Below, in pieces: positions 1 to 64,000 of a stretch of DNA of 64,000 nucleotides. Made by a program: the position numbers and the translations under genes. Within the stretch, counting starts at the first letter, position 1; each line of letters starts with the position of its first letter. The DNA is taken from positions 3,410,001-3,474,000 of the forward strand of contig NVQB01000001.1 in the NCBI GenBank assembly GCA_002319075.1, given 5' to 3'. The notes below the pieces were generated by a model. That model worked only from the letters and a program-made list of their open reading frames with translations. It made no database searches and was not told the DNA's origin. The DNA comes from Sphingobacteriaceae bacterium. Its GTDB lineage: Bacteria > Bacteroidota > Bacteroidia > B-17B0 > Aurantibacillaceae.

Positions 1-337
1 ATTTAATAGGCGCTGGATTCTTAATTTTTAAAACCAGCGATTTTTTCACCTGACCATGATGGTAGACATCTACACCGTCCAGCTTTATTTTAAAGCCTTC
101 GGTGTTTTTTAAGGCTTCTGTAGTTTTACGAATGATAAATTCATCCATACTATAGTTTACTGTCCACTTAAAAAGGGAAAGGTAAGGCACCGACCATAAG
201 TTTTCGGCTGACAAATGAATAGAGCTGTTTACAATACGTTTATAAAGCTTTACTTCTTTTTCCGTTTTTTGATCAGGTTGAATAAGAAAAAAATATTCGT
301 AAAGCTCGTCGCTAAATAAATTTAACTGTCCGGTCAT
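1..337 (-). CDS. 2'-5' RNA ligase-like (2H phosphoesterase) protein, partial
   Basis: The gene starts with ATG at 337 and runs off the left edge, so only about 112 N-terminal residues are visible. They begin MTGQLNLFSDELYEYFFLIQ and resemble Bacteroidota proteins of the LigT/2H superfamily: an opening strand YFFLIQP, a helix of spaced lysines, then VPYLSLFKW where the family has its first H-x-T/S motif. Here a Tyr stands in place of that His, so this half of the catalytic pair looks degenerate. The second motif lies outside the window. It starts 24 nt after the preceding minus-strand gene stops, so the two are probably co-transcribed. The family call rests on memory of the N-terminal pattern and is tentative. 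Confidence 0.42.
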   Translation of the reverse strand, partial: MTGQLNLFSDELYEYFFLIQPDQKTEKEVKLYKRIVNSSIHLSAENLWSVPYLSLFKWTVNYSMDEFIIRKTTEALKNTEGFKIKLDGVDVYHHGQVKKSLVLKIKNPAPIK

Positions 338-361
338 AATAATAGTTTAAAGCTTTTAAAA

Positions 362-712
362 TCAGGCCGCTTGTTTATGATGCGTTCTGCTTGTTACAGT
401 TTGCTCAAATTCAAAACTTCTTAGAGAAAGACGGATTGTATTAAACGTTTCTTTTAACTCGCTCATTTTATTTTCGAAGATCGCCTTCTGGCGGTGGGTA
501 AACTTCGCGCACAAGTATTCATTAAATAACCAACTTACACTTTCAATTGCATCTATCTGCCTCTCTACTTTTTTTAGCGGACGTAAAGCTAGTACCAATT
601 CTCTCGCATAGGCCAGAAATTGCACGTAAGCATAAACCCCACCATGTTGGTTCTCATAGTGGATTCCCTCAATCAGTGTGAAATAAGTTTCGATTTTTTT
701 AGAAGTCTTCAT
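362..712 (-). CDS. Small helical hypothetical protein
   Basis: A 116-residue protein with an ATG start at 712. I do not recognise the family. It is rich in charged and aromatic residues, predicted mostly alpha-helical, with no signal peptide or membrane segment, so probably cytoplasmic. A Lys/Arg/His-rich end follows the helices. It lies directly upstream of the partial 2H-phosphoesterase-like gene in the same direction (24-nt gap), and a possible -7 box with an inverted repeat lies just upstream. Coding status is supported by length, spacing and the promoter-like region rather than by homology. Confidence 0.55.
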   Translation of the reverse strand: MKTSKKIETYFTLIEGIHYENQHGGVYAYVQFLAYARELVLALRPLKKVERQIDAIESVSWLFNEYLCAKFTHRQKAIFENKMSELKETFNTIRLSLRSFEFEQTVTSRTHHKQAA

Positions 713-735
713 AAGTCTTGGTATTAATGTTTACA

Positions 736-766
736 CAAACTTACTACACAAAGTAGTTTTACTTTG
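736..766 (-). promoter_or_regulatory. Possible -7 box and operator-like inverted repeat
   Basis: On the minus strand TAAGTTTG (743 to 736) matches the Bacteroidota -7 consensus TAnnTTTG, 23 nt before the ATG at 712. Just upstream, 749-766 is an inverted repeat with 7-nt arms (CAAAGTA / TACTTTG) around GTTT. It overlaps where the -33 element should be. No clear -33 TTG was found, so the promoter call is partial. Confidence 0.35.
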
Positions 767-944
767 CTACGAATTATAGTATTAACAAAAATACAGCTTC
801 TAACAGTAGAAGAACTTGCAGCCCAAAGCATGCAATTGCAATTGTACATGACAGTATTTCTTTTCTGCCTGCAAAAAAATCTGCGAAATAATCTTAGCGG
901 TAGGCGATCATTGTTTATCTGTGTAATCAGCGTCAGTAAATGAA

Positions 945-1484
945 TCAGGACTTGTCCTGCTGCACCCAGATTAAATTCTCAATCTTATAGCCAATCGCTT
1001 TAGCTTTATTAAGGTACTCTTGTTTTATGTTTTCAGGAATTGTTTTTTCGCGTGAAAGAAGCCACAAATAGTCGAGGTTTTTTCCTGCCACCAGGGCATA
1101 TTTATAATCCTCGTCAATAGCTATAACATTGTAACCCGCGTAAAAGGGACCAAAAAAGGAAACTTTTAATTTCGCTTCTTCTGGGTCACCCGCAGATCTT
1201 GCTTTCCCTATGCTTTCTTCCCATGTATTCTTCTTGTAGTTGTAGCCTTTATTGTCAACCTTAATAAAACCATTGTCTTTTAACGAATAAGTTGCGGTTA
1301 CGTTATTAAGGTTTTTTTCAAAGCGGTAATCGAAGCGTGCAATTTCATACCATTTACCAAGGTATTTTTCTTTCTCAAAAGGCTTTACAGCTTTGGCATT
1401 TTTAGGAATGGTCTTACACGAGCTAATTATGGCTGCTGTTACAGCGGCAAGAAGAACTGCGCCAAGTATGTATTTTGCTTTCAT
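945..1484 (-). CDS. blc: Outer membrane lipocalin lipoprotein (Blc family)
   Basis: A 179-residue lipocalin. Residues 1-23 form a lipoprotein signal ending in the lipobox IISSC (Cys23). The hallmark GKWYEIARFDYRFE starts at Gly43 (GxW motif), followed by the NVTATYSL strand and, later, the YALVAGKNLDYLWLLSR strand typical of bacterial Blc/apolipoprotein D-like proteins. The family forms an eight-strand barrel that binds lipids such as lysophospholipids at the outer membrane, and is often tied to envelope stress. It stands alone between an intergenic gap and the DUF3050 gene (35 nt upstream, same strand), so the two may be co-transcribed. Length is normal and nothing is missing. Confidence 0.9.
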   Translation of the reverse strand: MKAKYILGAVLLAAVTAAIISSCKTIPKNAKAVKPFEKEKYLGKWYEIARFDYRFEKNLNNVTATYSLKDNGFIKVDNKGYNYKKNTWEESIGKARSAGDPEEAKLKVSFFGPFYAGYNVIAIDEDYKYALVAGKNLDYLWLLSREKTIPENIKQEYLNKAKAIGYKIENLIWVQQDKS

Positions 1485-1519
1485 ACACTAAAAGATGCAA
1501 AACTGATGCCTGTTTAAGC

Positions 1520-2329
1520 TTACAAATGATGTTTATTAGCTTTAGACCCTTTTTGCTCTTTTATTTTTTCAAGGATAGAATCCCAGAGCTGGATGCGTGC
1601 AAGAAGTGAACGATTTACTCCATTAGTGGCTTCTTCCCATTTTTTCTCGTCTGTACCGCAAAGTTCCAGGGTCATTTCCTGCGCCAGGGTGGAGAGATTG
1701 TTTTTTTTACCTGAAGCATTCAGACTTAAATAATAATTGAAAATGCTAATGTGCTTCGGATTTTTCTGTTCTAACTCATCTACCAGCGACTTAAACATAT
1801 CGGGTAATAAATTCCGGCGGCCAAATGTAAATACCGCGGCTTGCACATGAAGTTTATCTCCGTGAATGGAAGTTTGAATGGTATTTTTAATAAATTTTTT
1901 AGCTGTGTCAGGTATGGTGCTTTGATCTAAAGAAATACTGAACGATTGACCATCGCTCAACTCGTGCAGAAACGAGGTAACGGCGTCGGTATTGCAGCCC
2001 GCTTGTTTCATGGCATTAAGATAAAGCTCATAATGACTCAGGCGGTTCCCATCCTGGTCGAGTCCACTTTCTTCTTCCAGTACAATACTATTAATCAGGA
2101 AACGGGTGTTCGGATTTCCTTTTGGAATCCAGGGCACATGAATGGACGTAAGTTTTTGTTGTAAAACTTTTAACGCCGACATAAAATCCCACACAGCGAA
2201 AACGTGATTCTCCATAAAAATCTTCAGGTCCTCCAGAGTCTTGATTTCACTGTATATCGCGTGATTCTTGATTTGTTCTCTTAGCGGTTCAATTTCTTTC
2301 TGTAATTGTTCAAGTCTTGCGTTTTTCAT
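1520..2329 (-). CDS. DUF3050 domain protein
   Basis: A 269-residue soluble protein matching the DUF3050 family over its whole length: an N-terminal helix (LEQLQKEIEPLREQIKNHAI), then LEDLKIFMENHVFAVWDFMSALK and IHVPWIPKGNP, and a later AVFTFGRRNLLPDMF block. The family is thought to have a heme-oxygenase-like helical fold, but no reaction is established. There is no signal peptide. The ATG at 2329 is followed by the conserved N-terminus, so the start is secure. The lipocalin gene follows 35 nt downstream. Upstream, an inverted repeat (2370-2388) may be regulatory. Confidence 0.85.
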   Translation of the reverse strand: MKNARLEQLQKEIEPLREQIKNHAIYSEIKTLEDLKIFMENHVFAVWDFMSALKVLQQKLTSIHVPWIPKGNPNTRFLINSIVLEEESGLDQDGNRLSHYELYLNAMKQAGCNTDAVTSFLHELSDGQSFSISLDQSTIPDTAKKFIKNTIQTSIHGDKLHVQAAVFTFGRRNLLPDMFKSLVDELEQKNPKHISIFNYYLSLNASGKKNNLSTLAQEMTLELCGTDEKKWEEATNGVNRSLLARIQLWDSILEKIKEQKGSKANKHHL

Positions 2330-2369
2330 AATTTAGATTTTAATAAATTAAATAGCCTGAATTTTGTTT

Positions 2370-2388
2370 CTGTGTTTTAATGACACAG
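2370..2388. promoter_or_regulatory. Inverted repeat upstream of the DUF3050 gene
   Basis: CTGTGT and ACACAG arms are separated by 7 nt, about 40-60 nt upstream of the DUF3050 start. It is operator-like in size and place, with no known regulator assigned. A weaker repeat (GAAATC/GATTTC) lies at 2428-2446. The rest of the 2330-2598 gap holds the promoter of the plus-strand TonB receptor. Confidence 0.25.
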
Positions 2389-2474
2389 CTTTGGATTTAT
2401 CAAGGTAAATAAAATACGTTTAAAAAGGAAATCGATTTTTGATTTCATAGAAACAATTTAACAGGTTTATTGAG

Positions 2475-2504
2475 TTGTAAGTGAGGGCGATAGACTTAAG
2501 TTTG
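2475..2504 (+). promoter_or_regulatory. Promoter of the TonB receptor/DUF4249 operon
   Basis: TTG at 2475-2477, a 19-nt spacer, then TAAGTTTG at 2497-2504: a full match to the Bacteroidota -33/-7 promoter. A second -7-like box, TATGTTTG, is at 2519-2526. Transcription would start near 2510, leaving a leader of about 90 nt that includes the hairpin at 2554-2579. Confidence 0.55.
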
Positions 2505-2553
2505 AGGAGATTTTGAGGTATGTTTGGCAATATTATGTGGAAGCTGCCGTTAA

Positions 2554-2579
2554 GGTAAATTAACAAAAGCTAATTTACC
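2554..2579 (+). promoter_or_regulatory. Leader hairpin just before the TonB receptor start
   Basis: Perfect 9-nt arms GGTAAATTA and TAATTTACC flank an 8-nt loop and end 19 nt before the ATG at 2599. Its place in the 5' leader suggests either an RNA structure affecting translation or a DNA operator. It is not followed by a T run, so it is not a terminator. Confidence 0.4.
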
Positions 2580-2598
2580 ACCCACACACACAAAGCGT

Positions 2599-5001
2599 AT
2601 GCGACATTTTTTTTTATGGACTCTTGTTTTATGCAGTAGTTTAGGCTTTGCACAAACACCTGCCAAATACACTATTTCGGGATACATTAACGAAAAAGGA
2701 AGTAGGGAAAATCTTCCAGGTGCTACCGTATATGTGCCAAAGCTTAAGGTCGGCGCAGCAAGCAACAGCTATGGTTTTTATTCTATCACTTTGCCCGCTG
2801 ATACAATTGAAGTGCTCATTTCTTATGTAGGCTACAAAGCTCAGGCTTTTAAGATTCAGCTGAATAAAAATATTCAGCTAGACATTGAAATGCAAAGTAA
2901 TTCCCTGTTGGAGGAAGTAGAAATTACGGCAAAAAGTGAAGAGAGTATTAGTGAAGATGTGCAGATGAGTAAAATTGATTTACCGGTGGAACAAATTAAA
3001 AGTCTGCCTGCACTGTTAGGTGAAAAAGATGTTTTAAAAGCTATTCAGTTATTGCCCGGTGTTCAAAAGGGAAGTGAGGGTAGCAGCGGTATCTACGTGA
3101 GAGGCGGAGGACCGGATCAAAATTTAATTATTTTAGATGATGCTACCGTGTACAATGCCAGCCACTTATTTGGATTTTTCTCTTTGTTTAATGGCGATGC
3201 GCTAAAAAGCGTTGAACTTACTAAAGGTGGATTTCCCTCCCGCTACGGAGGGCGCCTTTCTTCGGTCATAGATATGCAAATGAAGGATGGTAACAAAGAA
3301 AAAATAAAAGCGGATGTCGGCATAGGATTAATTTCATCGCGGCTCACACTTGAAGGCCCGCTTAAAAAAAACAAAGCCTCCTTTTTAATTTCCGGGCGAC
3401 GCACTTATATCGATTTTTTAGCTCGTCCTTTAATTAAAAAATATTCTGAGGGTGTTATTGCTGGATATTATTTTTATGATCTCAATGCCAAACTGAATTA
3501 TAATATCAATTACAGGAATAAAATTTATTTGAGCGGGTATTTTGGAAAAGACAAATTTTATTTACGCGATGATCAAAGTGACGCTACTTATACTCAAAAG
3601 ACGGAGGCTGGTCTCCAGTGGGGAAACGCGACGGCTACATTACGGTGGAATCACCTGTTTACAGATAAGTTATTTTCAAATATCTCTTTAATTTGTTCAG
3701 ATTATAAGTTAGGGGTTAAATTTAAGGAAACAGATGACTTCGGATCGTTTGATTTGAAATACAATTCAGGAATACGGGATTATTCTGTGAAAGGTGATCT
3801 TGATTTTTTCCCCAGCGCAAATCACAAAATTAAAACGGGCCTTGTGGCCACTTTTCATCACTTTACACCCAATGCAGTGGTTTATAAAGAGTCAAGCGAA
3901 CCAGCCTCATCAAAAAAAACGGTGATAGATGCAACAGAGGCAGCAATATATGTAGAAGATGATTATAAGATCACACAAAAATGGAGAATCAATGCAGGCA
4001 TTAGACTAACCAATTTTAACGTCCGCAAAAAGTCCTACATAAATCCTGAACCGAGATTATCTGTGCGCTATGCAATTAACAAAACCTTGTCGGTAAAAGC
4101 AAGTTATGCCACTATGAACCAATATCTGCATTTGCTTTCCAATTCGGGCTATAGTTTGCCAACCGATCTTTGGGTGCCTGCCACAGATCGTGTTAAGCCC
4201 CAACAATCCAAACAAGTAGCATTAGGTTTAGCAAAAGATTTAAAAATTAAGGAGATGGATTTTTTAGTTTCATTAGAAGGATATTACAAGAGCTCAAAAA
4301 ATGTGATAGGGTATAAGGAAGGCGCCTCTTTTATAAATATAGATGATATCAATCCTTATACTACAAGAAAATACACTTACGAAGATGCTGTAACATCCGG
4401 TAAAGCAGAAAGCTACGGTGCTGAATTTTTTCTCCAAAAGAAAGCTGGCAAATTTACTGGATGGGTAGGCTATACACTTTCATGGACCTGGTTGACTTTT
4501 GATGAACTTAATTTTGGAAAACGTTTTCCTGCCCGGTACGACAGGCGTCACGATATTTCTGTTGTTGGAATTTATAAACTAAGCAAAAAAATAAGTTTTT
4601 CGGCTGTGTGGGTTTATGGTACAGGTAATGCCATTACACTTCCTTTATCCACATACCAGTTAAAAGATCACAGTTCCCAGTACTCTCAAACCATTGTGTC
4701 GCAGCAGGCATTATCACACGGCTATCCGGTTACTTATAACGACAATCCCATTGTAAACGATTATGGTGAGAGGAATAGTTTTCGTATGGCGTCCTACCAC
4801 CGCCTGGATGTAGCTGTGCAGTTTCATAAGATCCGGAAAAAATACGAACGTATATTTGAACTCGGACTCTACAATGCCTATAACCGCAAAAATCCCTTTT
4901 TTTATACAACACAAGTAGATCGTAAAACGAACGAAACCAAATTAATTCAGATTTCTTTATTCCCAATTATCCCATCAATTTCATGGACATGGAAATTTTA
5001 A
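2599..5001 (+). CDS. TonB-dependent outer membrane receptor with carboxypeptidase-regulatory-like N-terminal domain
   Basis: An 800-residue outer membrane receptor. Residues 1-19 are a signal peptide ending FAQ. Residues 25-105 form a carboxypeptidase-regulatory-like domain (YTISGYINEKGS...LPGATVYV). The plug follows (about 130-235), with the hallmark GVQKGSEGSSGIYVRGGGPDQNLIILD and the PSRYGGRLSSVIDM stretch, then a 22-strand-type barrel ending in aromatic W-T-W-K-F. Such receptors import a substrate with TonB/ExbBD energy, but the substrate cannot be read from sequence. It is not a SusC, as no SusD follows; instead it is paired with a DUF4249 lipoprotein, a common Bacteroidota arrangement. 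The start is supported by the promoter and signal peptide. Confidence 0.93.
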   Translation: MRHFFLWTLVLCSSLGFAQTPAKYTISGYINEKGSRENLPGATVYVPKLKVGAASNSYGFYSITLPADTIEVLISYVGYKAQAFKIQLNKNIQLDIEMQSNSLLEEVEITAKSEESISEDVQMSKIDLPVEQIKSLPALLGEKDVLKAIQLLPGVQKGSEGSSGIYVRGGGPDQNLIILDDATVYNASHLFGFFSLFNGDALKSVELTKGGFPSRYGGRLSSVIDMQMKDGNKEKIKADVGIGLISSRLTLEGPLKKNKASFLISGRRTYIDFLARPLIKKYSEGVIAGYYFYDLNAKLNYNINYRNKIYLSGYFGKDKFYLRDDQSDATYTQKTEAGLQWGNATATLRWNHLFTDKLFSNISLICSDYKLGVKFKETDDFGSFDLKYNSGIRDYSVKGDLDFFPSANHKIKTGLVATFHHFTPNAVVYKESSEPASSKKTVIDATEAAIYVEDDYKITQKWRINAGIRLTNFNVRKKSYINPEPRLSVRYAINKTLSVKASYATMNQYLHLLSNSGYSLPTDLWVPATDRVKPQQSKQVALGLAKDLKIKEMDFLVSLEGYYKSSKNVIGYKEGASFINIDDINPYTTRKYTYEDAVTSGKAESYGAEFFLQKKAGKFTGWVGYTLSWTWLTFDELNFGKRFPARYDRRHDISVVGIYKLSKKISFSAVWVYGTGNAITLPLSTYQLKDHSSQYSQTIVSQQALSHGYPVTYNDNPIVNDYGERNSFRMASYHRLDVAVQFHKIRKKYERIFELGLYNAYNRKNPFFYTTQVDRKTNETKLIQISLFPIIPSISWTWKF

Positions 5002-5018
5002 TAACCGCCACAGCAAAA

Positions 5019-5852
5019 ATGAGAAAAATTGCATCGCTCCTTTTTATTCTTACTAGTTTCTTTTGCATAACATCCTGCGAAAAAGATGCTAAGGTGCGCT
5101 TGCCTGAAATTCCTTCACGCCTGGTCATCGTTTCTTTTCTGTCTCCACAGGACACACTACTGAGAGTGGAGGTGACGCAAAGTGAGCCTTTATACAATAA
5201 CGCTAAAAAAAATAAATATAAACCGGTTGAAAATGCGTTCGTTACAATAAGCAGCCAACTAGGATCAGGAACATTCGTATATGACCCGGTGTCGGAGTAT
5301 TACGTGCTTGATTCTGCTTTGCTTAAAATTCGGGAGGGAATAGTCTACACAATTTCTGTAAGTACGCCCGATGGCAAGTCAGCCAGTGCTTCCACACGTA
5401 TTCCCTCAGCAAATACTAGTTTGGTTTTCGAGCAAAACCCTGACTCTACTTTAAAAATAAAGTGGACAGACCCTGCTGAGACCGAAGATTATTATAGGTT
5501 ATTCTGGCAGAGTTCAAGCTATTATTTATTTGAGGGCTACAATCAAAACGGAAATTTTTCAGATACTATTTACACGAAATATGTTACTGCAGAATGGTAC
5601 CCGGATACCGAAAGTAAGAATGGTGTACTGTCAAGTTCCGTTCAGTTTTATTATAATTTTCTGTATGAACCCGATACCTATATTTACCTTCTACACGTTT
5701 CTAAAGAATATTACGACTATCATACCAGGTTACAACTCGCGCTAAACAGCGGTACAAATCCCTTTTCAGAACCTGTGCCCATGTACTCTAACATAAATAA
5801 CGGCTATGGAATTTTTGCCGGGTATAACAGTTATCGGGTAAATGCACCATAG
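5019..5852 (+). CDS. DUF4249 lipoprotein
   Basis: I place the start at the ATG at 5019, giving 277 residues beginning MRKIASLLFILTSFFCITSC. This is a clean lipoprotein signal with Cys20. A longer reading from 4983 overlaps the receptor and adds a non-signal prefix. The rest matches the DUF4249 family: an N-terminal beta-rich region (LVIVSFLSPQDTLLRVEVTQSEP), a middle domain, and the C-terminal GIFAGYNSYRV. The family is regularly encoded next to TonB receptors and probably acts at the cell surface as their partner, but its ligand is unknown. The gap to the receptor is 17 nt, so co-transcription and possibly coupling are likely. It converges with the next gene with one base between stops. Confidence 0.85.
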   Translation: MRKIASLLFILTSFFCITSCEKDAKVRLPEIPSRLVIVSFLSPQDTLLRVEVTQSEPLYNNAKKNKYKPVENAFVTISSQLGSGTFVYDPVSEYYVLDSALLKIREGIVYTISVSTPDGKSASASTRIPSANTSLVFEQNPDSTLKIKWTDPAETEDYYRLFWQSSSYYLFEGYNQNGNFSDTIYTKYVTAEWYPDTESKNGVLSSSVQFYYNFLYEPDTYIYLLHVSKEYYDYHTRLQLALNSGTNPFSEPVPMYSNINNGYGIFAGYNSYRVNAP

Positions 5853-5853
5853 A

Positions 5854-6429
5854 TTAATGGATGTAGAGCTTAAGCCCTGTGCCAAAAAAGAAAATATCAT
5901 ACAAGCTCAGCGATCTGGTATTGGGAATGTAACTGTGCACATAGAGATCGTTGGTATTAGCTTCAAAATACCACGCAGCGCGATCTATATGTTTTTTTTC
6001 TATTCTTACCGAAATTTGTGTGCTTAAGAAAAAATGAAAACGTGTGCTTTTAGCCCACCAATAATACCCTTTGGGGTATTTGTCATTCCAGAGAACAGTG
6101 GTGTGTTCATTAAAATTTTGATTGATAAACAATCCGGTTTGCAGCGGCTCGAATTTTAGTTTTTCAGTGACGTCTAGTTGAAAAGGATTGTAAGTGAATT
6201 TTAAAACCAGCGAATTATTTATACCTCCAAATTTTTTTGGCACTCTCCCGTATAAAAGTCCGAGCTCCACTTTATCGTAGCGACTAACTTTCGAAACACC
6301 GAAAGTGTAAAGTCCCGTACTTCCTGCATACTGGCCGGTAAAAGCAGTTTTAGGAAGTGCTTTAAAGATTTGAGCCTGAAAGTCTCGAACTGAAAAGAGG
6401 ATACAAAGTATGTAAAAAAATCTGAGCAT
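5854..6429 (-). CDS. Exported hypothetical protein, probable outer membrane beta-barrel
   Basis: A 191-residue protein with an N-terminal signal peptide (MLRFFYILCILFSVRDFQAQ). The remainder alternates polar and hydrophobic residues with many aromatics and ends in a strand FFFGTGLKLYIH, as in small outer membrane barrels. I do not recognise a named family. It begins one base after the stop of the phosphoesterase lipoprotein gene, so the two form an operon and probably work in the same envelope compartment. The 3' end is back-to-back with DUF4249 (one base between stops). Confidence 0.65.
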   Translation of the reverse strand: MLRFFYILCILFSVRDFQAQIFKALPKTAFTGQYAGSTGLYTFGVSKVSRYDKVELGLLYGRVPKKFGGINNSLVLKFTYNPFQLDVTEKLKFEPLQTGLFINQNFNEHTTVLWNDKYPKGYYWWAKSTRFHFFLSTQISVRIEKKHIDRAAWYFEANTNDLYVHSYIPNTRSLSLYDIFFFGTGLKLYIH

Positions 6430-6430
6430 C

Positions 6431-7249
6431 TTAATAAGACAGAATCTGTTTGATAATGGTTCCGTGAATGAATTTCAAAACGATAAATTCTTTTTTTACT
6501 ATAGCATTTGCCGTCATATACCTTACGCCATCGTCATAATAAACTGAATCAGTGGCGCCATGCAGGTGGGCGTGTAACGATACAATAAATCCTGGTGTAG
6601 AATTTAATAGTTTCCGGTAAGGCTGCTCCAGGCTTTTGTCGAAGTCTTCGTTATAAGGTGAAATGTGTGAAACTCCCACAAACCATTTTGGTGTTTTATC
6701 TTTCAATTCTGCATCCATCCACGACAGGTTAGGTGCCGTGCCATCAAATCCGTATTCACGACCATTTGTATCATGAAATAAAAACTTATAGTCTTTGTAG
6801 ATAAAACTATAGTTCTTTTCTCCAAATAGTTTTGTGTAGATCTCACCATTGTCCTCAATGAGGTCATGATTACCAACAGCGCACAAAAAGGGAACATTGA
6901 GCTTTCTTAATCTTTCTTCCACCCATAGGTATTCCTGCGCTAGCGCAAAGTCGGCCACATCCCCTGCAAGAACAAAAAAATCAATATTCGGAAGCGTATT
7001 TACTTTTTTTACCAGGCTTTCAAGTTCATCATAAAATCTTTGTGAATCTCCGCTGTATACAATGGTAACGGTATCGTCGCTATGCTCGCTGTCAGCTAAC
7101 AGTTTTGTAATATTCAAAGCATTTAGGTTTTTGCTAATCAGCTCATCCTTAACGTCTTTTTGATAGGGGCTATATTCGAACTTTTTACAGGAATAGAACA
7201 CTGCCAGCAAAAGAACGAGAAAAGTAAAAGGAGTACTAATTTTAATCAT
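6431..7249 (-). CDS. Calcineurin-like metallophosphoesterase lipoprotein
   Basis: I start this at the ATG at 7249 (272 residues): MIKISTPFTFLVLLLAVFYSC is a lipoprotein signal with Cys21. A longer frame to 7423 would begin inside a strong hairpin and has no signal. Metallophosphoesterase motifs appear in order: YSGDSQ, LAGDVADF, AVGNHDLIED, GVSHISPY and the closing SLHAHLHG. In the first block a Gln stands where the usual D-x-H has His, so metal ligation may differ from the classic site. Likely an envelope phosphoesterase; substrate unknown. It is followed after one base by the predicted outer membrane protein gene. Confidence 0.85.
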   Translation of the reverse strand: MIKISTPFTFLVLLLAVFYSCKKFEYSPYQKDVKDELISKNLNALNITKLLADSEHSDDTVTIVYSGDSQRFYDELESLVKKVNTLPNIDFFVLAGDVADFALAQEYLWVEERLRKLNVPFLCAVGNHDLIEDNGEIYTKLFGEKNYSFIYKDYKFLFHDTNGREYGFDGTAPNLSWMDAELKDKTPKWFVGVSHISPYNEDFDKSLEQPYRKLLNSTPGFIVSLHAHLHGATDSVYYDDGVRYMTANAIVKKEFIVLKFIHGTIIKQILSY

Positions 7250-7346
7250 AAAAAAAGGATGCACATTGCATGCCAGCAGGGTCGCTGTTTTTCTTTGCGA
7301 TAAGTCAAAATTTTTTTTAAGATTTTTTAAGTACTGTCTTCTATTA

Positions 7347-7361
7347 AAAGATAGTATCTTT
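7347..7361. promoter_or_regulatory. 15-bp palindrome upstream of the phosphoesterase gene
   Basis: AAAGATA-G-TATCTTT is perfectly symmetrical and lies about 100 bp upstream of the ATG at 7249. Its place fits an operator. It also creates near -7 boxes in both directions, but neither ends in the G of TAnnTTTG. Confidence 0.3.
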
Positions 7362-7403
7362 ACATCAGAATAATTGTTTCTTCTTTTTTTTGGGTAAAAG
7401 AAA

Positions 7404-7440
7404 AACTCCCCCGCCACGAGCAATCGCTGGCGGGGTTCTT
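7404..7440. terminator. Strong hairpin, terminator-like in both directions
   Basis: Eight-bp GC-rich arms CCCCGCCA (7409-7416) and TGGCGGGG (7428-7435) are flanked by an A-rich tract on the left and TTCTTCTTTT on the right. It therefore reads as an intrinsic terminator on either strand. No gene ends here: the phosphoesterase starts at 7249 and the next gene ends at 7846. Confidence 0.55.
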
Positions 7441-7788
7441 CTTTTATAGGGGTTTATAGTCTATGCAGTAGAGTTCAGCTCCAGAATAAAAGTCAGAGTA
7501 ATTATATAAATTCTGGTGCTATTTATTGGAGTTTAATTTTTGGCATTCCTCCCTGTTTCAACATTCTGTTCGTCTGAATTTTTAACGCAATACGAACGGT
7601 CGCCTGTTAACAGGAAAAAAACTTTTTCAGCCGCCATGTATTTTTCTGTAACACTAGCGTCGCCTTTATTTATAGTGCCTGTAGGTGGCAGGTCGTCATA
7701 AATTTAACTTGTATAAAATTAAAATTTGCATTAAAAGTTCAAAGAAAAAAGAGGATGAATTTCTATGCTGGCAGTAGAGCCTTTGGTT
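7441..7788. other. Intergenic region without a recognised gene
   Basis: About 350 bp between two hairpin terminators. I found no convincing ORF and no tRNA-like fold. It contains a 12-bp perfect palindrome, CCTGTTAACAGG, at 7603-7614, followed by a short A tract. Being bracketed by terminators, it could encode a small RNA, but there is no direct evidence. Confidence 0.3.
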
Positions 7789-7822
7789 AAAAAAAAATCC
7801 CTTCACAAGGCTGTGAAGGGAT
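7789..7822 (-). terminator. Intrinsic terminator of the Ig-repeat T9SS gene
   Basis: Perfect 11-bp arms (7797-7807 and 7812-7822, core CCCTTCACA/TGTGAAGGG) with a 4-nt loop. In the minus direction the stem is followed by a run of T (A tract at 7789-7797). It starts 24 nt beyond the stop at 7846. Confidence 0.88.
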
Positions 7823-7845
7823 TCTTAAATAATTAGAACTGTAAT

Positions 7846-10638
7846 TTAGTTTTTTATAATTTTAAAAGTGTTTAAGGATGCTGCCGATTTTATCTTTAAA
7901 TAATAAACCCCATTAGCATAAGCGCGCAAATCAATACTTGACTTTTGAGCGTCAGTAGTGCGTTCAGATAGTAGTCTTCCGCTAAGATCGATTACCTGAA
8001 TGGTTTTAAGGGTGGCATCGTTAAATTCTACAAAGAATTCACCTGCACCCGGATTTGGAAATACACGAAACCCAATCGCATTTTCGGTGCTAAGGCTACT
8101 GCAAACATCAACCGTAATAGCTACAGAGCTTGTATTTGAGCAGGCAGTTAACATATCTGTATACGAATAAACAGCAGTGTAAACTCCAGGAAAAATATTG
8201 GGATTAAAAGTGTTATTGTTAACATTTTGACCGTAATAGAAACCTCCCGATGGGGTGCCTATCAAATTTAACTGGGCATCGCTTGTGCAAACCAAAGTGC
8301 GTTCAGATATTACACCTACTTCCGGAAGCGGATTCACTAATACCGCATGTGTGGATGATCCTTTGCAACCGGTAATGGTATTTGTACCTGTTACGGTAAA
8401 CACGGTAGTAGCAGCAGGTGTTACGCTAATTATCGCTGTAGTAGCGCCTGTATTCCAGCTGTAAGTATTCGCACCGCCTGTAGTAAGATTTAAAGATTCT
8501 CCTATACAAATCTGGCTGGCTCCTATTATAGGCAACACAGGAGCTGGATTTACCAGAACCGTGGTAGAAGCAAGAGATTTACAACCGGTTGAAGTATATG
8601 TTCCTGTAACAGTGTAAATGCTGGTAACGGGAGGGTTTACGGTAATACTCGAACTTAAACTTCCTGTACTCCAGCTATAAGTATCTGCTCCGCTTGTAAA
8701 AAGGGATGCCGAAGAACCTGCGCAGATGGGTGTTGGAAGATTAATGGTAAGTGTGGGACTTGAAATAACGTTTACTTGTCCCACTGCAGAACTAAAGCAA
8801 CCTGTTACGCTGCTCGTTCCTGTAACTGTAAAGTCGGTAGTAACGTACAGAGTATCTATTTGCGTAGTGAGGGTAGAGCCATTACTCCAGTTGTAAAGAT
8901 GAGCGCCGCTGGCAGTTAAAGTAACGCCCTGACCCGCGCATGCAATGGTGGGTATACTAGCGCTTACCGTTGGATTTGGAAGCGAAACTATTTGTATAGT
9001 AGTAGTATTTTTACAACCGGTAATCATACTGGTTCCACTAAGGGTGTAAACGGTTGAAGCATTGATTGTTTGCGTGATATTAGCAACGGGAGCGCCGGTG
9101 CTCCATGTATAAGTATCTGCACCTGATCCTGAAAGTGATACCGTAGTTCCTTTGCATGCAGAGGCCGGAGAATTTATAGAAATAACCGGGAGATTTAAAA
9201 CGGTCACCAACGTTGTTGTTGATTCGGAGCAGCCTGTAGCAGTAATAGTTCCGCTTAGCGTATAAAGTGTGCTAATGGTAGGACTCGGAGAGATGCTTGG
9301 GGCGATGGTGCCGGAATTCCAGCTATAAATATCTGCTCCACTGCCGGTAAGCGTAATGGTTTGTCCTGAGCAACTTGATGTCGGAGTGAGGATGGCGAGT
9401 GTAGGATTAGCGTTAACCAAAATGCTGTGTATTGCCGTGGCTGAACAATTGGTAACAGCGTCGGTGCCAATAACACTATACACGCTATTGGTAGTTGGGG
9501 CAACATCGATAGTTAAAGTGCTAACACTTGTATTCCAAAGATACGAACCTGCGCCGCCTGCTGTAAGGGTGATAGTAGTTCCTGAGCAAGTAGCAGATGG
9601 ACCTGTAATAGCAACAAGTGGCAGAGGATTAACACTGGCAGTAACAGCCAGTGTGCTACTGCAACCGCTCGCAGAAAATCCTGTAACTGTATAGCCAGTA
9701 GTTGAAAGAGGGTTGGCATTTAAACTTGCTGTAGAAACGCCGTTACTCCAGCTGTAGGTAGAAGCCCCGCCAGCAGTGAAGTTTACAGCTGCTCCTGCAC
9801 AAACAGAGGCTGAGGTTCCTGAAATGTTAAGCGTTGGTGGTGTTGAAGGTGTTAGTGTATAGGCAGTTAATGAATTCAAACATCCCAGAGTAGTATACAT
9901 TTCCACACGCGATATGTTACCCGATGCTTCCGACCATATATCGATGGGAGCGTTAGTAGATAAAGCATATTGCATTCCCATGCGATTAAGCGTAAGCGTG
10001 TTGCTTCCCAGTGAAGCGCTGTAAGGAGCAACATTGGCATACGAATTATTATCTGCCCTGTCTCCTAAAATACCAATGATATCACCGGCGTAAACCGGGA
10101 TGTTTACCGAAATAATCCCAGTACTCGAATTATTCTGCGTGAGGTAAAGTGTATTAAAACTGTTTGTAACACTCGAATAAATGGGAGGAGCTCCGTTAGT
10201 GAATTTAAGAACGGCTATATTCGAACTTCCGGTGCTTGCATCTGTTGGAACCCGAAGCCCTGTAATCACAAAGTCAACAGGAGCTGTAAAATAATAACCT
10301 CTTGTAGTGGTTGAATAGATGCTTCCATGGGGAGGCAAAGTAAGTGATTGTGTACTTGTAGGAGCCAGTTGCGCAACGTAATAAACGGCCGCAGTAGTTG
10401 GTACGGCGATAGCGGATCCTGTTCCTATGGCATTTCCTCCGTAAGCGTTAACATACCAGGATGTTTGCAGGGAAGAAATTCCGGTAGCAGATAAGGTGCC
10501 ATTAGTGGCTGAACCGGCGCAAAATGCTGTGGGTGTAATAGTGGGTGTTACAGGTGCAGTACACTGGGCTTTTAAAGGAGTACTCCTTAAAAAAACAAGT
10601 ACAACAACTAGCAAAGCTAATTGAATTGGGTTTTTCAT
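7846..10638 (-). CDS. Large secreted T9SS substrate with tandem Ig-like repeats
   Basis: I start this at the ATG at 10638, giving 930 residues. MKNPIQLALLVVVLVFLRS...AQ is a signal peptide, whereas the longer frame to 10692 has a non-signal prefix. After an N-terminal Ig_7-like segment (PTAFCAGSATNGTLSATG) and a region about 100-230 resembling a jelly-roll, there are seven repeats of about 72 residues. Each has the pattern CxG...L.a.GA..Y.W.sG......P...T.YTvtGT...TGC. The C-terminal 75 residues are a type A T9SS sorting domain (VFPNPGAGEFFVEF...GVYYLKI...FKIIKN). Probably secreted through the outer membrane and anchored or released as an adhesin-like surface protein. Paired Cys in each repeat suggest one disulfide per domain. 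Confidence 0.88.
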   Translation of the reverse strand: MKNPIQLALLVVVLVFLRSTPLKAQCTAPVTPTITPTAFCAGSATNGTLSATGISSLQTSWYVNAYGGNAIGTGSAIAVPTTAAVYYVAQLAPTSTQSLTLPPHGSIYSTTTRGYYFTAPVDFVITGLRVPTDASTGSSNIAVLKFTNGAPPIYSSVTNSFNTLYLTQNNSSTGIISVNIPVYAGDIIGILGDRADNNSYANVAPYSASLGSNTLTLNRMGMQYALSTNAPIDIWSEASGNISRVEMYTTLGCLNSLTAYTLTPSTPPTLNISGTSASVCAGAAVNFTAGGASTYSWSNGVSTASLNANPLSTTGYTVTGFSASGCSSTLAVTASVNPLPLVAITGPSATCSGTTITLTAGGAGSYLWNTSVSTLTIDVAPTTNSVYSVIGTDAVTNCSATAIHSILVNANPTLAILTPTSSCSGQTITLTGSGADIYSWNSGTIAPSISPSPTISTLYTLSGTITATGCSESTTTLVTVLNLPVISINSPASACKGTTVSLSGSGADTYTWSTGAPVANITQTINASTVYTLSGTSMITGCKNTTTIQIVSLPNPTVSASIPTIACAGQGVTLTASGAHLYNWSNGSTLTTQIDTLYVTTDFTVTGTSSVTGCFSSAVGQVNVISSPTLTINLPTPICAGSSASLFTSGADTYSWSTGSLSSSITVNPPVTSIYTVTGTYTSTGCKSLASTTVLVNPAPVLPIIGASQICIGESLNLTTGGANTYSWNTGATTAIISVTPAATTVFTVTGTNTITGCKGSSTHAVLVNPLPEVGVISERTLVCTSDAQLNLIGTPSGGFYYGQNVNNNTFNPNIFPGVYTAVYSYTDMLTACSNTSSVAITVDVCSSLSTENAIGFRVFPNPGAGEFFVEFNDATLKTIQVIDLSGRLLSERTTDAQKSSIDLRAYANGVYYLKIKSAASLNTFKIIKN
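8330..9835 (-). repeat. Seven tandem ~216-bp coding repeats (Ig-like domains)
   Basis: The repeats within the T9SS substrate begin at Cys-containing blocks: VCAGAAVNF, TCSGTTITL, SCSGQTITL, ACKGTTVSL, ACAGQGVTL, ICAGSSASL and ICIGESLNL. Spacing averages about 72 codons. Each has Y-x-W-s/n-x-G near residue 20 and ends near TGC or TNC. The copies have diverged in DNA, so this is an old array rather than a recent expansion. Confidence 0.75.
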
Positions 10639-10813
10639 AGACGTGGGTTTACTTTTCGTAAATATAGACAAAAAACCGCTCGCTGCCCACACCCCGCCTT
10701 TATACGGATGGGTAAAATTTTCTTCTATTTTACGCTGAATTTCTCATTCACGCCGCTAAAACTGGATCAAATTCTGGCACAGAGTTTTTATAACAGTAAT
10801 AAAAAAACTGATT

Positions 10814-11077
10814 ATGAAAAATACAGGAACAATTTTAGGAGCACTTTTAATTGGTGCAGCTCTTGGAGCAGTAGCGGGAATTTTACTGGCACCGGATAAA
10901 GGTAGCGAGACACGCAAAAAATTAATGGAGGGTTCAAAAGATCTTGCCGGAAATCTAAAAAATAAATTTATGAGATCGGCTGAAAAAGTAGAAGATTTTG
11001 CAAATGAGAAAAAAGAAAATCTGGAAGAATTTTACCATAACGTGCATTCAGCGTCAAACCCTGTGGCCACTGCCTAA
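10814..11077 (+). CDS. YtxH domain protein
   Basis: An 87-residue protein. A glycine-rich membrane segment, GALLIGAALGAVAGILLAP (residues 8-26), leads into the signature DKGSETRKKL and then an amphipathic helix rich in Lys and Glu. This is the YtxH/gas-vesicle-like small membrane protein family, usually linked to general stress responses in bacteria, function uncertain. It is transcribed divergently from the Ig-repeat gene (175 bp between starts) and followed by its own terminator. Confidence 0.87.
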   Translation: MKNTGTILGALLIGAALGAVAGILLAPDKGSETRKKLMEGSKDLAGNLKNKFMRSAEKVEDFANEKKENLEEFYHNVHSASNPVATA

Positions 11078-11100
11078 GTATCAAAAACGCTAAAAGGAAG

Positions 11101-11128
11101 AGCTGCCAGATAAGGCAGCTTTTTTTTT
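11101..11128 (+). terminator. Intrinsic terminator after the YtxH gene
   Basis: Arms AGCTGCC (11101-11107) and GGCAGCT (11114-11120) with a 6-nt loop, followed by eight T. Confidence 0.9.
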
Positions 11129-11160
11129 GCAGACTCCCGTTAAAGAATTTTAAATTCTAT

Positions 11161-11220
11161 GTGGGAGCGGTGTCTTAAAGGATACTGCCCACTCTTGACT
11201 CTATAGGAATTGTACTTTTG
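11161..11220 (+). promoter_or_regulatory. Promoter region of the flavin reductase gene, with hairpin
   Basis: TACTTTTG at 11213-11220 matches TAnnTTTG and lies 17 nt before the ATG at 11238. A TTG at 11195-11197 is 15 nt upstream of it, shorter than usual. Just upstream, 11161-11192 can fold into a 12-bp hairpin with a 2-nt bulge (GTGGG.../...CCCAC). It could be an operator or the end of an upstream transcript. Confidence 0.45.
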
Positions 11221-11237
11221 ACGACTTAAAATTACTT

Positions 11238-11810
11238 ATGTATAAATTAAAAATCATCTCGTCAACCGTAAGACCGGGCCGGAAAGGTCCGACTATAGCA
11301 AAATGGATAAAAAGCATAGCCGACACTAACGGGAATTTTGAAGCAGAGCTTCTTGATCTCGGTGAAATTAATCTTCCTTTAATGAATGAAGCCGTTCACC
11401 CCATAATGAAACAATATGAGCACGAGCATAGTAAACAATGGAGTGCAAAAATTGAAGAAGCAGACGCGTTTATTTTTGTAACAACCGAATACGATCACAG
11501 CTATCCTGCGTCTCTGAAAAATTCTTTAGAGTACCTGGTGCATGAGTGGGGATACAAGCCTGCAGGTATTGTGAGTTATTCGGCAAGTCCTTTTGGAGGT
11601 GTTAGAGCGGTGCATAGTCTCAAACAAGATCTTCTTTCCTTGAGAACTATTGCTTTGCATGAAACAGTGATTATTCCCGGCTTAAATCAATTGATTAATG
11701 AAGATGGAGCATTTACTCCTACAGAAATAATTTCAAAATCTGCTGAAACCATGGTGACGCAGTTGGTGCGATGGACAAAGGGCATGAAGGCAATTAAAGA
11801 AGATAAATAG
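11238..11810 (+). CDS. NADPH-dependent FMN reductase-like flavoprotein
   Basis: A 190-residue flavodoxin-fold protein. The N-terminal strand and loop KIISSTVRPGRKGPTIAKW fits the FMN phosphate-binding loop, and EADAFIFVTTEYDHSYPASLKNSLEYL is the hallmark second flavin-contacting segment of the NAD(P)H-dependent FMN reductase/azoreductase family. It is expected to reduce FMN or quinones in the cytoplasm with NADPH. It is encoded alone, just before the phenylacetate cluster but on the opposite strand. A shared terminator separates it from paaI. Confidence 0.87.
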   Translation: MYKLKIISSTVRPGRKGPTIAKWIKSIADTNGNFEAELLDLGEINLPLMNEAVHPIMKQYEHEHSKQWSAKIEEADAFIFVTTEYDHSYPASLKNSLEYLVHEWGYKPAGIVSYSASPFGGVRAVHSLKQDLLSLRTIALHETVIIPGLNQLINEDGAFTPTEIISKSAETMVTQLVRWTKGMKAIKEDK

Positions 11811-11815
11811 AATTT

Positions 11816-11848
11816 AAAAAAGTCCCTGTAAAGCCGGGGACTTTTTTT
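11816..11848. terminator. Terminator shared by the flavin reductase gene and paaI
   Basis: AGTCCC (11821-11826) and GGGACT (11837-11842) arms, with A residues to the left and T residues to the right, form a bidirectional terminator between two convergent genes. It overlaps the last codon region of paaI by two bases. Confidence 0.78.
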
Positions 11849-12254
11849 ATTCTACAATTTTACCGGTTCTGTATGCCGTCCCTTTAAACATACAAATCAG
11901 TTCTCCTTTTTGATTGGTGGTGCGAATGTCATACAGACCGGTTTTATTTCCAAGATGAATTTCTTTAGCTTCCACAACCAAAACATCGCCTTCTACACAA
12001 GGTTTGGTAAAGGTTATGGAGACATCTAAAGCAACTGTTATGATGCCATGAGAGTTGCAGGCAAATGCAAACGCTGAATCGGATGCTGAAAATAAGACAC
12101 CGCCGTGAATTTTTTCGAAGCCATTCAGCATGTCTTTTTTTACAGTGTAATGCAATTTGCAATAACCGGTTTCTATTTTATCTATTTCTAAGCCGAGCCA
12201 TTTTGTAAAATGGTCGCGTTTTATCATAATGGCTAATACCTCTTCTGGAGTCAT
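11847..12254 (-). CDS. paaI: Hydroxyphenylacetyl-CoA thioesterase PaaI
   Basis: A 135-residue hotdog-fold thioesterase. The catalytic block IHGGVLFSASDSAFAFACNSHG (His50, Asp59) is typical of PaaI, and the C-terminal strand ends MFKGTAYRTGKIVE. PaaI hydrolyses ring-hydroxylated phenylacetyl-CoAs formed when the epoxide pathway stalls, and so rescues CoA. It starts one base after the paaK stop, so the two are co-transcribed and probably translationally coupled. Length and motifs are complete. Confidence 0.92.
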   Translation of the reverse strand: MTPEEVLAIMIKRDHFTKWLGLEIDKIETGYCKLHYTVKKDMLNGFEKIHGGVLFSASDSAFAFACNSHGIITVALDVSITFTKPCVEGDVLVVEAKEIHLGNKTGLYDIRTTNQKGELICMFKGTAYRTGKIVE

Positions 12255-12255
12255 T

Positions 12256-13602
12256 TTATTTTTTTCTTAGATCAAGTATACGGTTTAATTTTCCACCTTC
12301 GCTTCTCGGGATAGTTCCGGGACAAGCCAAATGTATTTTCATCGATAAACCGATATCGTCTTTTATTTTTTTACTCAATCCTTTGTGGGCAAATTGAATT
12401 TTTTCATGTTTTAAAACATCCGCGTCGCTGGCTGAGGTTTCTTTTTTAATGCCTTCAAAAAGGGCGCTGGCTATTTCAATGTTAACTTCCGCTTCATCCA
12501 TAGCGCCTTCGCGACTAACAACGAGTTGGTAGTTAGAGCTGAATTCTGAAAAATGTTCTAGCACTGCTTCTACTTGTGTATGAAAAAGATTGACGCCGCG
12601 AATAATTAACATGTCATCTGAGCGTCCTACTATTTGGCCCATTTTTACGTGTGTACGTTTTGCACTCTTGTCGTAATAAATATTAGTAATGTCATTGGTC
12701 CAGTAACGGATCATTGGCATGGCTTCTTTAGTAAGCGTGGTGAAAACAAGAACGCCGTTAGTTCCTTCTGGTACCGGTTCTCCGGTGTCTTTATCAACGA
12801 TCTCCGGGTAAAAATGGTCCTCCCAAATATAACTGCCTGTTCCTTTTTCTTCAAAGTCTTCTTGCGAAACACCAGGACCAATAATTTCAGAGAGGCCATA
12901 AATATTGGTGGCCGTTACACCTAATTTGGCCTCTACTTCCGAACGAATGCTTTCTGTCCATGGCTCGGCTCCAAGGATGGCATATTTTAAATTCAATGAT
13001 TTTAAGTCAATTCCTTTTTTCTGAATAAATTCTGCGATCGCTAAAGCATAAGAAGGCGTACAACAAATAGATTCACTTTGAAAATCCTGCAACAACATAA
13101 TTTGTTTTTCAGTACCACCACCCGAAATAGGAATCACCGTCATTTCTAATTTTTCAGCGCCGTAATGTAAACCTAAGCCTCCCGTGAAGAGTCCATAACC
13201 ATAAGCGTTTTGAAGCTTCATGCCTTTTTTACAACCAGCCGCCGTTAAAGAACGCGCTATCACTTCTGAAAAAAGATCAATGTCATTTTTTGTATAGCCT
13301 ACAACAATAGGTTTGCCTGTAGTTCCACTCGAACAATGTAATCTTACCGTGTCCTGAACCGGAACAGTAAACAAACCAAAAGGATAATTATCTCTGAGCG
13401 CTACTTTTTTTGTAAAGGGTAATTTATGAAGATCGTTTACGGTCTTAATGTCAGAAGGTTTTAAACCTTTCTCATCTAATTGCTGTTTGTAAAAAGGAAC
13501 TTTCGCATAGACGTTTTGTAGTTGATGCTGTAATCTCTCGTTTTGAAGTCTGCGTAATTTTTCGAGTGGCATGGTCTCGATATCTTTATTGAAGTAGCTC
13601 AT
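12256..13602 (-). CDS. paaK: Phenylacetate-CoA ligase PaaK
   Basis: A 448-residue adenylate-forming ligase. The P-loop SSGTTGKP is at residues 91-98; downstream lie YGYGLFTGGLGLHYG, the IYGLSEIIGPGVSQEC-like block (YGLSEIIGPGVSQE) and the VGRSDDMLIIRGVNLFHTQVE hinge. These are diagnostic for PaaK rather than for general acyl-CoA synthetases. The enzyme activates phenylacetate with ATP and CoA, the first step of the pathway. It is operonic with paaI, downstream of the GMC gene on the same strand but behind a terminator, so it may have its own promoter in the 197-bp gap. Confidence 0.96.
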   Translation of the reverse strand: MSYFNKDIETMPLEKLRRLQNERLQHQLQNVYAKVPFYKQQLDEKGLKPSDIKTVNDLHKLPFTKKVALRDNYPFGLFTVPVQDTVRLHCSSGTTGKPIVVGYTKNDIDLFSEVIARSLTAAGCKKGMKLQNAYGYGLFTGGLGLHYGAEKLEMTVIPISGGGTEKQIMLLQDFQSESICCTPSYALAIAEFIQKKGIDLKSLNLKYAILGAEPWTESIRSEVEAKLGVTATNIYGLSEIIGPGVSQEDFEEKGTGSYIWEDHFYPEIVDKDTGEPVPEGTNGVLVFTTLTKEAMPMIRYWTNDITNIYYDKSAKRTHVKMGQIVGRSDDMLIIRGVNLFHTQVEAVLEHFSEFSSNYQLVVSREGAMDEAEVNIEIASALFEGIKKETSASDADVLKHEKIQFAHKGLSKKIKDDIGLSMKIHLACPGTIPRSEGGKLNRILDLRKK

Positions 13603-13674
13603 TATTTCTTGTATTTAAAATGATCCTCTTGGCCCGTAAACGGTGAGAAGTGTTGTAACAAATGTAATTTTTTA

Positions 13675-13709
13675 AAAGCAAAAATCAGGCGTACACCTGA
13701 TCTTGCTTT
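13675..13709 (-). terminator. Terminator downstream of the GMC oxidoreductase gene
   Basis: A two-part stem: ATCAGG/CCTGAT (13684-13689 and 13696-13701) extended by AAAGCAA/TTGCTTT (13675-13681 and 13703-13709). In the minus direction it is followed by T-rich sequence. It separates the ALDH/GMC unit from paaK-paaI. Confidence 0.65.
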
Positions 13710-13799
13710 GGCTTATAAGAACTAAAAAAACTTAAATTAAAAAATAGAATTTCTACTACGGTTTAAAAAGTCTCACGAATTCAAACGAATCTTCTCTTA

Positions 13800-15356
13800 T
13801 CAAAATGGTTGATGTAAGGCAACGGTCCCGGTGCTTCTGCCAGCATGTTTTGCTTCGGCACGAATCATATCAGCTGCTTTTTCACCAATCATAATACTTG
13901 GAGCATTAGTGTTTCCAGAGGTTACAGCAGGCATAATAGAAGCATCAGCAACTCTCAATCCTTTTACGCCGTGTACTTTTAAGGTTGGATCAACAACAGC
14001 CATTTTATCAATTCCCATTTTGCAGGTTCCCACCATATGGTGGTAGGTGCCACATGACTGACGGATGTAATCGATCACTTCTTCTTTTGTCTTATTTTTT
14101 CCCGGAAGAACTTCTTCTTTCATCCAGTCTTTCATAGCAGCTGTATACCCTAATTTACGACAGAGTTCTACGGCTTCGTATAAAGCATTTAAGTCAGCGT
14201 CATCTCCTAAGTAGTTCGGATCTAAATAGGGCGCGTCTGCGGCATCTGTGGTTTTTAATTTCATTTCACCGCGACTCACGGGACGAATTAAACCAGCGCA
14301 TAAGGTAAAAGCGTTAGTAGGTCCGGTAAATCCCGGAGAGTAGTATGGTAATCCCATGAACAAAGGTTGTAAGTCTGGAGTTAACATATCGGGACGACTT
14401 TTCCAGAAGAGCTGAGCCTCCAGTAAATTTGCCTGAGGTGGAGGAATTTGTTGTTTAGATTCGAAGATCACACTTACTAATAAATGATCGTGTAAATTTT
14501 GTCCAACGCCCGGAAGATCTGCGACAGACTTGATTCCGAGTTTCTTTAAATCTTCTGCATTACCCACACCAGACAACATAAGAAGCTGAGCAGAACCAAT
14601 AGCACCGGCAGAAAGAATAACTTCTTTGCTTGCCTTTACCGTTACTTCTTTGCCATCCTTTTTATAAACAACACCTGTGCAGGTTGTTCCTTTAAAAGTT
14701 AATCTTTGCGCAGGAGCATTGGTAATCACCGTGAGATTTTTTCTTCCTAAGGCGGGTACTAAAAATGCCTTTGCTGTTGAACAGCGTTCACCTTCGGGAG
14801 TTACCGTCAATTCACATAAGCCGGCACCCCAAATATCTGTGTTGCAATCTTCATTGAGTGGTAATCCTAATTCCGCACAGGCTGCTAAAGAAACAGTAGA
14901 GATGGGATTTGGATGCTTGATGGTTGTTACATGCAATGGGCCGCCAACACCATGCGTTGCACTTGCCCCTTTTTCATAATTTTCTGATTTTTTAAAATAA
15001 GGAAGAACACTTTTGTAGTCCCATCCATTACAACCCTGGTAAGCCCAGTTGTCATAATCAGAATAGTGGCCACGCACATAAATCATTCCGTTGATAGAAC
15101 TACTTCCGCCTAGTGTTTTTCCACGTGGCCAGTAGCGCGGCGTGTTACCCGCATGCGTTTGCGGTTCTGTCATATATGCCCAATCACGCTCTGTTTGCCA
15201 GGTTCCGGGCCACCCTGCAGGAGCGTGTATATTTGGATCGTTGTCCGGACTTCCTGCTTCTAACAGCAGGACATTTGTTTTTGTGTCTTCTGTAAGACGG
15301 GCAGCAATTACACTGCCTGCAGAGCCTGAGCCGATAATGATATAATCGTAATCCAT
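13800..15356 (-). CDS. GMC-family flavin alcohol oxidoreductase
   Basis: A 518-residue glucose-methanol-choline oxidoreductase. The FAD-binding DYIIIGSGSAGSVIAARL is at the N-terminus, followed by YWPRGKTLGGSSSINGMIYVRG (first GMC signature), VILSAGAIGSAQLLMLSG (second signature) and, near the end, the catalytic His region HHMVGTCKMG and SGNTNAPSIMIGEKAADMI. It oxidises alcohols to aldehydes; substrate unproven. The aldehyde dehydrogenase gene is 25 nt upstream on the same strand, so the two probably convert an alcohol to a carboxylate. Within a phenylacetate cluster, 2-phenylethanol or a similar aromatic alcohol is a reasonable guess. Choline is the alternative, given the similarity to BetA/BetB. 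Confidence 0.88.
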   Translation of the reverse strand: MDYDYIIIGSGSAGSVIAARLTEDTKTNVLLLEAGSPDNDPNIHAPAGWPGTWQTERDWAYMTEPQTHAGNTPRYWPRGKTLGGSSSINGMIYVRGHYSDYDNWAYQGCNGWDYKSVLPYFKKSENYEKGASATHGVGGPLHVTTIKHPNPISTVSLAACAELGLPLNEDCNTDIWGAGLCELTVTPEGERCSTAKAFLVPALGRKNLTVITNAPAQRLTFKGTTCTGVVYKKDGKEVTVKASKEVILSAGAIGSAQLLMLSGVGNAEDLKKLGIKSVADLPGVGQNLHDHLLVSVIFESKQQIPPPQANLLEAQLFWKSRPDMLTPDLQPLFMGLPYYSPGFTGPTNAFTLCAGLIRPVSRGEMKLKTTDAADAPYLDPNYLGDDADLNALYEAVELCRKLGYTAAMKDWMKEEVLPGKNKTKEEVIDYIRQSCGTYHHMVGTCKMGIDKMAVVDPTLKVHGVKGLRVADASIMPAVTSGNTNAPSIMIGEKAADMIRAEAKHAGRSTGTVALHQPF

Positions 15357-15381
15357 AGTAAAGTGTATTAAGGGTTAATAG

Positions 15382-16794
15382 TTATTTTTTAATACTGATA
15401 ATTTGCGGTTGTGTTACTGCTTTTAATCCATCGATGCCAAATTCTACGCCGTAACCAGAATCTTTGGCGCCACCAAACGGAACCATTGGATGTATAGCGC
15501 CGTGTTGGTTGATCCACACTGTTCCGGCTTCGATACGTTTTGCTACTCTGGCTGCTTCGGCCAGATCTGTGCCCCATACAGAAGCGCCGAGTCCTGATTC
15601 GCTGTCGTTGGCTTTTGCAATTGCTTCCTCAATGGTTTTGTATTTAATGATGGGTAATACCGGACCAAATTGTTCTTCGTCAACAAGTCGCGAACCGTTA
15701 TCAATGTCTCCAATAAGGGTTATAGGATAAAAGTAGCCCGGCCCTTTCATAGGTTCGCCACCACGAATAATGCGGGCTCCATTGGCTTTAGCATCATCGA
15801 CTAAACCTTTCACAATATCAAACTGCATTTTGTTTTGAATCGGCCCCAATACATTACCTTCTATCATTCCGTTGCCCATAGGCATTTGCGCAGACACAGC
15901 ATCTAAGGCACTTATTACGTTTTCATAATCATTTTCATGCACGTATAAACGTTTTGCACAAGCGCAAGTCTGGCCCATATTTATAAATGCTCCCCAGAAA
16001 AGATCTCCGGCAATTTTTTGCGCGTCGGTACCTGGTAAAACTATAGCAGGATCATTTCCTCCGCATTCTAGTGTTAGACGGGCCATATTGCCTTTAGAAG
16101 CATCAATGATTTTACGTCCTGTTTTTGTAGAGCCGGTAAACATGATTTTATTCACATCTTTATTTTCAATTAACAGAGCTCCGATTTTTCCATCACCCGT
16201 GATAACATTTAAAACACCGGCAGGAAGAACCGTATTCATAAGACGCACCATTTCCAGCGTTCCGATAGTAGTGTATTCTGAAGGTTTAATTACCACCGTA
16301 TTTCCCGCGCGTAACGAAGGAACAATTTGCCAGATAGCAATCATCAAGGGCCAGTTCCACGGTGTGATAGCACCAACAACGCCAAGTGGTTTGCGGTGCA
16401 ACTCATCTCTGCGTGTATCATCTTCAAAAACAACTTCTACGGGAAGATCTAAGGATGCAGGAACCTGGGTCCAGCCCACGCAAGCTTGCATCTCGAACAG
16501 AGAGCCCGGTCCGGCGAGTGGTTTACCTTGTTCTTTGGTGATCCATTCTGCTAAATAAGGGGAGTTTTCTGCAAGAACTTCCGAAACTTTCATTAATATT
16601 TTTTTTCTTTCGTCGTCGCCTTTGGCAGCCCAGGCTGGTTGCGCAGCCTTAGCTGACTTTACAGCACTCTCAACGTCAGCGGGGGATGAAATAGATGCTG
16701 AACCTATTACCTCACCGGTAGCAGGATTTTTTACTTCGAAAGATTTTCCGGAATCAATCGCTTTACCATCAATCATGAATTTGTAAGTTGCCAT
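15382..16794 (-). CDS. NAD(P)-dependent aldehyde dehydrogenase
   Basis: A 470-residue aldehyde dehydrogenase with all key residues: GAITPWNWPLM (Asn147 region), IKPSEYT, FTGSTKTG, the general base in TLECGGNDP (Glu243) and the nucleophile in MGQTCACAKRL (Cys277), followed by EEQFGPVLP. It would oxidise the aldehyde made by the neighbouring GMC enzyme to an acid. Phenylacetaldehyde to phenylacetate would feed PaaK, but this is inferred from position only. It is first in its transcript, with a -7 box at 16830 to 16823 and a long palindrome farther upstream in the divergent gap. Confidence 0.92.
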   Translation of the reverse strand: MATYKFMIDGKAIDSGKSFEVKNPATGEVIGSASISSPADVESAVKSAKAAQPAWAAKGDDERKKILMKVSEVLAENSPYLAEWITKEQGKPLAGPGSLFEMQACVGWTQVPASLDLPVEVVFEDDTRRDELHRKPLGVVGAITPWNWPLMIAIWQIVPSLRAGNTVVIKPSEYTTIGTLEMVRLMNTVLPAGVLNVITGDGKIGALLIENKDVNKIMFTGSTKTGRKIIDASKGNMARLTLECGGNDPAIVLPGTDAQKIAGDLFWGAFINMGQTCACAKRLYVHENDYENVISALDAVSAQMPMGNGMIEGNVLGPIQNKMQFDIVKGLVDDAKANGARIIRGGEPMKGPGYFYPITLIGDIDNGSRLVDEEQFGPVLPIIKYKTIEEAIAKANDSESGLGASVWGTDLAEAARVAKRIEAGTVWINQHGAIHPMVPFGGAKDSGYGVEFGIDGLKAVTQPQIISIKK

Positions 16795-16822
16795 AGCCTG
16801 TTTAAATTAAATTAGTATAAAG

Positions 16823-16830
16823 CAAATGTA
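16823..16830 (-). promoter_or_regulatory. -7 promoter box of the ALDH/GMC operon
   Basis: On the minus strand this reads TACATTTG, an exact TAnnTTTG match, 28 nt upstream of the ATG at 16794. No convincing -33 TTG at normal spacing was seen; a TTG at 16843-16841 is too close. Confidence 0.45.
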
Positions 16831-16889
16831 TAGGCGATTACAACGGAACTTCTAACACTATTGTGATAGATTATATCAGGATAATCTCT

Positions 16890-16911
16890 AAAAAGTAAGC
16901 ACTTACTTTTT
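16890..16911. promoter_or_regulatory. 22-bp perfect palindrome in the ALDH/thioesterase divergent gap
   Basis: Arms AAAAAGTAAG and CTTACTTTTT (10 nt each) are separated by CA. It lies about 60 bp upstream of the ALDH -7 box and 110 bp upstream of the thioesterase start, a typical place for a dimeric repressor or activator. It does not match the PaaR box. The AraC protein nearby is a candidate, though AraC sites are usually direct repeats, so a TetR- or MarR-type factor fits the symmetry better. Confidence 0.6.
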
Positions 16912-17021
16912 CTGACCGCAAATGATTGAGCTTTGAGACTACATATAATAATGTATAAAGTGGCTTTATTTTTTTTGCAGGGAACATCCACAGGATCAGG
17001 TTTTTCTGATAACTTTATCTC

Positions 17022-17423
17022 ATGAATTTTTATACGCGTAAATTAATAAGACCAGAAGATCTGAATGCGAACGGAACCTTATTTGGAGGAAGTTTGCTGC
17101 GCTGGATTGACGAAGAAGCTGCCATTTATACCATTATTCAATTAGATAATTCAAAAGTAGTAACCAAGTTCATGTCCGAAATAAATTTTGTGAGCTCGGC
17201 ACGTCAAGGAGATATTATTGAAATGGGAATTGAGGCTACTGCTTTTGGAAAAACCTCCATTACGCTTTCCTGTGAGGTGAGAAATAAAATTACACACAAA
17301 AGTATTTTAACAATTGAAAAAATGGTTTTTGTTAATGTAAATGAAGCGGGAGAGCCCGCCCCACATGGCAAGACGGAGATTAAATATACAGACGAAAGGT
17401 TATCTCCAAAACGTAATAGTTAA
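17022..17423 (+). CDS. Acyl-CoA thioesterase, hotdog fold (YciA/BACH type)
   Basis: A 133-residue single hotdog domain. NANGTLFGGSLLRWIDEEAAIYT carries the family's catalytic Asn/Gly-Gly/Asp arrangement, followed by the MSEINFVSSARQGDIIEMG strand. It hydrolyses acyl-CoAs in the cytoplasm; YciA-like enzymes are broad. It is divergent from the ALDH operon across a 227-bp gap containing the 22-bp palindrome. A weak -7-like TAACTTTA ends only 4 nt before the ATG. It may protect CoA pools during phenylacetate use, judging only by context. Confidence 0.85.
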   Translation: MNFYTRKLIRPEDLNANGTLFGGSLLRWIDEEAAIYTIIQLDNSKVVTKFMSEINFVSSARQGDIIEMGIEATAFGKTSITLSCEVRNKITHKSILTIEKMVFVNVNEAGEPAPHGKTEIKYTDERLSPKRNS

Positions 17424-17570
17424 AACTGTCCTCTGAATCTAAAGATGTTCGTATTTGCGGGAGGCCAATGCATCCTCTTTAATTTTTCAATTCCTAGTCT
17501 GGCAATTCCCTTTTTACGATCTGTATAATCTGTGGCTGAGTTTGTAAATCATCGAGGTTAAAATTTAATT

Positions 17571-18512
17571 CTAATCCTGCTCCTTGTGTAAGCGATTCCT
17601 GTATGCTACCGGGGTCATGCCCAATTGACGTTTAAAAATTTGGTTAAAATAACTTTCGCTGTTAAAACCACATTTAATCGAAACAAATTTTATACTGTGA
17701 TGTTCTGCGTCATCTAATAGATCTTTGGCAGTGTCAATTTTTTTCTTGAGAATGAATTCTACCGGTGTTAAACCAAAGGCTGTTTTAAATTTCCTGAAGA
17801 GTACAGCTTTGCTAACACATGCAATGTTACAAAGATCGTCAATACTGATGGGTTCTGTGAAATTCGCGTTAATATGATTTACTGCTTTTGAAAAATTATC
17901 GGAAACATTCTGAACTTTCGCACTTTTTAATAAAAGTTCACAGGAATGTGTTTGGCTTAATCGGATGATTAATTCACTCGTCGCAATTTGCATTATGCTT
18001 TCATAGTCGAGATTTTTTTCCTGAGCTATTTCCGCAATTCTTTGCGCTAAGCGATAAAGCCCATTTTCTTCGAACAATAGAAAATCTTTATGGTCCTGCA
18101 AATACTCTATGTTTTTTTGAATGGTCTTTGCAGAATTGTTTTTTAAGAGGACTTCAATCTGTTTCAGAATGACGTTCCTGTTAATAGTTAATGTTAAACA
18201 AAGTGTTGGATGGGTTTTTGATGCGCCCGGAAGGTCAATCAGCATGGGAACATCCGGTGACACTATAAAAACCGCTCCCGGTAAAAACTCAAAAGAGCTT
18301 CCATCTATGCGCATTACTTTTCTGCCACTTAACATGATGGCTACCGTGGGATAATTGAACTGGAAACCTATGTTATCGGCTTCTTCCAGAGTTTCATAGA
18401 GTGTGAGTTCACAATTATCAAAAGTAAAAACCGTCGGAATTTCCACTAAAGGACTCCGTTGCTTTTGTATGGGAAGTGCTCTGGCTGAATTCTCTTTTGT
18501 CTTTAAACTCAC
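17571..18512 (-). CDS. AraC-family transcriptional regulator of the paa cluster
   Basis: A 313-residue regulator read from a GTG at 18512, 12 nt after the paaZ stop; there is no in-frame ATG until about residue 60. The N-terminal half (about 20-130) looks like a cupin-type AraC sensor domain. The last 105 residues contain two helix-turn-helix motifs: ISIDDLCNIACVSKAVLFRKFK and IKFVSIKCGFNSESYFNQIFK, followed by the closing MTPVAYRNR. Placement directly behind paaZ suggests it is co-transcribed with the pathway and senses phenylacetate or an intermediate. It is thus a second regulator besides the TetR protein. Confidence 0.87.
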   Translation of the reverse strand: MSLKTKENSARALPIQKQRSPLVEIPTVFTFDNCELTLYETLEEADNIGFQFNYPTVAIMLSGRKVMRIDGSSFEFLPGAVFIVSPDVPMLIDLPGASKTHPTLCLTLTINRNVILKQIEVLLKNNSAKTIQKNIEYLQDHKDFLLFEENGLYRLAQRIAEIAQEKNLDYESIMQIATSELIIRLSQTHSCELLLKSAKVQNVSDNFSKAVNHINANFTEPISIDDLCNIACVSKAVLFRKFKTAFGLTPVEFILKKKIDTAKDLLDDAEHHSIKFVSIKCGFNSESYFNQIFKRQLGMTPVAYRNRLHKEQD

Positions 18513-18524
18513 ACCCTTAAGGTA

Positions 18525-20573
18525 CTAATTTTCATTTAATTTTTTTACCATGGTTAAAATGGTGGTAATAGCAACTGTTTCTTTTGTGTCGTCGTAAACT
18601 TCTACCTGCCATTTTACAATGCCCTTAGCAACGTCATTTTCATCTTTTTTCTCTTGAGGAACTTTCTCTTTCACCGTCAAACGCACACCTATCGTAGTTC
18701 CGGCGTATACGGGTTTTGTAAATCTTAATTCGTCAATTCCGTAGTTTAAGAGTACCGGACCTTTTTTTCTTTCTACAAATAACCCTGCTGCCGCGCTTAA
18801 AACAAAATACCCATGTGCTACAGTTTTCTCAAAAATGGTTCCGTCGAGGGAAGTAGCATCTGTATGAGCATAAAAATGATCCCAGCTTAAATTGGCGAAA
18901 TTGGAAATATCTGCATCCATGATTGTTCTTTTACCTGTTGTAAACGTTTCACCTATTTGTAGTTCTTCAAAATGTTTCATGAAAGGATGCACCTTATCTT
19001 CAAACTGTTCTGATCCCGGCTGATAAACGTTACTCACGGCGGTAATAAATGTTGGAGAACCCTGAATGGCGACCCGTTGCATATAATGTTTTACACCTCG
19101 TAAACCACCCATCTCTTCGCCACCTCCGGCTCTTCCCGGTCCCCCATGAACCAGGAGTGGAAGTGGGGCGCCGTGGCCGGTACTTTCTTTAGCGGCTTCT
19201 GCGTTTAATATTAAAACGCGCCCGTGATAAGTACCGGAACCAAGTACATACTGTTTTGCTAAGTGTTTGTTAGCGGTTACAATTGTACTCACCAGCGAGC
19301 CCATGCCTTTTTTGGCAAGGGCAATCGCTTCTTCCATGTTATTATAAGGCATTAAAGTAGAAACTGGACCAAAGGCTTCTACCTCGTGTGCTTCTGTTGT
19401 TAAAAGTGGATTCTCATTCAGCAGTAAAATCGGACTCATAAAAGCGCCTTTTTTACTGTCGGCATCCATTACTGTAACACTGTCTAAAGACCCATAAATG
19501 ATTTGTGACGATGCTAATAATTTTTGCACTTGTTCAATTACTTCTGCGCGCTGTGTTAATCCTGCTAAAGAACCCATTCTCACTTTTTCATTTAATGGAT
19601 TTCCAATGGTTGTTTGAGCGAGCGCCTTTCCTAAGGCGATTTGTACGTCTTCTATTTTATTTTGGGGAACAAAAATTCTTCGGATAGCAGTACACCTTTG
19701 TCCTGATTTTGTGGTCATTTCCTTGCGAACCTCTTTAATAAAGATTTCCCACTCCGGCATGCCAGGTGTAACGTCCTCTCCCAACACTATACAATTTAAA
19801 GAATCGGCTTCCATGGTGAACGGCACGTTCTCACGCATGATAACTGGATTTGATTTTAATAAGAGGCCTGTACTTGCAGAACCTGTGAAGGTTACAACAT
19901 CTTGCGACATCGTGTGACTTAGTATATCTCCTGCAGAACCACAAATCAATTGTAAAGCCCCTTCGGGTAAAATCTTAGAAGCAATGATTTCTCTTACAAC
20001 CGCTTCGGTTAAGAAGGATGTTACTGTTGCAGGTTTTACCACCGCTGGAACTCCGGCCATAAGATTGACGGCGATTTTTTCAAGCATGCCCCAAATTGGA
20101 AAATTAAACGCATTGATATGAACAGCTACGCCTTCTTTTGGAAGTAAAATGTGATGACCCATAAAATGGCCTTCTTTTCCAAGTATGTGCGGTTCGCCGT
20201 CCAGGCAAAAAGATTCGTCGGGAAGTTTTCGTCTCAAAGAAGCGTTCGCAAAAAGATTTCCAATACCTCCTTCAATGTCTACCCAGCTGTCGGCCTTTGT
20301 AGCACCCGTTTGATAGCTGATCAAGTAGAATTTCGCTAAATGTTCACGCAAATGAAGGGCAAGAGCCTTTAACATTAAACCTCTTTGTTGAAAAGTGAGT
20401 TTGCGTAAAGCAGGGCCGCCCACCGTTCTTCCGTAATTTAAAACACTGGCGAAGTCAATGCCTTGAGTGGAGGCGTGCGCTATAACATCGCCCGATACTG
20501 CATTGTACAGCGTTTGACCTTCACCGTCGCCGCTGATCCATTTTCCGAGAATATAATTTTCTAATTTTTTCAT
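18525..20573 (-). CDS. paaZ: Bifunctional ring-opening enzyme PaaZ (ALDH plus MaoC hydratase)
   Basis: A 682-residue fusion. The first ~520 residues are an aldehyde dehydrogenase domain with VHINAFNFPIWGM, FTGSASTG and the nucleophile in TKSGQRCTAIRR. The C-terminal ~150 residues are a MaoC/R-hydratase domain with NLSWDHFYAHTDAT and VAHGYFVLSAAAGLF (Asp/His catalytic pair). PaaZ hydrolyses oxepin-CoA and oxidises the resulting semialdehyde to 3-oxo-5,6-didehydrosuberyl-CoA, so both domains are needed and both look intact. It lies 120 nt downstream of paaJ and 12 nt before the AraC gene. Confidence 0.95.
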   Translation of the reverse strand: MKKLENYILGKWISGDGEGQTLYNAVSGDVIAHASTQGIDFASVLNYGRTVGGPALRKLTFQQRGLMLKALALHLREHLAKFYLISYQTGATKADSWVDIEGGIGNLFANASLRRKLPDESFCLDGEPHILGKEGHFMGHHILLPKEGVAVHINAFNFPIWGMLEKIAVNLMAGVPAVVKPATVTSFLTEAVVREIIASKILPEGALQLICGSAGDILSHTMSQDVVTFTGSASTGLLLKSNPVIMRENVPFTMEADSLNCIVLGEDVTPGMPEWEIFIKEVRKEMTTKSGQRCTAIRRIFVPQNKIEDVQIALGKALAQTTIGNPLNEKVRMGSLAGLTQRAEVIEQVQKLLASSQIIYGSLDSVTVMDADSKKGAFMSPILLLNENPLLTTEAHEVEAFGPVSTLMPYNNMEEAIALAKKGMGSLVSTIVTANKHLAKQYVLGSGTYHGRVLILNAEAAKESTGHGAPLPLLVHGGPGRAGGGEEMGGLRGVKHYMQRVAIQGSPTFITAVSNVYQPGSEQFEDKVHPFMKHFEELQIGETFTTGKRTIMDADISNFANLSWDHFYAHTDATSLDGTIFEKTVAHGYFVLSAAAGLFVERKKGPVLLNYGIDELRFTKPVYAGTTIGVRLTVKEKVPQEKKDENDVAKGIVKWQVEVYDDTKETVAITTILTMVKKLNEN

Positions 20574-20693
20574 CGTTTAATTTTAATGCTTTTCTGAGGA
20601 TTATTTTAACACAGATAAAGTTTGCGCTTGTTGCGTTTTCAGGTGTCTAAAGTGCGTTTCAAAAAGGGGGTTACACCAAGTGTGGTGGAAGCG

Positions 20694-21899
20694 CTAAACT
20701 CTTTCTATAACCACTGCAAAACCTTGTCCTACGCCAATGCACATGGTTACGAGTGCATACCGTTTTTGTTGAAGTTGTAGTTCCATTGCAGCAGTTGTTA
20801 AAATGCGAGCGCCACTCATGCCTAAAGGATGTCCTAAAGCGATAGCGCCTCCGTTTGGATTAATTCGGGCATCATCGTCTTTTAATCCCCAAGCTCTGAT
20901 CACTGCTATACTCTGCGCAGCGAAGGCTTCGTTTAACTCGATAACATCCATGTCGTTAATGGTAAGACCTGCTTTTGTTAACGCTATTTCGGAGGCCGGT
21001 ACAGGCCCAATGCCCATGATGCGGGGTTCAACACCTGCAACACCACTACTAAGTATGCGTGCAAGAGGTTTTAAATTATACGCCTTTACTGCTTTTTCGG
21101 AAGCCAATAATAAAGCGGCAGCTCCATCATTTAGGCCAGCTGCATTTCCTGCAGTTACGGTTCCCTCTTTTGCAAAGGCCGGACGCAGTTTGGATAAAAC
21201 TTCAAAAGTGGTTGTGGGTTTTATGAACTCGTCTTTCGCAAAAACTAAGTCGTCTCCTTTTTTTTGTGGAATAGAAACAGACACTGTTTCTTTTTCAAAA
21301 CGCCCTGCTGCCTGTGCCTTCGCAGCTTTTTGATGTGAACGCATTCCGAAAGTGTCCTGGTCTTGACGATTTATGTTGTATTGCCTGGCAACATTCTCGG
21401 CGGTATCACCCATCGAGTCTACTCCATACAACTCTTTTAATTTTGGGTTAATAAAACGCCAGCCGAAACTACTGTCAAACATTTGTGCATCTCTTCCAAA
21501 AGCAGAACTGGTTTTAGAAATAACCCATGGACCGCGCGTCATGTTCTCCACACCCCCCGCGATAATCAAATCAGCATCGCCGGTTTGGATCGCTCTTGCC
21601 GCACTGATAGCTGCGGATAGTCCCGAAGCACATAAACGATTCACCGTCTCCCCGGGAACCGTTATAGGTAGTCCTGCCATTAACCCCGCCATGCGGGCCA
21701 CGTTGCGATTATCTTCGCCAGCCTGGTTTGCGCAACCTAAGATAACGTCGTAAATTTTTGATTGGTCAATAGTCGGATTTCTTTTTAGCAGCTCTTTAAT
21801 GACCAAAGTTGCTAAATCATCCGGACGAACTGCTGCCAGCGTTCCGCCAAAATTTCCAATAGGTGTTCTCACACCATCAATTATGTATGCGTTGTTCAT
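20694..21899 (-). CDS. paaJ: 3-oxoadipyl-CoA/3-oxo-5,6-dehydrosuberyl-CoA thiolase PaaJ
   Basis: A 401-residue thiolase. The nucleophile is Cys90 in NRLCASGLSA, the catalytic His is in NPNGGAIALGHPLGMSGAR and the second Cys is in VTMCIGVGQG. GGVENMTRGPWV and the 401-residue length fit the PcaF/PaaJ branch. It performs the two thiolytic steps of the pathway, releasing acetyl-CoA and finally succinyl-CoA. The gap to paaD is 7 nt, so it is operonic with the epoxidase genes. In this genome it could also serve the beta-ketoadipate pathway (pcaF). Confidence 0.93.
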   Translation of the reverse strand: MNNAYIIDGVRTPIGNFGGTLAAVRPDDLATLVIKELLKRNPTIDQSKIYDVILGCANQAGEDNRNVARMAGLMAGLPITVPGETVNRLCASGLSAAISAARAIQTGDADLIIAGGVENMTRGPWVISKTSSAFGRDAQMFDSSFGWRFINPKLKELYGVDSMGDTAENVARQYNINRQDQDTFGMRSHQKAAKAQAAGRFEKETVSVSIPQKKGDDLVFAKDEFIKPTTTFEVLSKLRPAFAKEGTVTAGNAAGLNDGAAALLLASEKAVKAYNLKPLARILSSGVAGVEPRIMGIGPVPASEIALTKAGLTINDMDVIELNEAFAAQSIAVIRAWGLKDDDARINPNGGAIALGHPLGMSGARILTTAAMELQLQQKRYALVTMCIGVGQGFAVVIERV

Positions 21900-21906
21900 A
21901 AATTGT

Positions 21907-22404
21907 TTAACGGTGACATTTAAAATAGTCGAAAGGTTCTTTGCAATCCTGGCACTGGTAGAGCGCTTTGCACGAAGTTGAACCGAATTGACTCATGACT
22001 TTTGTGTTCTTAGAATGGCATTGCGGACATTCCACAATCACTTCTTCACCAAATAATTGATGCACGTGTGGCGAGGAATCTACGGGTGGTGCAATGCCAT
22101 AAGCCTTTAACTTCTGTTTGCCTGCTTCAGAAAACCAATCGGTGGTCCAGGCGGGGCTTAATTGTGTTTTGATAGTTACCTTTTCAATCCCTTCTGCTAA
22201 AAGTGCGAGACGAATTTCAACCGCGATCATGTTCATGGCAGGACAACCAGAATAGGTAGGTGTGATGATAACCTCTACAGAACTATCTTCGTGCACAACA
22301 ACATCGCGCAAAACACCAAGGTCAGCAATGCTAATTACAGGGATTTCCGGATCACAAACATTTTCCAGTACTTTCCATATTTCGGCTTTATTTAATGTTA
22401 TCAT
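21907..22404 (-). CDS. paaD: Phenylacetyl-CoA epoxidase assembly protein PaaD
   Basis: A 165-residue protein with an N-terminal MIP18/DUF59 domain (VCDPEIPVISIADLG; TYSGCPAMNMI at 50-60) and a C-terminal zinc ribbon (Cys126, Cys129, Cys151, Cys154, plus Cys145 and Cys163). PaaD is needed for Fe-S or di-iron maturation of the PaaABCE epoxidase. Unusually, it is separated from paaC by a 299-bp gap filled with an inverted-end repeat element, although gene order and strand still fit one operon. Confidence 0.93.
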   Translation of the reverse strand: MITLNKAEIWKVLENVCDPEIPVISIADLGVLRDVVVHEDSSVEVIITPTYSGCPAMNMIAVEIRLALLAEGIEKVTIKTQLSPAWTTDWFSEAGKQKLKAYGIAPPVDSSPHVHQLFGEEVIVECPQCHSKNTKVMSQFGSTSCKALYQCQDCKEPFDYFKCHR

Positions 22405-22430
22405 GTTTACCGTTTTAGATTTCTGCTAAA

Positions 22431-22690
22431 TGAAACACATAGAGACATAGAGGGTATAGATTGATCAGCAGTGTTTCTATTAAGGTACATATAGAATTTG
22501 GATCCGCGTTCCAAAGTTAGTTTAGCGGTATTTCTGAGATATAGCATGTATGAAGTTTTCTTGCTTTCGTTTTTTTTCAGTTAGTTTATTCTTAGTGCCT
22601 TGGCAAACATTTGAAACGAAGCTTCAAATTATATGAGCCTCTATCCTCTCTTTATGCATCCAGCTGATCCTATGTATCTATGTGGTTAAA
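22431..22690. repeat. Intergenic word-repeat element with inverted ends, between paaC and paaD
   Basis: The left end (22433-22453) is built from the word ACATAGA repeated every 9-10 nt (AAACACATAGAGACATAG...). The right end (22669-22687) is its imperfect reverse complement (CCTATGTATCTATGTGGTT). The interior of about 220 bp shows no ORF. A closely similar left end occurs at 50607. It fills nearly all of the paaC-paaD gap, so it looks inserted or expanded within the operon. Confidence 0.65.
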
Positions 22691-22703
22691 ACATGTAGTC
22701 TAT

Positions 22704-23477
22704 TCACCACTGCAGTCCCGGATAAGCCCGCTGCACACTTTGCATCTCCGCAAGCAGGTAACTTAAATGTTCAGAGTGTTTGCCGGTTTTACCACCTTGT
22801 TGCACATTGTTTTTTGTTGTCGGTACAGTTAAGGATGCTTGTGTGAAAACATCCGTCACTTGTTCCAGCCATGTTTTTTTTATCGCTTCAAAATCTGGAA
22901 TTATTTTTTGCGCTATCAGAATTTTTTCATCGGCTGTAGGCTCTGTCAATTCTCCGCTAAACATCCACAAAGCTTTTAACGCTGTCTCCATTTTTTGTTT
23001 ACTGACATCTGTTCCATCTCCTAAACGAATCACCCATTCAGAACTCCATTTAATATGATAGCTGACTTCTTTAAAAGATTTTTCTGCTATTGCTCTGAGT
23101 GTTTCGTCCGGGCTTTTTCTTAATTCAGATAACACATGGTAATGAAAGCTGTCGAATAAAAATTGACGTAGTATCGTGTGCGCAAAATCTCCGTTCGGTT
23201 GTTCGCACAATAAAAGATTTTTAAATCCTTTGCTTTCGCGAAAATACGCATAATCGTCTTCTGACTTTCCTTTTCCTTCAAGACTTGCAGCGTAGTCGTA
23301 AAAATTACGCGCCTCGCCAATTAAATCCAGAGCAATGTTGCTCATTGCAATGTCCTGTTCAATAACCGGACCGTGTCCGCACCATTCAGAAAGACGATGG
23401 CTTAAGATCAGGCTTGTATCAGCCATAGACAACACATAGTTGAATAAAGAGTGCTGATTGTTTTTTTCTTTTTCCAT
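22704..23477 (-). CDS. paaC: Phenylacetyl-CoA epoxidase structural subunit PaaC
   Basis: A 257-residue ferritin-like helical protein matching PaaC: LFNYVLSMADTSLILSHRLSEWCGHGP near the N-terminus, ALDLIGEARNFYDYAA, and SYHIKWSSEWVIRLGDGT in the middle. PaaC pairs with PaaA in the PaaAC core of the multicomponent 1,2-epoxidase; PaaC is the structural partner. It starts 9 nt after paaB stops. A repeat element lies immediately downstream. Confidence 0.94.
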   Translation of the reverse strand: MEKEKNNQHSLFNYVLSMADTSLILSHRLSEWCGHGPVIEQDIAMSNIALDLIGEARNFYDYAASLEGKGKSEDDYAYFRESKGFKNLLLCEQPNGDFAHTILRQFLFDSFHYHVLSELRKSPDETLRAIAEKSFKEVSYHIKWSSEWVIRLGDGTDVSKQKMETALKALWMFSGELTEPTADEKILIAQKIIPDFEAIKKTWLEQVTDVFTQASLTVPTTKNNVQQGGKTGKHSEHLSYLLAEMQSVQRAYPGLQW

Positions 23478-23486
23478 GACTAAAAA

Positions 23487-23774
23487 TTACATGTGCCCGA
23501 TACCATCGGGAATAGTATAAAATGTTGGGTGCCTGTAAATCTTGCTGTTAGCCGATTCGTACAAAGCATCTTCTTCGTCGGGATTTGAAGCATGAATGTT
23601 AGCAGACTCCACTACCCAAATGCTTACACCTTCCATACGGCGGGTATAAACATCGCGTGCGTTTTCAACAGCCATCTCAGCATCTGCTGCATGAAGGCTT
23701 CCCACATGCTTATGGTCTAGTCCCTGCCTGCTGCGGATAAATACTTCCCATAAAGGCCAATCTCTTTTTTCCAT
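23487..23774 (-). CDS. paaB: Phenylacetyl-CoA epoxidase subunit PaaB
   Basis: A 95-residue protein with the PaaB signature WPLWEVFIRSRQGLDHKHVGSLHA and the conserved C-terminal VESANIHAS...YRHPTFYTIPDGIGHM. PaaB bridges the PaaAC heterodimers in the epoxidase complex. It lies 79 nt after paaA and 9 nt before paaC on the same strand. Full length. Confidence 0.95.
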   Translation of the reverse strand: MEKRDWPLWEVFIRSRQGLDHKHVGSLHAADAEMAVENARDVYTRRMEGVSIWVVESANIHASNPDEEDALYESANSKIYRHPTFYTIPDGIGHM

Positions 23775-23853
23775 GTTATTCGTGTTTAATGTTCAATTTT
23801 ATTTAATGTGGTTAGTGACACTCTGAACGGTTCAGTAGTTATCTTTAAAAGAC

Positions 23854-24813
23854 TTATGCTACTTTTTTATTTTCTCCTTTGCGTATTCTCTGCTTTTCTG
23901 CATGCGCTGAGGCAGCTTCTCTTACCCATTCTCCTTCGTCATAAGCTCTTTTGCGAGTTTCCAGTCTTTCGTGGTTGCAAGGGCCATTTCCTTTTACAAC
24001 ATTCCAGAATTCTTCCCAGTCAATTTCTCCAAAGTCGTAGTGTTTGGTCTCTTCGTTGTATTTTAATTTATCGTCGGGAATTTTTAATCCTAAATACTCT
24101 ACCTGCGGTATACACATGTCTACAAAACGCTGACGTAATTCGTCATTCGAAAACCGTTTAATTTTCCATTTCATCGATAATTCGCTGTTTGCCGACGCGT
24201 CATCGGTTGGACCAAACATCATTAAGGTTGGCCACCACCAGCGGTTCAAAGCGTCCTGTGCCATTTCTTTTTGTTCAGGACTTCCAGCGCAGAGAGCCAT
24301 CATAATTTCATAGCCTTGTCTTTGGTGAAAACTCTCTTCCTTGCAAACACGCACCATAGCTCTGGCGTAAGGACCATAAGAAGCACGGCACAAAGGTACC
24401 TGGTTCAGAATGGCGGCACCATCTACCAGCCAGCCAATCGCACCCATATCTGCCCAGGTTAAAGTAGGGTAATTAAAAATGCTTGAATATTTTGCTTTAC
24501 CAGAATGTAAATCATTGATGAGTTCTTCACGAGCTGCACCAAGGGTTTCGGCAGCGCTGTATAAATACAAGCCATGCCCCGCTTCGTCCTGCACTTTTGC
24601 AAGAAGCACTGCTTTTCTTTTTAAAGAAGGAGCGCGTGTCACCCAGTTACGTTCAGGCAACATACCCACAATTTCAGAATGCGCATGCTGAGAAATTTGA
24701 CGGATCAAAGTTTTGCGATAAGCATCCGGCATCCATTCTTTTGGCTCAATGCGCTGTTCAGCATCAATGTTAGCCTGGAATTTTTTTTCTAAATCAACGA
24801 TGTTATTTTTCAT
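23854..24813 (-). CDS. paaA: Phenylacetyl-CoA epoxidase catalytic subunit PaaA
   Basis: A 319-residue di-iron protein. [42 protein letters not shown] (E..H ligands) and [17 protein letters not shown] (second E..H pair) match PaaA. It inserts one oxygen atom across C1-C2 of phenylacetyl-CoA. The C-terminal [20 protein letters not shown] is also characteristic. The start at 24813 is conserved. It is separated from paaE by 560 bp containing the 21-bp repeat array, so it may need its own promoter; I found no good -7 box for it. Confidence 0.96.
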
Positions 24814-24920
24814 TGTATGTTTGATTAAGTTTTTATTGTATTCTCATTTTGTTACATCGGGGAGGGCAAAAGTCTATTTTACTTTTGAGCTAGCGTTGTC
24901 ACATCAGGGGGTAGTCCATG
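24814..24920. other. Short unique segment between paaA and the 21-bp array
   Basis: This 107-bp segment should hold any separate paaA promoter (minus strand), but no exact TAnnTTTG is visible in that direction. On the plus strand TACTTTTG occurs at 24880-24887, pointing into the array, with no TTG at normal spacing. Nothing else was recognised. Confidence 0.4.
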
Positions 24921-25372
24921 TTCTCGACTACGCTCGAACTGACATTCAAGGAACTCGAACTGACATCCAAGGAACTCGAACTGTTCTCGACTACGCTCGA
25001 ACTGACATCGCAAAAGCTCGAAATGTTCTCGACTACGCTCGAACTGACATCGCAAAAGCTCGAAATGTTCTCGACTACGCTCGAACTGACATTCGAAGAA
25101 CTCGAACTGACATTCAAGGAACTCGAACTGACATTCGAGGAGCTCGCACTGTTCTCGACTACGCTCGAACTGACATCGCAAAAGCTCGAAATGTTCTCGA
25201 CTACGCTCGAACTGACATCGCAAAAGCTCGAAATGTTCTCGACTACGCTCGCACTGACATTCGAGGAGCTCGAACTGACATTCGAGGAGCTCGAACTGAC
25301 ATTCGAGGAGCTCGCACTGACATTCGAGAAGCCCGCATTGGCACCCTTACAACTAAAACGGTCAGCTTCCAT
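24899..25372 (-). other. Ser-rich open frame across the 21-bp array (doubtful gene)
   Basis: A 157-codon frame begins with an ATG at 25372, one base after the paaE stop, in the operon direction, and consists of seven-residue repeats such as SSSSNVS, SVVENIS and SFCDVSS. The opposite strand carries a 171-codon frame (24918-25433) with repeats such as TFKELEL, FSTTLEL and TSQKLEM. Both frames are probably by-products of a stop-free 21-bp unit. The close fit of the minus frame behind paaE is the only sign that it might be translated. Confidence 0.2.
24921..25340. repeat. Array of twenty contiguous 21-bp units in the paaE-paaA gap
   Basis: The stretch parses exactly into 20 units of 21 bp with no spacers. 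Three classes alternate: A (starts TTCTCGACTACG), B (ACATTCGAGGAG and variants such as ACATTCAAGGAA) and C (ACATCGCAAAAG), all closing with CTCGAACTG or a one- or two-base variant. The order is A B B | A C A C A B B B | A C A C A B B B | B. Units 4-11 (24984-25151) and 12-19 (25152-25319) therefore repeat as a 168-bp block. Class B units contain the inverted repeat TTCGAG-GAG-CTCGAA. The last unit is the most degenerate, as expected at an array edge. Because 21 is divisible by three, several frames remain open on both strands. Confidence 0.95.
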
Positions 25373-25373
25373 T

Positions 25374-26453
25374 TTATTTCACGTCAAAATTTATAACTAC
25401 ATCTTTTGTCTTGGGATGTGCCTGGCAGGTTAAAATAAATCCTGCATCAATTTCATCTTGTTCTAATCCGTAATTCACATCCATAGTCACTTCTCCTTTT
25501 TCGAGCTTTGCTTTGCAGGCACAACACACGCCCCCTTTGCAGGCATAAGGTAAATCAGACCCACTTTTCATCGCGGCATCTAAAATACTTTCGCCTTCGT
25601 ATGGAATTTCCATTTCTGTGGATACACCATCGAGTTTAATGATGACTTTGCTCCTGGGTCCGGTACTTATTTTAGTTACTTTCTTAATTTGTTTTTTTGC
25701 TAACTGAGCTCCGGCTGTGGTGAACAATTCGAAGTGTATGTTTTTTGTAGGAATACCGGCTGCAGCCAAAGTATCTTTCGCCGTTAGGATCAGGTCTTCA
25801 GGGCCGCACAAAAAACATTCGTCAATCATTACCGGATCAATGATATTTTTTAAGAAGTACTCTATTTTGGTTTTGTCAATGCGTCCTGCTAAAATTTCCG
25901 CGTCAGCTTTTTCCTGACTTAAAATATAGTATAGGCTAAGACGACGCATATACTTGTTCTTCAGCGCTTCAAACTGTTCTTTAAAAATAATAGAACCTTT
26001 ATTTTTGTTGCCGTATAATAAAATGATGGTGCTTTGCGGTTCTGTTTTTAAAATGGTTTTTACAATGGACATTACCGGGGTGATACCACTTCCAACAGCA
26101 ATAAAAAAATAATTCTTTTTATTGGTTTCTAAAAGATCGGTGCTAAATCTTCCCAGTGGTGGCATCACTTCCACTTCGTCTCCTACTTTTAATGTAGAAT
26201 AGGCGTAATTCGAGAATTTTCCTTCCGGAATGGTTTTAATAGCCACAGTCAATTGCTCATCAAGCGGACTAGAGCAGATAGAGTAGGAGCGGCGAACCTC
26301 TTCGCCATCAATGATTGTTTTTAAAGTGAGATATTGTCCGTGCTTAAAACCGAAGATTTCTTTTTTATCTTCAGGCACATCAAAAAGCACCGAAACACAT
26401 TCCGGTGTTTCTTTTTTCAGAGCTTTTATTTTTAAGTTATGGAAGCGTGACAT
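25374..26453 (-). CDS. paaE: Phenylacetyl-CoA epoxidase reductase PaaE
   Basis: A 359-residue reductase. The N-terminal FAD domain has RRSYSICSSP, the NAD(P)H domain has VGSGITPVMSIVKTIL and ECFLCGPEDLI, and the C-terminal plant-type [2Fe-2S] ferredoxin domain has CKGGVCCACKAKLEKG and a final Cys in ILTCQAHP. It passes electrons from NADPH to the PaaA di-iron site. It starts two bases after the TetR gene stops. Unusually, it precedes paaABC; in E. coli it follows paaD. Confidence 0.95.
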   Translation of the reverse strand: MSRFHNLKIKALKKETPECVSVLFDVPEDKKEIFGFKHGQYLTLKTIIDGEEVRRSYSICSSPLDEQLTVAIKTIPEGKFSNYAYSTLKVGDEVEVMPPLGRFSTDLLETNKKNYFFIAVGSGITPVMSIVKTILKTEPQSTIILLYGNKNKGSIIFKEQFEALKNKYMRRLSLYYILSQEKADAEILAGRIDKTKIEYFLKNIIDPVMIDECFLCGPEDLILTAKDTLAAAGIPTKNIHFELFTTAGAQLAKKQIKKVTKISTGPRSKVIIKLDGVSTEMEIPYEGESILDAAMKSGSDLPYACKGGVCCACKAKLEKGEVTMDVNYGLEQDEIDAGFILTCQAHPKTKDVVINFDVK

Positions 26454-26455
26454 AA

Positions 26456-27043
26456 TTATTTTTTTAGACCGCTTAAAAGCAGGTTAGTAATATCTTTTTC
26501 TAATTCTTTTTCAGAGATTTTTCTTTTCGGATTATACCACAACTCAATCCAGCGTATGGCTGAAAGTATCGTAAACATAGCCACCGAAACATTTATAGGT
26601 GCAAATTCTTTTTTAGAGATGCCATTTTCTATCAATGCCGCAAACCTGGCTTCGTAACCTTTGCGTAAAGTTTTAAAAATAGAAAGTTTTGGTTCCGGTA
26701 AAGATTTCCAATCATTGTTGGTTACAGACACAGATGCCGCATCTTCGATCATCAACTGAATATGGAGTCGAATGATAGACTTTAGTTTTTCAGTGTAAGA
26801 TGACTTTTCATTTTCAACCTTAGAAATGTGTGAAACATATTCTCCCGCAATGCGGAAACAAATTTCTTCAAGCATCTCGTCTTTGGATTTAATGTGACTG
26901 TAAATACTCGCAGCCTCCACTCCCACGCGTTCTGCCAGGTCTCTCATCGAAGCGCTTCCATAGCCTTTCTCTTTAAATAAGAGCGCAGCTTCTTTAAGAA
27001 TGTTTTCTCTTTTAGAGATCTTTTTTTTGACAGCAGTTGGCAT
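26456..27043 (-). CDS. paaR: TetR-family regulator, probable phenylacetate repressor PaaR
   Basis: A 195-residue TetR protein. The N-terminal helix-turn-helix covers about residues 12-58 (ILKEAALLFKEKGYGSASMRDLAERVGVEAASIYSHIKSKDEML), and the C-terminal helices form the ligand domain (TetR_C type). It is first in the paa transcript with paaE two bases downstream, so the repressor and pathway are co-transcribed. A symmetric site 58 bp upstream matches the Thermus PaaR consensus as I recall it. Phenylacetyl-CoA is the expected inducer by analogy. Identity as PaaR is inferred from position and operator rather than from diagnostic residues. Confidence 0.8.
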   Translation of the reverse strand: MPTAVKKKISKRENILKEAALLFKEKGYGSASMRDLAERVGVEAASIYSHIKSKDEMLEEICFRIAGEYVSHISKVENEKSSYTEKLKSIIRLHIQLMIEDAASVSVTNNDWKSLPEPKLSIFKTLRKGYEARFAALIENGISKKEFAPINVSVAMFTILSAIRWIELWYNPKRKISEKELEKDITNLLLSGLKK

Positions 27044-27100
27044 TGTTATAAAGGGATATTTTAATCCTTAGATAAAAATATGAAAGCGGAAGTGAAAAAC

Positions 27101-27114
27101 CTAACGAACGTTAG
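27101..27114. promoter_or_regulatory. PaaR-type operator
   Basis: CTAACGAACGTTAG is a perfect inverted repeat (arms CTAACG/CGTTAG around AA) flanked by A and T tracts. It fits CNAACGNNCGTTNG, the PaaR consensus I recall from Thermus thermophilus. It lies 58 bp before the tetR ATG, next to a weak -7 (TATTTTTA at 27080 to 27073), so binding should block the paaR-paaE promoter. I found no second copy elsewhere in the cluster. Confidence 0.72.
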
Positions 27115-27141
27115 TTTTTTAACAAATTATAAGTTGGTGCA

Positions 27142-27170
27142 CAAAAAAAACGGACCGCTAAGGTCCGTTT
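27142..27170 (-). terminator. Terminator of the sugar dehydrogenase gene
   Basis: Arms AAACGGACC (27148-27156) and GGTCCGTTT (27162-27170) with a 5-nt loop. In the minus direction it ends in a run of eight T. It insulates the paa promoter region from the upstream gene. Confidence 0.88.
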
Positions 27171-27197
27171 TGTAATTAAAGTATTTGAAAGTAAACT

Positions 27198-28625
27198 TTA
27201 GTTTATGATCAATTTATGTACATAACTTGAATTAGTGCCCGACAGTCGAAGTAAATAAATTCCGGGCTGCAGTTGTTGTAACGAAGTTTCCTGGGCACCT
27301 GTTTTTCCAGTTACAGTTTCTTTTGCTACTACGGCGCCACTCATGCTAACGATCTCTAACAAAGTATAATTTGCTTTTTCATCGAGGTTCATATATAAAA
27401 TACCTTCTGCGATTTTTGGAGCAACGGGATACCTGTTTTTGTTTTCGGCAATACCCACAGGATTGCCTGTGGCATTGGTGCCAATGCGGTGTACGCTATT
27501 ATCTGTATGAGAAACAACGTAGGCTTCTCCACTTTCTGTTTCTCCAAAGTGTACCATGCCGGTAGGTGAAAGAGTTTGAGGTGTAGTAGTCCAGCCGCCT
27601 GCTCCATCCGAAATAATTTTATACCAGGCACCCGAATAAAAATCTGCGCTTAAGTAATACCCTTGCAATGCTGGAAATGCAGAGCCCCTGTATACAATTC
27701 CACCTGTTATACTCGCTGCAGGATTTTGTGTGCTGTATGTATGAGCCGGCGCAACATAAGAGGATTGTGGTCCACAACCCGTAGTGTTAAAAGCAGCATT
27801 GCCTTCGTAACAACGCCATCCGTAGTTTTGTCCGGGGATAGCACCCGCAGGTCGGAAATTTATTTCTTCCCAGGAATCCTGGCCTACATCACCGATCCAC
27901 ATATCGTGTGTTTGTCTGTCGAAGCTCCAGCGGTAAGGATTACGCAGACCTATGTCGTAAATTTCGTTGTTGTAAGGATTTCCGGCCGGAACAGAGTAGT
28001 AGGGAGCAGCCGAGGCAGTATTGACAGCGAAACGTAAAATTTTTCCAAGCAATACGGAAGTGTTTTGTGCATTATTGGAAACATCACCTGCACCGCCACC
28101 ATCTCCGGTGGAAAGATACAAGTAACCATCGTTTCCAAAATGGAGCTCACCACCATTATGATTTGTATTGCCTGGGTGAGGAATACTGATAATGACTTTT
28201 TTAGAATTAGCATCCGCTACATTCGGACTAGCACTAACCTGGTAACGCGCTATCTCGAGCATGCCGCCGGCTGTTGTATAATAAACGTAAAAGAAACCGT
28301 TGGTGGCATAGTTGGGATGAAAGGCCATACTTAATAATCCCCGTTCACCGTCACTGCTGATATTGGTTACCGTTAAGAAAGTAGAAAGTAAAGTGAAGGA
28401 AGCATCGTAGGCAAGAATGGTTCCGCTTTTTTGTACGATAAATACACGGTTAGTACCGTCACCGGCATTTACAAATGCGATGGGACCAGTAAGACCGTTT
28501 GTAATTACGGGAGTAAGCGTTATTGTTGGCGCTTGTGCAAATGTTTTTCCAAGAAGAAAAACAAAAAGAATTACCAGGTTCTTTAAGGAAATTTTGCGAA
28601 GAATCGCTGAGTAAGTGTTATTCAT
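27198..28625 (-). CDS. Secreted PQQ-dependent sugar dehydrogenase-like protein with T9SS sorting domain
   Basis: A 475-residue protein. Signal peptide to about residue 31 (...KTFAQ). The glucose/sorbosone dehydrogenase (GSDH) beta-propeller covers about 35-385: GERGLLSMAFHPNYATNGFFYVYYT, HNGGELHFGNDGYLYLSTGDGGGAGD, GLRNPYRWSFD and GDVGQDSWEEINF are the family hallmarks for PQQ and calcium binding. The last ~75 residues are a type A sorting domain ending YLLRLSGTNSSYVHKLIIN. It is expected to oxidise aldoses outside the cell or at the surface. Monocistronic: own terminator, unrelated neighbours. Confidence 0.9.
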   Translation of the reverse strand: MNNTYSAILRKISLKNLVILFVFLLGKTFAQAPTITLTPVITNGLTGPIAFVNAGDGTNRVFIVQKSGTILAYDASFTLLSTFLTVTNISSDGERGLLSMAFHPNYATNGFFYVYYTTAGGMLEIARYQVSASPNVADANSKKVIISIPHPGNTNHNGGELHFGNDGYLYLSTGDGGGAGDVSNNAQNTSVLLGKILRFAVNTASAAPYYSVPAGNPYNNEIYDIGLRNPYRWSFDRQTHDMWIGDVGQDSWEEINFRPAGAIPGQNYGWRCYEGNAAFNTTGCGPQSSYVAPAHTYSTQNPAASITGGIVYRGSAFPALQGYYLSADFYSGAWYKIISDGAGGWTTTPQTLSPTGMVHFGETESGEAYVVSHTDNSVHRIGTNATGNPVGIAENKNRYPVAPKIAEGILYMNLDEKANYTLLEIVSMSGAVVAKETVTGKTGAQETSLQQLQPGIYLLRLSGTNSSYVHKLIIN

Positions 28626-28848
28626 AGTTTTGTGATTTGTTGGTTCATTCTAAGTTAGTAAAACAAAAAAATGCGCCAATCGTAAACAGAATAGATTTTG
28701 TGTTTATTTAAGGAAAATTGGCGGCGGCAAAAAACATACCAGGCGCAAAAGGAAATAAATGTGTTTTTAATAAATGAGTTTAAGTTAGCAAGCCATCTTT
28801 CAAATCAAATGGGTGCTTTAATTACAGAAATAAAAAGTAGTTATAGAT

Positions 28849-30447
28849 CTATCGATTTTGTTCGTTGTTTAATTTCTGAAAAACACCAATAGTCCAGGCA
28901 CTGGAATTTAGTTTTTCCTTCCTGTTACTTTCAGTAGCAAATTCTTCAACGATGTATTTTTCAGGAAAGTGACCGGTTGTTTTATAGGTTCCATAAGCAA
29001 GCTTAAGCCATCGGTTTTTAATGGTATCGGCTGTAGCATTAAAATTGTAATTGCGTAAACCTTTAATTGCCATCCATTGCAAAGGGGCATACCCATAAGG
29101 TGAATCCCATTGTTGACCGGTTTTGTAGGGTGTTGTAACAAGTCCGCCTGGTCTTAAAAAAACTCCCTTAATTCTGTCTTCAACTTCTTTGGCCTGCGCG
29201 GGCGAGGCAAGTTGAAAAAATAAGGGAAATGTTCCTGCTAATGAATAAACCAGTGAGTGCCTTTGTTCTTTACAGTTAAAATCGAAGTAATAATTTTTAG
29301 CAGCACTCCAGCAGTAATTATTGATGGCGTTCATGCGTTCTTCAGCCCTAAAGTTAAATTCGTTTGTTTTTGAAATGTTGCCGGTTAGAGAATAAGTGTG
29401 TGCGAGTACCAATTCTTCATAATATAAAAGACAATTTAAATCGACAGGGATAAAGTCGGTTGTGTGTATGGTTGCCGGTGCATACATGTTCTCACCTGCA
29501 ATATCGATCCAGCGGCTTGAGCAGCCCCATCCGGATTCTGCTGCAGCGCGAATGTTTCGGTAAAGTTCTTTTTCGCTGTATGTTTTTAGAACCAATGATG
29601 CTTCTGCCGCAGCTTTAAGGTCTTCGTAATAATTTTCTGCACGTGGTGTAGTTTGATCATCCCAGTAGCGATTCAGTATTTCACCGCCAGGTAATTTTAC
29701 AACGCGCTGGAATGTGCCTACAACATTAGCCTTGAGCTGCTCTGAACCTCTCATCCAAAAAGCATATTCTTTTTCGAGGGCAGGGAGATATTTTTTATAA
29801 GTAGAATCGCCTTTTGATTGCACTAATACAGAGAGCATGAGCGCAAAAACTGGTGGTTGTGAACGGCTAAGGTAATAACTGCGATTTCCGGCAGGAACAA
29901 AGCCATAGTGATTGATCATCCACGAAAAATTATCTACACTATTTTGAACTGCCTCAATGTCGCCGTCTGCCAGTAATCCAAGCATGGCAAAATAACTGTC
30001 CCAATAGTGCATTTCACGAACACTTTCGCCTGCGATAACGTAAGGGTAAGGCAATGCCAGCAATGTGCCGTTTTGTTTTTTATCAGCAGGATGTTTTAAA
30101 GTTTTCCAAAGCGCTGAAATGTCTTCTGACGCTGAGAGGGAATCTACCCGGGAGTCTTCATGCGGAGGTATGAGGAAATTCTTTTTTACAAAGTCTAAAA
30201 TAACTTCTGGAGATTTATTCTTAAGGGTAGTATATTCCAGGTTTATGGAATCGAGGTCTCCTAAAGGAACGCAGTCTACAAAGGTTTTACTGTCGCTGAA
30301 AATTCTCAGACTCTGTACATCATAAAACAATTGCCCGTAAAGTTCTTCAGGGGGATCATTTCTGAGTGTTTTTGGAAGTTTAGGTTCGTCGGAACATCCG
30401 GCTAAACTTAAAAACAGGAAAGCAGGAAATAATAATTTCAGTTTCAT
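28849..30447 (-). CDS. treA: Trehalase lipoprotein (GH37)
   Basis: A 532-residue glycoside hydrolase family 37 enzyme. MKLKLLFPAFLFLSLAGC is a lipoprotein signal (Cys18). The first trehalase signature region is 137-153 (YVIAGESVREMHYWDSYF-like block), and QWDSPYGYAPLQW near 455 is the second. The central helical barrel retains DQTTPRAE-type and AAESGWGCSSRW blocks. The usual Gly-rich C-terminal EKY segment is partly present (FPEKYIVEE), but the glycine run after it is missing, with NSSAWTIGVF instead. It should split trehalose into two glucoses in the periplasm or at the surface. Confidence 0.9.
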   Translation of the reverse strand: MKLKLLFPAFLFLSLAGCSDEPKLPKTLRNDPPEELYGQLFYDVQSLRIFSDSKTFVDCVPLGDLDSINLEYTTLKNKSPEVILDFVKKNFLIPPHEDSRVDSLSASEDISALWKTLKHPADKKQNGTLLALPYPYVIAGESVREMHYWDSYFAMLGLLADGDIEAVQNSVDNFSWMINHYGFVPAGNRSYYLSRSQPPVFALMLSVLVQSKGDSTYKKYLPALEKEYAFWMRGSEQLKANVVGTFQRVVKLPGGEILNRYWDDQTTPRAENYYEDLKAAAEASLVLKTYSEKELYRNIRAAAESGWGCSSRWIDIAGENMYAPATIHTTDFIPVDLNCLLYYEELVLAHTYSLTGNISKTNEFNFRAEERMNAINNYCWSAAKNYYFDFNCKEQRHSLVYSLAGTFPLFFQLASPAQAKEVEDRIKGVFLRPGGLVTTPYKTGQQWDSPYGYAPLQWMAIKGLRNYNFNATADTIKNRWLKLAYGTYKTTGHFPEKYIVEEFATESNRKEKLNSSAWTIGVFQKLNNEQNR

Positions 30448-30611
30448 GCGCTATTAAAAAGAAATAAAAATAAAACTTATTTCTCAAAAGCAATCAGCTC
30501 TCTAAGGAAGTAGTTTTAAATTTTAGCATAAAACTCGCTGGAATTTACGCTTTCAATTTCTCTGTGAAGTGATTTTCCATCAGTAACACTATGCGCAAGA
30601 AAAACTCCTGC
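30448..30611. other. Intergenic region upstream of trehalase
   Basis: Part of a 315-bp gap that should hold the trehalase promoter. I saw no exact TAnnTTTG on the minus strand and no ORF. The remainder of the gap (30612-30762) holds two terminators in series. Confidence 0.3.
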
Positions 30612-30640
30612 AAAAAAAACAGCGGTGTAATGCTACCGCT
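30612..30640 (-). terminator. Second, downstream terminator in the DUF4382-trehalase gap
   Basis: Arms AGCGGT (30621-30626) and ACCGCT (30635-30640), followed in the minus direction by eight T. It lies about 75 bp beyond the DUF4382 terminator. It may be a back-up terminator or close a small independent transcript. Confidence 0.65.
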
Positions 30641-30712
30641 TCATTAAAAAGGAAACGTGGGATTTCCCCCTGAAAGTAGCGGTTAAATATGAATTAAAGA
30701 TTTGCTGAAATA

Positions 30713-30743
30713 AAAAAGGAGCCATTGTAAACAGCTCCTTTTT
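30713..30743 (-). terminator. Terminator of the DUF4382 gene
   Basis: Perfect 10-bp arms AAAAAGGAGC (30713-30722) and GCTCCTTTTT (30734-30743) with an 11-nt loop. The stem is A/T tailed on both sides. Confidence 0.88.
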
Positions 30744-30762
30744 GTAAATGCGTATAAAGACC

Positions 30763-31539
30763 TTAAATTGTAAGGATGCCTACAACAGTGGTGTTTCCCA
30801 CTGTAACAGTGATGTTTGATAAGGTAGCGGTATTAAAAGGAGAAACCGGTACCGCAGAAACGCTGTAAGTTCCCGCTGGCAAACCTTTAATAATAAAATT
30901 GCCATTGCTGTCAGCAACGGTTGAGTAAGAGTTGCCGCCTGACGTAACAGTAATTATTGCAGCTACTCCGGGTTGCGATAGTTGTCCTTTTATGGAGCCA
31001 CTGATGGCAGTTTCAACCGTTCTTATAACAGGTTTAAGCGAGTAACTACCATTGCCTTTTTCAACAATGGATTGATTTGCATCGAAATCGAGTAACACAT
31101 AGTAAGCTACACCGGCCTGCAAAGTTTGGTGAACCTGTAGTTTTAAACCTGATTGTTCAGCACTTGGAGTGCTTAAAGGATAAGTAACGCCTCCTTTAAC
31201 AACCGTACTGTTAGGGCCTAGTATTAATCTTATTTGCTCTACCTTGTCTACATATAAAGATCCGGTAGCAATAAGTGTGTCAAGGCCATTCGAGAAATTA
31301 AGTAAGTTGTAGATGCCGGCGTTTACATTTAATTGCGTTGTATTTCCGTTACCGGTAATTTCTACAGCTTGTAGATCAATGTTTACTGCGGTATACGGTC
31401 CAGGCGCATCGGTCATACGCACGTAATAGGGTGTTGGTTTAGCTGGATCTAGGGTTGGTTCTGGGGTTGATTCCTTTGTGCACGAATTTGCAAATAAAAC
31501 AATCGTGAAAAGAACTGCGAGCGATTTAAGAGTTTTCAT
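30763..31539 (-). CDS. DUF4382 lipoprotein with carboxypeptidase-regulatory-like domain
   Basis: I use the ATG at 31539 (258 residues), because MKTLKSLAVLFTIVLFANSC is a clean lipoprotein signal (Cys20) while the longer frame adds 11 non-signal residues. Residues about 35-175 match DUF4382 (YYVRMTDAPGPYTAVNIDLQAVEI; LQAGVAYYVLLDFDANQSIVEKGNGSYSLKPVIR). Residues about 180-258 are a regulatory-like Ig domain (ISGSIKGQL...ADSNGNFIIKGLPAGTYSVSAVP). Likely surface-anchored and of unknown role. Monocistronic. Confidence 0.87.
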   Translation of the reverse strand: MKTLKSLAVLFTIVLFANSCTKESTPEPTLDPAKPTPYYVRMTDAPGPYTAVNIDLQAVEITGNGNTTQLNVNAGIYNLLNFSNGLDTLIATGSLYVDKVEQIRLILGPNSTVVKGGVTYPLSTPSAEQSGLKLQVHQTLQAGVAYYVLLDFDANQSIVEKGNGSYSLKPVIRTVETAISGSIKGQLSQPGVAAIITVTSGGNSYSTVADSNGNFIIKGLPAGTYSVSAVPVSPFNTATLSNITVTVGNTTVVGILTI

Positions 31540-31745
31540 AAGTTTTATTTTTTGCAAAGGTTGAATTTGCATTCTCCCTTCAGGGCTGGTTTAAACTATT
31601 CTGCTTATAATTTCATGCCATAAAAAACATAAAGTAGTCTCTCTAAAGACTTTAAACAGCGCCTTAACCCCCAAGCATTTCATAAATTTATTTTATTACT
31701 CCAGCCATGTTCTTGTAGTCTTCTACAAATGAGGCATATAAGTTC

Positions 31746-32144
31746 TTACTTTCTAAAGGGAAATAATTCCCTTAGACGTAGATCTCTGAGCCATAAACCT
31801 CCCCACATAATTGCGGAGATATAAACTGAAAATAATGTGTGACTGAATAATGGATTGTCCACACGTAAATGAGTAGCCATTGCCCCACCAAAATAACCGG
31901 TTAGCAAAACTGCTCCTAGTATGGAGGTTCGAGGAATAGCATAAAGCAAGGTGCAAACAAGAGCAATAACACCGAGTGTAAAAATATGGTGTTCTTTATA
32001 ACCCAATTCGTTAACGGTTGTTTGAATTACTTCCGGGGGACATGCAAATTTCATTATAGCATCAAATGCCATAAAGAAGATGATAAGTCCACTCATTATT
32101 CTGCCGGTTAAGAGTTGCGCTTTTGAAATGTGATTTGTTTCCAT
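31746..32144 (-). CDS. DoxX-like membrane protein
   Basis: A 132-residue inner membrane protein with four hydrophobic helices matching the DoxX-like family (GRIMSGLIIFFMAFDAIMKF; LGYKEHHIFTLGVIALVCTLLYAIPRTSILGAVLLTGYFGGAMATHLR). I use the ATG at 32144: the alternative TTG at 32159 overlaps the -7 promoter box and so would not be transcribed. Function unknown; relatives occur in quinone and thiosulfate metabolism. Monocistronic. Confidence 0.85.
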   Translation of the reverse strand: METNHISKAQLLTGRIMSGLIIFFMAFDAIMKFACPPEVIQTTVNELGYKEHHIFTLGVIALVCTLLYAIPRTSILGAVLLTGYFGGAMATHLRVDNPLFSHTLFSVYISAIMWGGLWLRDLRLRELFPFRK

Positions 32145-32156
32145 AATTTTTTTAAG

Positions 32157-32164
32157 CAAATATA
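32157..32164 (-). promoter_or_regulatory. -7 promoter box of the DoxX-like gene
   Basis: Minus-strand TATATTTG is an exact TAnnTTTG match, 12 nt before the ATG at 32144, leaving a leader of only a few nucleotides. No clear -33 TTG. It rules out the TTG codon within it as the start of translation. Confidence 0.5.
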
Positions 32165-32397
32165 GAAGGCGTTTTATAAATTCATACTTGTTATTAGCGA
32201 CATATTGTGGGTTAAATACGTCAACAAAAAAACGGATTTAGTAGTTAATCTCCTTGCCGCTGGTAATAGTATATTCCGGCTTCTTATCTCCGGAGGAACT
32301 AAATTTTACAAAATTTATTTATTCTGAATAGTTTGTTACAACTTAAGCACTTTGGGGACGAAAATCATTTTTCAAATCGCTTGTATTAAACGCTAAA

Positions 32398-32934
32398 TTA
32401 TATCGCATTTATTTTAGCAAATGATAATGGATTCGAAATATACTTTATGCCATAACTGTTTAGTGAAGCCCAAAGCCGTCCGGATTCTGCCTTTGTAAAC
32501 CTTTTCAGATCACTGCTAATTTCAAAGATTTCGCATTTAAGTCCTGCCTCGTTTACAGGAAAAGAGACAATGGATTTTTGAGGGAAAGATTTATTTCCCA
32601 CTGTAAAAAATTGAACGAAATCGTAGTCAAAGCCATCGGGTATATAAAGGCACAGTCTTTTCGCGCCTTCCATTAGCTCCACTTTAAGTTCGATAAGTTC
32701 TGAAATAGCGTATGTACTTTTAAATAAATTGAACGTTTCTTTTTTAAAATTCCCGGCAACGGATTGAAGCCGTGGAATTAGATTTACATAAACATCAAAT
32801 TGATTCTCGGAGCCGGTTTGCAGATCCGCATAAAAGTCATGTATGGTAAAATCGCCACCATTTATGGTGTATGCTTTTTTACCAATAAAATAATCGAGGT
32901 CTTTTACAAACTCCAGCGCTTCATTTTTTTTCAT
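32398..32934 (-). CDS. Hypothetical cytoplasmic protein
   Basis: A 178-residue protein I do not recognise. No signal peptide or membrane helix. A mixed alpha/beta pattern (ALEFVKDLDYFIGKKAYTINGGDFTIHDFYADLQ...; KRLCLYIPDGFDYDFVQFFTVG) suggests a compact globular fold. It stands alone between the DoxX-like gene and dapD, with a 125-nt gap to the dapD stop side. The start at ATG 32934 is the only reasonable one. Confidence 0.6.
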   Translation of the reverse strand: MKKNEALEFVKDLDYFIGKKAYTINGGDFTIHDFYADLQTGSENQFDVYVNLIPRLQSVAGNFKKETFNLFKSTYAISELIELKVELMEGAKRLCLYIPDGFDYDFVQFFTVGNKSFPQKSIVSFPVNEAGLKCEIFEISSDLKRFTKAESGRLWASLNSYGIKYISNPLSFAKINAI

Positions 32935-33059
32935 TTGATTTTGTTTAAGCGTTTGTAAAGAAAGCAGGTTCTACAAAACGACCATATTAAGGCGTTAAGA
33001 ACCGAAGATAGGCCCAAAGGTAATGCTCTTGCAAAACCTGCTATAAAGTATCGCGGTTT

Positions 33060-33869
33060 TTAAACGGCAACATTATGCTCTCTCAAAGCATCGTTCAACG
33101 AAGTCTTAAGATCGGTGCTGGCTTTACGTTTCCCAATAATCAATGCACAGGGTACCTGAAACTCTCCCGCAGGAAATTGTTTGGTATAACTTCCCGGAAT
33201 AACAACACTGCGTTCTGGCACATATCCTTTTGTTTCGATAGGACTTGATCCGCTGACATCAATAATTTTTGTAGACTGAGTTAATACAACATTTGCTCCA
33301 AGAACTGCTTCTTTCCCAACTCTCACGCCTTCCACCACAATGCAGCGGGAACCGATAAAAGCATCATCTTCAATAATTACCGGTGCAGCTTGCACGGGCT
33401 CTAATACTCCGCCAATACCAACTCCTCCGCTCAAATGCACATTTTTTCCAATCTGTGCGCAGCTTCCAACGGTTGCCCAGGTATCTACCATAGTTCCCGA
33501 ATCTACATAAGCGCCGATATTTACATAACTCGGCATCATAATTACACCGCTTGCCAAAAAAGCACCGTAACGCGCAATAGCATGTGGCACCACTCTTACG
33601 CCAAGATTGGCGTAATTGGTTTTCAAGGCCATTTTATCATGAAACTCCATGGGGCCAACTTCAAAAGTGGTCATTTTGCGTGTAGGAAAATACAGAATTA
33701 CCGCTTTCTTCACCCATTCATTTACCTGCCAGCTGCCATCAGGCATTGGCTGTGCCACTCTTAACTGACCAAGGTCTAATTGCTGAATTACTTCATTAAT
33801 AGTTGCTACTGTATGTTTGTCTTGTAATAAGCTTCTGTTGTGCCACGCGGCTTCGATAATGTCCTGCAT
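33060..33869 (-). CDS. dapD: Tetrahydrodipicolinate N-succinyltransferase DapD
   Basis: A 269-residue left-handed beta-helix acyltransferase. The N-terminal helical domain is followed by GPMEFHDKMALKTNYANLGVRVVP, then hexapeptide repeats (ASGVIMMPSYVNIGAYVDSGTMVDTWATVGSCAQIGKNVHLSGGVGIGG) and the EDDAFIGSRCIVVEGVRVG block, all classic DapD. It transfers succinyl from succinyl-CoA in the lysine and diaminopimelate pathway. Monocistronic here. Confidence 0.95.
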   Translation of the reverse strand: MQDIIEAAWHNRSLLQDKHTVATINEVIQQLDLGQLRVAQPMPDGSWQVNEWVKKAVILYFPTRKMTTFEVGPMEFHDKMALKTNYANLGVRVVPHAIARYGAFLASGVIMMPSYVNIGAYVDSGTMVDTWATVGSCAQIGKNVHLSGGVGIGGVLEPVQAAPVIIEDDAFIGSRCIVVEGVRVGKEAVLGANVVLTQSTKIIDVSGSSPIETKGYVPERSVVIPGSYTKQFPAGEFQVPCALIIGKRKASTDLKTSLNDALREHNVAV

Positions 33870-34105
33870 AAGTGATTTTTAAGAACGGCTAAATTAATAA
33901 AAAAGGAGAAACTGTCTACAGGAGATGTCTCCCGATATTTTTAGCGAAGTTTAATTACAGAATCATAAGGTGGAATTGTGTAAAGTACGCGGTCTGATTA
34001 CATGGTGAATTAAGGATCCTACGCCTTCGTTTGTTCGATAAGAGGCTTGTTGGGCCATCTAACCACGCCGGGAGGAATTTATCATGCGTATGATCAAAAA
34101 ATTAT

Positions 34106-34134
34106 TTGGATTTTCAAAAAAAGCCGTATATTTG
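34106..34134 (+). promoter_or_regulatory. Promoter of tRNA-Arg
   Basis: TTG at 34106-34108 (within TTTG), an 18-nt spacer and TATATTTG at 34127-34134, a textbook Bacteroidota promoter. The tRNA begins 13 nt after the box. Confidence 0.7.
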
Positions 34135-34147
34135 CAGCCTGAATCAA

Positions 34148-34221
34148 GGTTCCATAGCTCAACTGGATAGAGCACCTCACTACGGATGAGGAGGTTTGGG
34201 GTTCGACTCCCTATGGTACCA
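34148..34221 (+). tRNA. tRNA-Arg (anticodon ACG)
   Basis: A 74-nt cloverleaf: acceptor GGTTCCA with TGGTACC (one T:T mismatch at pair 4:69), D stem GCTC/GAGC, anticodon stem CCTCA/TGAGG with loop CTACGGA (anticodon ACG, reading CGN), variable AGGTT, T arm TGGGG-TTCGACT-CCCTA, discriminator A at 34221. The full CCA tail is not encoded. The T:T mismatch is unusual but isolated. A covarying copy of the 3' end and terminator lies at 34764-34830. Confidence 0.93.
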
Positions 34222-34230
34222 CTGAAGTAG

Positions 34231-34264
34231 AAAACCCCTTTCGATTTATTTCGGGAGGGGTTTT
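34231..34264 (+). terminator. Terminator of tRNA-Arg, within a long inverted repeat
   Basis: AAAACCCCT (34231-34239) and AGGGGTTTT (34256-34264) form the stem, tailed by T. The pairing extends outwards with ACTGAAGT (34221-34228) and ACTTCAGT (34267-34274), giving an almost perfect arm of about 18 bp that begins at the tRNA discriminator base. Confidence 0.85.
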
Positions 34265-34279
34265 TCACTTCAGTGGTGT

Positions 34280-34315
34280 CCCGAAGTGAAAGCACGAAGT
34301 GATTTTTACTTCGGG
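34280..34315. repeat. Second hairpin behind the tRNA terminator
   Basis: Arms CCCGAAGT (34280-34287) and ACTTCGGG (34308-34315) with a loop that itself repeats GAAGTGA. The words GAAGT and ACTTC recur throughout 34221-34325, linking it to the terminator hairpin. It ends 32 bp before the GIY-YIG start. Confidence 0.5.
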
Positions 34316-34347
34316 GCCACTTCAGAATTTTCCTTGTTTTTATAACT

Positions 34348-34668
34348 ATGCCTCTACCGTATTGTGTTTATATACTTTTTAGTAAGAAAGATTTTGAATT
34401 ATATGTAGGATATACTTCAAATCTGGAAGCGAGAATTAAAGATCACAACTCCGGCGGGACGAAGAGTACATCATACCGAGGCCCATTGGAATTAATTTTT
34501 TGTGAGTTTTACCTTTTTAAAGAAGATGCAAAGAAGCGAGAATTATATTTTAAAACTACAATGGGCAAAAAAGCAATAAAGCTAATGTTGATAGGGACTC
34601 TGGATAAATTGGGTTATAAAGGAACTCTTAAGCCTTTAGATATTATCGAAGATACCATTTCAGATTAA
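34348..34668 (+). CDS. GIY-YIG nuclease domain protein
   Basis: A 106-residue single-domain GIY-YIG protein. VYI at 7-9 and YVGYT at 19-23 form the motif, the catalytic Arg29 is in LEARIKDH and the metal-binding Glu65 is in KKREL. All key residues are intact. The rest (SYRGPLELIFCEFYLFKEDAKK; GKKAIKLM) fits the small stand-alone (UPF0213/YhbQ-like) group. Such proteins act as DNA endonucleases in some families, but most small ones lack an assigned role. It lies between the tRNA-Arg terminator and a copy of the tRNA 3' end/terminator, a layout reminiscent of homing genes. Confidence 0.9.
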   Translation: MPLPYCVYILFSKKDFELYVGYTSNLEARIKDHNSGGTKSTSYRGPLELIFCEFYLFKEDAKKRELYFKTTMGKKAIKLMLIGTLDKLGYKGTLKPLDIIEDTISD

Positions 34669-34763
34669 AAACACAGTATGTTATTAAAGTTCGACATTTG
34701 ATTCGACCATTTCCAAAAAATAAAAAATCTTAATTAAATCCTCAGGGTCAAAGTTCGACATAG

Positions 34764-34830
34764 TTCCCACTGGTACCACGATTATAAAAAAAGCCTTTTC
34801 GATTCTATTCGGAAAGGCTTTTTCACTTTA
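34764..34830 (+). repeat. Diverged copy of the tRNA-Arg 3' end and terminator
   Basis: TGGTACCAC (34771-34779) repeats the tRNA 3' end at 34214-34222. It is followed after a short variable stretch by a stem-loop with the same loop words (TTTCGATT, TATT, TCGG) and the same tail, TTTTTCACTT, as the tRNA terminator. The stem bases differ in a compensatory way (CCCC/GGGG against GCCT/AGGC). Upstream, AAAGTTCGACAT occurs twice (34686-34697 and 34750-34761) and resembles the tRNA T-loop. Confidence 0.65.
34786..34823. terminator. Bidirectional terminator downstream of cmk
   Basis: AAAAAGCCTTT (34788-34798) and AAAGGCTTTTT (34813-34823) form the stem, with A and T tails on both sides. It can end cmk on the minus strand and GIY-YIG transcripts on the plus strand. 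Confidence 0.85.
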
Positions 34831-34882
34831 GAAAGTTTCAGGAAATTCCGGCCAATTCAAGCCTGGTAAAACCCGACTTTTA

Positions 34883-35599
34883 CTAATGATGCGATTGTTC
34901 TTCGCGGGAAATAAATTGTAGATCGGAAATCAGCTTCAGCACAAATTCGAGTTGTTCTTCTTTTGAAAGGTCGCTGTTGTCCAAAATTACAGCGTCTTCT
35001 GCCTGAGTGAGCGGACTTTCTTCGCGGCTAATATCGGCCATGTCGCGTTTTAACAGACTCATTTCCACTTCAGCCATTGTAAAGTACTGACCCTTGCTAC
35101 TGAATTCATCCATACGCCTTTTGGCCCGGACATCCGGATCGGCAATCATAAATAATTTTAATTCTGCTTTTGGAAAAACGTGGGTGCCAATGTCCCGGCC
35201 ATCTAAAACAACTGCTTTTCTTTTGCCCATCTGGCGTTGAGCCGCCACCATTTTCTCGCGTACTTCTTTAATAGCACTCACTTTACTAACAAGATCACTC
35301 ACTTCCATGGTCCGGATATCGCGTTCCACGTCTTCCCCATTTAAAAAAACATCTGAGTGGTGTGTTTTTGGATTGACGTTAAATTCAACATCTACTAAAG
35401 GTAATCGAGTTATCAGCTCTTCTTTATTGACAACCTTATTAGCGTCAATAAGTTCATTTCTTATAGCATATAAAGTCACCGCGCGGTACATAGCTCCGGT
35501 GTCGATGTAATTATAGCCAAGTTTTTGCGCCAGGGCTTTTGCCAGGGTGCTTTTCCCGCAGCTACTGTATCCGTCTATAGCGATTGTTATTTTTTGCAC
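34883..35599 (-). CDS. cmk: Cytidylate kinase
   Basis: A 238-residue P-loop kinase: GYSSCGKSTLAKALAQKLG at the N-terminus, YIDTGAMYRAVTLYA for nucleotide binding, VVLDGRDIGTHVFPKAELK and the lid RAKRRMDEF. It phosphorylates CMP/dCMP. Translation starts at a GTG (35599): there is no ATG before the P-loop and homologs begin here. A near -7 box (TAAATTTA, 35612 to 35605) ends 5 nt before it, hinting at a leaderless message. Monocistronic, with the terminator at 34786-34823. Confidence 0.94.
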   Translation of the reverse strand: MQKITIAIDGYSSCGKSTLAKALAQKLGYNYIDTGAMYRAVTLYAIRNELIDANKVVNKEELITRLPLVDVEFNVNPKTHHSDVFLNGEDVERDIRTMEVSDLVSKVSAIKEVREKMVAAQRQMGKRKAVVLDGRDIGTHVFPKAELKLFMIADPDVRAKRRMDEFSSKGQYFTMAEVEMSLLKRDMADISREESPLTQAEDAVILDNSDLSKEEQLEFVLKLISDLQFISREEQSHH

Positions 35600-35776
35600 A
35601 GCTATAAATTTACGATTTAATTTATAAGAGAATCAGGAAAATTATGCATGTAGTTTAACGGTTGCGATCTTTGTAATCAAATAAGAAATCAAATCGCTAT
35701 TAAAAAGTAAAGCCAAAACTAAAGGTCTTTTTTTTTATGTTAACTTTAAGTCCGGTAAATTTTTAAACCCACATCC

Positions 35777-36988
35777 ATGAAATCAGAAAATCCCAATATG
35801 TCTGGAGTTATTTTTAGGCAACACCCGACACTTAAAAACAAAAACGGCAATAAAAAATGCATTTTATTTTTAGTGTTAGCAGGCTTGTTAAAACTCAGTT
35901 CGGCCCAAACAAGCGGAGCCCTCATTGGGATCTATACGCAGGGTACAAGCGGATCCACGTATTATTCCAAAATTCAGGATGTCGCTTCGGGGCTTATTGC
36001 AGCATCGAATTCGCTTACGGGTGTCAATCACAATTATGGTAAAACTACCTATGATGAAGCAGGCAAACGTTATTTTTGTACCACAAATCTGGGTATCACT
36101 ATAATTGATGCGCAGACAAATAGTGTACTAGGAAATGTTGTGCCCCCTGCTTACTTTGACGCCCTTGAATATAATCCCAATACAGGAAAACTAGTTGGTG
36201 TTTGTCATTACACCTCTGATCTGTTTTTTACGCTTGACATTAGCACGGGTGTAACAACGACACTTTCAACTATACCAACCGTGTTTTCTCCGCAGCTAGG
36301 CGAAGGTACGTTTGATGTTGCCGGTAACAGGCATTTTTATCGTCTAACAGCAGGAAATGTATTGGTTTTAGATGCGGCCACCGGAGCTTTAATTAAAACT
36401 ATTGGTGTGGATATTAGTTCCATAGAATTCAATCCTAATTCCGGAGAATTGATAGGCTGTGCTCAAAGGGGTGGTGAATACAAGTTTTGTCGTGTAAATG
36501 TTTCAACAGGTTTAATTACAAGTAGTATTACCCTTACCGGAGTGCAAGATATGAGCGGAGAATCTACTTTTGACGCTGTCGGAAACAGATATTTTGTGAA
36601 TACTAATCTGGGGACAACTATAATCGATCCGACAACAGGAGTTATAATTACGTCAATTCCGCGGGCTTTGTATGGATTGGAATATATTGGCAATATCAGC
36701 ATTCCTGTTGGCATTTCGGAGATCTCAAGTGGTAACTCTGATGTTTTAAAAGTATATCCAAATCCATGCGCTACAGTGATTAATATTGAGAATGGCGCTG
36801 CTATGAAAATAAACCGACATTCGGTACGAATAAACAACAGTCTTGGACAAGAAGTGTATAAGCAGGAGCTAACGCAAAATGCCATCTCTATAAATGCCTC
36901 CACGCTGCCGGGCAAAGGCATTTATTACTTGCAATTACTTGATTCTGACGGTAAAATATTGGAGAGACGTAAAATTATTTTGCAGTAA
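35777..36988 (+). CDS. Secreted propeller-like protein with T9SS sorting domain
   Basis: A 403-residue protein. An N-terminal extension of about 26 residues precedes a signal-like core (CILFLVLAGLLKLSSAQ). The body (about 45-320) has repeated strands of the form DAxGxRYF...TIIDxxTG...LEYNPNTGxLVG, as in YVTN/NHL-type beta-propellers. The C-terminal ~75 residues are a type A T9SS sorting domain (LKVYPNPCATVINIENG...KGIYYLQLLDSDGKILERRKIILQ). No enzymatic motif was seen. The long N-terminal extension raises the question whether a start farther in is used, but no closer ATG precedes the hydrophobic core except at codon 8. Confidence 0.78.
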   Translation: MKSENPNMSGVIFRQHPTLKNKNGNKKCILFLVLAGLLKLSSAQTSGALIGIYTQGTSGSTYYSKIQDVASGLIAASNSLTGVNHNYGKTTYDEAGKRYFCTTNLGITIIDAQTNSVLGNVVPPAYFDALEYNPNTGKLVGVCHYTSDLFFTLDISTGVTTTLSTIPTVFSPQLGEGTFDVAGNRHFYRLTAGNVLVLDAATGALIKTIGVDISSIEFNPNSGELIGCAQRGGEYKFCRVNVSTGLITSSITLTGVQDMSGESTFDAVGNRYFVNTNLGTTIIDPTTGVIITSIPRALYGLEYIGNISIPVGISEISSGNSDVLKVYPNPCATVINIENGAAMKINRHSVRINNSLGQEVYKQELTQNAISINASTLPGKGIYYLQLLDSDGKILERRKIILQ

Positions 36989-37156
36989 TTAGCCAGGTTT
37001 TCAGATGTATTTTTTATCCGATCGCAACATTTGATGAGTTAGAGGATGCGACTGGTCTCAGATAAGGCAAAGCGCTTTCTTTAAAAAGTTATTAAGAAAT
37101 GCCTGTAAAAACCTTTCTCTTTTAGTACTTTTACCCTTTATTTTTCGATCAAAATT

Positions 37157-38428
37157 ATGAGCAAAGCAGACGTATTATTAGGCCTACAATGGGGTGACGA
37201 AGGAAAAGGTAAAATTGTAGATGTATTAACTCCCAAGTACGATATCATCGCCAGGTTCCAGGGTGGTCCGAATGCAGGACACACATTGGAGTTTAACGGT
37301 ATAAAACACGTTTTGCATACCATTCCAAGTGGAATTTTTCATCCAACTGCTATAAATATTGTTGGAAATGGCGTGGTAATTGATCCGGTAATTTTTAAAA
37401 AAGAAATTGATGCTTTATTGAAACTGGGTGTGGATGTAAAGTCCAAACTCATGATCAGCAAACGCGCGCATTTGATTTTACCAACGCATCGTTTAATTGA
37501 TGCCGCCAGTGAAGCTTCAAAAGGCAAAAATAAAATTGGATCTACGTTAAAAGGTATTGGCCCAACTTACATGGATAAAACCGGGCGTAACGGTTTACGC
37601 ATTGGCGATATTGAAACCAATGAGTTCAGAGAAAAATACGATGCCCTTGTAGAAAAACACAAACAACTTTTACAGCACCATAATTTCGAATACAATTTGG
37701 CTGAATTAGAGCCGGCCTGGTTTGAAGCCATAGAATCTATTAGAAATCTACCCTTCATTGAAACAGAACATTACCTGAACAAGGCGATGCAGGAAGGTAA
37801 AAAAGTTTTATGCGAAGGTGCGCAGGGAAGTTTATTGGATATTGATTTCGGATCCTATCCTTTTGTAACCAGCAGCAACACTATCTGCGCCGGTGCTTGT
37901 AACGGATTAGGAATTCCTCCAAATAAAATTGAAAACGTTATTGGGATTTTTAAAGCTTATTGCACGCGTGTAGGTAGCGGACCATTTCCAACAGAATTAG
38001 ATAATGAAGTAGGAGAGAAAATTCGCCAGGTAGGAAGAGAGTTTGGTGCTACAACGGGCAGACCACGCCGTACAGGCTGGTTAGATATTCCGGCTTTAAA
38101 ATACGCTGTGATGATTAACGGTGTTACCGAGTTAATGATGATGAAGGCGGACATTTTAAGTGAATTTGACGAAATAGAAATTTGCACGCACTATGACCAC
38201 AAAGGTGAAAAAATAGATTATCTGCCTTACAATATCGATCCTCAGTACCTTAAACCAATTACCATTAAAGTAAAAGGGTGGAAAGTAGATCTCACAGAGA
38301 TCGATAGCAAAGAAAAATTACCTGCTGCTTTATTAGAGTATGTAAAATACATTGAAAAAGCTGTAAATACGCCAATCTCTATCGTATCTGTGGGTCCTGA
38401 CAGGAAACAAACCATTCACATGAATTAA
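37157..38428 (+). CDS. purA: Adenylosuccinate synthetase
   Basis: A 423-residue PurA. GLQWGDEGKGKIVDVL at residues 9-24 is the GTP-binding signature, then FQGGPNAGHTLEF, GIGPTYMDKTGRNGLRIGD and CEGAQGSLLDIDFGSYPFVTSSNT. It joins IMP and aspartate to adenylosuccinate using GTP. Full length. A near -7 box (TACTTTTA) lies about 25 nt upstream. It is followed by a terminator shared with lgt. purN, another purine gene, is 1.3 kb away but not in the same transcript. Confidence 0.97.
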   Translation: MSKADVLLGLQWGDEGKGKIVDVLTPKYDIIARFQGGPNAGHTLEFNGIKHVLHTIPSGIFHPTAINIVGNGVVIDPVIFKKEIDALLKLGVDVKSKLMISKRAHLILPTHRLIDAASEASKGKNKIGSTLKGIGPTYMDKTGRNGLRIGDIETNEFREKYDALVEKHKQLLQHHNFEYNLAELEPAWFEAIESIRNLPFIETEHYLNKAMQEGKKVLCEGAQGSLLDIDFGSYPFVTSSNTICAGACNGLGIPPNKIENVIGIFKAYCTRVGSGPFPTELDNEVGEKIRQVGREFGATTGRPRRTGWLDIPALKYAVMINGVTELMMMKADILSEFDEIEICTHYDHKGEKIDYLPYNIDPQYLKPITIKVKGWKVDLTEIDSKEKLPAALLEYVKYIEKAVNTPISIVSVGPDRKQTIHMN

Positions 38429-38450
38429 TACGAAAACGACTCTACAAAAA

Positions 38451-38484
38451 AAAAGCAGCTCAAAAATACGAGCTGCTTTTTTTA
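38451..38484. terminator. Terminator between purA and lgt
   Basis: AGCAGCTC (38454-38461) and GAGCTGCT (38470-38477) arms with an 8-nt loop, A-rich on the left and T-rich on the right. Bidirectional between convergent genes. Confidence 0.9.
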
Positions 38485-38501
38485 TTCTATTAATTCAAAG
38501 T

Positions 38502-39368
38502 TTATTCTGGCTTGGTAATAGCTTCCGATCTGTACGAATTCGGAGCTCTTTTAAAAGAGTAAATAATAAAAATGATGCCAATGGCAATAAATGGAAGACT
38601 TAACCACTGTCCCATATTAAACTGCATCTGATCTTCAAAGCCTACCTGGTTTTCTTTAAAAAATTCGTCTACGAACCTTTCAATGAAAAGTAGAATGCAG
38701 AGCATGCCAAACATAAAACCTGGTCCTACAGAATTGCGTTTGTTTTTCCAAAACCAAAACATGAAAATAAATAAAATGAGACAGAAGATGGCTTCGTATA
38801 ATTGCGCCGGATGACGCGGCTGATTGTCTGCCTGCACAAAAATGAAAGCCCAGGGTACATCTGTTACTCGCCCGATTATTTCACTATTGATGAGATTTCC
38901 GATACGGATACACATACCCGCTAAAGGAACTACAACTACCAAGCGATCAAATAACCACAACCAACTTTCTTTTGTTTTGCGGCAGTAGAGTATCATGGCT
39001 GTAATAATGCCAATCGCTCCGCCGTGACTCGCTAAACCGCCTTCATATACCTTCAGCATATTCAGCGGGTGCGATAAATAGCCTTCTTGTATCAACATCC
39101 CTGTTGGTGTATACTCATCCCACCAGGGACCATAAAATAAACAATGTCCAAGTCTTGCACCAAGAATCGTCCCTATAATAATATAAAGGGTTAAAGTGTC
39201 AAGGTCCTTATCAGACCTGCCTTCTTTTTTGAAAATAATATTCATAAAATAAAAGCTGGCAATGAAGGCAAGCGCCCACGTTAAACCATACCAACGCACT
39301 GGCCAATCGATGCCGGGGATAGTGAAAATTTCGGGTGAAGGATTCCAGGTAATGAAGTTTAAAATCAT
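38502..39368 (-). CDS. lgt: Prolipoprotein diacylglyceryl transferase Lgt
   Basis: A 288-residue polytopic membrane enzyme. VRWYGLTWALAF, GARLGHCLFYG, the signature HGGAIG at 115-120 and GMCIRIGNLINSEIIGR contain the conserved His, Arg, Asn and Glu of Lgt. About seven membrane helices are predicted. It transfers diacylglycerol from phosphatidylglycerol to the lipobox Cys, so it processes the lipoproteins seen in this window. A -7-like TAAATTTA ends 6 nt before the ATG. The repeat element lies directly upstream. Confidence 0.96.
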   Translation of the reverse strand: MILNFITWNPSPEIFTIPGIDWPVRWYGLTWALAFIASFYFMNIIFKKEGRSDKDLDTLTLYIIIGTILGARLGHCLFYGPWWDEYTPTGMLIQEGYLSHPLNMLKVYEGGLASHGGAIGIITAMILYCRKTKESWLWLFDRLVVVVPLAGMCIRIGNLINSEIIGRVTDVPWAFIFVQADNQPRHPAQLYEAIFCLILFIFMFWFWKNKRNSVGPGFMFGMLCILLFIERFVDEFFKENQVGFEDQMQFNMGQWLSLPFIAIGIIFIIYSFKRAPNSYRSEAITKPE

Positions 39369-39413
39369 AGAGGGTAAATTTAAGAATTTCTTTCTACCAA
39401 ACTACTAGACAAA

Positions 39414-39713
39414 TTAACCACTAAGGCACCAAGATCACTTAGGAGCACTAAGAAATAATAAGCGAAAATCGTCGCGTACTTTTGACTACTAAGGCACTAA
39501 GATCACTTAGGAACACTAAGAAAAATAAGCGAAAATCGTCGCGTACTTTTGACCACTAAGGCACTAAGACCACTTAGGAACACTAAGAAAAATAAGCGAA
39601 AATCGTCGCGTACTTTTGACTACTAAGGCACTAAGACCACTTAGGGACACTAAGAAAAAAAGCAGGAAAAAGTCTAAGTGTTTCTTGTGTCCTTAGTGTC
39701 TTAGTGGTAAGAA
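39414..39713. repeat. Word-repeat element with inverted ends and ~67-bp tandem units, between lgt and purN
   Basis: The left end (TTAACCACTAAGGCACCAAG, from 39414) and right end (39688-39713, TCCTTAGTGTCTTAGTGG) are imperfect reverse complements built from the word CACTAAG. Inside are three tandem units (39417-39484, 39485-39551, 39552-39618; 68, 67 and 67 bp) and a diverged fourth from 39619. Each unit contains several CACTAAG words, then AAGCGAAAATCGTCGCG, and ends with TACTTTTG. No ORF. It fills most of the 363-bp gap. Confidence 0.9.
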
Positions 39714-39718
39714 ATAGT

Positions 39719-39726
39719 TACTTTTG
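39719..39726 (+). promoter_or_regulatory. -7 promoter box of purN
   Basis: TACTTTTG matches TAnnTTTG exactly and ends 5 nt before the ATG at 39732. The same octamer closes each tandem unit upstream (39477-39484, 39544-39551, 39611-39618). No TTG stands at normal spacing before this box. Confidence 0.5.
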
Positions 39727-39731
39727 CCCTC

Positions 39732-40298
39732 ATGATTAATGCGGCCATATTTGCCAGTGGAGAAGGTACCAACGCGGAAAACTTATTTACCTATTTTGCG
39801 AATGATTCGCGTATAAAGATCAAATTGGTTGTAACCAACAAAGATTCAGCAGGAATTGTAGCGCGCGCGGAAAAGCACAAAAAAAACGTACAGATAGTAA
39901 GTAAAGCAGCTCTTGAAAATTACACCGATCAATTGATTGAATTTTTAAAAGTAGAAAAAATTGATCTGATCATTCTTGCAGGATTTTTATTAAAAATTCC
40001 GGAAGCTTTTGTAAAAGCTTTTCCAGATAAAATTATTAATCTTCATCCAGCGCTATTACCAAAGTACGGTGGAGCAGGGATGTACGGCGCCAACGTTCAC
40101 AAAGCGGTTATTGAAAATAAAGAAAAAGAGAGTGGTATTACTATTCACTATGTAAACGAAGAATACGACAAAGGTGAAATTATTTTACAGGCAAGTACTT
40201 TATTGGATGAAAATGAAACTCACGAAACACTCGCGAAAAAAATTCAGCAACTTGAGTTTGAACATTTGCCTAAGGCAGTGGAGAAGTTTTTAAAATAA
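39732..40298 (+). CDS. purN: Phosphoribosylglycinamide formyltransferase
   Basis: A 188-residue PurN. The N-terminal IFASGEGTNAENLF is the phosphate-binding loop (variant of GSGSN), and INLHPALLPKYGGAGMYG supplies the catalytic Asn103 and His105. Asp146 lies in HYVNEEYDKGEII. It formylates GAR with 10-formyl-THF in purine synthesis. Very short or absent leader judging by the -7 box. The repeat element upstream carries further copies of the same box. Confidence 0.94.
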   Translation: MINAAIFASGEGTNAENLFTYFANDSRIKIKLVVTNKDSAGIVARAEKHKKNVQIVSKAALENYTDQLIEFLKVEKIDLIILAGFLLKIPEAFVKAFPDKIINLHPALLPKYGGAGMYGANVHKAVIENKEKESGITIHYVNEEYDKGEIILQASTLLDENETHETLAKKIQQLEFEHLPKAVEKFLK

Positions 40299-40363
40299 AG
40301 TCAGCAAACTAATTTTTAAGCCTAAGTTCCTCATCCCTTAATTTCTTTACGTGCTTTGCATCT

Positions 40364-40402
40364 CAGGGCGCCGCATTGTTTCTTACGCTCTTAGCGTGTC
40401 TG
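40364..40402. repeat. Possible single end of a word-repeat element
   Basis: TTACGCTCTTAGCGTGTC and the preceding GCGCCGC stretch resemble the right-hand ends of the inverted-end elements. No matching left end was found, so this may be a degraded copy. The 112-bp purN/OmpA gap holds nothing else. Confidence 0.25.
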
Positions 40403-40410
40403 CCTGCAAC

Positions 40411-42450
40411 TTATTTCTCCAAAATCTGAAATTCCGTTCTACGATTTTTAGCGCGACCTTCTTCAGAAAGATTATCTGCAATCGGTTTTGTCTGCCCGAA
40501 TCCTTTAGCTGTTATACGCTTGCCTTCAATTCCAAACTCTTCCAAAATAGCTTTTACAGTAAAGGCACGATTTGTACTTAAGGCCTCATTGTCTTTGGGA
40601 TTGCCAATATTATCTGTATGACCCTGAATCTCTACTTTAATTTTCGGATTTTCTTTTAAGTAGCCTGCAAAACTTTCAAGGATAATGCGACTTTCGGGTT
40701 TTAAGTCGGCGCTGGCAGTGTTGTATAGAATATTATCAATTACAAAACGTCCGCCTTCTTTTGCTTCTTTTACCTCAATATTCACAACTGTAGGTTCTGA
40801 GTTAACAGGTGGCACGTCTTTCATTTTAATGATCTTCACATTAAAAGCAACGTCATCTTTTTTTACCGTTAAAACAATGTCATTTTTTTGTTTCTTCACT
40901 GCAATCATGTAATCTCCTGTAGCACTGTCTACCGTTGCGTAAGAAATTTGTTTAGTTTTTACATCTTTAATCTCAATTGCTGCTCCCGTAATTTGATTGC
41001 CTGAACTATCTTTCACTGTTCCTTTAATAAAAGATGTTTGCTGCGGACGAGCCTCTTTATAAAGTGGAAAGCCATACAAATCATATTTCCCAACGCCTCG
41101 GCCTCTTACTTTGCCTTCATCGTAACTGAAGAAATATCCTGTTTGTGCATCACTGCTTACAAAAAAACCTGTATCGTCGGTGTAACCGTTAATAGGTGAA
41201 CCAATGTTTTCAGGTTCTTCCCATTCGCCCTTTTCATTTTTACGGGAATAATAAATATCGTAAGCACCAAATCCAAAATGTCCTGTGCTGCTGAAATAAA
41301 GAGTCTCACTGTCACTGTGAATAAAAGGTGTTTTTTCATCGCCTTTTGTATTGATGGTCGGACCTAGATTTTGGGGCACGCTCCATTGCCCTGTTTTTAC
41401 ATCTTTTACCGTATAGTATAAATCAATTCCACCATATCCACCCGGACGATCGCTTGCGAAATAAAGTGTAAGTCCGTCGGAAGCAATGCTTGGCTGACTA
41501 TCCCAGTATTTGCGGTCATTTACATTTGCACTTAGTTTGCGAATCTCACCCCATTCTCCATTTGCAAAATCACTGACATAAAGATCGCAATTCGGTTGAG
41601 GTAAACCTTCCTGGCGCATCATCGCGAAGTACAAACTTTTATTATCGATAGAAATACTACAACCACCCTGGTTATCATCGCTTGTATTAAACGGAACTCC
41701 CATGGCCTCACCCTTATCAAATTCGCCACCAATAGAACGTTTTGAAATCATGAAAACTTCTTTCTCTGCATCGCTCGCCGAGACACGGTTCATGCTTTGT
41801 AAAGGAACGCGTCTAACAAAATAACAACTCTTATCATCGGGAGAAATGTAGGCTAAATATTCATCACGTTCGGTTGACACACCTCTTACCACTTTCGGAT
41901 CAAACTGCACATTTTTTTTAAGACCCATTTCTTTTTTTGCCGACTTGATCATCATTTTTGCCTGGTAAGTTTCCTCTTTCCAGTCTTTGGCAAATTTTGA
42001 TTCATCTTCATCTTTAAAGTCAAGAAACTTTTGTAAATATTTTATGGCCGAGTCGTTTTTTGTTTTTTCGTAATAGTCATAACCTATGTAATAATAAGGT
42101 TCGCTGTGTATTTGTGGACAAAGGCCTATAGCCTTATAGAAAAATGGTACACTTGGTGAAAAAGGCTTGTTGTCTATCTTACTTGTCTTTATAAATTCCT
42201 GCCCCACTGCTAAATAGGTCTCAGCGAAATCTGGTTCCATTTCCATAGCTTTTTTTAAAAATTCAAGGCGTTCAGGCTTTTTATATTTTTTTTTATCTAA
42301 TCCTTTTTCATAAAGAGCAATTGCCTTTTTGGAAATTTCTTCGCTGCAGTATTTTTTAGGTTTGGCATCTTCATCCTCCTGTGCCAGAAGAAGTGTATTT
42401 AAAAAAAGCAAGAAGAAAAGTGCGAAAAGCTTAGTCATATTAGAAGTCAT
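40411..42450 (-). CDS. OmpA-family envelope protein with TPR, PD40 propeller and regulatory-like domains (PorE-like)
   Basis: A 679-residue protein if begun at the ATG at 42450; the ATG at 42438 is equally possible, and the TTG at 42456 is less likely. Order: signal peptide (...LNTLLLAQ), TPR-like helices (about 25-150), a WD40-like PD40 propeller (about 170-440; repeats such as SIASDGLTLYFASDRPGGYGGIDLYY), a carboxypeptidase-regulatory-like domain (about 460-550) and a C-terminal OmpA domain with GHTDNIGNPKDNEALSTNRA. This order matches PorE, a T9SS-associated peptidoglycan-binding protein of Porphyromonas. Several paralogs usually exist, so a T9SS role is likely but not certain. Confidence 0.85.
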   Translation of the reverse strand: MTSNMTKLFALFFLLFLNTLLLAQEDEDAKPKKYCSEEISKKAIALYEKGLDKKKYKKPERLEFLKKAMEMEPDFAETYLAVGQEFIKTSKIDNKPFSPSVPFFYKAIGLCPQIHSEPYYYIGYDYYEKTKNDSAIKYLQKFLDFKDEDESKFAKDWKEETYQAKMMIKSAKKEMGLKKNVQFDPKVVRGVSTERDEYLAYISPDDKSCYFVRRVPLQSMNRVSASDAEKEVFMISKRSIGGEFDKGEAMGVPFNTSDDNQGGCSISIDNKSLYFAMMRQEGLPQPNCDLYVSDFANGEWGEIRKLSANVNDRKYWDSQPSIASDGLTLYFASDRPGGYGGIDLYYTVKDVKTGQWSVPQNLGPTINTKGDEKTPFIHSDSETLYFSSTGHFGFGAYDIYYSRKNEKGEWEEPENIGSPINGYTDDTGFFVSSDAQTGYFFSYDEGKVRGRGVGKYDLYGFPLYKEARPQQTSFIKGTVKDSSGNQITGAAIEIKDVKTKQISYATVDSATGDYMIAVKKQKNDIVLTVKKDDVAFNVKIIKMKDVPPVNSEPTVVNIEVKEAKEGGRFVIDNILYNTASADLKPESRIILESFAGYLKENPKIKVEIQGHTDNIGNPKDNEALSTNRAFTVKAILEEFGIEGKRITAKGFGQTKPIADNLSEEGRAKNRRTEFQILEK

Positions 42451-42605
42451 GATCAAAAGTAAATGAATGCTAAAGCTAAATTACTCACAAATTAAAAGGT
42501 TGTTTACGTGTCAATGTTAAAAAGCCCTAACAAATGTTTATAAGATTGACTCACGTCTGTGCAACAAACAAATACATTTACCCCAACCTAAAAAAATAGA
42601 CACAC

Positions 42606-44519
42606 ATGGAATTTATTGCAAGATTTTGGTGGGTAATCATTCCCATTTTAATGCTCATATTTTACAAACTCGTTTTTCGTTTATTCGGAATTATTATTGT
42701 GCCGGAAGATAAAATCGGGCTCGTTACCAAAAAATTCGTCCTTTTTGGCAAATCAGAATTACCTCCGGGCAGAATCGTTGCCGTACAGGGGGAAGCGGGC
42801 TTTCAGGCGCAGACTTTTGCCCCGGGAATTTACTTCTGGAAATGGATCTGGCAATATGAAATCACTTTACAGGCGCTCACCATTATTCCGCAGGGAAAGA
42901 TTGGATTAATTGTTGCGAAAGATGGAAAGGAATTAGAAACCGGTCACATTCTCGCGCGAAAAGTAGAATGTGATGGTTATCAGGATGCTGTAAGTTTTTT
43001 AAATAATGGTGGAAGAAAAGGAAGACAATCGGCTTATATTACGGCAGGAACTTACCGTATCAACACATTTTTATTTGAGATTTTTTCGGTGGACATGTTT
43101 ACTGTTACCGATAATATGGTTGGTGTTGTAACTACGCTTGATGGTTCTCAAATTGAAGAAGGTAGCATAGCCGGGAAAAACATGGATGGACATAATAATT
43201 TCCAGGATAGTGATGCTTTTTTATCACGCGGTGGAAATAAAGGTCTGCAACCGCAGGTTATTTTGGCCGGTTCTTATTATCTGAATCCCTGGTTTGCTGT
43301 AGTTGAACAAATTAAAATGACAGAGATACCGATTGGGTATGTGGGGGTTGTTATTTCGTATGTAGGAAGCGAAGGAAAAGATTTAAGCGGAGCTGAATTC
43401 AAACATGGTAACATCGTAAGCCGCGGTGAAAAAGGCGTATGGGCAGAACCATTAGGGCCCGGCAAATACCCGATCAATACTTTTATAATGCGTGTGGAAT
43501 TAGTTCCGACCACTAACCTGGTACTAAACTGGGCAAATGCCCGCAGCGAAGCGCATCAGCTCGATAAACATTTATCCACTATTACGGTGCGCAGTAAGGA
43601 CGGTTTCCCGTTCAATCTCGACGTTTCACAAATCATCCACATTCCAACAAACGAAGCACCAAAAGTTATAGCACGGTTTGGAAATATGGTTAATCTTGTA
43701 GGACAGGTTCTGGAACCCACTATTGGCAATTATTTTAGGAACTCGGCGCAAGATAGTGATGTAATCGCTTTTTTAAGTACCCGTAAAGAAAGACAGGATG
43801 CAGCGAAAAAACGTATCAGTGAAGTGCTTGATCAGTACAACGTAAACGGCGTGGATACTTTGATCGGAGACATTGTGCCACCGGATAGCTTGATGAAAAC
43901 ATTAACGGATCGTAAGATCGCCGAAGAACAAAACACCACCTTTGAAACACAAAAACGCGCAGAGATTACCCGCCAGACTTTAGAAAAGGAAACAGCTGTG
44001 GCGGACATGCAAAAGGAAATAGTGAAAGCAGATCAAGGTGTATTGATCGCAGAACGTATAGCAGATGCGGCCGTTAAGAAAGCAACCGGGGAAGCGAGCG
44101 GTGTAAAAATATCTTCTGTGGCAGAAGCCGATCGTCTGAAAATTATTGCTTCAGCAGATGCTGAGAAAACAAAAGTAACAGCGAATGCAGAAGCGGAGAA
44201 AATTAAAGCCTTAGCAAACGCGGAGGCAGAAAAGATTTCAGTGACAGGGAATGCGGAAGCGCAAAAAATTCTTGCTATTGGTAAGTCTAACGCCGAAGCT
44301 TATAAATTATCTGTTAGTGCCATGGGCGGAGATAACTTTACCAAATTAAAAGTAACAGAAGCGATCGGGAAAGAAAAAATAAAAATCATCCCCGAAATAT
44401 TAATTACAGGTGGAGAAGGCGGAAGCAACGGCCCCATTAATGGTTTGCTGGGATTGCAATTGTTAGATGGTATGATGGAGAGGAATGCCAAGAAAGAAGA
44501 TGGTGAAAGAAAAATCTAA
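42606..44519 (+). CDS. SPFH/flotillin-like membrane protein
   Basis: A 637-residue protein. One N-terminal membrane segment (WWVIIPILMLIFYKLVFRLFGIIIV) is followed by a long SPFH-type region (to about 430), including the VRSKDGFPFNLDVSQIIHI and FRNSAQDSDVIAFLSTRKERQDAAKKRI blocks. A helical tail (about 450-600) is rich in Ala and Glu with decad-like repeats (ANAEAEKIKAL, ANAEAEKISVT, GNAEAQKILAI). Flotillins organise membrane microdomains. The internal PG-x-V and QGKIGLIVAKDG repeats make the N-terminal part longer than usual. No NfeD partner is adjacent. Confidence 0.87.
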   Translation: MEFIARFWWVIIPILMLIFYKLVFRLFGIIIVPEDKIGLVTKKFVLFGKSELPPGRIVAVQGEAGFQAQTFAPGIYFWKWIWQYEITLQALTIIPQGKIGLIVAKDGKELETGHILARKVECDGYQDAVSFLNNGGRKGRQSAYITAGTYRINTFLFEIFSVDMFTVTDNMVGVVTTLDGSQIEEGSIAGKNMDGHNNFQDSDAFLSRGGNKGLQPQVILAGSYYLNPWFAVVEQIKMTEIPIGYVGVVISYVGSEGKDLSGAEFKHGNIVSRGEKGVWAEPLGPGKYPINTFIMRVELVPTTNLVLNWANARSEAHQLDKHLSTITVRSKDGFPFNLDVSQIIHIPTNEAPKVIARFGNMVNLVGQVLEPTIGNYFRNSAQDSDVIAFLSTRKERQDAAKKRISEVLDQYNVNGVDTLIGDIVPPDSLMKTLTDRKIAEEQNTTFETQKRAEITRQTLEKETAVADMQKEIVKADQGVLIAERIADAAVKKATGEASGVKISSVAEADRLKIIASADAEKTKVTANAEAEKIKALANAEAEKISVTGNAEAQKILAIGKSNAEAYKLSVSAMGGDNFTKLKVTEAIGKEKIKIIPEILITGGEGGSNGPINGLLGLQLLDGMMERNAKKEDGERKI

Positions 44520-44716
44520 CTTTCTGACATTAAAATTTGGAAAAAAATAAGTTTAAAATGTCACGTGTTGTGTCATATAACCTGGGACACTTTGTTAAAA
44601 AGCCACAACAAATGATAATTAGTTGCTGTTGGAACGCAGCGTGGCTATAAAAAGTGTTAAGAAAAAAGTAGCTGCCGATAGTCTTTGGTATACTTGTGTA
44701 ACTAAATGAAACAGCT

Positions 44717-45412
44717 ATGAAAAAACTATTTTTATCCAGCCTTGTAATAAGTGCCCATTTCATGAATGCTCAGCTAAACAAGGGAACAGTTCTCCTTGGT
44801 GGTGATGTTGGCTATTATCAGACTAAAAACGACAGGACGGGCACGGTAGACCCTAACCAGAATCAAAAATCGGAGTCCAAAAGTCTAAGTCTTTCTTTGG
44901 ATGCAGGGTATTTTGTAGCGCAAAATTTCGCAATTGGAATTTTTGCGGCGCATCGCTCGTACACCAGTAACAGCGACGAAGTGGGGAACAACTACATACG
45001 ATTGTATGACACAGAAGAAAATCAAAGTTCTTTCGGAGGGTTTGCACGCGGTTATAAATTATTTGCTGACAATACGTTTGGTTTCTTTGGAGAACTAAGG
45101 GGCGGTTATTTGACAGGGAGTTATGAAACAAGGGATTTTTATCAGCCAAACGCACAACCCTCGCAGTTAAACAGACGCGTTGACAAAGGGCCTGGCTTTA
45201 TAATTGGTTTGCGTCCGGGCATCGTTTATTTTATAAGACCAAGAATTGGTTTGGAAGCTAGTTTTGGAAATTTGAGTTACATGTCGCAAAAAACTGATAA
45301 TTCATATAATGGAGAGAAAGTATCGGAAACCAAATCAAATAATCTTAATTTAAATTTAAACGTGAGTAGTATATCTTTAGGAGTTCATGTCTATCTTGGG
45401 GGCAAACAATAG
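44717..45412 (+). CDS. Outer membrane beta-barrel protein
   Basis: A 231-residue protein with a signal peptide (MKKLFLSSLVISAHFMNAQ) and an OMP_b-brl-type 8-strand pattern: GDVGYYQTKNDRTG, SLSLDAGYFVAQNFAIGIFAA, RGYKLFADNTFGFFGELRGGYLTG and a final VSSISLGVHVYLGGKQ. Porin or structural role unknown. A -7-like TATACTTG lies upstream. The HPP gene starts 15 nt downstream, so they may be co-transcribed. Confidence 0.83.
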   Translation: MKKLFLSSLVISAHFMNAQLNKGTVLLGGDVGYYQTKNDRTGTVDPNQNQKSESKSLSLSLDAGYFVAQNFAIGIFAAHRSYTSNSDEVGNNYIRLYDTEENQSSFGGFARGYKLFADNTFGFFGELRGGYLTGSYETRDFYQPNAQPSQLNRRVDKGPGFIIGLRPGIVYFIRPRIGLEASFGNLSYMSQKTDNSYNGEKVSETKSNNLNLNLNVSSISLGVHVYLGGKQ

Positions 45413-45427
45413 TCGACCTAAAGATTT

Positions 45428-46006
45428 ATGGTAACACAACATTTAAAACGTAATTACCGCATTGCAAAATATGTGATCTACAAACAAACTATTGTAGATC
45501 CTATTGATCACCTCTGGACTTTTATTGGCGCTTTCATTGGTATAGGACTCGTTGGTTTTCTTCAAGGCACGCGGTTTGGCGAGATGGATAATGTTTTCTT
45601 AATCGGATCCTTTGGTGCGAGTGCAGTATTAATTTTTGGAGCAACTAACAGTCCTTTGGCGCAACCCAGAAATTTGGTTGGAGGGCATTTAATTTCAGCC
45701 ATCGTGGGGGTTTGCATTCATAAGCTGTTGCCGGATCAATTGTGGGTGGCTTCAGCACTGGCTGTTTCGCTTGCAATTGTCGGCATGCAGATTACCAAAA
45801 CCCTTCATCCGCCCGGCGGAGCAACGGCCCTCATCGCAAATATAGGTTCTGAAAAAATAAAGGCTCTTGGGTTTTTTTATGTTTTTTCACCTGTACTGTC
45901 GGGAGTATTGATATTGCTGGCGGTGGCGCTTGTTGTAAACAATATTCCTAAACACCGTACTTATCCTTACCAGAAAAAATTGTTCTGGAAGCGTTACAAA
46001 AAGTGA
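45428..46006 (+). CDS. HPP family integral membrane protein
   Basis: A 192-residue protein with four membrane helices and the eponymous motif in KTLHPPGGATALIANIG, preceded by GSFGASAVLIFGATNSPLAQPRNLVGGHLISA. The HPP family has been linked to nitrite transport in chloroplasts and cyanobacteria; a transport role here is plausible but unproven. It follows the outer membrane barrel gene by 15 nt and precedes a small membrane protein gene by 47 nt. Confidence 0.9.
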   Translation: MVTQHLKRNYRIAKYVIYKQTIVDPIDHLWTFIGAFIGIGLVGFLQGTRFGEMDNVFLIGSFGASAVLIFGATNSPLAQPRNLVGGHLISAIVGVCIHKLLPDQLWVASALAVSLAIVGMQITKTLHPPGGATALIANIGSEKIKALGFFYVFSPVLSGVLILLAVALVVNNIPKHRTYPYQKKLFWKRYKK

Positions 46007-46053
46007 GCTCAGCACAAGTCTTTTCTTATCTTTAGTGGTATTAAAACTCAATT

Positions 46054-46257
46054 ATGGACAAAAAAAGAATCAGAGGAATCGTTGCATTATTCTTAGTACT
46101 CTCAATTGGCAATTTTTTACGACTCGACGGACACGAACAAGTACGTCCAGTTCTTTTTATAACGATTCTGGCAATTGGTCTTTTGGCTGGTGTACTTATT
46201 AGTGATCTTGCGCATTTGTACAGAACCAGGAAAGAAGATAAAAATAAAATGGTTTAA
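46054..46257 (+). CDS. Small two-helix membrane protein
   Basis: A 67-residue protein with two hydrophobic segments (GIVALFLVLSIGNFLRL and VLFITILAIGLLAGVLISDLAHLY) and a basic C-terminal tail. No family recognised. It lies between the HPP gene and a terminator, so it is probably the last gene of that unit. A near -7 box (TATCTTTA) precedes it by about 20 nt, so it could also be expressed alone. Confidence 0.6.
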   Translation: MDKKRIRGIVALFLVLSIGNFLRLDGHEQVRPVLFITILAIGLLAGVLISDLAHLYRTRKEDKNKMV

Positions 46258-46287
46258 GCCGAGTTGTTAATCCCCGTTTTATTATCT

Positions 46288-46339
46288 GGCATACATTAAA
46301 AGTAAGTGTCGAACCTTACGGGTTGAATGCCTTTTTTTT
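46288..46339 (+). terminator. Terminator after the HPP/small membrane protein unit
   Basis: Outer arms GGCAT (46288-46292) and ATGCC (46327-46331), inner arms GTAAG (46302-46306) and CTTAC (46315-46319), then eight T (46332-46339). Confidence 0.7.
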
Positions 46340-46359
46340 GTTAAGCGCCCTATTTTATA

Positions 46360-47286
46360 ATGACTATTACAAGACATTCCTATTTTAAGAATAAACCAGC
46401 TGCTAATTCCTGGTTAAAACTCTGGGTCGATCGGCTGGAGAAAATGAATGAAAAACTATATTCTGGTTTCCAGATTTCTACTTCGTTGGGAACAACACAG
46501 GTTTATGGTTTAAATCTTGACAGAGAAGATCTTGAGCCCCTTGTGCTATTTCCAGGAGCAAGAACGAGTGCGCTTTTTTTTGATCTGGATAATGGGTTAA
46601 AAATTCTTGAAGATCAGTTCAGAATTTACTTTATCGAAACAAATGGATTGCCCAATCTTAGCGACGGTAATACACCTGATATTAAGTCGTCAGGCTACGG
46701 TGAGTGGGCTTCAGAAGTGCTCGAAACCTTAAGTATTTCTAAAGCCTTTGTTGCAGGTGCATCTTTTGGCGGACTTATTTGCATGAAATTAGGAATAGTG
46801 GCACCTGAAAAAGTAAAAGCGGCATTTCTTTTCAATCCAGGCTGCCTGCAACCGTTTTCTTTAACATCTAAGAACCTCTACTATAATATTCTGCCCATTT
46901 TTGCTCCAACCGAAAAAAACGTTCTGACATTTTTAGAGAAAGCGGTACTCTTCAAACCCAATCACTGGCTCTCTGAAGAACGCCTTAAACTTTTGGTGGA
47001 CTACGAAGTTTATGTTTTAAGAAATTACAGAGACAATACGCAAAAACCTTACTACATGAATGAGGAATTGCGAAAGGTAAAATGCGCAACTTATTTGATA
47101 GAAGGCGACAAGGATTTATTGTTTCCTTACCAGCAGTCGATTAAAAATGCAAAGGAAAAGATCAGCACTTTAAAAGAGGTTAGCATTTTAGAAAATGTGG
47201 GTCATGGTATTGAAACTTTACCGGCAGCTATGCAGCTACTGAAGCAGAAGATTAATGAGTATTTGAAAGACACTGGAGCTGTTTAA
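46360..47286 (+). CDS. Alpha/beta hydrolase
   Basis: A 308-residue alpha/beta hydrolase. The nucleophile elbow is AGASFGGLICMKLG (Ser135), the acid is probably the Asp in LIEGDKDLLFP and the His is in ENVGHGIETLP. The oxyanion segment is LVLFPGARTSALFF. No signal peptide, so cytoplasmic. The substrate cannot be named; the fold includes esterases, epoxide hydrolases and C-C hydrolases. It follows a terminator, so it begins a new unit, with the next gene 64 nt away. Confidence 0.87.
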   Translation: MTITRHSYFKNKPAANSWLKLWVDRLEKMNEKLYSGFQISTSLGTTQVYGLNLDREDLEPLVLFPGARTSALFFDLDNGLKILEDQFRIYFIETNGLPNLSDGNTPDIKSSGYGEWASEVLETLSISKAFVAGASFGGLICMKLGIVAPEKVKAAFLFNPGCLQPFSLTSKNLYYNILPIFAPTEKNVLTFLEKAVLFKPNHWLSEERLKLLVDYEVYVLRNYRDNTQKPYYMNEELRKVKCATYLIEGDKDLLFPYQQSIKNAKEKISTLKEVSILENVGHGIETLPAAMQLLKQKINEYLKDTGAV

Positions 47287-47350
47287 AATAAAAGCTTTTA
47301 ACTGGTATCTTTTTAGATTCGGCCGCATTATTTTATGAAGGAAATTTTTA

Positions 47351-48043
47351 ATGTATAAAACTCTGTGTTTACTTTTTTTTATTTTATCAAATCAGGTTAT
47401 TGTGCATTGCCAGTTAAGGTATACAAGCGATGGCCAGGCTTATGAGCTTGAATTCATCAGGTTAAGAAATGTTGATTCTGTACAACACTTAACTACCTTT
47501 CATAGTAACGGTCGAAAGCGAACGGAATCTTTTTTTAGAAAGGGGCATTCCTTTGATACGCTTAGAGCATGGGATCAGCAGGGCAAATTATATTGGCTGA
47601 AAGTATTTAAAGACTCTTCGTATTTCGAAAAGAGATATTTTGAAAAAGACTTTTGGGAAGAAGGCTGGTACAAAGAACTGGCCGTCGCACCTGGAGAGCG
47701 AACAATACGCGACTCTTCTACCTGGACAGTTTATTCAGTGAAAGACTATGAAAGAAAACCCTACTATATCAGGATGGGCACATGGAAAGTTTTTCAGGAG
47801 ACAGGGGTGATGATAGCACAGGGAAGTTTTTTGCCGGAGAGTTTCGAATCTTCGCAGCCCGCACGAAATGTTATAAAAAAGGGGTTTGAATCTTCTGACT
47901 GGTATTTTTTGGGGGGAGCGAAGTTTTCTGGTTTTTACGCTGGTGGTGTGGGATATTTAAAAAATGGCGAATGGATTTATTATAACGACATTGGATATGA
48001 AATTTATAGGGAGTTTTACAAAGAAGGTTTAAAAGTGAAATAA
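47351..48043 (+). CDS. Exported hypothetical protein with MORN-like repeats
   Basis: A 230-residue protein with a signal peptide (MYKTLCLLFFILSNQVIVHCQ). The body has short YwqK/MORN_2-like strands: TTFHSNGRKRTESFFRKG, GTWKVFQETGVMIAQGSF and GEWIYYNDIGYEIYREFYKEG. These repeats are usually protein-interaction or membrane-proximal structures. It ends 4 nt before the next gene, so the two are translated from one message and probably act together outside the cytoplasm. Confidence 0.65.
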   Translation: MYKTLCLLFFILSNQVIVHCQLRYTSDGQAYELEFIRLRNVDSVQHLTTFHSNGRKRTESFFRKGHSFDTLRAWDQQGKLYWLKVFKDSSYFEKRYFEKDFWEEGWYKELAVAPGERTIRDSSTWTVYSVKDYERKPYYIRMGTWKVFQETGVMIAQGSFLPESFESSQPARNVIKKGFESSDWYFLGGAKFSGFYAGGVGYLKNGEWIYYNDIGYEIYREFYKEGLKVK

Positions 48044-48047
48044 GACC

Positions 48048-48827
48048 ATGAAAATAAAAATTACAATTTTGTTGTCTATCCTTTTAATGGGTGGAAGTTT
48101 TTCGTCGCTAAAGCAAGCCTCAAAAGATACTGTTCCAACAATTCATGTTGTGGTTGCCCTTTGTGATAATAAATACCAAGGTATTGTTCCGGTGCCTAAA
48201 AAGATTGGAAACGGGCAAGATCCTGATAACAATCTCTACTGGGGCTGCGGTTATGGTGTTCGTTCTTATTTTAAAAAAAGTACGGAATGGAAATTTATAA
48301 AATCAGAAAAAATTGATTCAATTAAATTAGAAAGGCTGATCTTTAAACACACGTCCAAAAATTTTTACCTCGTGGCCGACGCTTACAATGGAAAGGATAT
48401 TGCAAAGTGCACACATGATTTTTTTGCAAGTTGTTCGGGGGAGTCAAAAGATAATTTGAAATTAAACGATGCAGTGCTTGGTCTATACGGAAATGCTAAA
48501 CTTATAGCTTACATTGGTCACGACGGCTTAATGGATTTCGATCTCGATGGTAGTTATAGGTCTGATGGAAAAAAACGCGACTGTATTATTCTGGCCTGTT
48601 ACAGTAAAAGATTTTTTAAACCACATCTTTTAGAAACCCAGGCAAATCCCCTTGTATGGACAAGTGGATTAATGTGTCCCGAAGCCTATACCTTGCATGA
48701 TGCCTTATCAGGATACGTAAATGGTGAAGTTGCTGAAAGTGTAAGGACGCGCGCCGCGAAAGCTTATTCAAAATATCAGAAATGCAGTGAGAAAGCTGCG
48801 CGAAATCTTTTACTTACAGGGTATTAG
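48048..48827 (+). CDS. Exported protein of unknown family with a clan CD peptidase-like His/Cys pair
   Basis: A 259-residue protein with a signal-like N-terminus (KIKITILLSILLMGGSFSS). It begins the mature part with VPTIHVVVALCDNKYQGIVPVP and NGQDPDNNLYWGCGYGVRSYF, a pattern I have seen in unannotated proteins but cannot name. Residues 152-160 (LIAYIGHDG, His158) and 181-186 (ILACYS, Cys184) each follow a hydrophobic strand, as in caspase/gingipain-like clan CD peptidases, though the 26-residue spacing is short. It could be a peptidase, but this is inference. Coupled to the MORN-like gene (4-nt gap); its last four bases overlap the convergent ABC gene. Confidence 0.6.
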   Translation: MKIKITILLSILLMGGSFSSLKQASKDTVPTIHVVVALCDNKYQGIVPVPKKIGNGQDPDNNLYWGCGYGVRSYFKKSTEWKFIKSEKIDSIKLERLIFKHTSKNFYLVADAYNGKDIAKCTHDFFASCSGESKDNLKLNDAVLGLYGNAKLIAYIGHDGLMDFDLDGSYRSDGKKRDCIILACYSKRFFKPHLLETQANPLVWTSGLMCPEAYTLHDALSGYVNGEVAESVRTRAAKAYSKYQKCSEKAARNLLLTGY

Positions 48828-50563
48828 TGTCTCTGTAATTTATTCAAATGCGCATACTCTTTTCCTAGTGCTATCAGCTCTTCATGCGTTCCCATTTCAG
48901 AAATTTCGCCTTCTTTTAAATAAAGAATAAGATCAGCAGCTTTAATACTGGAAATACGGTGACTCACAATCACGCTTGTTTTTCCTTTCATTTCTTTTTT
49001 GAGATTACCCAGAATTAATTCTTCCGTTTCACTATCTACAGCGCTTAAGCAATCATCAAATATTAAAAGCTGAGGTTTATTAATAATGGCGCGGGCAATG
49101 GAGATTCTTTGTTTCTGGCCACCGCTTAAAGTAACACCGCGCTCTCCCACAACAGTTTCAAATTTCTCAGCAAAGCCTAAAATATTTTCATAAACGCCGG
49201 CCTGTTTAGCGGCATTCTCAACAAGCTCGCGATCAACAACGGCATAAGGGCTTCCGAATGAAATATTATTAGCAACAGTATCGCTGAATAAAAACACTTC
49301 CTGGGGAACCACTCCACAATTTTTTCGCAGCAAATGCAAATTGTGTTGTTTAATGTTTTTATTGTCAATTAAGATTTCTCCGCCACTTGTATCGTACTGG
49401 CGGGTGATCAGGTTTACGATGCTGGATTTACCGCTACCCACCTGACCGATGATACCAAGGGATTGCCCCTGTTTTAATTTGAACGAAATATTTTTTAATG
49501 CGGTAATGTTATTTTCAGGATACGTAAAATTCACATTTTTAAATTCAAGATCTCCTGCAATTTTATAAGTTTCAAGATTGTCATTTTTAATTGTAGGTTG
49601 TTGTTGCAAAAATTCGTTGATACGTTGCTGCGATGCTGCGGCACGCTGAACCAGAGAAGTTACCCATCCCAAAGAAGCAAAAGGCCAGGTTAAACGAAAC
49701 ACATATAAAATAAACTCGGTAATATTTCCAGGTTCAATTTTATTTTCAATGGTTAGTTTTCCTCCATACCAAACAGTTATTAGTACGCTCAGGCCAATCA
49801 TGAGAGCCATTACCGGAGCAAACAAAGATTCTATGGAAGCTAATTTTAAAGCAGTGTTTTTGTAAGCTTCGTTTTTTTCTTCCATTTGTTCTTTAAAAAA
49901 ATTCTCGCGTGCATAGGCTTTGATAATACGAATAGCGCTAAAGCTTTCCTGGGCCTGCGAGGTAAGTCCACTTAATTGCTGCTGAACCTTCGTGCTTTGT
50001 TTTCCGATCATGTCAGATACTTTATATATCACAAAAGATAAAATAGGTAAAGGTAAAAATACAAGAAGGGTTAAAGTGGGGTTAACGCGCAACATAAAAA
50101 TCAGAATGGTAACGGTTGTCACAATAGTATTGGCTATGTACATAATAGCCGGACCGGTATACATGCGAACCTTTCCAACATCTTCGCTTATACGGTTCAT
50201 AAGATCCCCCGTGGTGTGGCGTTTGTAAAAACCTGTATCTAAATTCTGATAGTGATTGTAAATCTCGTTTTTCTGATCATATTCAATGTGGCGGCTCATC
50301 ACAATGGTAGTTTGGCGCATGAGGAACATAAAGAGCCCGCTCACAAGCGCCAGGCCAATAATGGTAAGGCCATACTGAATAAAAACCATCGAGTCAACAT
50401 CAGCATTTTTGTTGATGATGTCTATGATCTTATTGGTACCGTTTCGTACGATCACTCCCTGGTAGGTGCCAAAAATTGTAGAGAGAGAAACAAACAGCAA
50501 ACCTCCTAAAAAGTGCCATTTGTACTTTAAAAAATATGCGTTTAATACTTTAAGATGCTTCAC
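48824..50563 (-). CDS. ABC exporter, fused permease and ATPase (MsbA-like)
   Basis: A 579-residue half-transporter: six membrane helices (about 15-310), then the nucleotide-binding domain with Walker A GQVGSGKSS, Q-loop VPQEVFLFSDT, signature LSGGQKQRISIARA, Walker B LLIFDDCLSAVDS and switch His in VSHRIS. The family exports lipids or hydrophobic compounds, and MsbA-like flipping of lipid A is one option. It starts at GTG 50563, since homologs begin here and no ATG precedes it. A full promoter ends 4 nt upstream. The stop overlaps the convergent unknown gene by 4 bp. Confidence 0.92.
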   Translation of the reverse strand: MKHLKVLNAYFLKYKWHFLGGLLFVSLSTIFGTYQGVIVRNGTNKIIDIINKNADVDSMVFIQYGLTIIGLALVSGLFMFLMRQTTIVMSRHIEYDQKNEIYNHYQNLDTGFYKRHTTGDLMNRISEDVGKVRMYTGPAIMYIANTIVTTVTILIFMLRVNPTLTLLVFLPLPILSFVIYKVSDMIGKQSTKVQQQLSGLTSQAQESFSAIRIIKAYARENFFKEQMEEKNEAYKNTALKLASIESLFAPVMALMIGLSVLITVWYGGKLTIENKIEPGNITEFILYVFRLTWPFASLGWVTSLVQRAAASQQRINEFLQQQPTIKNDNLETYKIAGDLEFKNVNFTYPENNITALKNISFKLKQGQSLGIIGQVGSGKSSIVNLITRQYDTSGGEILIDNKNIKQHNLHLLRKNCGVVPQEVFLFSDTVANNISFGSPYAVVDRELVENAAKQAGVYENILGFAEKFETVVGERGVTLSGGQKQRISIARAIINKPQLLIFDDCLSAVDSETEELILGNLKKEMKGKTSVIVSHRISSIKAADLILYLKEGEISEMGTHEELIALGKEYAHLNKLQRH

Positions 50564-50567
50564 AACA

Positions 50568-50596
50568 CAAAGGTATTACTTTTCACGCAGTAACAA
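50568..50596 (-). promoter_or_regulatory. Promoter of the ABC exporter gene
   Basis: Minus-strand TTG (50596 to 50594), an 18-nt spacer and TACCTTTG (50575 to 50568), a full match to the Bacteroidota consensus. Only 4 nt separate the box from the GTG at 50563, so the message is probably leaderless. Confidence 0.62.
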
Positions 50597-50606
50597 TCTG
50601 CCTTTT

Positions 50607-50908
50607 TGAAACACATAGAAACATAGAAGGCATAGATTGATATTCCTTGTACTCACTTTAGCACGCATAGAGATTTCGCGGGCGAATTAGTTAGTGCAAA
50701 CTGTGAGTTAAACGGATTATTCTTTATCGTCGTCAGAGAATATAGGAATAGAAGCCTTTGCTATCTTGTTGTTTCGGTAAGGCTAGTATCATATATAAAT
50801 TGAATAAACAAAGTTATAAGTTGAAGATACTATATTTTAGCTTTTTGTGCCTAATAAAACAGCAAAGCATTCTTATCTATGCGTTCCTATCTGCGTTTAG
50901 TGGTTTCA
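50607..50908. repeat. Word-repeat element with inverted ends, upstream of the ABC exporter gene
   Basis: The left end (50607-50640, TGAAACACATAGAAACATAG...) is nearly the same as that of the element at 22431. The right end (50873-50908, TTATCTATGCG...TTTAGTGGTTTCA) is its imperfect reverse complement. The interior has no convincing ORF. It occupies most of the 458-bp gap between two divergent promoters. Confidence 0.6.
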
Positions 50909-50969
50909 TCCCTTCTATGATCTCTGAGTGTTTAAATGTTCCGGAAGGGTCGCTTACCTGTAATTTCTT

Positions 50970-50999
50970 TTGTTATTTGGCCCAATTACCCTAAATTTG
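50970..50999 (+). promoter_or_regulatory. Promoter of the leucine-type dehydrogenase gene
   Basis: TTG at 50970-50972 (within TTTTG), a 19-nt spacer and TAAATTTG at 50992-50999. The start of transcription is expected near 51005, giving a leader of about 17 nt before the ATG at 51022. Confidence 0.7.
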
Positions 51000-51021
51000 C
51001 CAATCTTTGAACAAAACGATC

Positions 51022-52125
51022 ATGGAAGTAAAAACCTTAACTAATTCCGATTTAATGAAAAATCCGGTTATCGGGCAAATGAGCCTGCATAACCACGAAC
51101 AGATTTTATTTTGTAACGATAATGCAACGGGTTTAAAAGCCATTATTGCCATTCACAACACTGTGCTTGGTCCTTCTTTAGGCGGTACACGTATGTGGAA
51201 TTACCAGAACGAAATGGAAGCTTTAACTGACGTTTTACGTTTATCCCGCGGTATGACTTACAAGTCATCTGTTGCAGGATTAAACCTTGGCGGCGGAAAG
51301 GCGGTTATTATAGGCGATTCTAAAAAAATTAAAAGTGAAGCGTTACTTCGTCGTTTTGGAAAATTCGTAGAAAGCTTAGGTGGTAAATATATTACGGCAG
51401 AAGATGTGGCAATGACGAGCCGCGATATGGAAATCATTAAAATGGAAACGGATTATGTGAGCGGACTTCCTGAAAATATGGGTGGCAGCGGTGATCCTAG
51501 TCCGGTTACAGCTTATGGCGTTTACGTAAGCATGAAAGCAAGTGCGAAGGAAGTATGGGGTAATGATAGTCTGAGTGGTAAAAAAGTTTTAGTGCAAGGT
51601 ATCGGTCACGTTGGTGAAGTGTTAGTTTCTCACTTAACTAAAGAAGGCGCCAAAGTTTATATTAATGATATTAGCGAAGAGCGTTTAAAAGCTGCTGCTG
51701 ATAAATACAAAGCACAAGTAGTTTCAGCCGACACTATGTTTGATTTAGATATTGATATTTATGCTCCCTGCGCTTTAGGTGCAACGGTAAATGAAGAAAC
51801 TCTATCAAGATTAAAATGTAAAATTATTTGCGGCGCTGCAAACAACCAGTTAGCTGACGAGAAAATTCAAGGTGAAGCAGTAGGCAAACAAGGTATTCTT
51901 TACGCTCCCGATTTTGTTGTAAACGCCGGAGGTATTATCAATGTGTATTACGAACTCGAAGGTTACAACAGAGAACGTGCTATGACACATGCGGAAAAAA
52001 TATACGATACTACTTTCAATTTATTTCAATTGGCAAAAAAAGAAGGCATTCCAACTTATATGGCTGCTAACCGCCTGGGTGAGCAACGCATAGAAGCAAT
52101 CGCCCGAATTAATGCAGTACTATAG
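51022..52125 (+). CDS. Glu/Leu/Phe/Val dehydrogenase (leucine dehydrogenase-like)
   Basis: I use the ATG at 51022 (367 residues); a TTG at 51007 is very close to the transcription start and less likely. MTYKSSVAGLNLGGGKAVIIG contains the catalytic lysines (Lys81 and Lys93), and VLVQGIGHVGEVLVSHLTKEGAKVYIND is the NAD-binding Rossmann motif. AAADKYKAQVV and FVVNAGGIINVYYELEGY also match leucine/valine dehydrogenases. It reversibly deaminates branched-chain amino acids. Monocistronic, with its own promoter and a repeat element following. Confidence 0.92.
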   Translation: MEVKTLTNSDLMKNPVIGQMSLHNHEQILFCNDNATGLKAIIAIHNTVLGPSLGGTRMWNYQNEMEALTDVLRLSRGMTYKSSVAGLNLGGGKAVIIGDSKKIKSEALLRRFGKFVESLGGKYITAEDVAMTSRDMEIIKMETDYVSGLPENMGGSGDPSPVTAYGVYVSMKASAKEVWGNDSLSGKKVLVQGIGHVGEVLVSHLTKEGAKVYINDISEERLKAAADKYKAQVVSADTMFDLDIDIYAPCALGATVNEETLSRLKCKIICGAANNQLADEKIQGEAVGKQGILYAPDFVVNAGGIINVYYELEGYNRERAMTHAEKIYDTTFNLFQLAKKEGIPTYMAANRLGEQRIEAIARINAVL

Positions 52126-52129
52126 AAAA

Positions 52130-52266
52130 CACACTAATTTCACAAATTGCACGAATACCTTGGTAGGATTCTAAAGATTAGTGATATGGATAATTAAAAA
52201 AAAGACTCGTTAACTTATTAGCAGAACCGATGTTTCGCGCTTTGTGTAATTTGTGTAACTCGTGTC
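52130..52266. repeat. Word-repeat element with inverted ends, between the dehydrogenase gene and nusB
   Basis: The left end (ACACTAATTTCACAAATTGC, from 52131) and right end (52241-52266, TTTGTGTAATTTGTGTAACTCGTGTC) are imperfect reverse complements built from words such as CACAAATT and CACGAA. The interior is about 90 bp with no ORF. It starts five bases after the dehydrogenase stop. Confidence 0.62.
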
Positions 52267-52278
52267 AAAAACAACAAC

Positions 52279-53217
52279 ATGTTAAACAGAAGATTTTTAA
52301 GAATAAAGGTGATGCAGGCTCTGTACTCGTTTTTTCAACATGAAAAAGGAAATACAATGACCTTTGAAAAAGAACTATTTAAAAGTCTAGACAAGATCCA
52401 GGAGCTCTATCTTTCCATCTTAGCTTTGGTGAACGACCTTCACCACATGGCTTTAATGGTAATTGATGAAAGTAAAAATAAACACCGTCCCAATGCTGAA
52501 GACCTTGATCCGAATCTGAAATTCGTGAATAATACTTTGTTAACGAGTATGTCTAGAAATGAGGACTTAAAAGATCAGATTGAAAAACGTAAAATTTCGT
52601 GGCAAAACGACAGTGATATCGTGCGTCGTATTTTTAATGAAATACGTAACAGTGAAGAATATAAAACCTACCTGGCTTTAGATCAGCCTGGTATTAAAGA
52701 AGATCGTGAATTTATTATCTCTGTCATTACCGAGTATTTAAGTGAGAACGAAGTGTTAATTGGTTTGTTCGAAGACAAAAATATTCATTGGGCAGATGAT
52801 ACTTTCGTAGCCTTCAATTCTGTGATTCGCACTTTTGAAGATTTTAACGGAGAATTTAAAATGCAGCCTTTGTTAAAAGACGAAAAGGATGACCTGGATT
52901 TTATGAGTCTTCTGTTTAATAAAACAATTATTTACCACCAGCAATTTGAAGAGCTTATTGGAAGACACACTCAGAATTGGGAAGTAGACCGTATCGCTAA
53001 TATGGATATGCTTTTAATGGAAATGGCTCTAACCGAGATTCTTTACATTCCGAATGTCCCTGTAAAAGCTTCTTTAAACGAGTATATCGATATTAGTAAA
53101 GAATATAGTACGCCAAATAGTAAAACATTTGTAAATGGAGTACTCGATAAAATTATCGCCGAACTGAAGCGAGAAAATAAAATCAATAAGACGGGCAGAG
53201 GCCTGAAAGAAAATTAG
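52279..53217 (+). CDS. nusB: Transcription antitermination factor NusB
   Basis: A 312-residue protein, much longer than the E. coli form (about 140) but typical for Bacteroidota. The start MLNRRFLRIKVMQALYSFF is the conserved NusB N-terminus. The C-terminal part (about 200-305; DRIANMDMLLMEMALTEILYIPNVPVKASLNEYIDISKEYSTPNSKTFVNGVLDKI) carries the RNA-binding NusB core, and an inserted helical segment separates the two. It binds boxA RNA and NusE for rRNA antitermination. Followed by a terminator. Confidence 0.94.
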   Translation: MLNRRFLRIKVMQALYSFFQHEKGNTMTFEKELFKSLDKIQELYLSILALVNDLHHMALMVIDESKNKHRPNAEDLDPNLKFVNNTLLTSMSRNEDLKDQIEKRKISWQNDSDIVRRIFNEIRNSEEYKTYLALDQPGIKEDREFIISVITEYLSENEVLIGLFEDKNIHWADDTFVAFNSVIRTFEDFNGEFKMQPLLKDEKDDLDFMSLLFNKTIIYHQQFEELIGRHTQNWEVDRIANMDMLLMEMALTEILYIPNVPVKASLNEYIDISKEYSTPNSKTFVNGVLDKIIAELKRENKINKTGRGLKEN

Positions 53218-53221
53218 AACG

Positions 53222-53248
53222 AAGCGGGATGAAAGTCCCGCTTTTTTT
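53222..53248 (+). terminator. Terminator of nusB
   Basis: AAGCGGGA (53222-53229) and TCCCGCTT (53236-53243) with a 6-nt loop, then T residues. Five nt after the stop. Confidence 0.9.
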
Positions 53249-53285
53249 ATGAAAATTAAACTCTGTAAAAAGTAAAAAGCATTTC

Positions 53286-54806
53286 TTACTTCAAACTTTG
53301 AGCAAAATCGTTCGACAGTAGGGGAATATTACAAACCTGGCATATTTCGCATTTAGATTTCGTTAGCCACAGATTTCTTTCATTCACGGGATTTTTATTC
53401 ACATTATTTCTCCCTTTCAGAACTTGTTTGAGAAACCAGGAACTTGTGAGTGGATTTACCAATAAAAATTTTAATGCTCTGAAGGGTGAAGCTTTCATTT
53501 GTTTCGAAGCAACGGGTTGTCTCGTTAATAATCTCACGCATATAACATCCAGGTTTTTCTCCAGGCTTCTTTTATCCAGTATGGTGATTTCTGCACCGTA
53601 TCCAATTATTATCGCGTCGCCACCCCACTCACTCGCAAAAGAATAATTCAGAATTTTTGAGCTCGTTTCTAATATCAGTATCGACTTTGGATGGAAAGTG
53701 TTTTCCCGTGTCACCTGAACGGTAGTGCCCGAACAATCAATATTAAAATAGTTTTTTTCAACGATGTCGGTTACTATTACGGTATAGATAATTTTTGAGC
53801 GTTGTTCGGTCGAAAAAAGTGAACTACGCTGGATGATATTTTCTGTGAGAGCTTTTTCTAGCTGCGTGATTTCATTTTCGCCGATAAAAACAGTTGTATT
53901 AACCGATTTAATTTCTTCTGAAAGATCCATATCAATAAGTTCATCCAGAGAAAATAGTTTCTCGCGCGCATGAAAAAGAGAGCGTTTTGTAAAATGATTT
54001 TTCTCGATTCGATCGCCGGGATACGCAATTATAAAGTTAGTAGAGCGGCCTTTGTAAATATCATGGTAGTAGTTTTTTATCTGCGTTTTCGAAAGTTTCA
54101 CACGGTTGATCCACCGTTTGCCCTCGTTTAATAATACATAATCTGCTGCAAAAGGAATTGTATTAAGCGGTGCCAGCTCATCTACTATGTAACAAAAATT
54201 ATCGCCAAACAGCTGTTCCCGGGCTTCCGCAATTTCAAGATCGTCTTTGCCTTCGCAATGCACAGTATTTGGAAAATAAGCAGCCGACCCATACCCGCAA
54301 AACAGGTAATCGATTTTTGGCCACTCAGCTTTTATCTTCTTTAAAAAAGCTTTTATTATATTTTTATGATTGGCAGGAAGGGCATCGTTAATATTCACAA
54401 GTACTTCTCCACCTGATTCAATAATCATAATACTGTCGAGCGAATTAGCTATATAGGTAACAGTGGTCGATTTTGAGAGCTTGTAGGATTTGTGCGATAT
54501 GGCTTCGCAGATATCAGTGTAACCTATACTTCCGAGATACTCCTTTATTCCTTTTTGCCACTGAAAGGGATAAATAATTTTGCTTTTTTTGTTCAGTGTT
54601 AGTAACGAATCATGATGAAGATGGTCTTCGTGTCCATGTGAAATAAGAATGACCTCGGCTTCTTTTACCAGATCTGTGGTTTGTGGTTTTGGAAAAAGAT
54701 GCCATTGATTGCAATAGGTAGCGCCCGAGAGCCAGGGGTCTGTGAGAATAGTAAGATCTTCGGTGTGAATGTAAAGGGCAGAGTGGCAGACGTATTCTAT
54801 TTTCAT
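53286..54806 (-). CDS. MBL-fold metallo-hydrolase with long C-terminal extension
   Basis: A 506-residue protein. The N-terminal metallo-beta-lactamase domain has VCHSALYIHTEDLTILTDPWLSG and the metal motif SHGHEDHLHHDS (HxHxDH at 57-62). Further blocks (LVNINDALP, YLFCGYGSAAYFP) resemble the CMP-Neu5Ac hydroxylase/UlaG-like branch, but no Rieske centre is present. About 250 residues of uncharacterised sequence follow, ending in a C-x-x-C-x-x-C cluster (CEICQVCNIP). It begins one base after the methyltransferase gene stops, so the two form a tight pair. Substrate unknown; modification of a sugar or surface compound is a guess. Confidence 0.75.
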   Translation of the reverse strand: MKIEYVCHSALYIHTEDLTILTDPWLSGATYCNQWHLFPKPQTTDLVKEAEVILISHGHEDHLHHDSLLTLNKKSKIIYPFQWQKGIKEYLGSIGYTDICEAISHKSYKLSKSTTVTYIANSLDSIMIIESGGEVLVNINDALPANHKNIIKAFLKKIKAEWPKIDYLFCGYGSAAYFPNTVHCEGKDDLEIAEAREQLFGDNFCYIVDELAPLNTIPFAADYVLLNEGKRWINRVKLSKTQIKNYYHDIYKGRSTNFIIAYPGDRIEKNHFTKRSLFHAREKLFSLDELIDMDLSEEIKSVNTTVFIGENEITQLEKALTENIIQRSSLFSTEQRSKIIYTVIVTDIVEKNYFNIDCSGTTVQVTRENTFHPKSILILETSSKILNYSFASEWGGDAIIIGYGAEITILDKRSLEKNLDVICVRLLTRQPVASKQMKASPFRALKFLLVNPLTSSWFLKQVLKGRNNVNKNPVNERNLWLTKSKCEICQVCNIPLLSNDFAQSLK

Positions 54807-54807
54807 T

Positions 54808-55524
54808 TTACTTTATTTTTAGAACAATTTTTTTGTAGTTGTTAGACTGCGCTATCACTTGAACCGGCAGAGGCATAGCGGTTTGAAAATCACTGAAAGC
54901 TCTGAATTCATGGGTAGTTGTATCGAATTCGTCAAAAATTAAAATGTCGTTACTCTTAAGGAATGGAGCTACAGCAAACAAACAAAATAGGGTGGAGCTA
55001 TAAAGGTCTGCGTCGAAATGAATTATTTTTCTTTGATGTAGATCTTCTGTTTTTAAAAATGATAAAAGTGTGTCCTGAAAAATTCCCTGTATAAAGGTGC
55101 AGCGCAGGTCGTTTACCTCGGGATAGTTTCCGTGGTTGGTATAAGTTCCGGCAGGCTTTGTTCCCCAGGCCTCCGGAATTCCAATAAAGGTATCAAAGCC
55201 AAAAAAAGTAGAGCGGGGATTTTTATTTTTTGTTAACCACCACTTAATAGAGTCACCTTTTGAAACGCCGAATTCCAGATAACTGAATTCGTCGAGTTTT
55301 TCATCATTGCAAATTCCTTCATACATGTTGTAACGATCCTTATAATGCTGCACAGTTGTTGCATCACAAAATTCTTTTTTCCATTGAATGAATTTGAGTA
55401 AGCAGTGCAGCTTATGGAAGGCTTGTGAAAAAGGCATCAACAGATAGTAGGTCCTGGAGGCCAATAAAAGTTCTTGTGTGTTCCTTAAAAGGAAAGATTT
55501 TCCGGAGCTCAGAGCTGATGTCAT
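54808..55524 (-). CDS. Class I SAM-dependent methyltransferase (TylF-like)
   Basis: A 238-residue methyltransferase. SYLEFGVSKGDSIKWWL (81-97) is motif I of the TylF/MycF branch, then STFFGFDTFIGIPEAWG and KIIHFDADLYSSTLFCL, where Asp residues bind SAM and metal. DILIFDEFDTTTHEFRAF is the last conserved block. TylF-like enzymes are usually metal-dependent sugar O-methyltransferases. Here it precedes the MBL-fold gene by one base, so a shared product is likely. No signal peptide. Confidence 0.82.
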   Translation of the reverse strand: MTSALSSGKSFLLRNTQELLLASRTYYLLMPFSQAFHKLHCLLKFIQWKKEFCDATTVQHYKDRYNMYEGICNDEKLDEFSYLEFGVSKGDSIKWWLTKNKNPRSTFFGFDTFIGIPEAWGTKPAGTYTNHGNYPEVNDLRCTFIQGIFQDTLLSFLKTEDLHQRKIIHFDADLYSSTLFCLFAVAPFLKSNDILIFDEFDTTTHEFRAFSDFQTAMPLPVQVIAQSNNYKKIVLKIK

Positions 55525-55743
55525 AGAAATAAAATCTCAAGATTTAGTTTGCTAATCTATTTACGTGGATTCAGAATCTATTGCCGTTAGTTACATTAAT
55601 AGCACAATCGTTTTGTTTTTTTCCTGTGCGAAAAACGTAAGGAATGGTACCAACCTTTTGTATAGTTGCGATGTATAGTTTATAAATTCAGGGAATCATT
55701 TTAAGGATTAACAGAATATTTTTTTGCGTCTGGCATAAACAGA

Positions 55744-58725
55744 ATGGTTCGACTAGTTAGGTGTATTATTTGTCTGTTGTTTGCTCTGTGTCCGGGTTCG
55801 GCGCAAGCACAGGAGCTTTATTTTCAGTCGATGGCGGCAAAACTTAATTTGCCCTCTGACGAATGCTACCACGTTATACAGGATAAAAAAGGTTATATCT
55901 GGATAGCTACAGAGAATGGACTTTGCCGTTACAATGGAAATTCAATCCGGATTTACAATGGAAAAAATGGCTTACCCGAAAAAAGAGTTTATTTTATTGA
56001 AGAGGAGCAAGGAGGTGACATACTACTGGCAACCTCTGATGGCCGAATAGCGCATATTGTAAACGACTCAATACAGGATTTTCCTTTCTTAAAAGCATTT
56101 ACAAATTTCAGAAAAGTAAAGAGAGATGCAAATGTCATTTATAACATGGTACGGCTTAATGATCAAACTCTTATTGTATCTGATTATTCATTCTCGTATA
56201 GAGTAACCGCCTCTGGAAGTATAAGTCTTGCAGAGGATTCTGAAAGCACGAGAAGACCAGGATATGAAAAAATAGACCTGAGGAATTCAAAACCTTTTGT
56301 TGTAAAACACAGGCAAAAGGAGACTTCGACCGTCGAACAAAAAGGGATTCAAAATGTAGACTTTGTGCTGCGTGACACAGTCATAAACCTGAAATACGCC
56401 CTTCAAAACGGAGACTTAGACGGCGAAAGGGTGCTTATCTGTGAAAATGAAAACTATTTTTTTATCAGTAAAGGATCAAAATTATTCCGTTTAAATAAAC
56501 AGGATTATAAACTATCAGTTTCCACCTTTCCTAACGCTATCCTGCATCTATCACATCAATCTGGTGGTTTATGGCTTGGTTTGCGAAAATCAGGTTTACG
56601 TTATTATCCTACTGCAAGTAACCTTGAGAACTTTCAGAAAGGTTTAGATGGCTATTCGGTTTCAAGCGTTTGGGCAGACCGTGAAGGGGCGGTGTGGTGC
56701 ACTACCCTTGAAAAAAATGTTTTTTACTGCAATACCACGGCCGTTACCTATTATTCAAACATAAAAGAATTAAGTACAAGAACTTCTCTTATGGAAGGAG
56801 TTGGAGATTCCATGATTGCTTCTACCAAATTTGACGAACTTCTTGTGTTTTATAAAAATAAACTAAGTAAAATAAGTGGCTATAATAGCAGGAGTGGGGA
56901 GTTAACCGACGTTCTTAAATTTAAAGACCACTGGTATATTTGTTCAAAAGGGTGTTTTCTGGTCAAACATAAATCTATGTCAGGCTTTAAAATGGTGACA
57001 CACGCAAATCAAAAAAATACAGGAACTCCATTGCAACTAGACTCTTTTGCAGGTAAACTATACGCTATATCAAACAACTTTGTTTTTAAAGTACTTGGCC
57101 TTAAACAAGGGCCTTATCAGATAAATCTGGAATCAAGGGCTAAAAGTCTGCTCTGTTACAATGATGAGTATATATATGTGGGCTGTGCAAACGGCCTTTA
57201 TAAAATACGATTGTCCGATAAAAAAAGTATGAAAGTAAAAGGACTTTCTTCTGAAATAACAAAATTAGAGCGAGCCTTTTCAGGGGCGATTTTGGTAGGC
57301 ACGAGAGAGGAAGGTCTATTGCTGCTTAGTAACGATACACTGAAAAATATTTGTCAAAGTGCCATTTCTGCTCCTTGTATTATTTTTGAAGTAGAACAGG
57401 ACAAAGATGGCTTTGTATGGGTTGCAACTAATTCAGGTCTGGCGAGGTTAAATAAAACTGAAAGTGGAAACTGTAATGGCATTGTGTATAACACTTCTCA
57501 TGGTATCCTATCGAACACCCTATATGACCTCGCGATTACACACGATCTTATTTACGCATCAACAAGGGACGGTGTATTTAGTATTCCAAAACACGCGGAT
57601 TTAAGTAATAAAGTTGCTCCTGCTATTTATATAAATTCGTTGAAGGTAAATGGAGAGGGATGTGATTTTTCCAAAAGAGAACTGCAGTTTCCACACGAAA
57701 AAAATCGCATTGAGATTGATTTTGACTTATTGACTTTTAGAATAAATGAAAATTCAGAGACGCTGGTTTATCAGCTTAAGGGCGCAGGAGATTCCTTAAA
57801 AAAAACGCGTAACCATTTGCTAAGCTTTGAGAACCTTGCGCCCGCGAGTTACGAACTCGTTGTTTATGCTTTAAATAACGATGGCGTGCGAAGTCTTATC
57901 CCAGTAATAGTAAGATTTACAATTTCGCCGCCTTTCTGGAAAACTTCGTGGTTTGCCCTGGCTATTTTGTTTTTCATGGGTTTGCTTATAGTACTAATTG
58001 TAAAAAAAGTTGTAAAAGAAATCCGGGTGAAGGAAAAAGAGAATACAAGAATAAATAAACTCATAGCAGAATCTCAGCTTTCGGCACTACAGGCGCAAAT
58101 GAATCCGCATTTTATTTTTAATGCTATTAACAGTATTCAAAATTACATTCTTAAACAGGACGAACAAAAAGCTTTTGAATACCTTGGCAAGTTTAGTAAG
58201 TTGATCAGGATGGTTTTAAATCACTCGAGACAAGCGTCTGTTAACTTATCGCAGGAACTTGAACTACTTAAACTCTACGTTGAGCTGGAGCAACTGAGGT
58301 TTAAAGATGCTTTTACTTTTAGCATCGTAATTGCCAGGGATTTGGATCTCGAAGAAATTGAAATTCCTACGATGTTGATTCAGCCTTATGTGGAAAACGC
58401 TGTGTGGCACGGCTTGATGGGATTATTTGGGCTACGTAAGGGACATTTGTTTTTAGATTTTTCCTTCAAAGATAATTTACTGCGGATACTTATAGAGGAC
58501 AATGGCGTGGGGCAGGAGCAGGCGGCAAGATACAAAACAACACGTACTAAAACTTCTTTAGGAATGCAGCTCACCGGCGAGAGACTTAAAAAGTTGAATG
58601 AACTTCGCGGCGTAAAAGGTATGAAAGTACAAATTACAGATTTAAAGGATGATAAGGGTGAAGCTCTGGGTACGCGGGTGGAATTGTTCCTTGTTCCGGA
58701 GCCAGATAAATTTTTCTATGCATAA
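55744..58725 (+). CDS. Two-component sensor histidine kinase, Y_Y_Y/LytS type
   Basis: A 993-residue membrane kinase. Signal peptide (about 1-23), a long extracytoplasmic Reg_prop-type beta-propeller sensor (about 25-630; repeats such as DKKGYIWIATENGLCRYNG and DKDGFVWVATNSGLARLN), a Y_Y_Y Ig-like domain (about 635-730), one membrane helix (about 736-757) and a His_kinase-type cytoplasmic domain with MNPHFIFNAINSIQNYI (His789). It ends in an ATPase region (ENAVWHGLMG; IEDNGVG). Unlike hybrid sensors of polysaccharide loci, it lacks a receiver domain. The response regulator start overlaps its last codons by 8 nt, so translation is coupled. Confidence 0.9.
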   Translation: MVRLVRCIICLLFALCPGSAQAQELYFQSMAAKLNLPSDECYHVIQDKKGYIWIATENGLCRYNGNSIRIYNGKNGLPEKRVYFIEEEQGGDILLATSDGRIAHIVNDSIQDFPFLKAFTNFRKVKRDANVIYNMVRLNDQTLIVSDYSFSYRVTASGSISLAEDSESTRRPGYEKIDLRNSKPFVVKHRQKETSTVEQKGIQNVDFVLRDTVINLKYALQNGDLDGERVLICENENYFFISKGSKLFRLNKQDYKLSVSTFPNAILHLSHQSGGLWLGLRKSGLRYYPTASNLENFQKGLDGYSVSSVWADREGAVWCTTLEKNVFYCNTTAVTYYSNIKELSTRTSLMEGVGDSMIASTKFDELLVFYKNKLSKISGYNSRSGELTDVLKFKDHWYICSKGCFLVKHKSMSGFKMVTHANQKNTGTPLQLDSFAGKLYAISNNFVFKVLGLKQGPYQINLESRAKSLLCYNDEYIYVGCANGLYKIRLSDKKSMKVKGLSSEITKLERAFSGAILVGTREEGLLLLSNDTLKNICQSAISAPCIIFEVEQDKDGFVWVATNSGLARLNKTESGNCNGIVYNTSHGILSNTLYDLAITHDLIYASTRDGVFSIPKHADLSNKVAPAIYINSLKVNGEGCDFSKRELQFPHEKNRIEIDFDLLTFRINENSETLVYQLKGAGDSLKKTRNHLLSFENLAPASYELVVYALNNDGVRSLIPVIVRFTISPPFWKTSWFALAILFFMGLLIVLIVKKVVKEIRVKEKENTRINKLIAESQLSALQAQMNPHFIFNAINSIQNYILKQDEQKAFEYLGKFSKLIRMVLNHSRQASVNLSQELELLKLYVELEQLRFKDAFTFSIVIARDLDLEEIEIPTMLIQPYVENAVWHGLMGLFGLRKGHLFLDFSFKDNLLRILIEDNGVGQEQAARYKTTRTKTSLGMQLTGERLKKLNELRGVKGMKVQITDLKDDKGEALGTRVELFLVPEPDKFFYA

Positions 58726-59473
58726 AGTACGAACCATAATAGTAGACGACGAACCCGATTGCAGGGAAATATTACATACTCTTTTGCAGAAGTATTGCCC
58801 TGATGTGGACGTTGTAGGCCTTGCAACAAATACAGAAAATGCTTTTGAATTAATAAATCTGGAAAAGCCAGACCTTGTTTTTCTTGACGTGCAGATGCCG
58901 AGAGCTGATGGTTTTTCGTTGCTTAAAAAATTTCCAGACATTCCTTTTGCGGTGGTATTTGTTACTAGTCACGAAGAATATGCTATTGCTGCTATCAGGT
59001 TCAACGCTTTGGATTATCTCCTGAAACCTCTTAGTATTGACGAGCTCGAAGCTTCTGTAAATAAAGCACTTTGTAACAAGATGGAGGGCTTAAAAGTTCA
59101 GCCACAAATAATTAATTTATTGCATCAATTGGATGGTGATACAGAAAATGCGCGAATAGCCATTCATGAAGGAGCCAGCGTAAAACTTGTTCCTGAAAAA
59201 GATATTTTATTTATTGAAGCGGATGGCCGCTATTGTAAAATTTATGTAGTTTCTGGACAAACTCATCTTACCGCCCGTAACCTTAAAGAGTTTGAAGAAT
59301 ATTTTGGTGAATCTTCCTATTTTGTGAGAATAAATAAAACCTACATTGTTAACTCACTACACATTAAAGAATATAGCAAAGGCGAGCCGTTTATACTTAC
59401 TATGCAAAATGAAATGACTTTTGAAGTTTCAAGAAGAAAGAAACCGGAGATACTTGAGAAATTAAAAAAATAG
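58718..59473 (+). CDS. LytTR-type response regulator
   Basis: I use the ATG at 58718 (251 residues), as MHKVRTIIVDDEPDCREIL begins the receiver domain directly; an upstream frame to 58649 lies inside the kinase. The receiver (about 1-120) has the acidic pair near 10-11, phosphoacceptor Asp57 in LVFLDVQMPRADG, and Lys in YLLKPLS. The LytTR DNA-binding domain (about 150-250) has LFIEADGRYCKIY and YFVRINKTYIVNSLHI. It is the partner of the overlapping kinase. Its target genes are unknown. Confidence 0.94.
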   Translation: MHKVRTIIVDDEPDCREILHTLLQKYCPDVDVVGLATNTENAFELINLEKPDLVFLDVQMPRADGFSLLKKFPDIPFAVVFVTSHEEYAIAAIRFNALDYLLKPLSIDELEASVNKALCNKMEGLKVQPQIINLLHQLDGDTENARIAIHEGASVKLVPEKDILFIEADGRYCKIYVVSGQTHLTARNLKEFEEYFGESSYFVRINKTYIVNSLHIKEYSKGEPFILTMQNEMTFEVSRRKKPEILEKLKK

Positions 59474-59488
59474 AAATCAGTTAAGCGT

Positions 59489-60439
59489 CTAATTGAATTT
59501 TCTTGACACACCAAAATACGGAATAGGCAAGGTTCTGAAATTTAGCTTAACGGTATTATCGTAACCATTTAAAAGAGCAAAACATCCCACCGTCCAGCAA
59601 TAGTTAGGGTCGCCGACAAATTTAACTCCCGCGCCGGCAAGCCCTACGCTTAAGTCTGGAAGGTACCAACCTTCAAAATTAAGCGCCACGTTTTTGCTTA
59701 AGCGATTACAATAGGCAGCGCTCACAAAAGCCATGTTTACGTATGGTGCAGGAGAGGAAGTGTAAAAGAGTTCCGATTTTAAACCAAGTAGTCCTCCTGA
59801 AAATGTAAAATTTCTGTTGCTGGTTCCTCTCGTTATTCTTGCCTGCCCCCCATAACCAAAAAGCAGCGAGCTACTGCTTCCTGAAAAAATATCCCCTACC
59901 ACAAAAGCATTTCCACCAATGTAATTATTATCTCCTACCTGGTAAGCGCATTTAACGCCCAAAGAAAATGGATAAAACGCCAGGGTGTTGATGTTAGCTG
60001 CCCAGTTTTCAGTAAAAGAGTATTCAAGATTCTCGAGTATGAGCCAATGTGAATTGGTAGAAGCTTTACTTTCTTCAAATAATAAAGCGCTGTTCATCAG
60101 CATGTAATTTCGTGCGTGGTCATTTTCGCCCATCTCATCGCTTATTACATCTCTGGTCCGGGGCTGGTTGCGGACCGTGATTTCCGACTTACGCAATTCA
60201 ACAGTTTCATGCGTCATACGGTTTTCGATTTTTACAAAGTCTTTTGTTTCTTCTTTTACGTAACCAGAATAAACATCGCCATTACGCATTTTAAATCTGT
60301 AGTGTACGCCGTGTCTGTATTTTGGTTTGAATACTTCTTCTGTAGTGTCTAATGTTGCCAGCGTAGAGTCCGCCTGAGTTTGCGAGCGAAGCAAACCGCT
60401 AAAGAAAATTAAAAATAATATAACGCCGCATCGCACCAT
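59489..60439 (-). CDS. Exported hypothetical protein, probable outer membrane protein
   Basis: A 316-residue protein with a signal peptide (MVRCGVILFLIFFSGLLRSQ). Residues about 45-95 form an SH3-like segment (HYRFKMRNGDVYSGYVKEETKDFVKIENRMTHETVELRKSEI), found in several exported proteins. The remainder has barrel-like strands (LLFGYGGQARITRG; NVALNFEGWYLPDLSVGLAGAGVKF) and ends in FGVSRKFN. No named family. Its start overlaps the prmC stop by one base, so it is part of the subtilase-prmC operon. Confidence 0.7.
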   Translation of the reverse strand: MVRCGVILFLIFFSGLLRSQTQADSTLATLDTTEEVFKPKYRHGVHYRFKMRNGDVYSGYVKEETKDFVKIENRMTHETVELRKSEITVRNQPRTRDVISDEMGENDHARNYMLMNSALLFEESKASTNSHWLILENLEYSFTENWAANINTLAFYPFSLGVKCAYQVGDNNYIGGNAFVVGDIFSGSSSSLLFGYGGQARITRGTSNRNFTFSGGLLGLKSELFYTSSPAPYVNMAFVSAAYCNRLSKNVALNFEGWYLPDLSVGLAGAGVKFVGDPNYCWTVGCFALLNGYDNTVKLNFRTLPIPYFGVSRKFN

Positions 60440-61311
60440 TAGTTCTTTATGCCTTTAAAAAAACGTAAAGCCCCGCTCATGTCTTTGATTAAAAAAGTTT
60501 TTTCGAATAGATGACTTCCATCTGCATAGCGCTGAACTTCTTTGGCAGTTAACGCATTTAATTCAAAATAGAGCTTGCCCTTTTGTGCCAGGGATTTTGA
60601 GCAAAGATCAATTATTTTTTTATAAAAGATTATGCTGTCGTTTCCTTCTACAAACAATGCCAGGTGAGGTTCGTGCTCGAGCACATTTTTCTCCATCAGC
60701 TTTTTTTCTTCGGCCTTTATGTATGGCGGATTGCTGATTATGATTTCGAAATCCCTTTCGATTTTAGAGGGAATGTCCGTTTCATCCAAGGCATTTGCTT
60801 CAAAGAAATTAACTTCTGCTTTGTTTAAAAGGGAGTTTTTTCCAGCGAGCGACAGAGCATCTGAACTAATATCACAAGCAAAGACTTCCGTTTTCGGAGA
60901 ATAATATTTCAAACAAACCGGGATGCAACCGCTTCCTGTTCCAATGTCTAACACAGATCTGGACGCAGGATTTTCTTTAAGGATCAGATCTACCAATTCT
61001 TCTGTTTCGGGACGCGGAATTAAAACTGAAGCATTCACTTTAAAGCGAAGATTGTAAAACCAGGTTTCGCCCAGGCTATATTGTAAAGGAATGTTTTTTT
61101 TAAGGTCCTTGGCACAGTCGTAAAGTTTTAACAGATCGCTTTGATTGATGTTTTCTTCCTGTTTACTTAATTGCTCGGTACGCGAGAATCCTAAAACGGT
61201 TTCTACTGCAACGGCCAACATAGCATCAATTTCTGAAACTGGATAAACTTCACGGAGTTCGCTATAAAAAAAGTCGCTTATATGTTTAAGCTTGTTACCT
61301 GCTATGCGCAT
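60439..61311 (-). CDS. prmC: Release factor glutamine methyltransferase PrmC
   Basis: A 290-residue methyltransferase. The N-terminal helical domain is followed by PLQYSLGETWFYNLRFKVNASVLIPRPETEELV, SAM motif VLDIGTGSGCIPV (122-128 core) and the active-site NPPY at 194-197. It methylates the GGQ glutamine of peptide chain release factors. It overlaps by one base both the upstream subtilase gene and the downstream exported protein gene, forming one tight operon. Confidence 0.95.
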   Translation of the reverse strand: MRIAGNKLKHISDFFYSELREVYPVSEIDAMLAVAVETVLGFSRTEQLSKQEENINQSDLLKLYDCAKDLKKNIPLQYSLGETWFYNLRFKVNASVLIPRPETEELVDLILKENPASRSVLDIGTGSGCIPVCLKYYSPKTEVFACDISSDALSLAGKNSLLNKAEVNFFEANALDETDIPSKIERDFEIIISNPPYIKAEEKKLMEKNVLEHEPHLALFVEGNDSIIFYKKIIDLCSKSLAQKGKLYFELNALTAKEVQRYADGSHLFEKTFLIKDMSGALRFFKGIKN

Positions 61312-63431
61312 CAGTCTTTTATAAGTTTAAAGGCGTAGCTAGAAGACTGACCAACGATCCTGACAAAATACAAGCCAGACTGTGCGGTTTTTAAATGAGC
61401 TGAATGAAGTTCGTAAACCTTCCCGTCAATTTTATCTTCCAGTAGTAATTTTCCCTCGGCGTTGTAAAAGGAAATTTTACCTACTGTTGTTGTTGGCAAT
61501 TCAATAGTGACTTTTGTATTAAAAGGATTCGGATAATAATTTACCTGTTCATGTAATTTATTTTTTTGTAGCCCCACAAGATTCTCTTCGCAAAACATAG
61601 CTGCGAATCCATCAAGCTTGCCATGTCCCCAGGCATAATTAGGAAGTGTTCCCGTATACTGATCGGAATAAGCACAATGCGTAATGGCTTGTTTTACCTG
61701 TTGGTTAGTGGCCATGGGGTGCGCCTGCAAATAGAGTGCCGCGAGGCCTGCGACTACAGGTGAAGCGGCAGAAGTGCCACCGCCAATGACGTGAAAGCTT
61801 CCCTGTGCCACTGTTTCAGGAGATTGCGCGATTTGCGTGGCCTGCATGCCGGTAACAAGGGTGCTAAAAACAGCCTGACCGGTAGCTGAAATATCGGGTT
61901 TCTGTCTGCCGTCACGAGTCGGCCCACTGCTGCTGGTGCCAGCTAACGAGCCCGCGGGGTCCACAATATGGTTAAGTGAATCTCTGACATCGTACCAGCT
62001 ATTTAAATTAAAATAATTAGCAACGGTAATTATTTCATCACTGCATTGATAGCTGCTCACCATACTGTACATGGTGTCAGCCATTTTGTAATGCGCCATC
62101 GGCGGGTATTGCGCCAGTGTTGGTAATCCCGTAGATACAAAATCGAAATTCCAGGCATGATGAACTCCTGTGCCTTTCGTCTCTACTCTCCAGAACATAT
62201 CTGTACTGTCAGCGCGAATGCGCAGATAAAGTTCGTAGACACCTGAATTATTTATACTCGAAGAATTATCAATGATGGCAATACGGTTACCGTTATATTT
62301 TAAAGTGTCGTGTTTTACGGGACCAAGACCGTAAGTATAAGTATGAAAAGCAATTCTTCCTACGTTGCTGAAATCAGTTCTGTTTCCACCCACACTTATC
62401 TGCAGATTTTTTACCTGGCTGGTATCTCCATAAAACCAATAGTGTTCTGTGCTTTGCCCGTTGCGCAACCAGGTGAAACTTGTATCGGGTGAAGTGTTTT
62501 GTGTCTTAACGTGAAATTTTACATAGCCGGCATTCCCTGCAGCGGCCACCATTACGCGGCCCGGTATATTGGCGATCATGCTTTCAATGAGTTTTGCTTC
62601 AAGATCTGTTCCATCATGACTCCCGTAATAATCTCCAAGACTGGCGTTAATCACGCAAGGCTTTCCCAATAAGCTGGCTTTACTTAAAATATAATCAACT
62701 GCATCGGCTGTAGTGGGGCCGTTCATGTTAAAATTAACAGCCACCATCACAATATCCGCTTTTGGAGCCACGCCTTCGTGGGTGCCGTTAGAAAGACCAT
62801 TGCCCGCTGCTATTCCTGAAACATGTGTGCCGTGTCCGTAGTAGGCCATATCTGAATGCGTACACTGATTCGCGTTGATTTGTGTATCGGTCCATTCAAT
62901 ACCATAGCCATACGGCGAAGGAACCGTAGATCCGGAATTTGTTGTCTGATCCCATAAAAATTTAATACGGGTATTTCCCTGTGCGTCTTTAAAATCTTTA
63001 TGTACTACATCAATACCAGTATCAATAAAACCGAGCACAATGTCTGTTCCGTCGTAGCCTTGTGTGAGCGGATGTGTGCCCAGTTTAGCGGCTTTTATGC
63101 GGTTGCGGAAAACCATCGTATCGTTCATAGGTTTCGCGTGCGCTTCTTTAAATTCGGCGTAGGAGATAATGTTATGGTCTATTAGAAAAGAAATCGCCGT
63201 TGCGTTACAAGTAATGGAAGCCACATCTCCAGACGAATAATTAAAGGTAAAACCTGCTTCTCGTTGTGCAGCTTTTAGTTTTGTAATATCACCCTGCACC
63301 AAAATAGAATAAACCTTTTCTGGCGAGCTTTTTTCAGATAAACGCATTTTAAGAGCAGGATTCAACTTAGCTGTTTGCGAAAAAAGTCCGCCCGACAGCA
63401 GCACTACTAAAAAAAGATAAATTAGACGCAT
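61311..63431 (-). CDS. Secreted S8 subtilisin-like protease with T9SS sorting domain
   Basis: A 706-residue protease. Signal peptide to about residue 19 (...GGLFSQ) and a propeptide-like region to about 115. The catalytic triad is in VLGFIDTGID (Asp137), YYGHGTHVSG (His200) and GGTSAASPVVAGL (Ser554), with the oxyanion Asn300 in AAAGNAG. A large insertion (about 310-460) between oxyanion and Ser blocks carries a beta-sandwich domain. The C-terminal ~75 residues are a type A sorting domain (YYPNPFNTKVTIELP...GLYFVRIVGQSSSYAFKLIKD). It is secreted via T9SS and probably degrades external protein. First gene of the prmC operon. Confidence 0.93.
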   Translation of the reverse strand: MRLIYLFLVVLLSGGLFSQTAKLNPALKMRLSEKSSPEKVYSILVQGDITKLKAAQREAGFTFNYSSGDVASITCNATAISFLIDHNIISYAEFKEAHAKPMNDTMVFRNRIKAAKLGTHPLTQGYDGTDIVLGFIDTGIDVVHKDFKDAQGNTRIKFLWDQTTNSGSTVPSPYGYGIEWTDTQINANQCTHSDMAYYGHGTHVSGIAAGNGLSNGTHEGVAPKADIVMVAVNFNMNGPTTADAVDYILSKASLLGKPCVINASLGDYYGSHDGTDLEAKLIESMIANIPGRVMVAAAGNAGYVKFHVKTQNTSPDTSFTWLRNGQSTEHYWFYGDTSQVKNLQISVGGNRTDFSNVGRIAFHTYTYGLGPVKHDTLKYNGNRIAIIDNSSSINNSGVYELYLRIRADSTDMFWRVETKGTGVHHAWNFDFVSTGLPTLAQYPPMAHYKMADTMYSMVSSYQCSDEIITVANYFNLNSWYDVRDSLNHIVDPAGSLAGTSSSGPTRDGRQKPDISATGQAVFSTLVTGMQATQIAQSPETVAQGSFHVIGGGTSAASPVVAGLAALYLQAHPMATNQQVKQAITHCAYSDQYTGTLPNYAWGHGKLDGFAAMFCEENLVGLQKNKLHEQVNYYPNPFNTKVTIELPTTTVGKISFYNAEGKLLLEDKIDGKVYELHSAHLKTAQSGLYFVRIVGQSSSYAFKLIKD

Positions 63432-63479
63432 TGGAGTAAAATATACTTAAAGTTAAATAAAAAAAACGAACTTTGATTT

Positions 63480-64000
63480 ATGAATCAGGCAAGCATTTTA
63501 TTCGTCATTCTATGGTTTTGCAGTCTTATGAATTTAGCGCAAACTGACAGTATAGTGTATGCTCCCGGCAAAGTTTTAGAAGATGCGGTTTATCTTACAC
63601 ATGATGATTTCAGGCACTACCGGGGGATCAGGAAAGCACAGATGATTTCAAAAACCGAAAAAGAACAACTTGATTTTTTAAGCAAAGTACTCTTCGAAGA
63701 AAAAATGACTTACGAAGAAAATGGAGAACGCTTTACAGTAGAAAGCAAAAAAGTTTGGGGCTATATGCAGAACGGCACTTTATACGTTAACTTTAAAGGA
63801 GAGTTTTTCAGAGTACCTGTATTTGGATCCATTTCTTATTTTGTAGCAACAGTAACGGTTATCAATCCTGGATTCTACGACCCGCGTTTTGGAATGTCTA
63901 CAGGCAGTGGCACCACTAAAGAAATTCGTGAATTTATTATGAATTATTACGATGGCATACTCGTTGAATTTTCGCCTGAAGAAATAGATAAATTATTGGC
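63480..64000 (+). CDS. Exported hypothetical protein, partial
   Basis: Begins with ATG at 63480 and runs off the right edge (173 residues seen). The start MNQASILFVILWFCSLMNLAQ is a signal peptide. The body has strands such as WGYMQNGTLYVNFKGEFFRVPVFGSISYFVATVTV, resembling exported Bacteroidota proteins, with no recognised domain. It is divergent from the subtilase gene over 48 bp. A near -7 box (GAACTTTG) ends only a few nt before the ATG. Confidence 0.65.
   Translation, partial: MNQASILFVILWFCSLMNLAQTDSIVYAPGKVLEDAVYLTHDDFRHYRGIRKAQMISKTEKEQLDFLSKVLFEEKMTYEENGERFTVESKKVWGYMQNGTLYVNFKGEFFRVPVFGSISYFVATVTVINPGFYDPRFGMSTGSGTTKEIREFIMNYYDGILVEFSPEEIDKLL

Follow-up and report, generated by a model that had tools for sequence, protein, structure and literature searches.

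The closest described counterparts of the repeat reported here are the REPs, short stem-loops dispersed in genomes. In the accessible portion of Di Nocera et al. 2013 (PMC3733652), most REPs occupy gaps between ORFs that converge or run in one direction, often very close to the 3′ end, and tandem reiteration occurs in places. The CGTC-tagged REPs of that portion carry at one end an unpaired tag that is often TGTC, and form inverted pairs with the tags outward, head-head pairs being predominant. They occupy sites 3′ of convergent or co-directional ORFs, are reported from phyla that include the Bacteroidetes, and have no dedicated transposase. Their stem is 8–9 bp long with A and T in the first two pairs, their loop is 4–5 nt, and their short unpaired tail is mostly CCA. 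The GTAG REPs or REPINs, mobilised by RAYT/TnpA_REP, are likewise dispersed stem-loops; they occur singly, in pairs or in clusters, frequently close to stop codons. A GTAG tetranucleotide stands at the foot of their hairpin, and the RAYT gene is flanked by the repeat; the same portion of PMC3733652 adds that the GTAG termini often supply the stop codon and that clusters reiterated in tandem occur too. A further system, TnpA_REP subclass 2.6, is found mostly in Bacteroidetes and, in the text of PMC6006769 available to us, is flanked by "atypical secondary structures" with copies elsewhere in the genome.

The locus compared here with these systems lies in a window of 64,000 nucleotides, the whole stretch of DNA that was analysed, from the genome of a Sphingobacteriaceae bacterium (contig NVQB01000001.1). 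A tandem array separates paaE from paaA on the minus strand. The gene run to which they belong also includes paaB, paaC, paaD and a gene for 3-oxoadipyl-CoA thiolase, and a TetR-like gene lies upstream of it (Table 1). The first-pass annotation had divided the paaE–paaA array exactly into 20 units of 21 bp belonging to three classes, and a unit split reproduced the division, the absence of spacers and the order A B B A C A C A B B B A C A C A B B B B. The last unit (unit 20) is the most divergent. The locus does not resemble a CRISPR array, in which unique spacers separate identical repeats, because its units are contiguous and have no spacers.

Table 1. Coordinates within the window of the array, the elements in and beside it, and the flanking genes.
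Feature	Position	Strand	Basis
Tandem array, 20 × 21 bp	24921..25340	- (tag-first strand = paa gene direction)	unit split, Tandem Repeats Finder, lag analysis
168-bp higher-order repeat, copy 1 (units 4–11)	24984..25151	-	Tandem Repeats Finder, unit split, lag analysis
168-bp higher-order repeat, copy 2 (units 12–19)	25152..25319	-	Tandem Repeats Finder, unit split, lag analysis
Full element closing the array, TGTCA-GTTC-GAGCGTAGTCGA-GAAC, 25 bp, first copy	24920..24944	-	
Full element (class A unit 4)	24983..25007	-	unit split and general pattern
Full element (class A unit 6)	25025..25049	-	unit split and general pattern
Full element (class A unit 8)	25067..25091	-	unit split and general pattern
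Full element (class A unit 12)	25151..25175	-	unit split and general pattern
Full element (class A unit 14)	25193..25217	-	unit split and general pattern
Element of class A unit 16, stem pairs 3/4	25235..25259	-	general pattern
Degenerate element, TGTCA-CATC-AGGGGGTAGTC-CATG, stem pairs 3/4, tag outward	24897..24920	+	read from sequence, no scored match
paaE, upstream neighbour	25374..26453	-	NCBIfam TIGR02160
paaA, downstream neighbour	23854..24813	-	NCBIfam TIGR02156

The mixed order of the units is a nested duplication with a 168-bp higher-order repeat. Units 4–11 and units 12–19 both read A C A C A B B B, and Tandem Repeats Finder scores the array 257 at a period of 21, 419 at 42 and 711 at 168. 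Compared with itself at an offset of 168 bp, the array shows an identity of 0.873, a value matched by 26 of 2000 shuffled unit orders at any lag of 2–12 units. The higher-order repeat explains the order of A, B and C, and bears out the earlier remark that slippage of one unit alone would not produce it.

Very probably, the array arose when a short, non-coding stem-loop repeat of REP-like type was amplified locally. On the minus strand, the element reads TGTCA, a 4-nt arm, a constant 12-nt interior (GAGCGNAGTCGA) and the complementary arm; the period of 21 is the sum of the tag (5), one arm (4) and the interior (12). The 21-bp period of the first-pass annotation is retained and its register is not, as the element measures 25 bp and its first copy spans 24920–24944 (Table 1). 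In the tag-first reading, class A is the full element, class B is a one-armed unit with a changed interior, and class C, in which the tag is absent, is a one-armed variant with a different interior; A and C together make 42 bp. In the first-pass division an A unit never precedes another A, because it takes the last three bases of its tag (ACA) from the next unit. At the left end of the array lies the degenerate element, whose sequence is comparable to TGTCACATCGAGCGTAGTCGAGATG among the matches of the general pattern given below. Judged by its sequence, this worn copy is possibly an inverted partner, and the locus would then resemble an inverted pair with one side expanded.

Searching for the units genome-wide and in relatives, as had been suggested, revealed a dispersed repeat. 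The 17-base class A core has at least 158 matches in the genome with at most one mismatch (84 and 74 on the two strands, none for the reversed control) and 96 exact ones. The general pattern, TGTCA-N4-GAGCGNAGTCGA-N4-V, gives at least 229 matches with at most one mismatch and at least 139 exact matches. Forty stretches around core matches, that of the window included, were chosen from the matches listed for the core or the general pattern and not at random; they hold singles, pairs and arrays, with units that vary by locus. The same family makes arrays at other loci of this genome, and a special tie of the array to the paa operon or the complex of its products is not supported. Since the family is dispersed in this genome and in some relatives, the array represents a dense instance of a type of genome repeat already known and not a new system.

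The arm sequence varies between loci with its complementarity kept. In a set made of the first copy per locus and strand in the 40 stretches (47 copies; pattern with the interior and the two inner pairs fixed, the two outer pairs and the tag free), the outermost stem pair is complementary in 45 copies, as G-C, C-G, T-A or A-T; none of 20000 shuffles equals this, the best reaching 28. TGACA, the reversed tag, stands behind the stem in 43 of the 47, the exceptions being L023, L025, L027 and the minus-strand copy of L033. Among the matches listed for eight relatives, 53 elements show 16 distinct arm combinations; their four stem pairs are Watson-Crick in 50, 50, 52 and 52 cases (0 of 5000 shuffles each), and the A behind TGTC is paired in none of the 53. 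The covariation in the 47 copies and in the 53 elements of the relatives shows a genuine stem of 4 bp. The TTCGAG/CTCGAA hairpin attributed earlier to class B is not this stem; the covarying stem of the family is a different one.

The general pattern was found in at least 22 of 41 genomes and, across the phylum, in at least 25 of 198 (this genome counted in both; reversed control 0). The statement in the first-pass annotation that kindred units are scattered in other Bacteroidota proved correct: relatives carry the family as singles and inverted pairs, with 6 inverted pairs among 27 elements at 20 loci of two genomes (G019 and G007) and 3 among 28 at 20 loci of two others (G224 and G157). A contig of a viral collection, IMGVR_UViG_3300034061_005821 (3334–3410 of stretch L225), carries the repeat in a three-unit form, preceded by a terminator-like hairpin. 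At five loci of the present genome (L165, L170, L173, L199, L201) many interiors are split between GAGC and GTAGTCGA by a 38-bp piece that holds a hairpin such as TTAACATCCAGTGGATGTTAA, with a spacing of 59 bp (21 + 38), as if a second small element were nested inside the first.

Elements are mostly located downstream of genes, like REPs. With ORFs taken from a simple script, so that distances and contexts are approximate, the 40 loci of this genome comprise 17 convergent gaps, 19 same-strand gaps, one divergent gap and three sites within an apparent ORF; placement is thus convergent or co-directional in 36 of 40, against 26 of the 36 gaps of the whole window (10 of 36 divergent). Counting cores with at most one mismatch and any stem state, 47 gene ends of this genome have an element within 300 bp downstream. 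Seventeen of these gene ends lie within 8 nt of the core, and the closing arm is on the gene side in every one of them; 15 are at most 4 nt away, with the position of the arm touching or overlapping the stop codon. Farther away, the closing arm faces the gene in 10 cases and the tag in 4 at 9–60 nt, and in 6 and 10, respectively, at 61–300 nt. Abutment on the stop codon was rejected as a general law: gene ends within 8 nt of the core number 0 of 22 in G019 and G007 and 2 of 29 in G224 and G157, 2 of 51 in the four genomes, where the tag faces the gene in 33 of the 51 cases up to 300 bp (40 loci). Its near-absence there makes the abutment look like a trait of this genome and not of the family. 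In the array of the window, the tag side and not the closing arm is directed towards the upstream stop codon, opposite to the 17 closest cases of the same genome.

How far does the family agree with the described REPs? It comes closest to the CGTC/TGTC-tagged REP. The two share the short dispersed stem-loop, the tag at one end, the inverted pairs with tags outward, the sites 3′ of convergent or co-directional ORFs, the occurrence in Bacteroidetes and the lack of a dedicated transposase, insofar as the accessible portion of PMC3733652 describes them. Here the unpaired TGTC/CGTC end tag is seen as TGACA in 43 of 47 copies and the site downstream of ORFs in 36 of 40 loci, and the CGTC tag itself is present in the Hymenobacter kin L057 and L068. 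In contrast, the stem has four pairs instead of 8–9 bp, and, against the A and T in the first two pairs of the CGTC-tagged REPs, the A behind TGTC is paired in 0 of 53. The 12-nt interior GAGCGNAGTCGA, fixed by the search patterns, stands against their loop of 4–5 nt; no CCA follows directly behind the closing arm in the loci listed here; and head-to-tail runs are long and prominent in this genome. The family does not qualify as a CGTC-tagged REP under that definition, since it departs from it in the length of the stem, the length of the loop, the first stem pairs and the tail. By analogy, the element sits like a CGTC-tagged REP and probably works like one. The GTAG REPs and REPINs differ by their tetranucleotide, TGTC being found here, and by the RAYT gene flanked by the repeat, an arrangement not seen at the gene loci examined here. 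The result is a REP-like family of the Bacteroidota whose consensus is defined and whose stem covaries strongly. A literature search by sequence string did not find the family sequence in print, and a consensus drawn in figures or supplements could exist; a table in the accessible part of PMC12306157 names two Flavobacterium genomes.

No transposase gene tied to the element was found with PF01797 and NF047646 in this genome or at 20 gene loci of its relatives. PF01797 (RAYT) has no match in this genome, and 31 of the 41 genomes have one. NF047646 finds one 206-aa HuH-like protein in this genome, at 52.9 bits against a cut-off of 80, which carries the motifs NHFH, WQ and YIHSNP, close to those that the consulted text of PMC6006769 lists for subclasses 2.4 and 2.6. 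Its 3.4-kb locus (L226) holds no element at up to two mismatches. Among 20 loci of RAYT-like genes, chosen from the PF01797 and NF047646 matches in the 40 relatives, 18 lack the element; one exception has it at a distance of 553 bp, next to a partial match close to the end of a contig, and the other at about 2.2 kb. RAYT was rejected as the mover, as no association is seen in this genome or at the 20 gene loci of relatives. The subclass 2.6 system, so far as the text at hand describes it, shares with the present family the phylum and the copies elsewhere in the genome; the two were compared by description and not by sequence. Unlike the flanks reported for that subclass, 18 of the 20 loci of relatives, taken without regard to subclass, are without the element.

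Local amplification of the REP-like element would have proceeded in several steps. An element, possibly half of an inverted pair whose other half is the worn copy, may have landed in the paaE–paaA gap, where a 21-bp segment (tag, one arm and interior) would then have been duplicated in tandem. Divergence of the units would have given the interiors of B and C, and larger blocks, of 42 bp and then of 168 bp, may have been duplicated again via slippage or unequal recombination.

Runs of comparable architecture recur elsewhere in the genome. Same-strand neighbouring cores are most commonly spaced by 21 bp (26 cases) and 22 bp (28 cases), and 21–22 bp runs are found at other loci with different arms. 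In 18 of 40 further stretches, copies follow one another at 30 bp or less, giving a total of 32 runs. In 17 of the 32, from 15 of the 18 loci, three or more stem pairs are possible in the last copy only; the other 15 runs comprise one with pairing in the first copy only (L166), seven mixed, six with pairing in all copies and one with pairing in none. Three of the 15 one-sided loci (L175, L180, L193) also carry runs of another type. The longest run, L186, has 17 copies at 22 bp, with pairing possible in the last copy alone. Each of the 14 copies at 23 bp in L216, which lies beyond the 40 loci, can pair (3 or 4 pairs), because the next tag provides half of the arm. The junction behind the interior is empty or 1–5 bases long and is constant at most loci, with more than one form at L180, L195, L200 and L201; at 12 loci listed for this genome it measures 0–3 nt, and the duplicated unit extends from the TGTC tag to the end of the interior, which leaves both arms in the last copy alone.

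In other genomes the paired stem also occupies the last copy of the 22- to 27-bp pairs or runs L205, L211 and L215 (one genome), L208, L209 and L213, and two, L207 and L210 (the latter at 27 bp), are not one-sided. Adjacent head-to-tail pairs of the exact pattern number 50 in this genome; among 395 others of the class, 5 have 1–3 and the rest have 0. Their rarity elsewhere makes amplification unusual for the family, and this genome an unusual concentration of its head-to-tail neighbours. A speculative and rather improbable account of this architecture is that ordinary slippage is not what extends the runs, but a single-strand process that is site-precise and one-sided, the closing arm being a host target that is chosen or copied by pairing with the guide arm of the element. 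The closing arm is a possible host target because it touches or overlaps the stop codon of the neighbour at 15 gene ends. One-sided growth with one fixed boundary offers a testable pattern for repeat multiplication without a known transposase, and it is this architecture and its concentration in one genome, rather than the paa operon, that merit further attention.

An alternative to amplification without a role is that the array has been adopted as a post-transcriptional element, which lowers paaABCD expression or separates it from that of paaE, or which shields the end of an mRNA; such functions have been proposed for intra-operon REPs. Such a role is compatible with the position between two same-strand genes and with the discussion of REPs as transcribed control sequences in the accessible portion of PMC3733652. 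Furthermore, inverted CGTC-tagged stem-loops of a related kind occur in the equivalent gap of Hymenobacter metallilatus and Hymenobacter sp. BT190 (L057, L068), and the gap therefore tolerates such repeats. However, the many small RNA hairpins foreseen in the first-pass annotation receive no backing from the fold of the whole array, which is no better than those of shuffles (z -1.10; 15 of 100 fold as well or better), and Rfam gives no match at 24700–25500 up to E 1; over the window its only hit is one tRNA (34148–34221). Nine of the 11 same-strand paaE–paaA gaps of 150 bp or more are also without the core within two mismatches, the exceptions being the two Hymenobacter loci, and for the 25 shorter gaps, searched with the exact pattern only, the sole match in L049–L164 is the window's own copy, L135. 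Neither RNA fold nor Rfam nor the search of other paaE–paaA gaps indicates a role in the paa operon. Adoption for control is thus unlikely, and under the preferred reading of local amplification a change in paa expression, should there be one, would probably be incidental; for the operon itself the array is of little importance.

A coding function, in which the array specifies a repetitive peptide of 7 residues per unit, is far less probable still. Four of the six frames are stop-free, and frames of 157, 171 and 215 aa cross the array, that of 157 aa running on the minus strand from just after the paaE stop codon; yet openness follows arithmetically from a stop-free unit of 21 bp, and family arrays elsewhere have frame-breaking spacings such as 22, 25, 26, 34/35 and 43/44/45 bp. 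The 157- and 171-aa frames have no NCBIfam match at E 0.001, and the 215-aa frame has nine weak ones, the best at E 3.8e-6 (a Rad50 model), all far under the cut-offs. An assembly artefact is equally implausible: tandem repeats are difficult to assemble, but the assembly has 2 contigs and 99.98% completeness, the units differ by point changes, and other loci share the architecture with different unit sequences.

The gene neighbourhood has a history of its own. Among 80 named PaaA loci, paaE lies upstream on the same strand in 36 and on the opposite strand in 14 more. By alignment ends, the same-strand gap is 11–126 bp in 25 of the 36 and 153–1250 bp in 11, and the earlier description of the gap as usually a few bases long was overstated. 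In other genomes of the genus, a paaE match accompanies 22 of 29 loci and lies on the opposite strand in all 22. The PaaA of the window is 79% identical to that of Epilithonimonas lactis and 62–70% identical to homologues of the genus, and a second paaA, 69% identical, is present in the same genome (C1:2823127–2824044). The gene order unlike that of the genus, the identity to the E. lactis protein and the second paaA suggest that the paa cluster of the window (20694–27043) was acquired. In the two Hymenobacter gaps, a palindrome, TAACTAACGATTGTTAGTTA, follows the stem-loops before paaA and is perhaps a TetR-type operator.

A second tandem array occupies positions 39420–39663 of the window, where Tandem Repeats Finder reports 3.6 copies of a 67-bp unit with 95% matches. 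It has no sequence kinship to the 21-bp array. Its unit is built of words like CACTAAGG and CACTAAGA, and an inverted relative lies just downstream, near 39675–39708.
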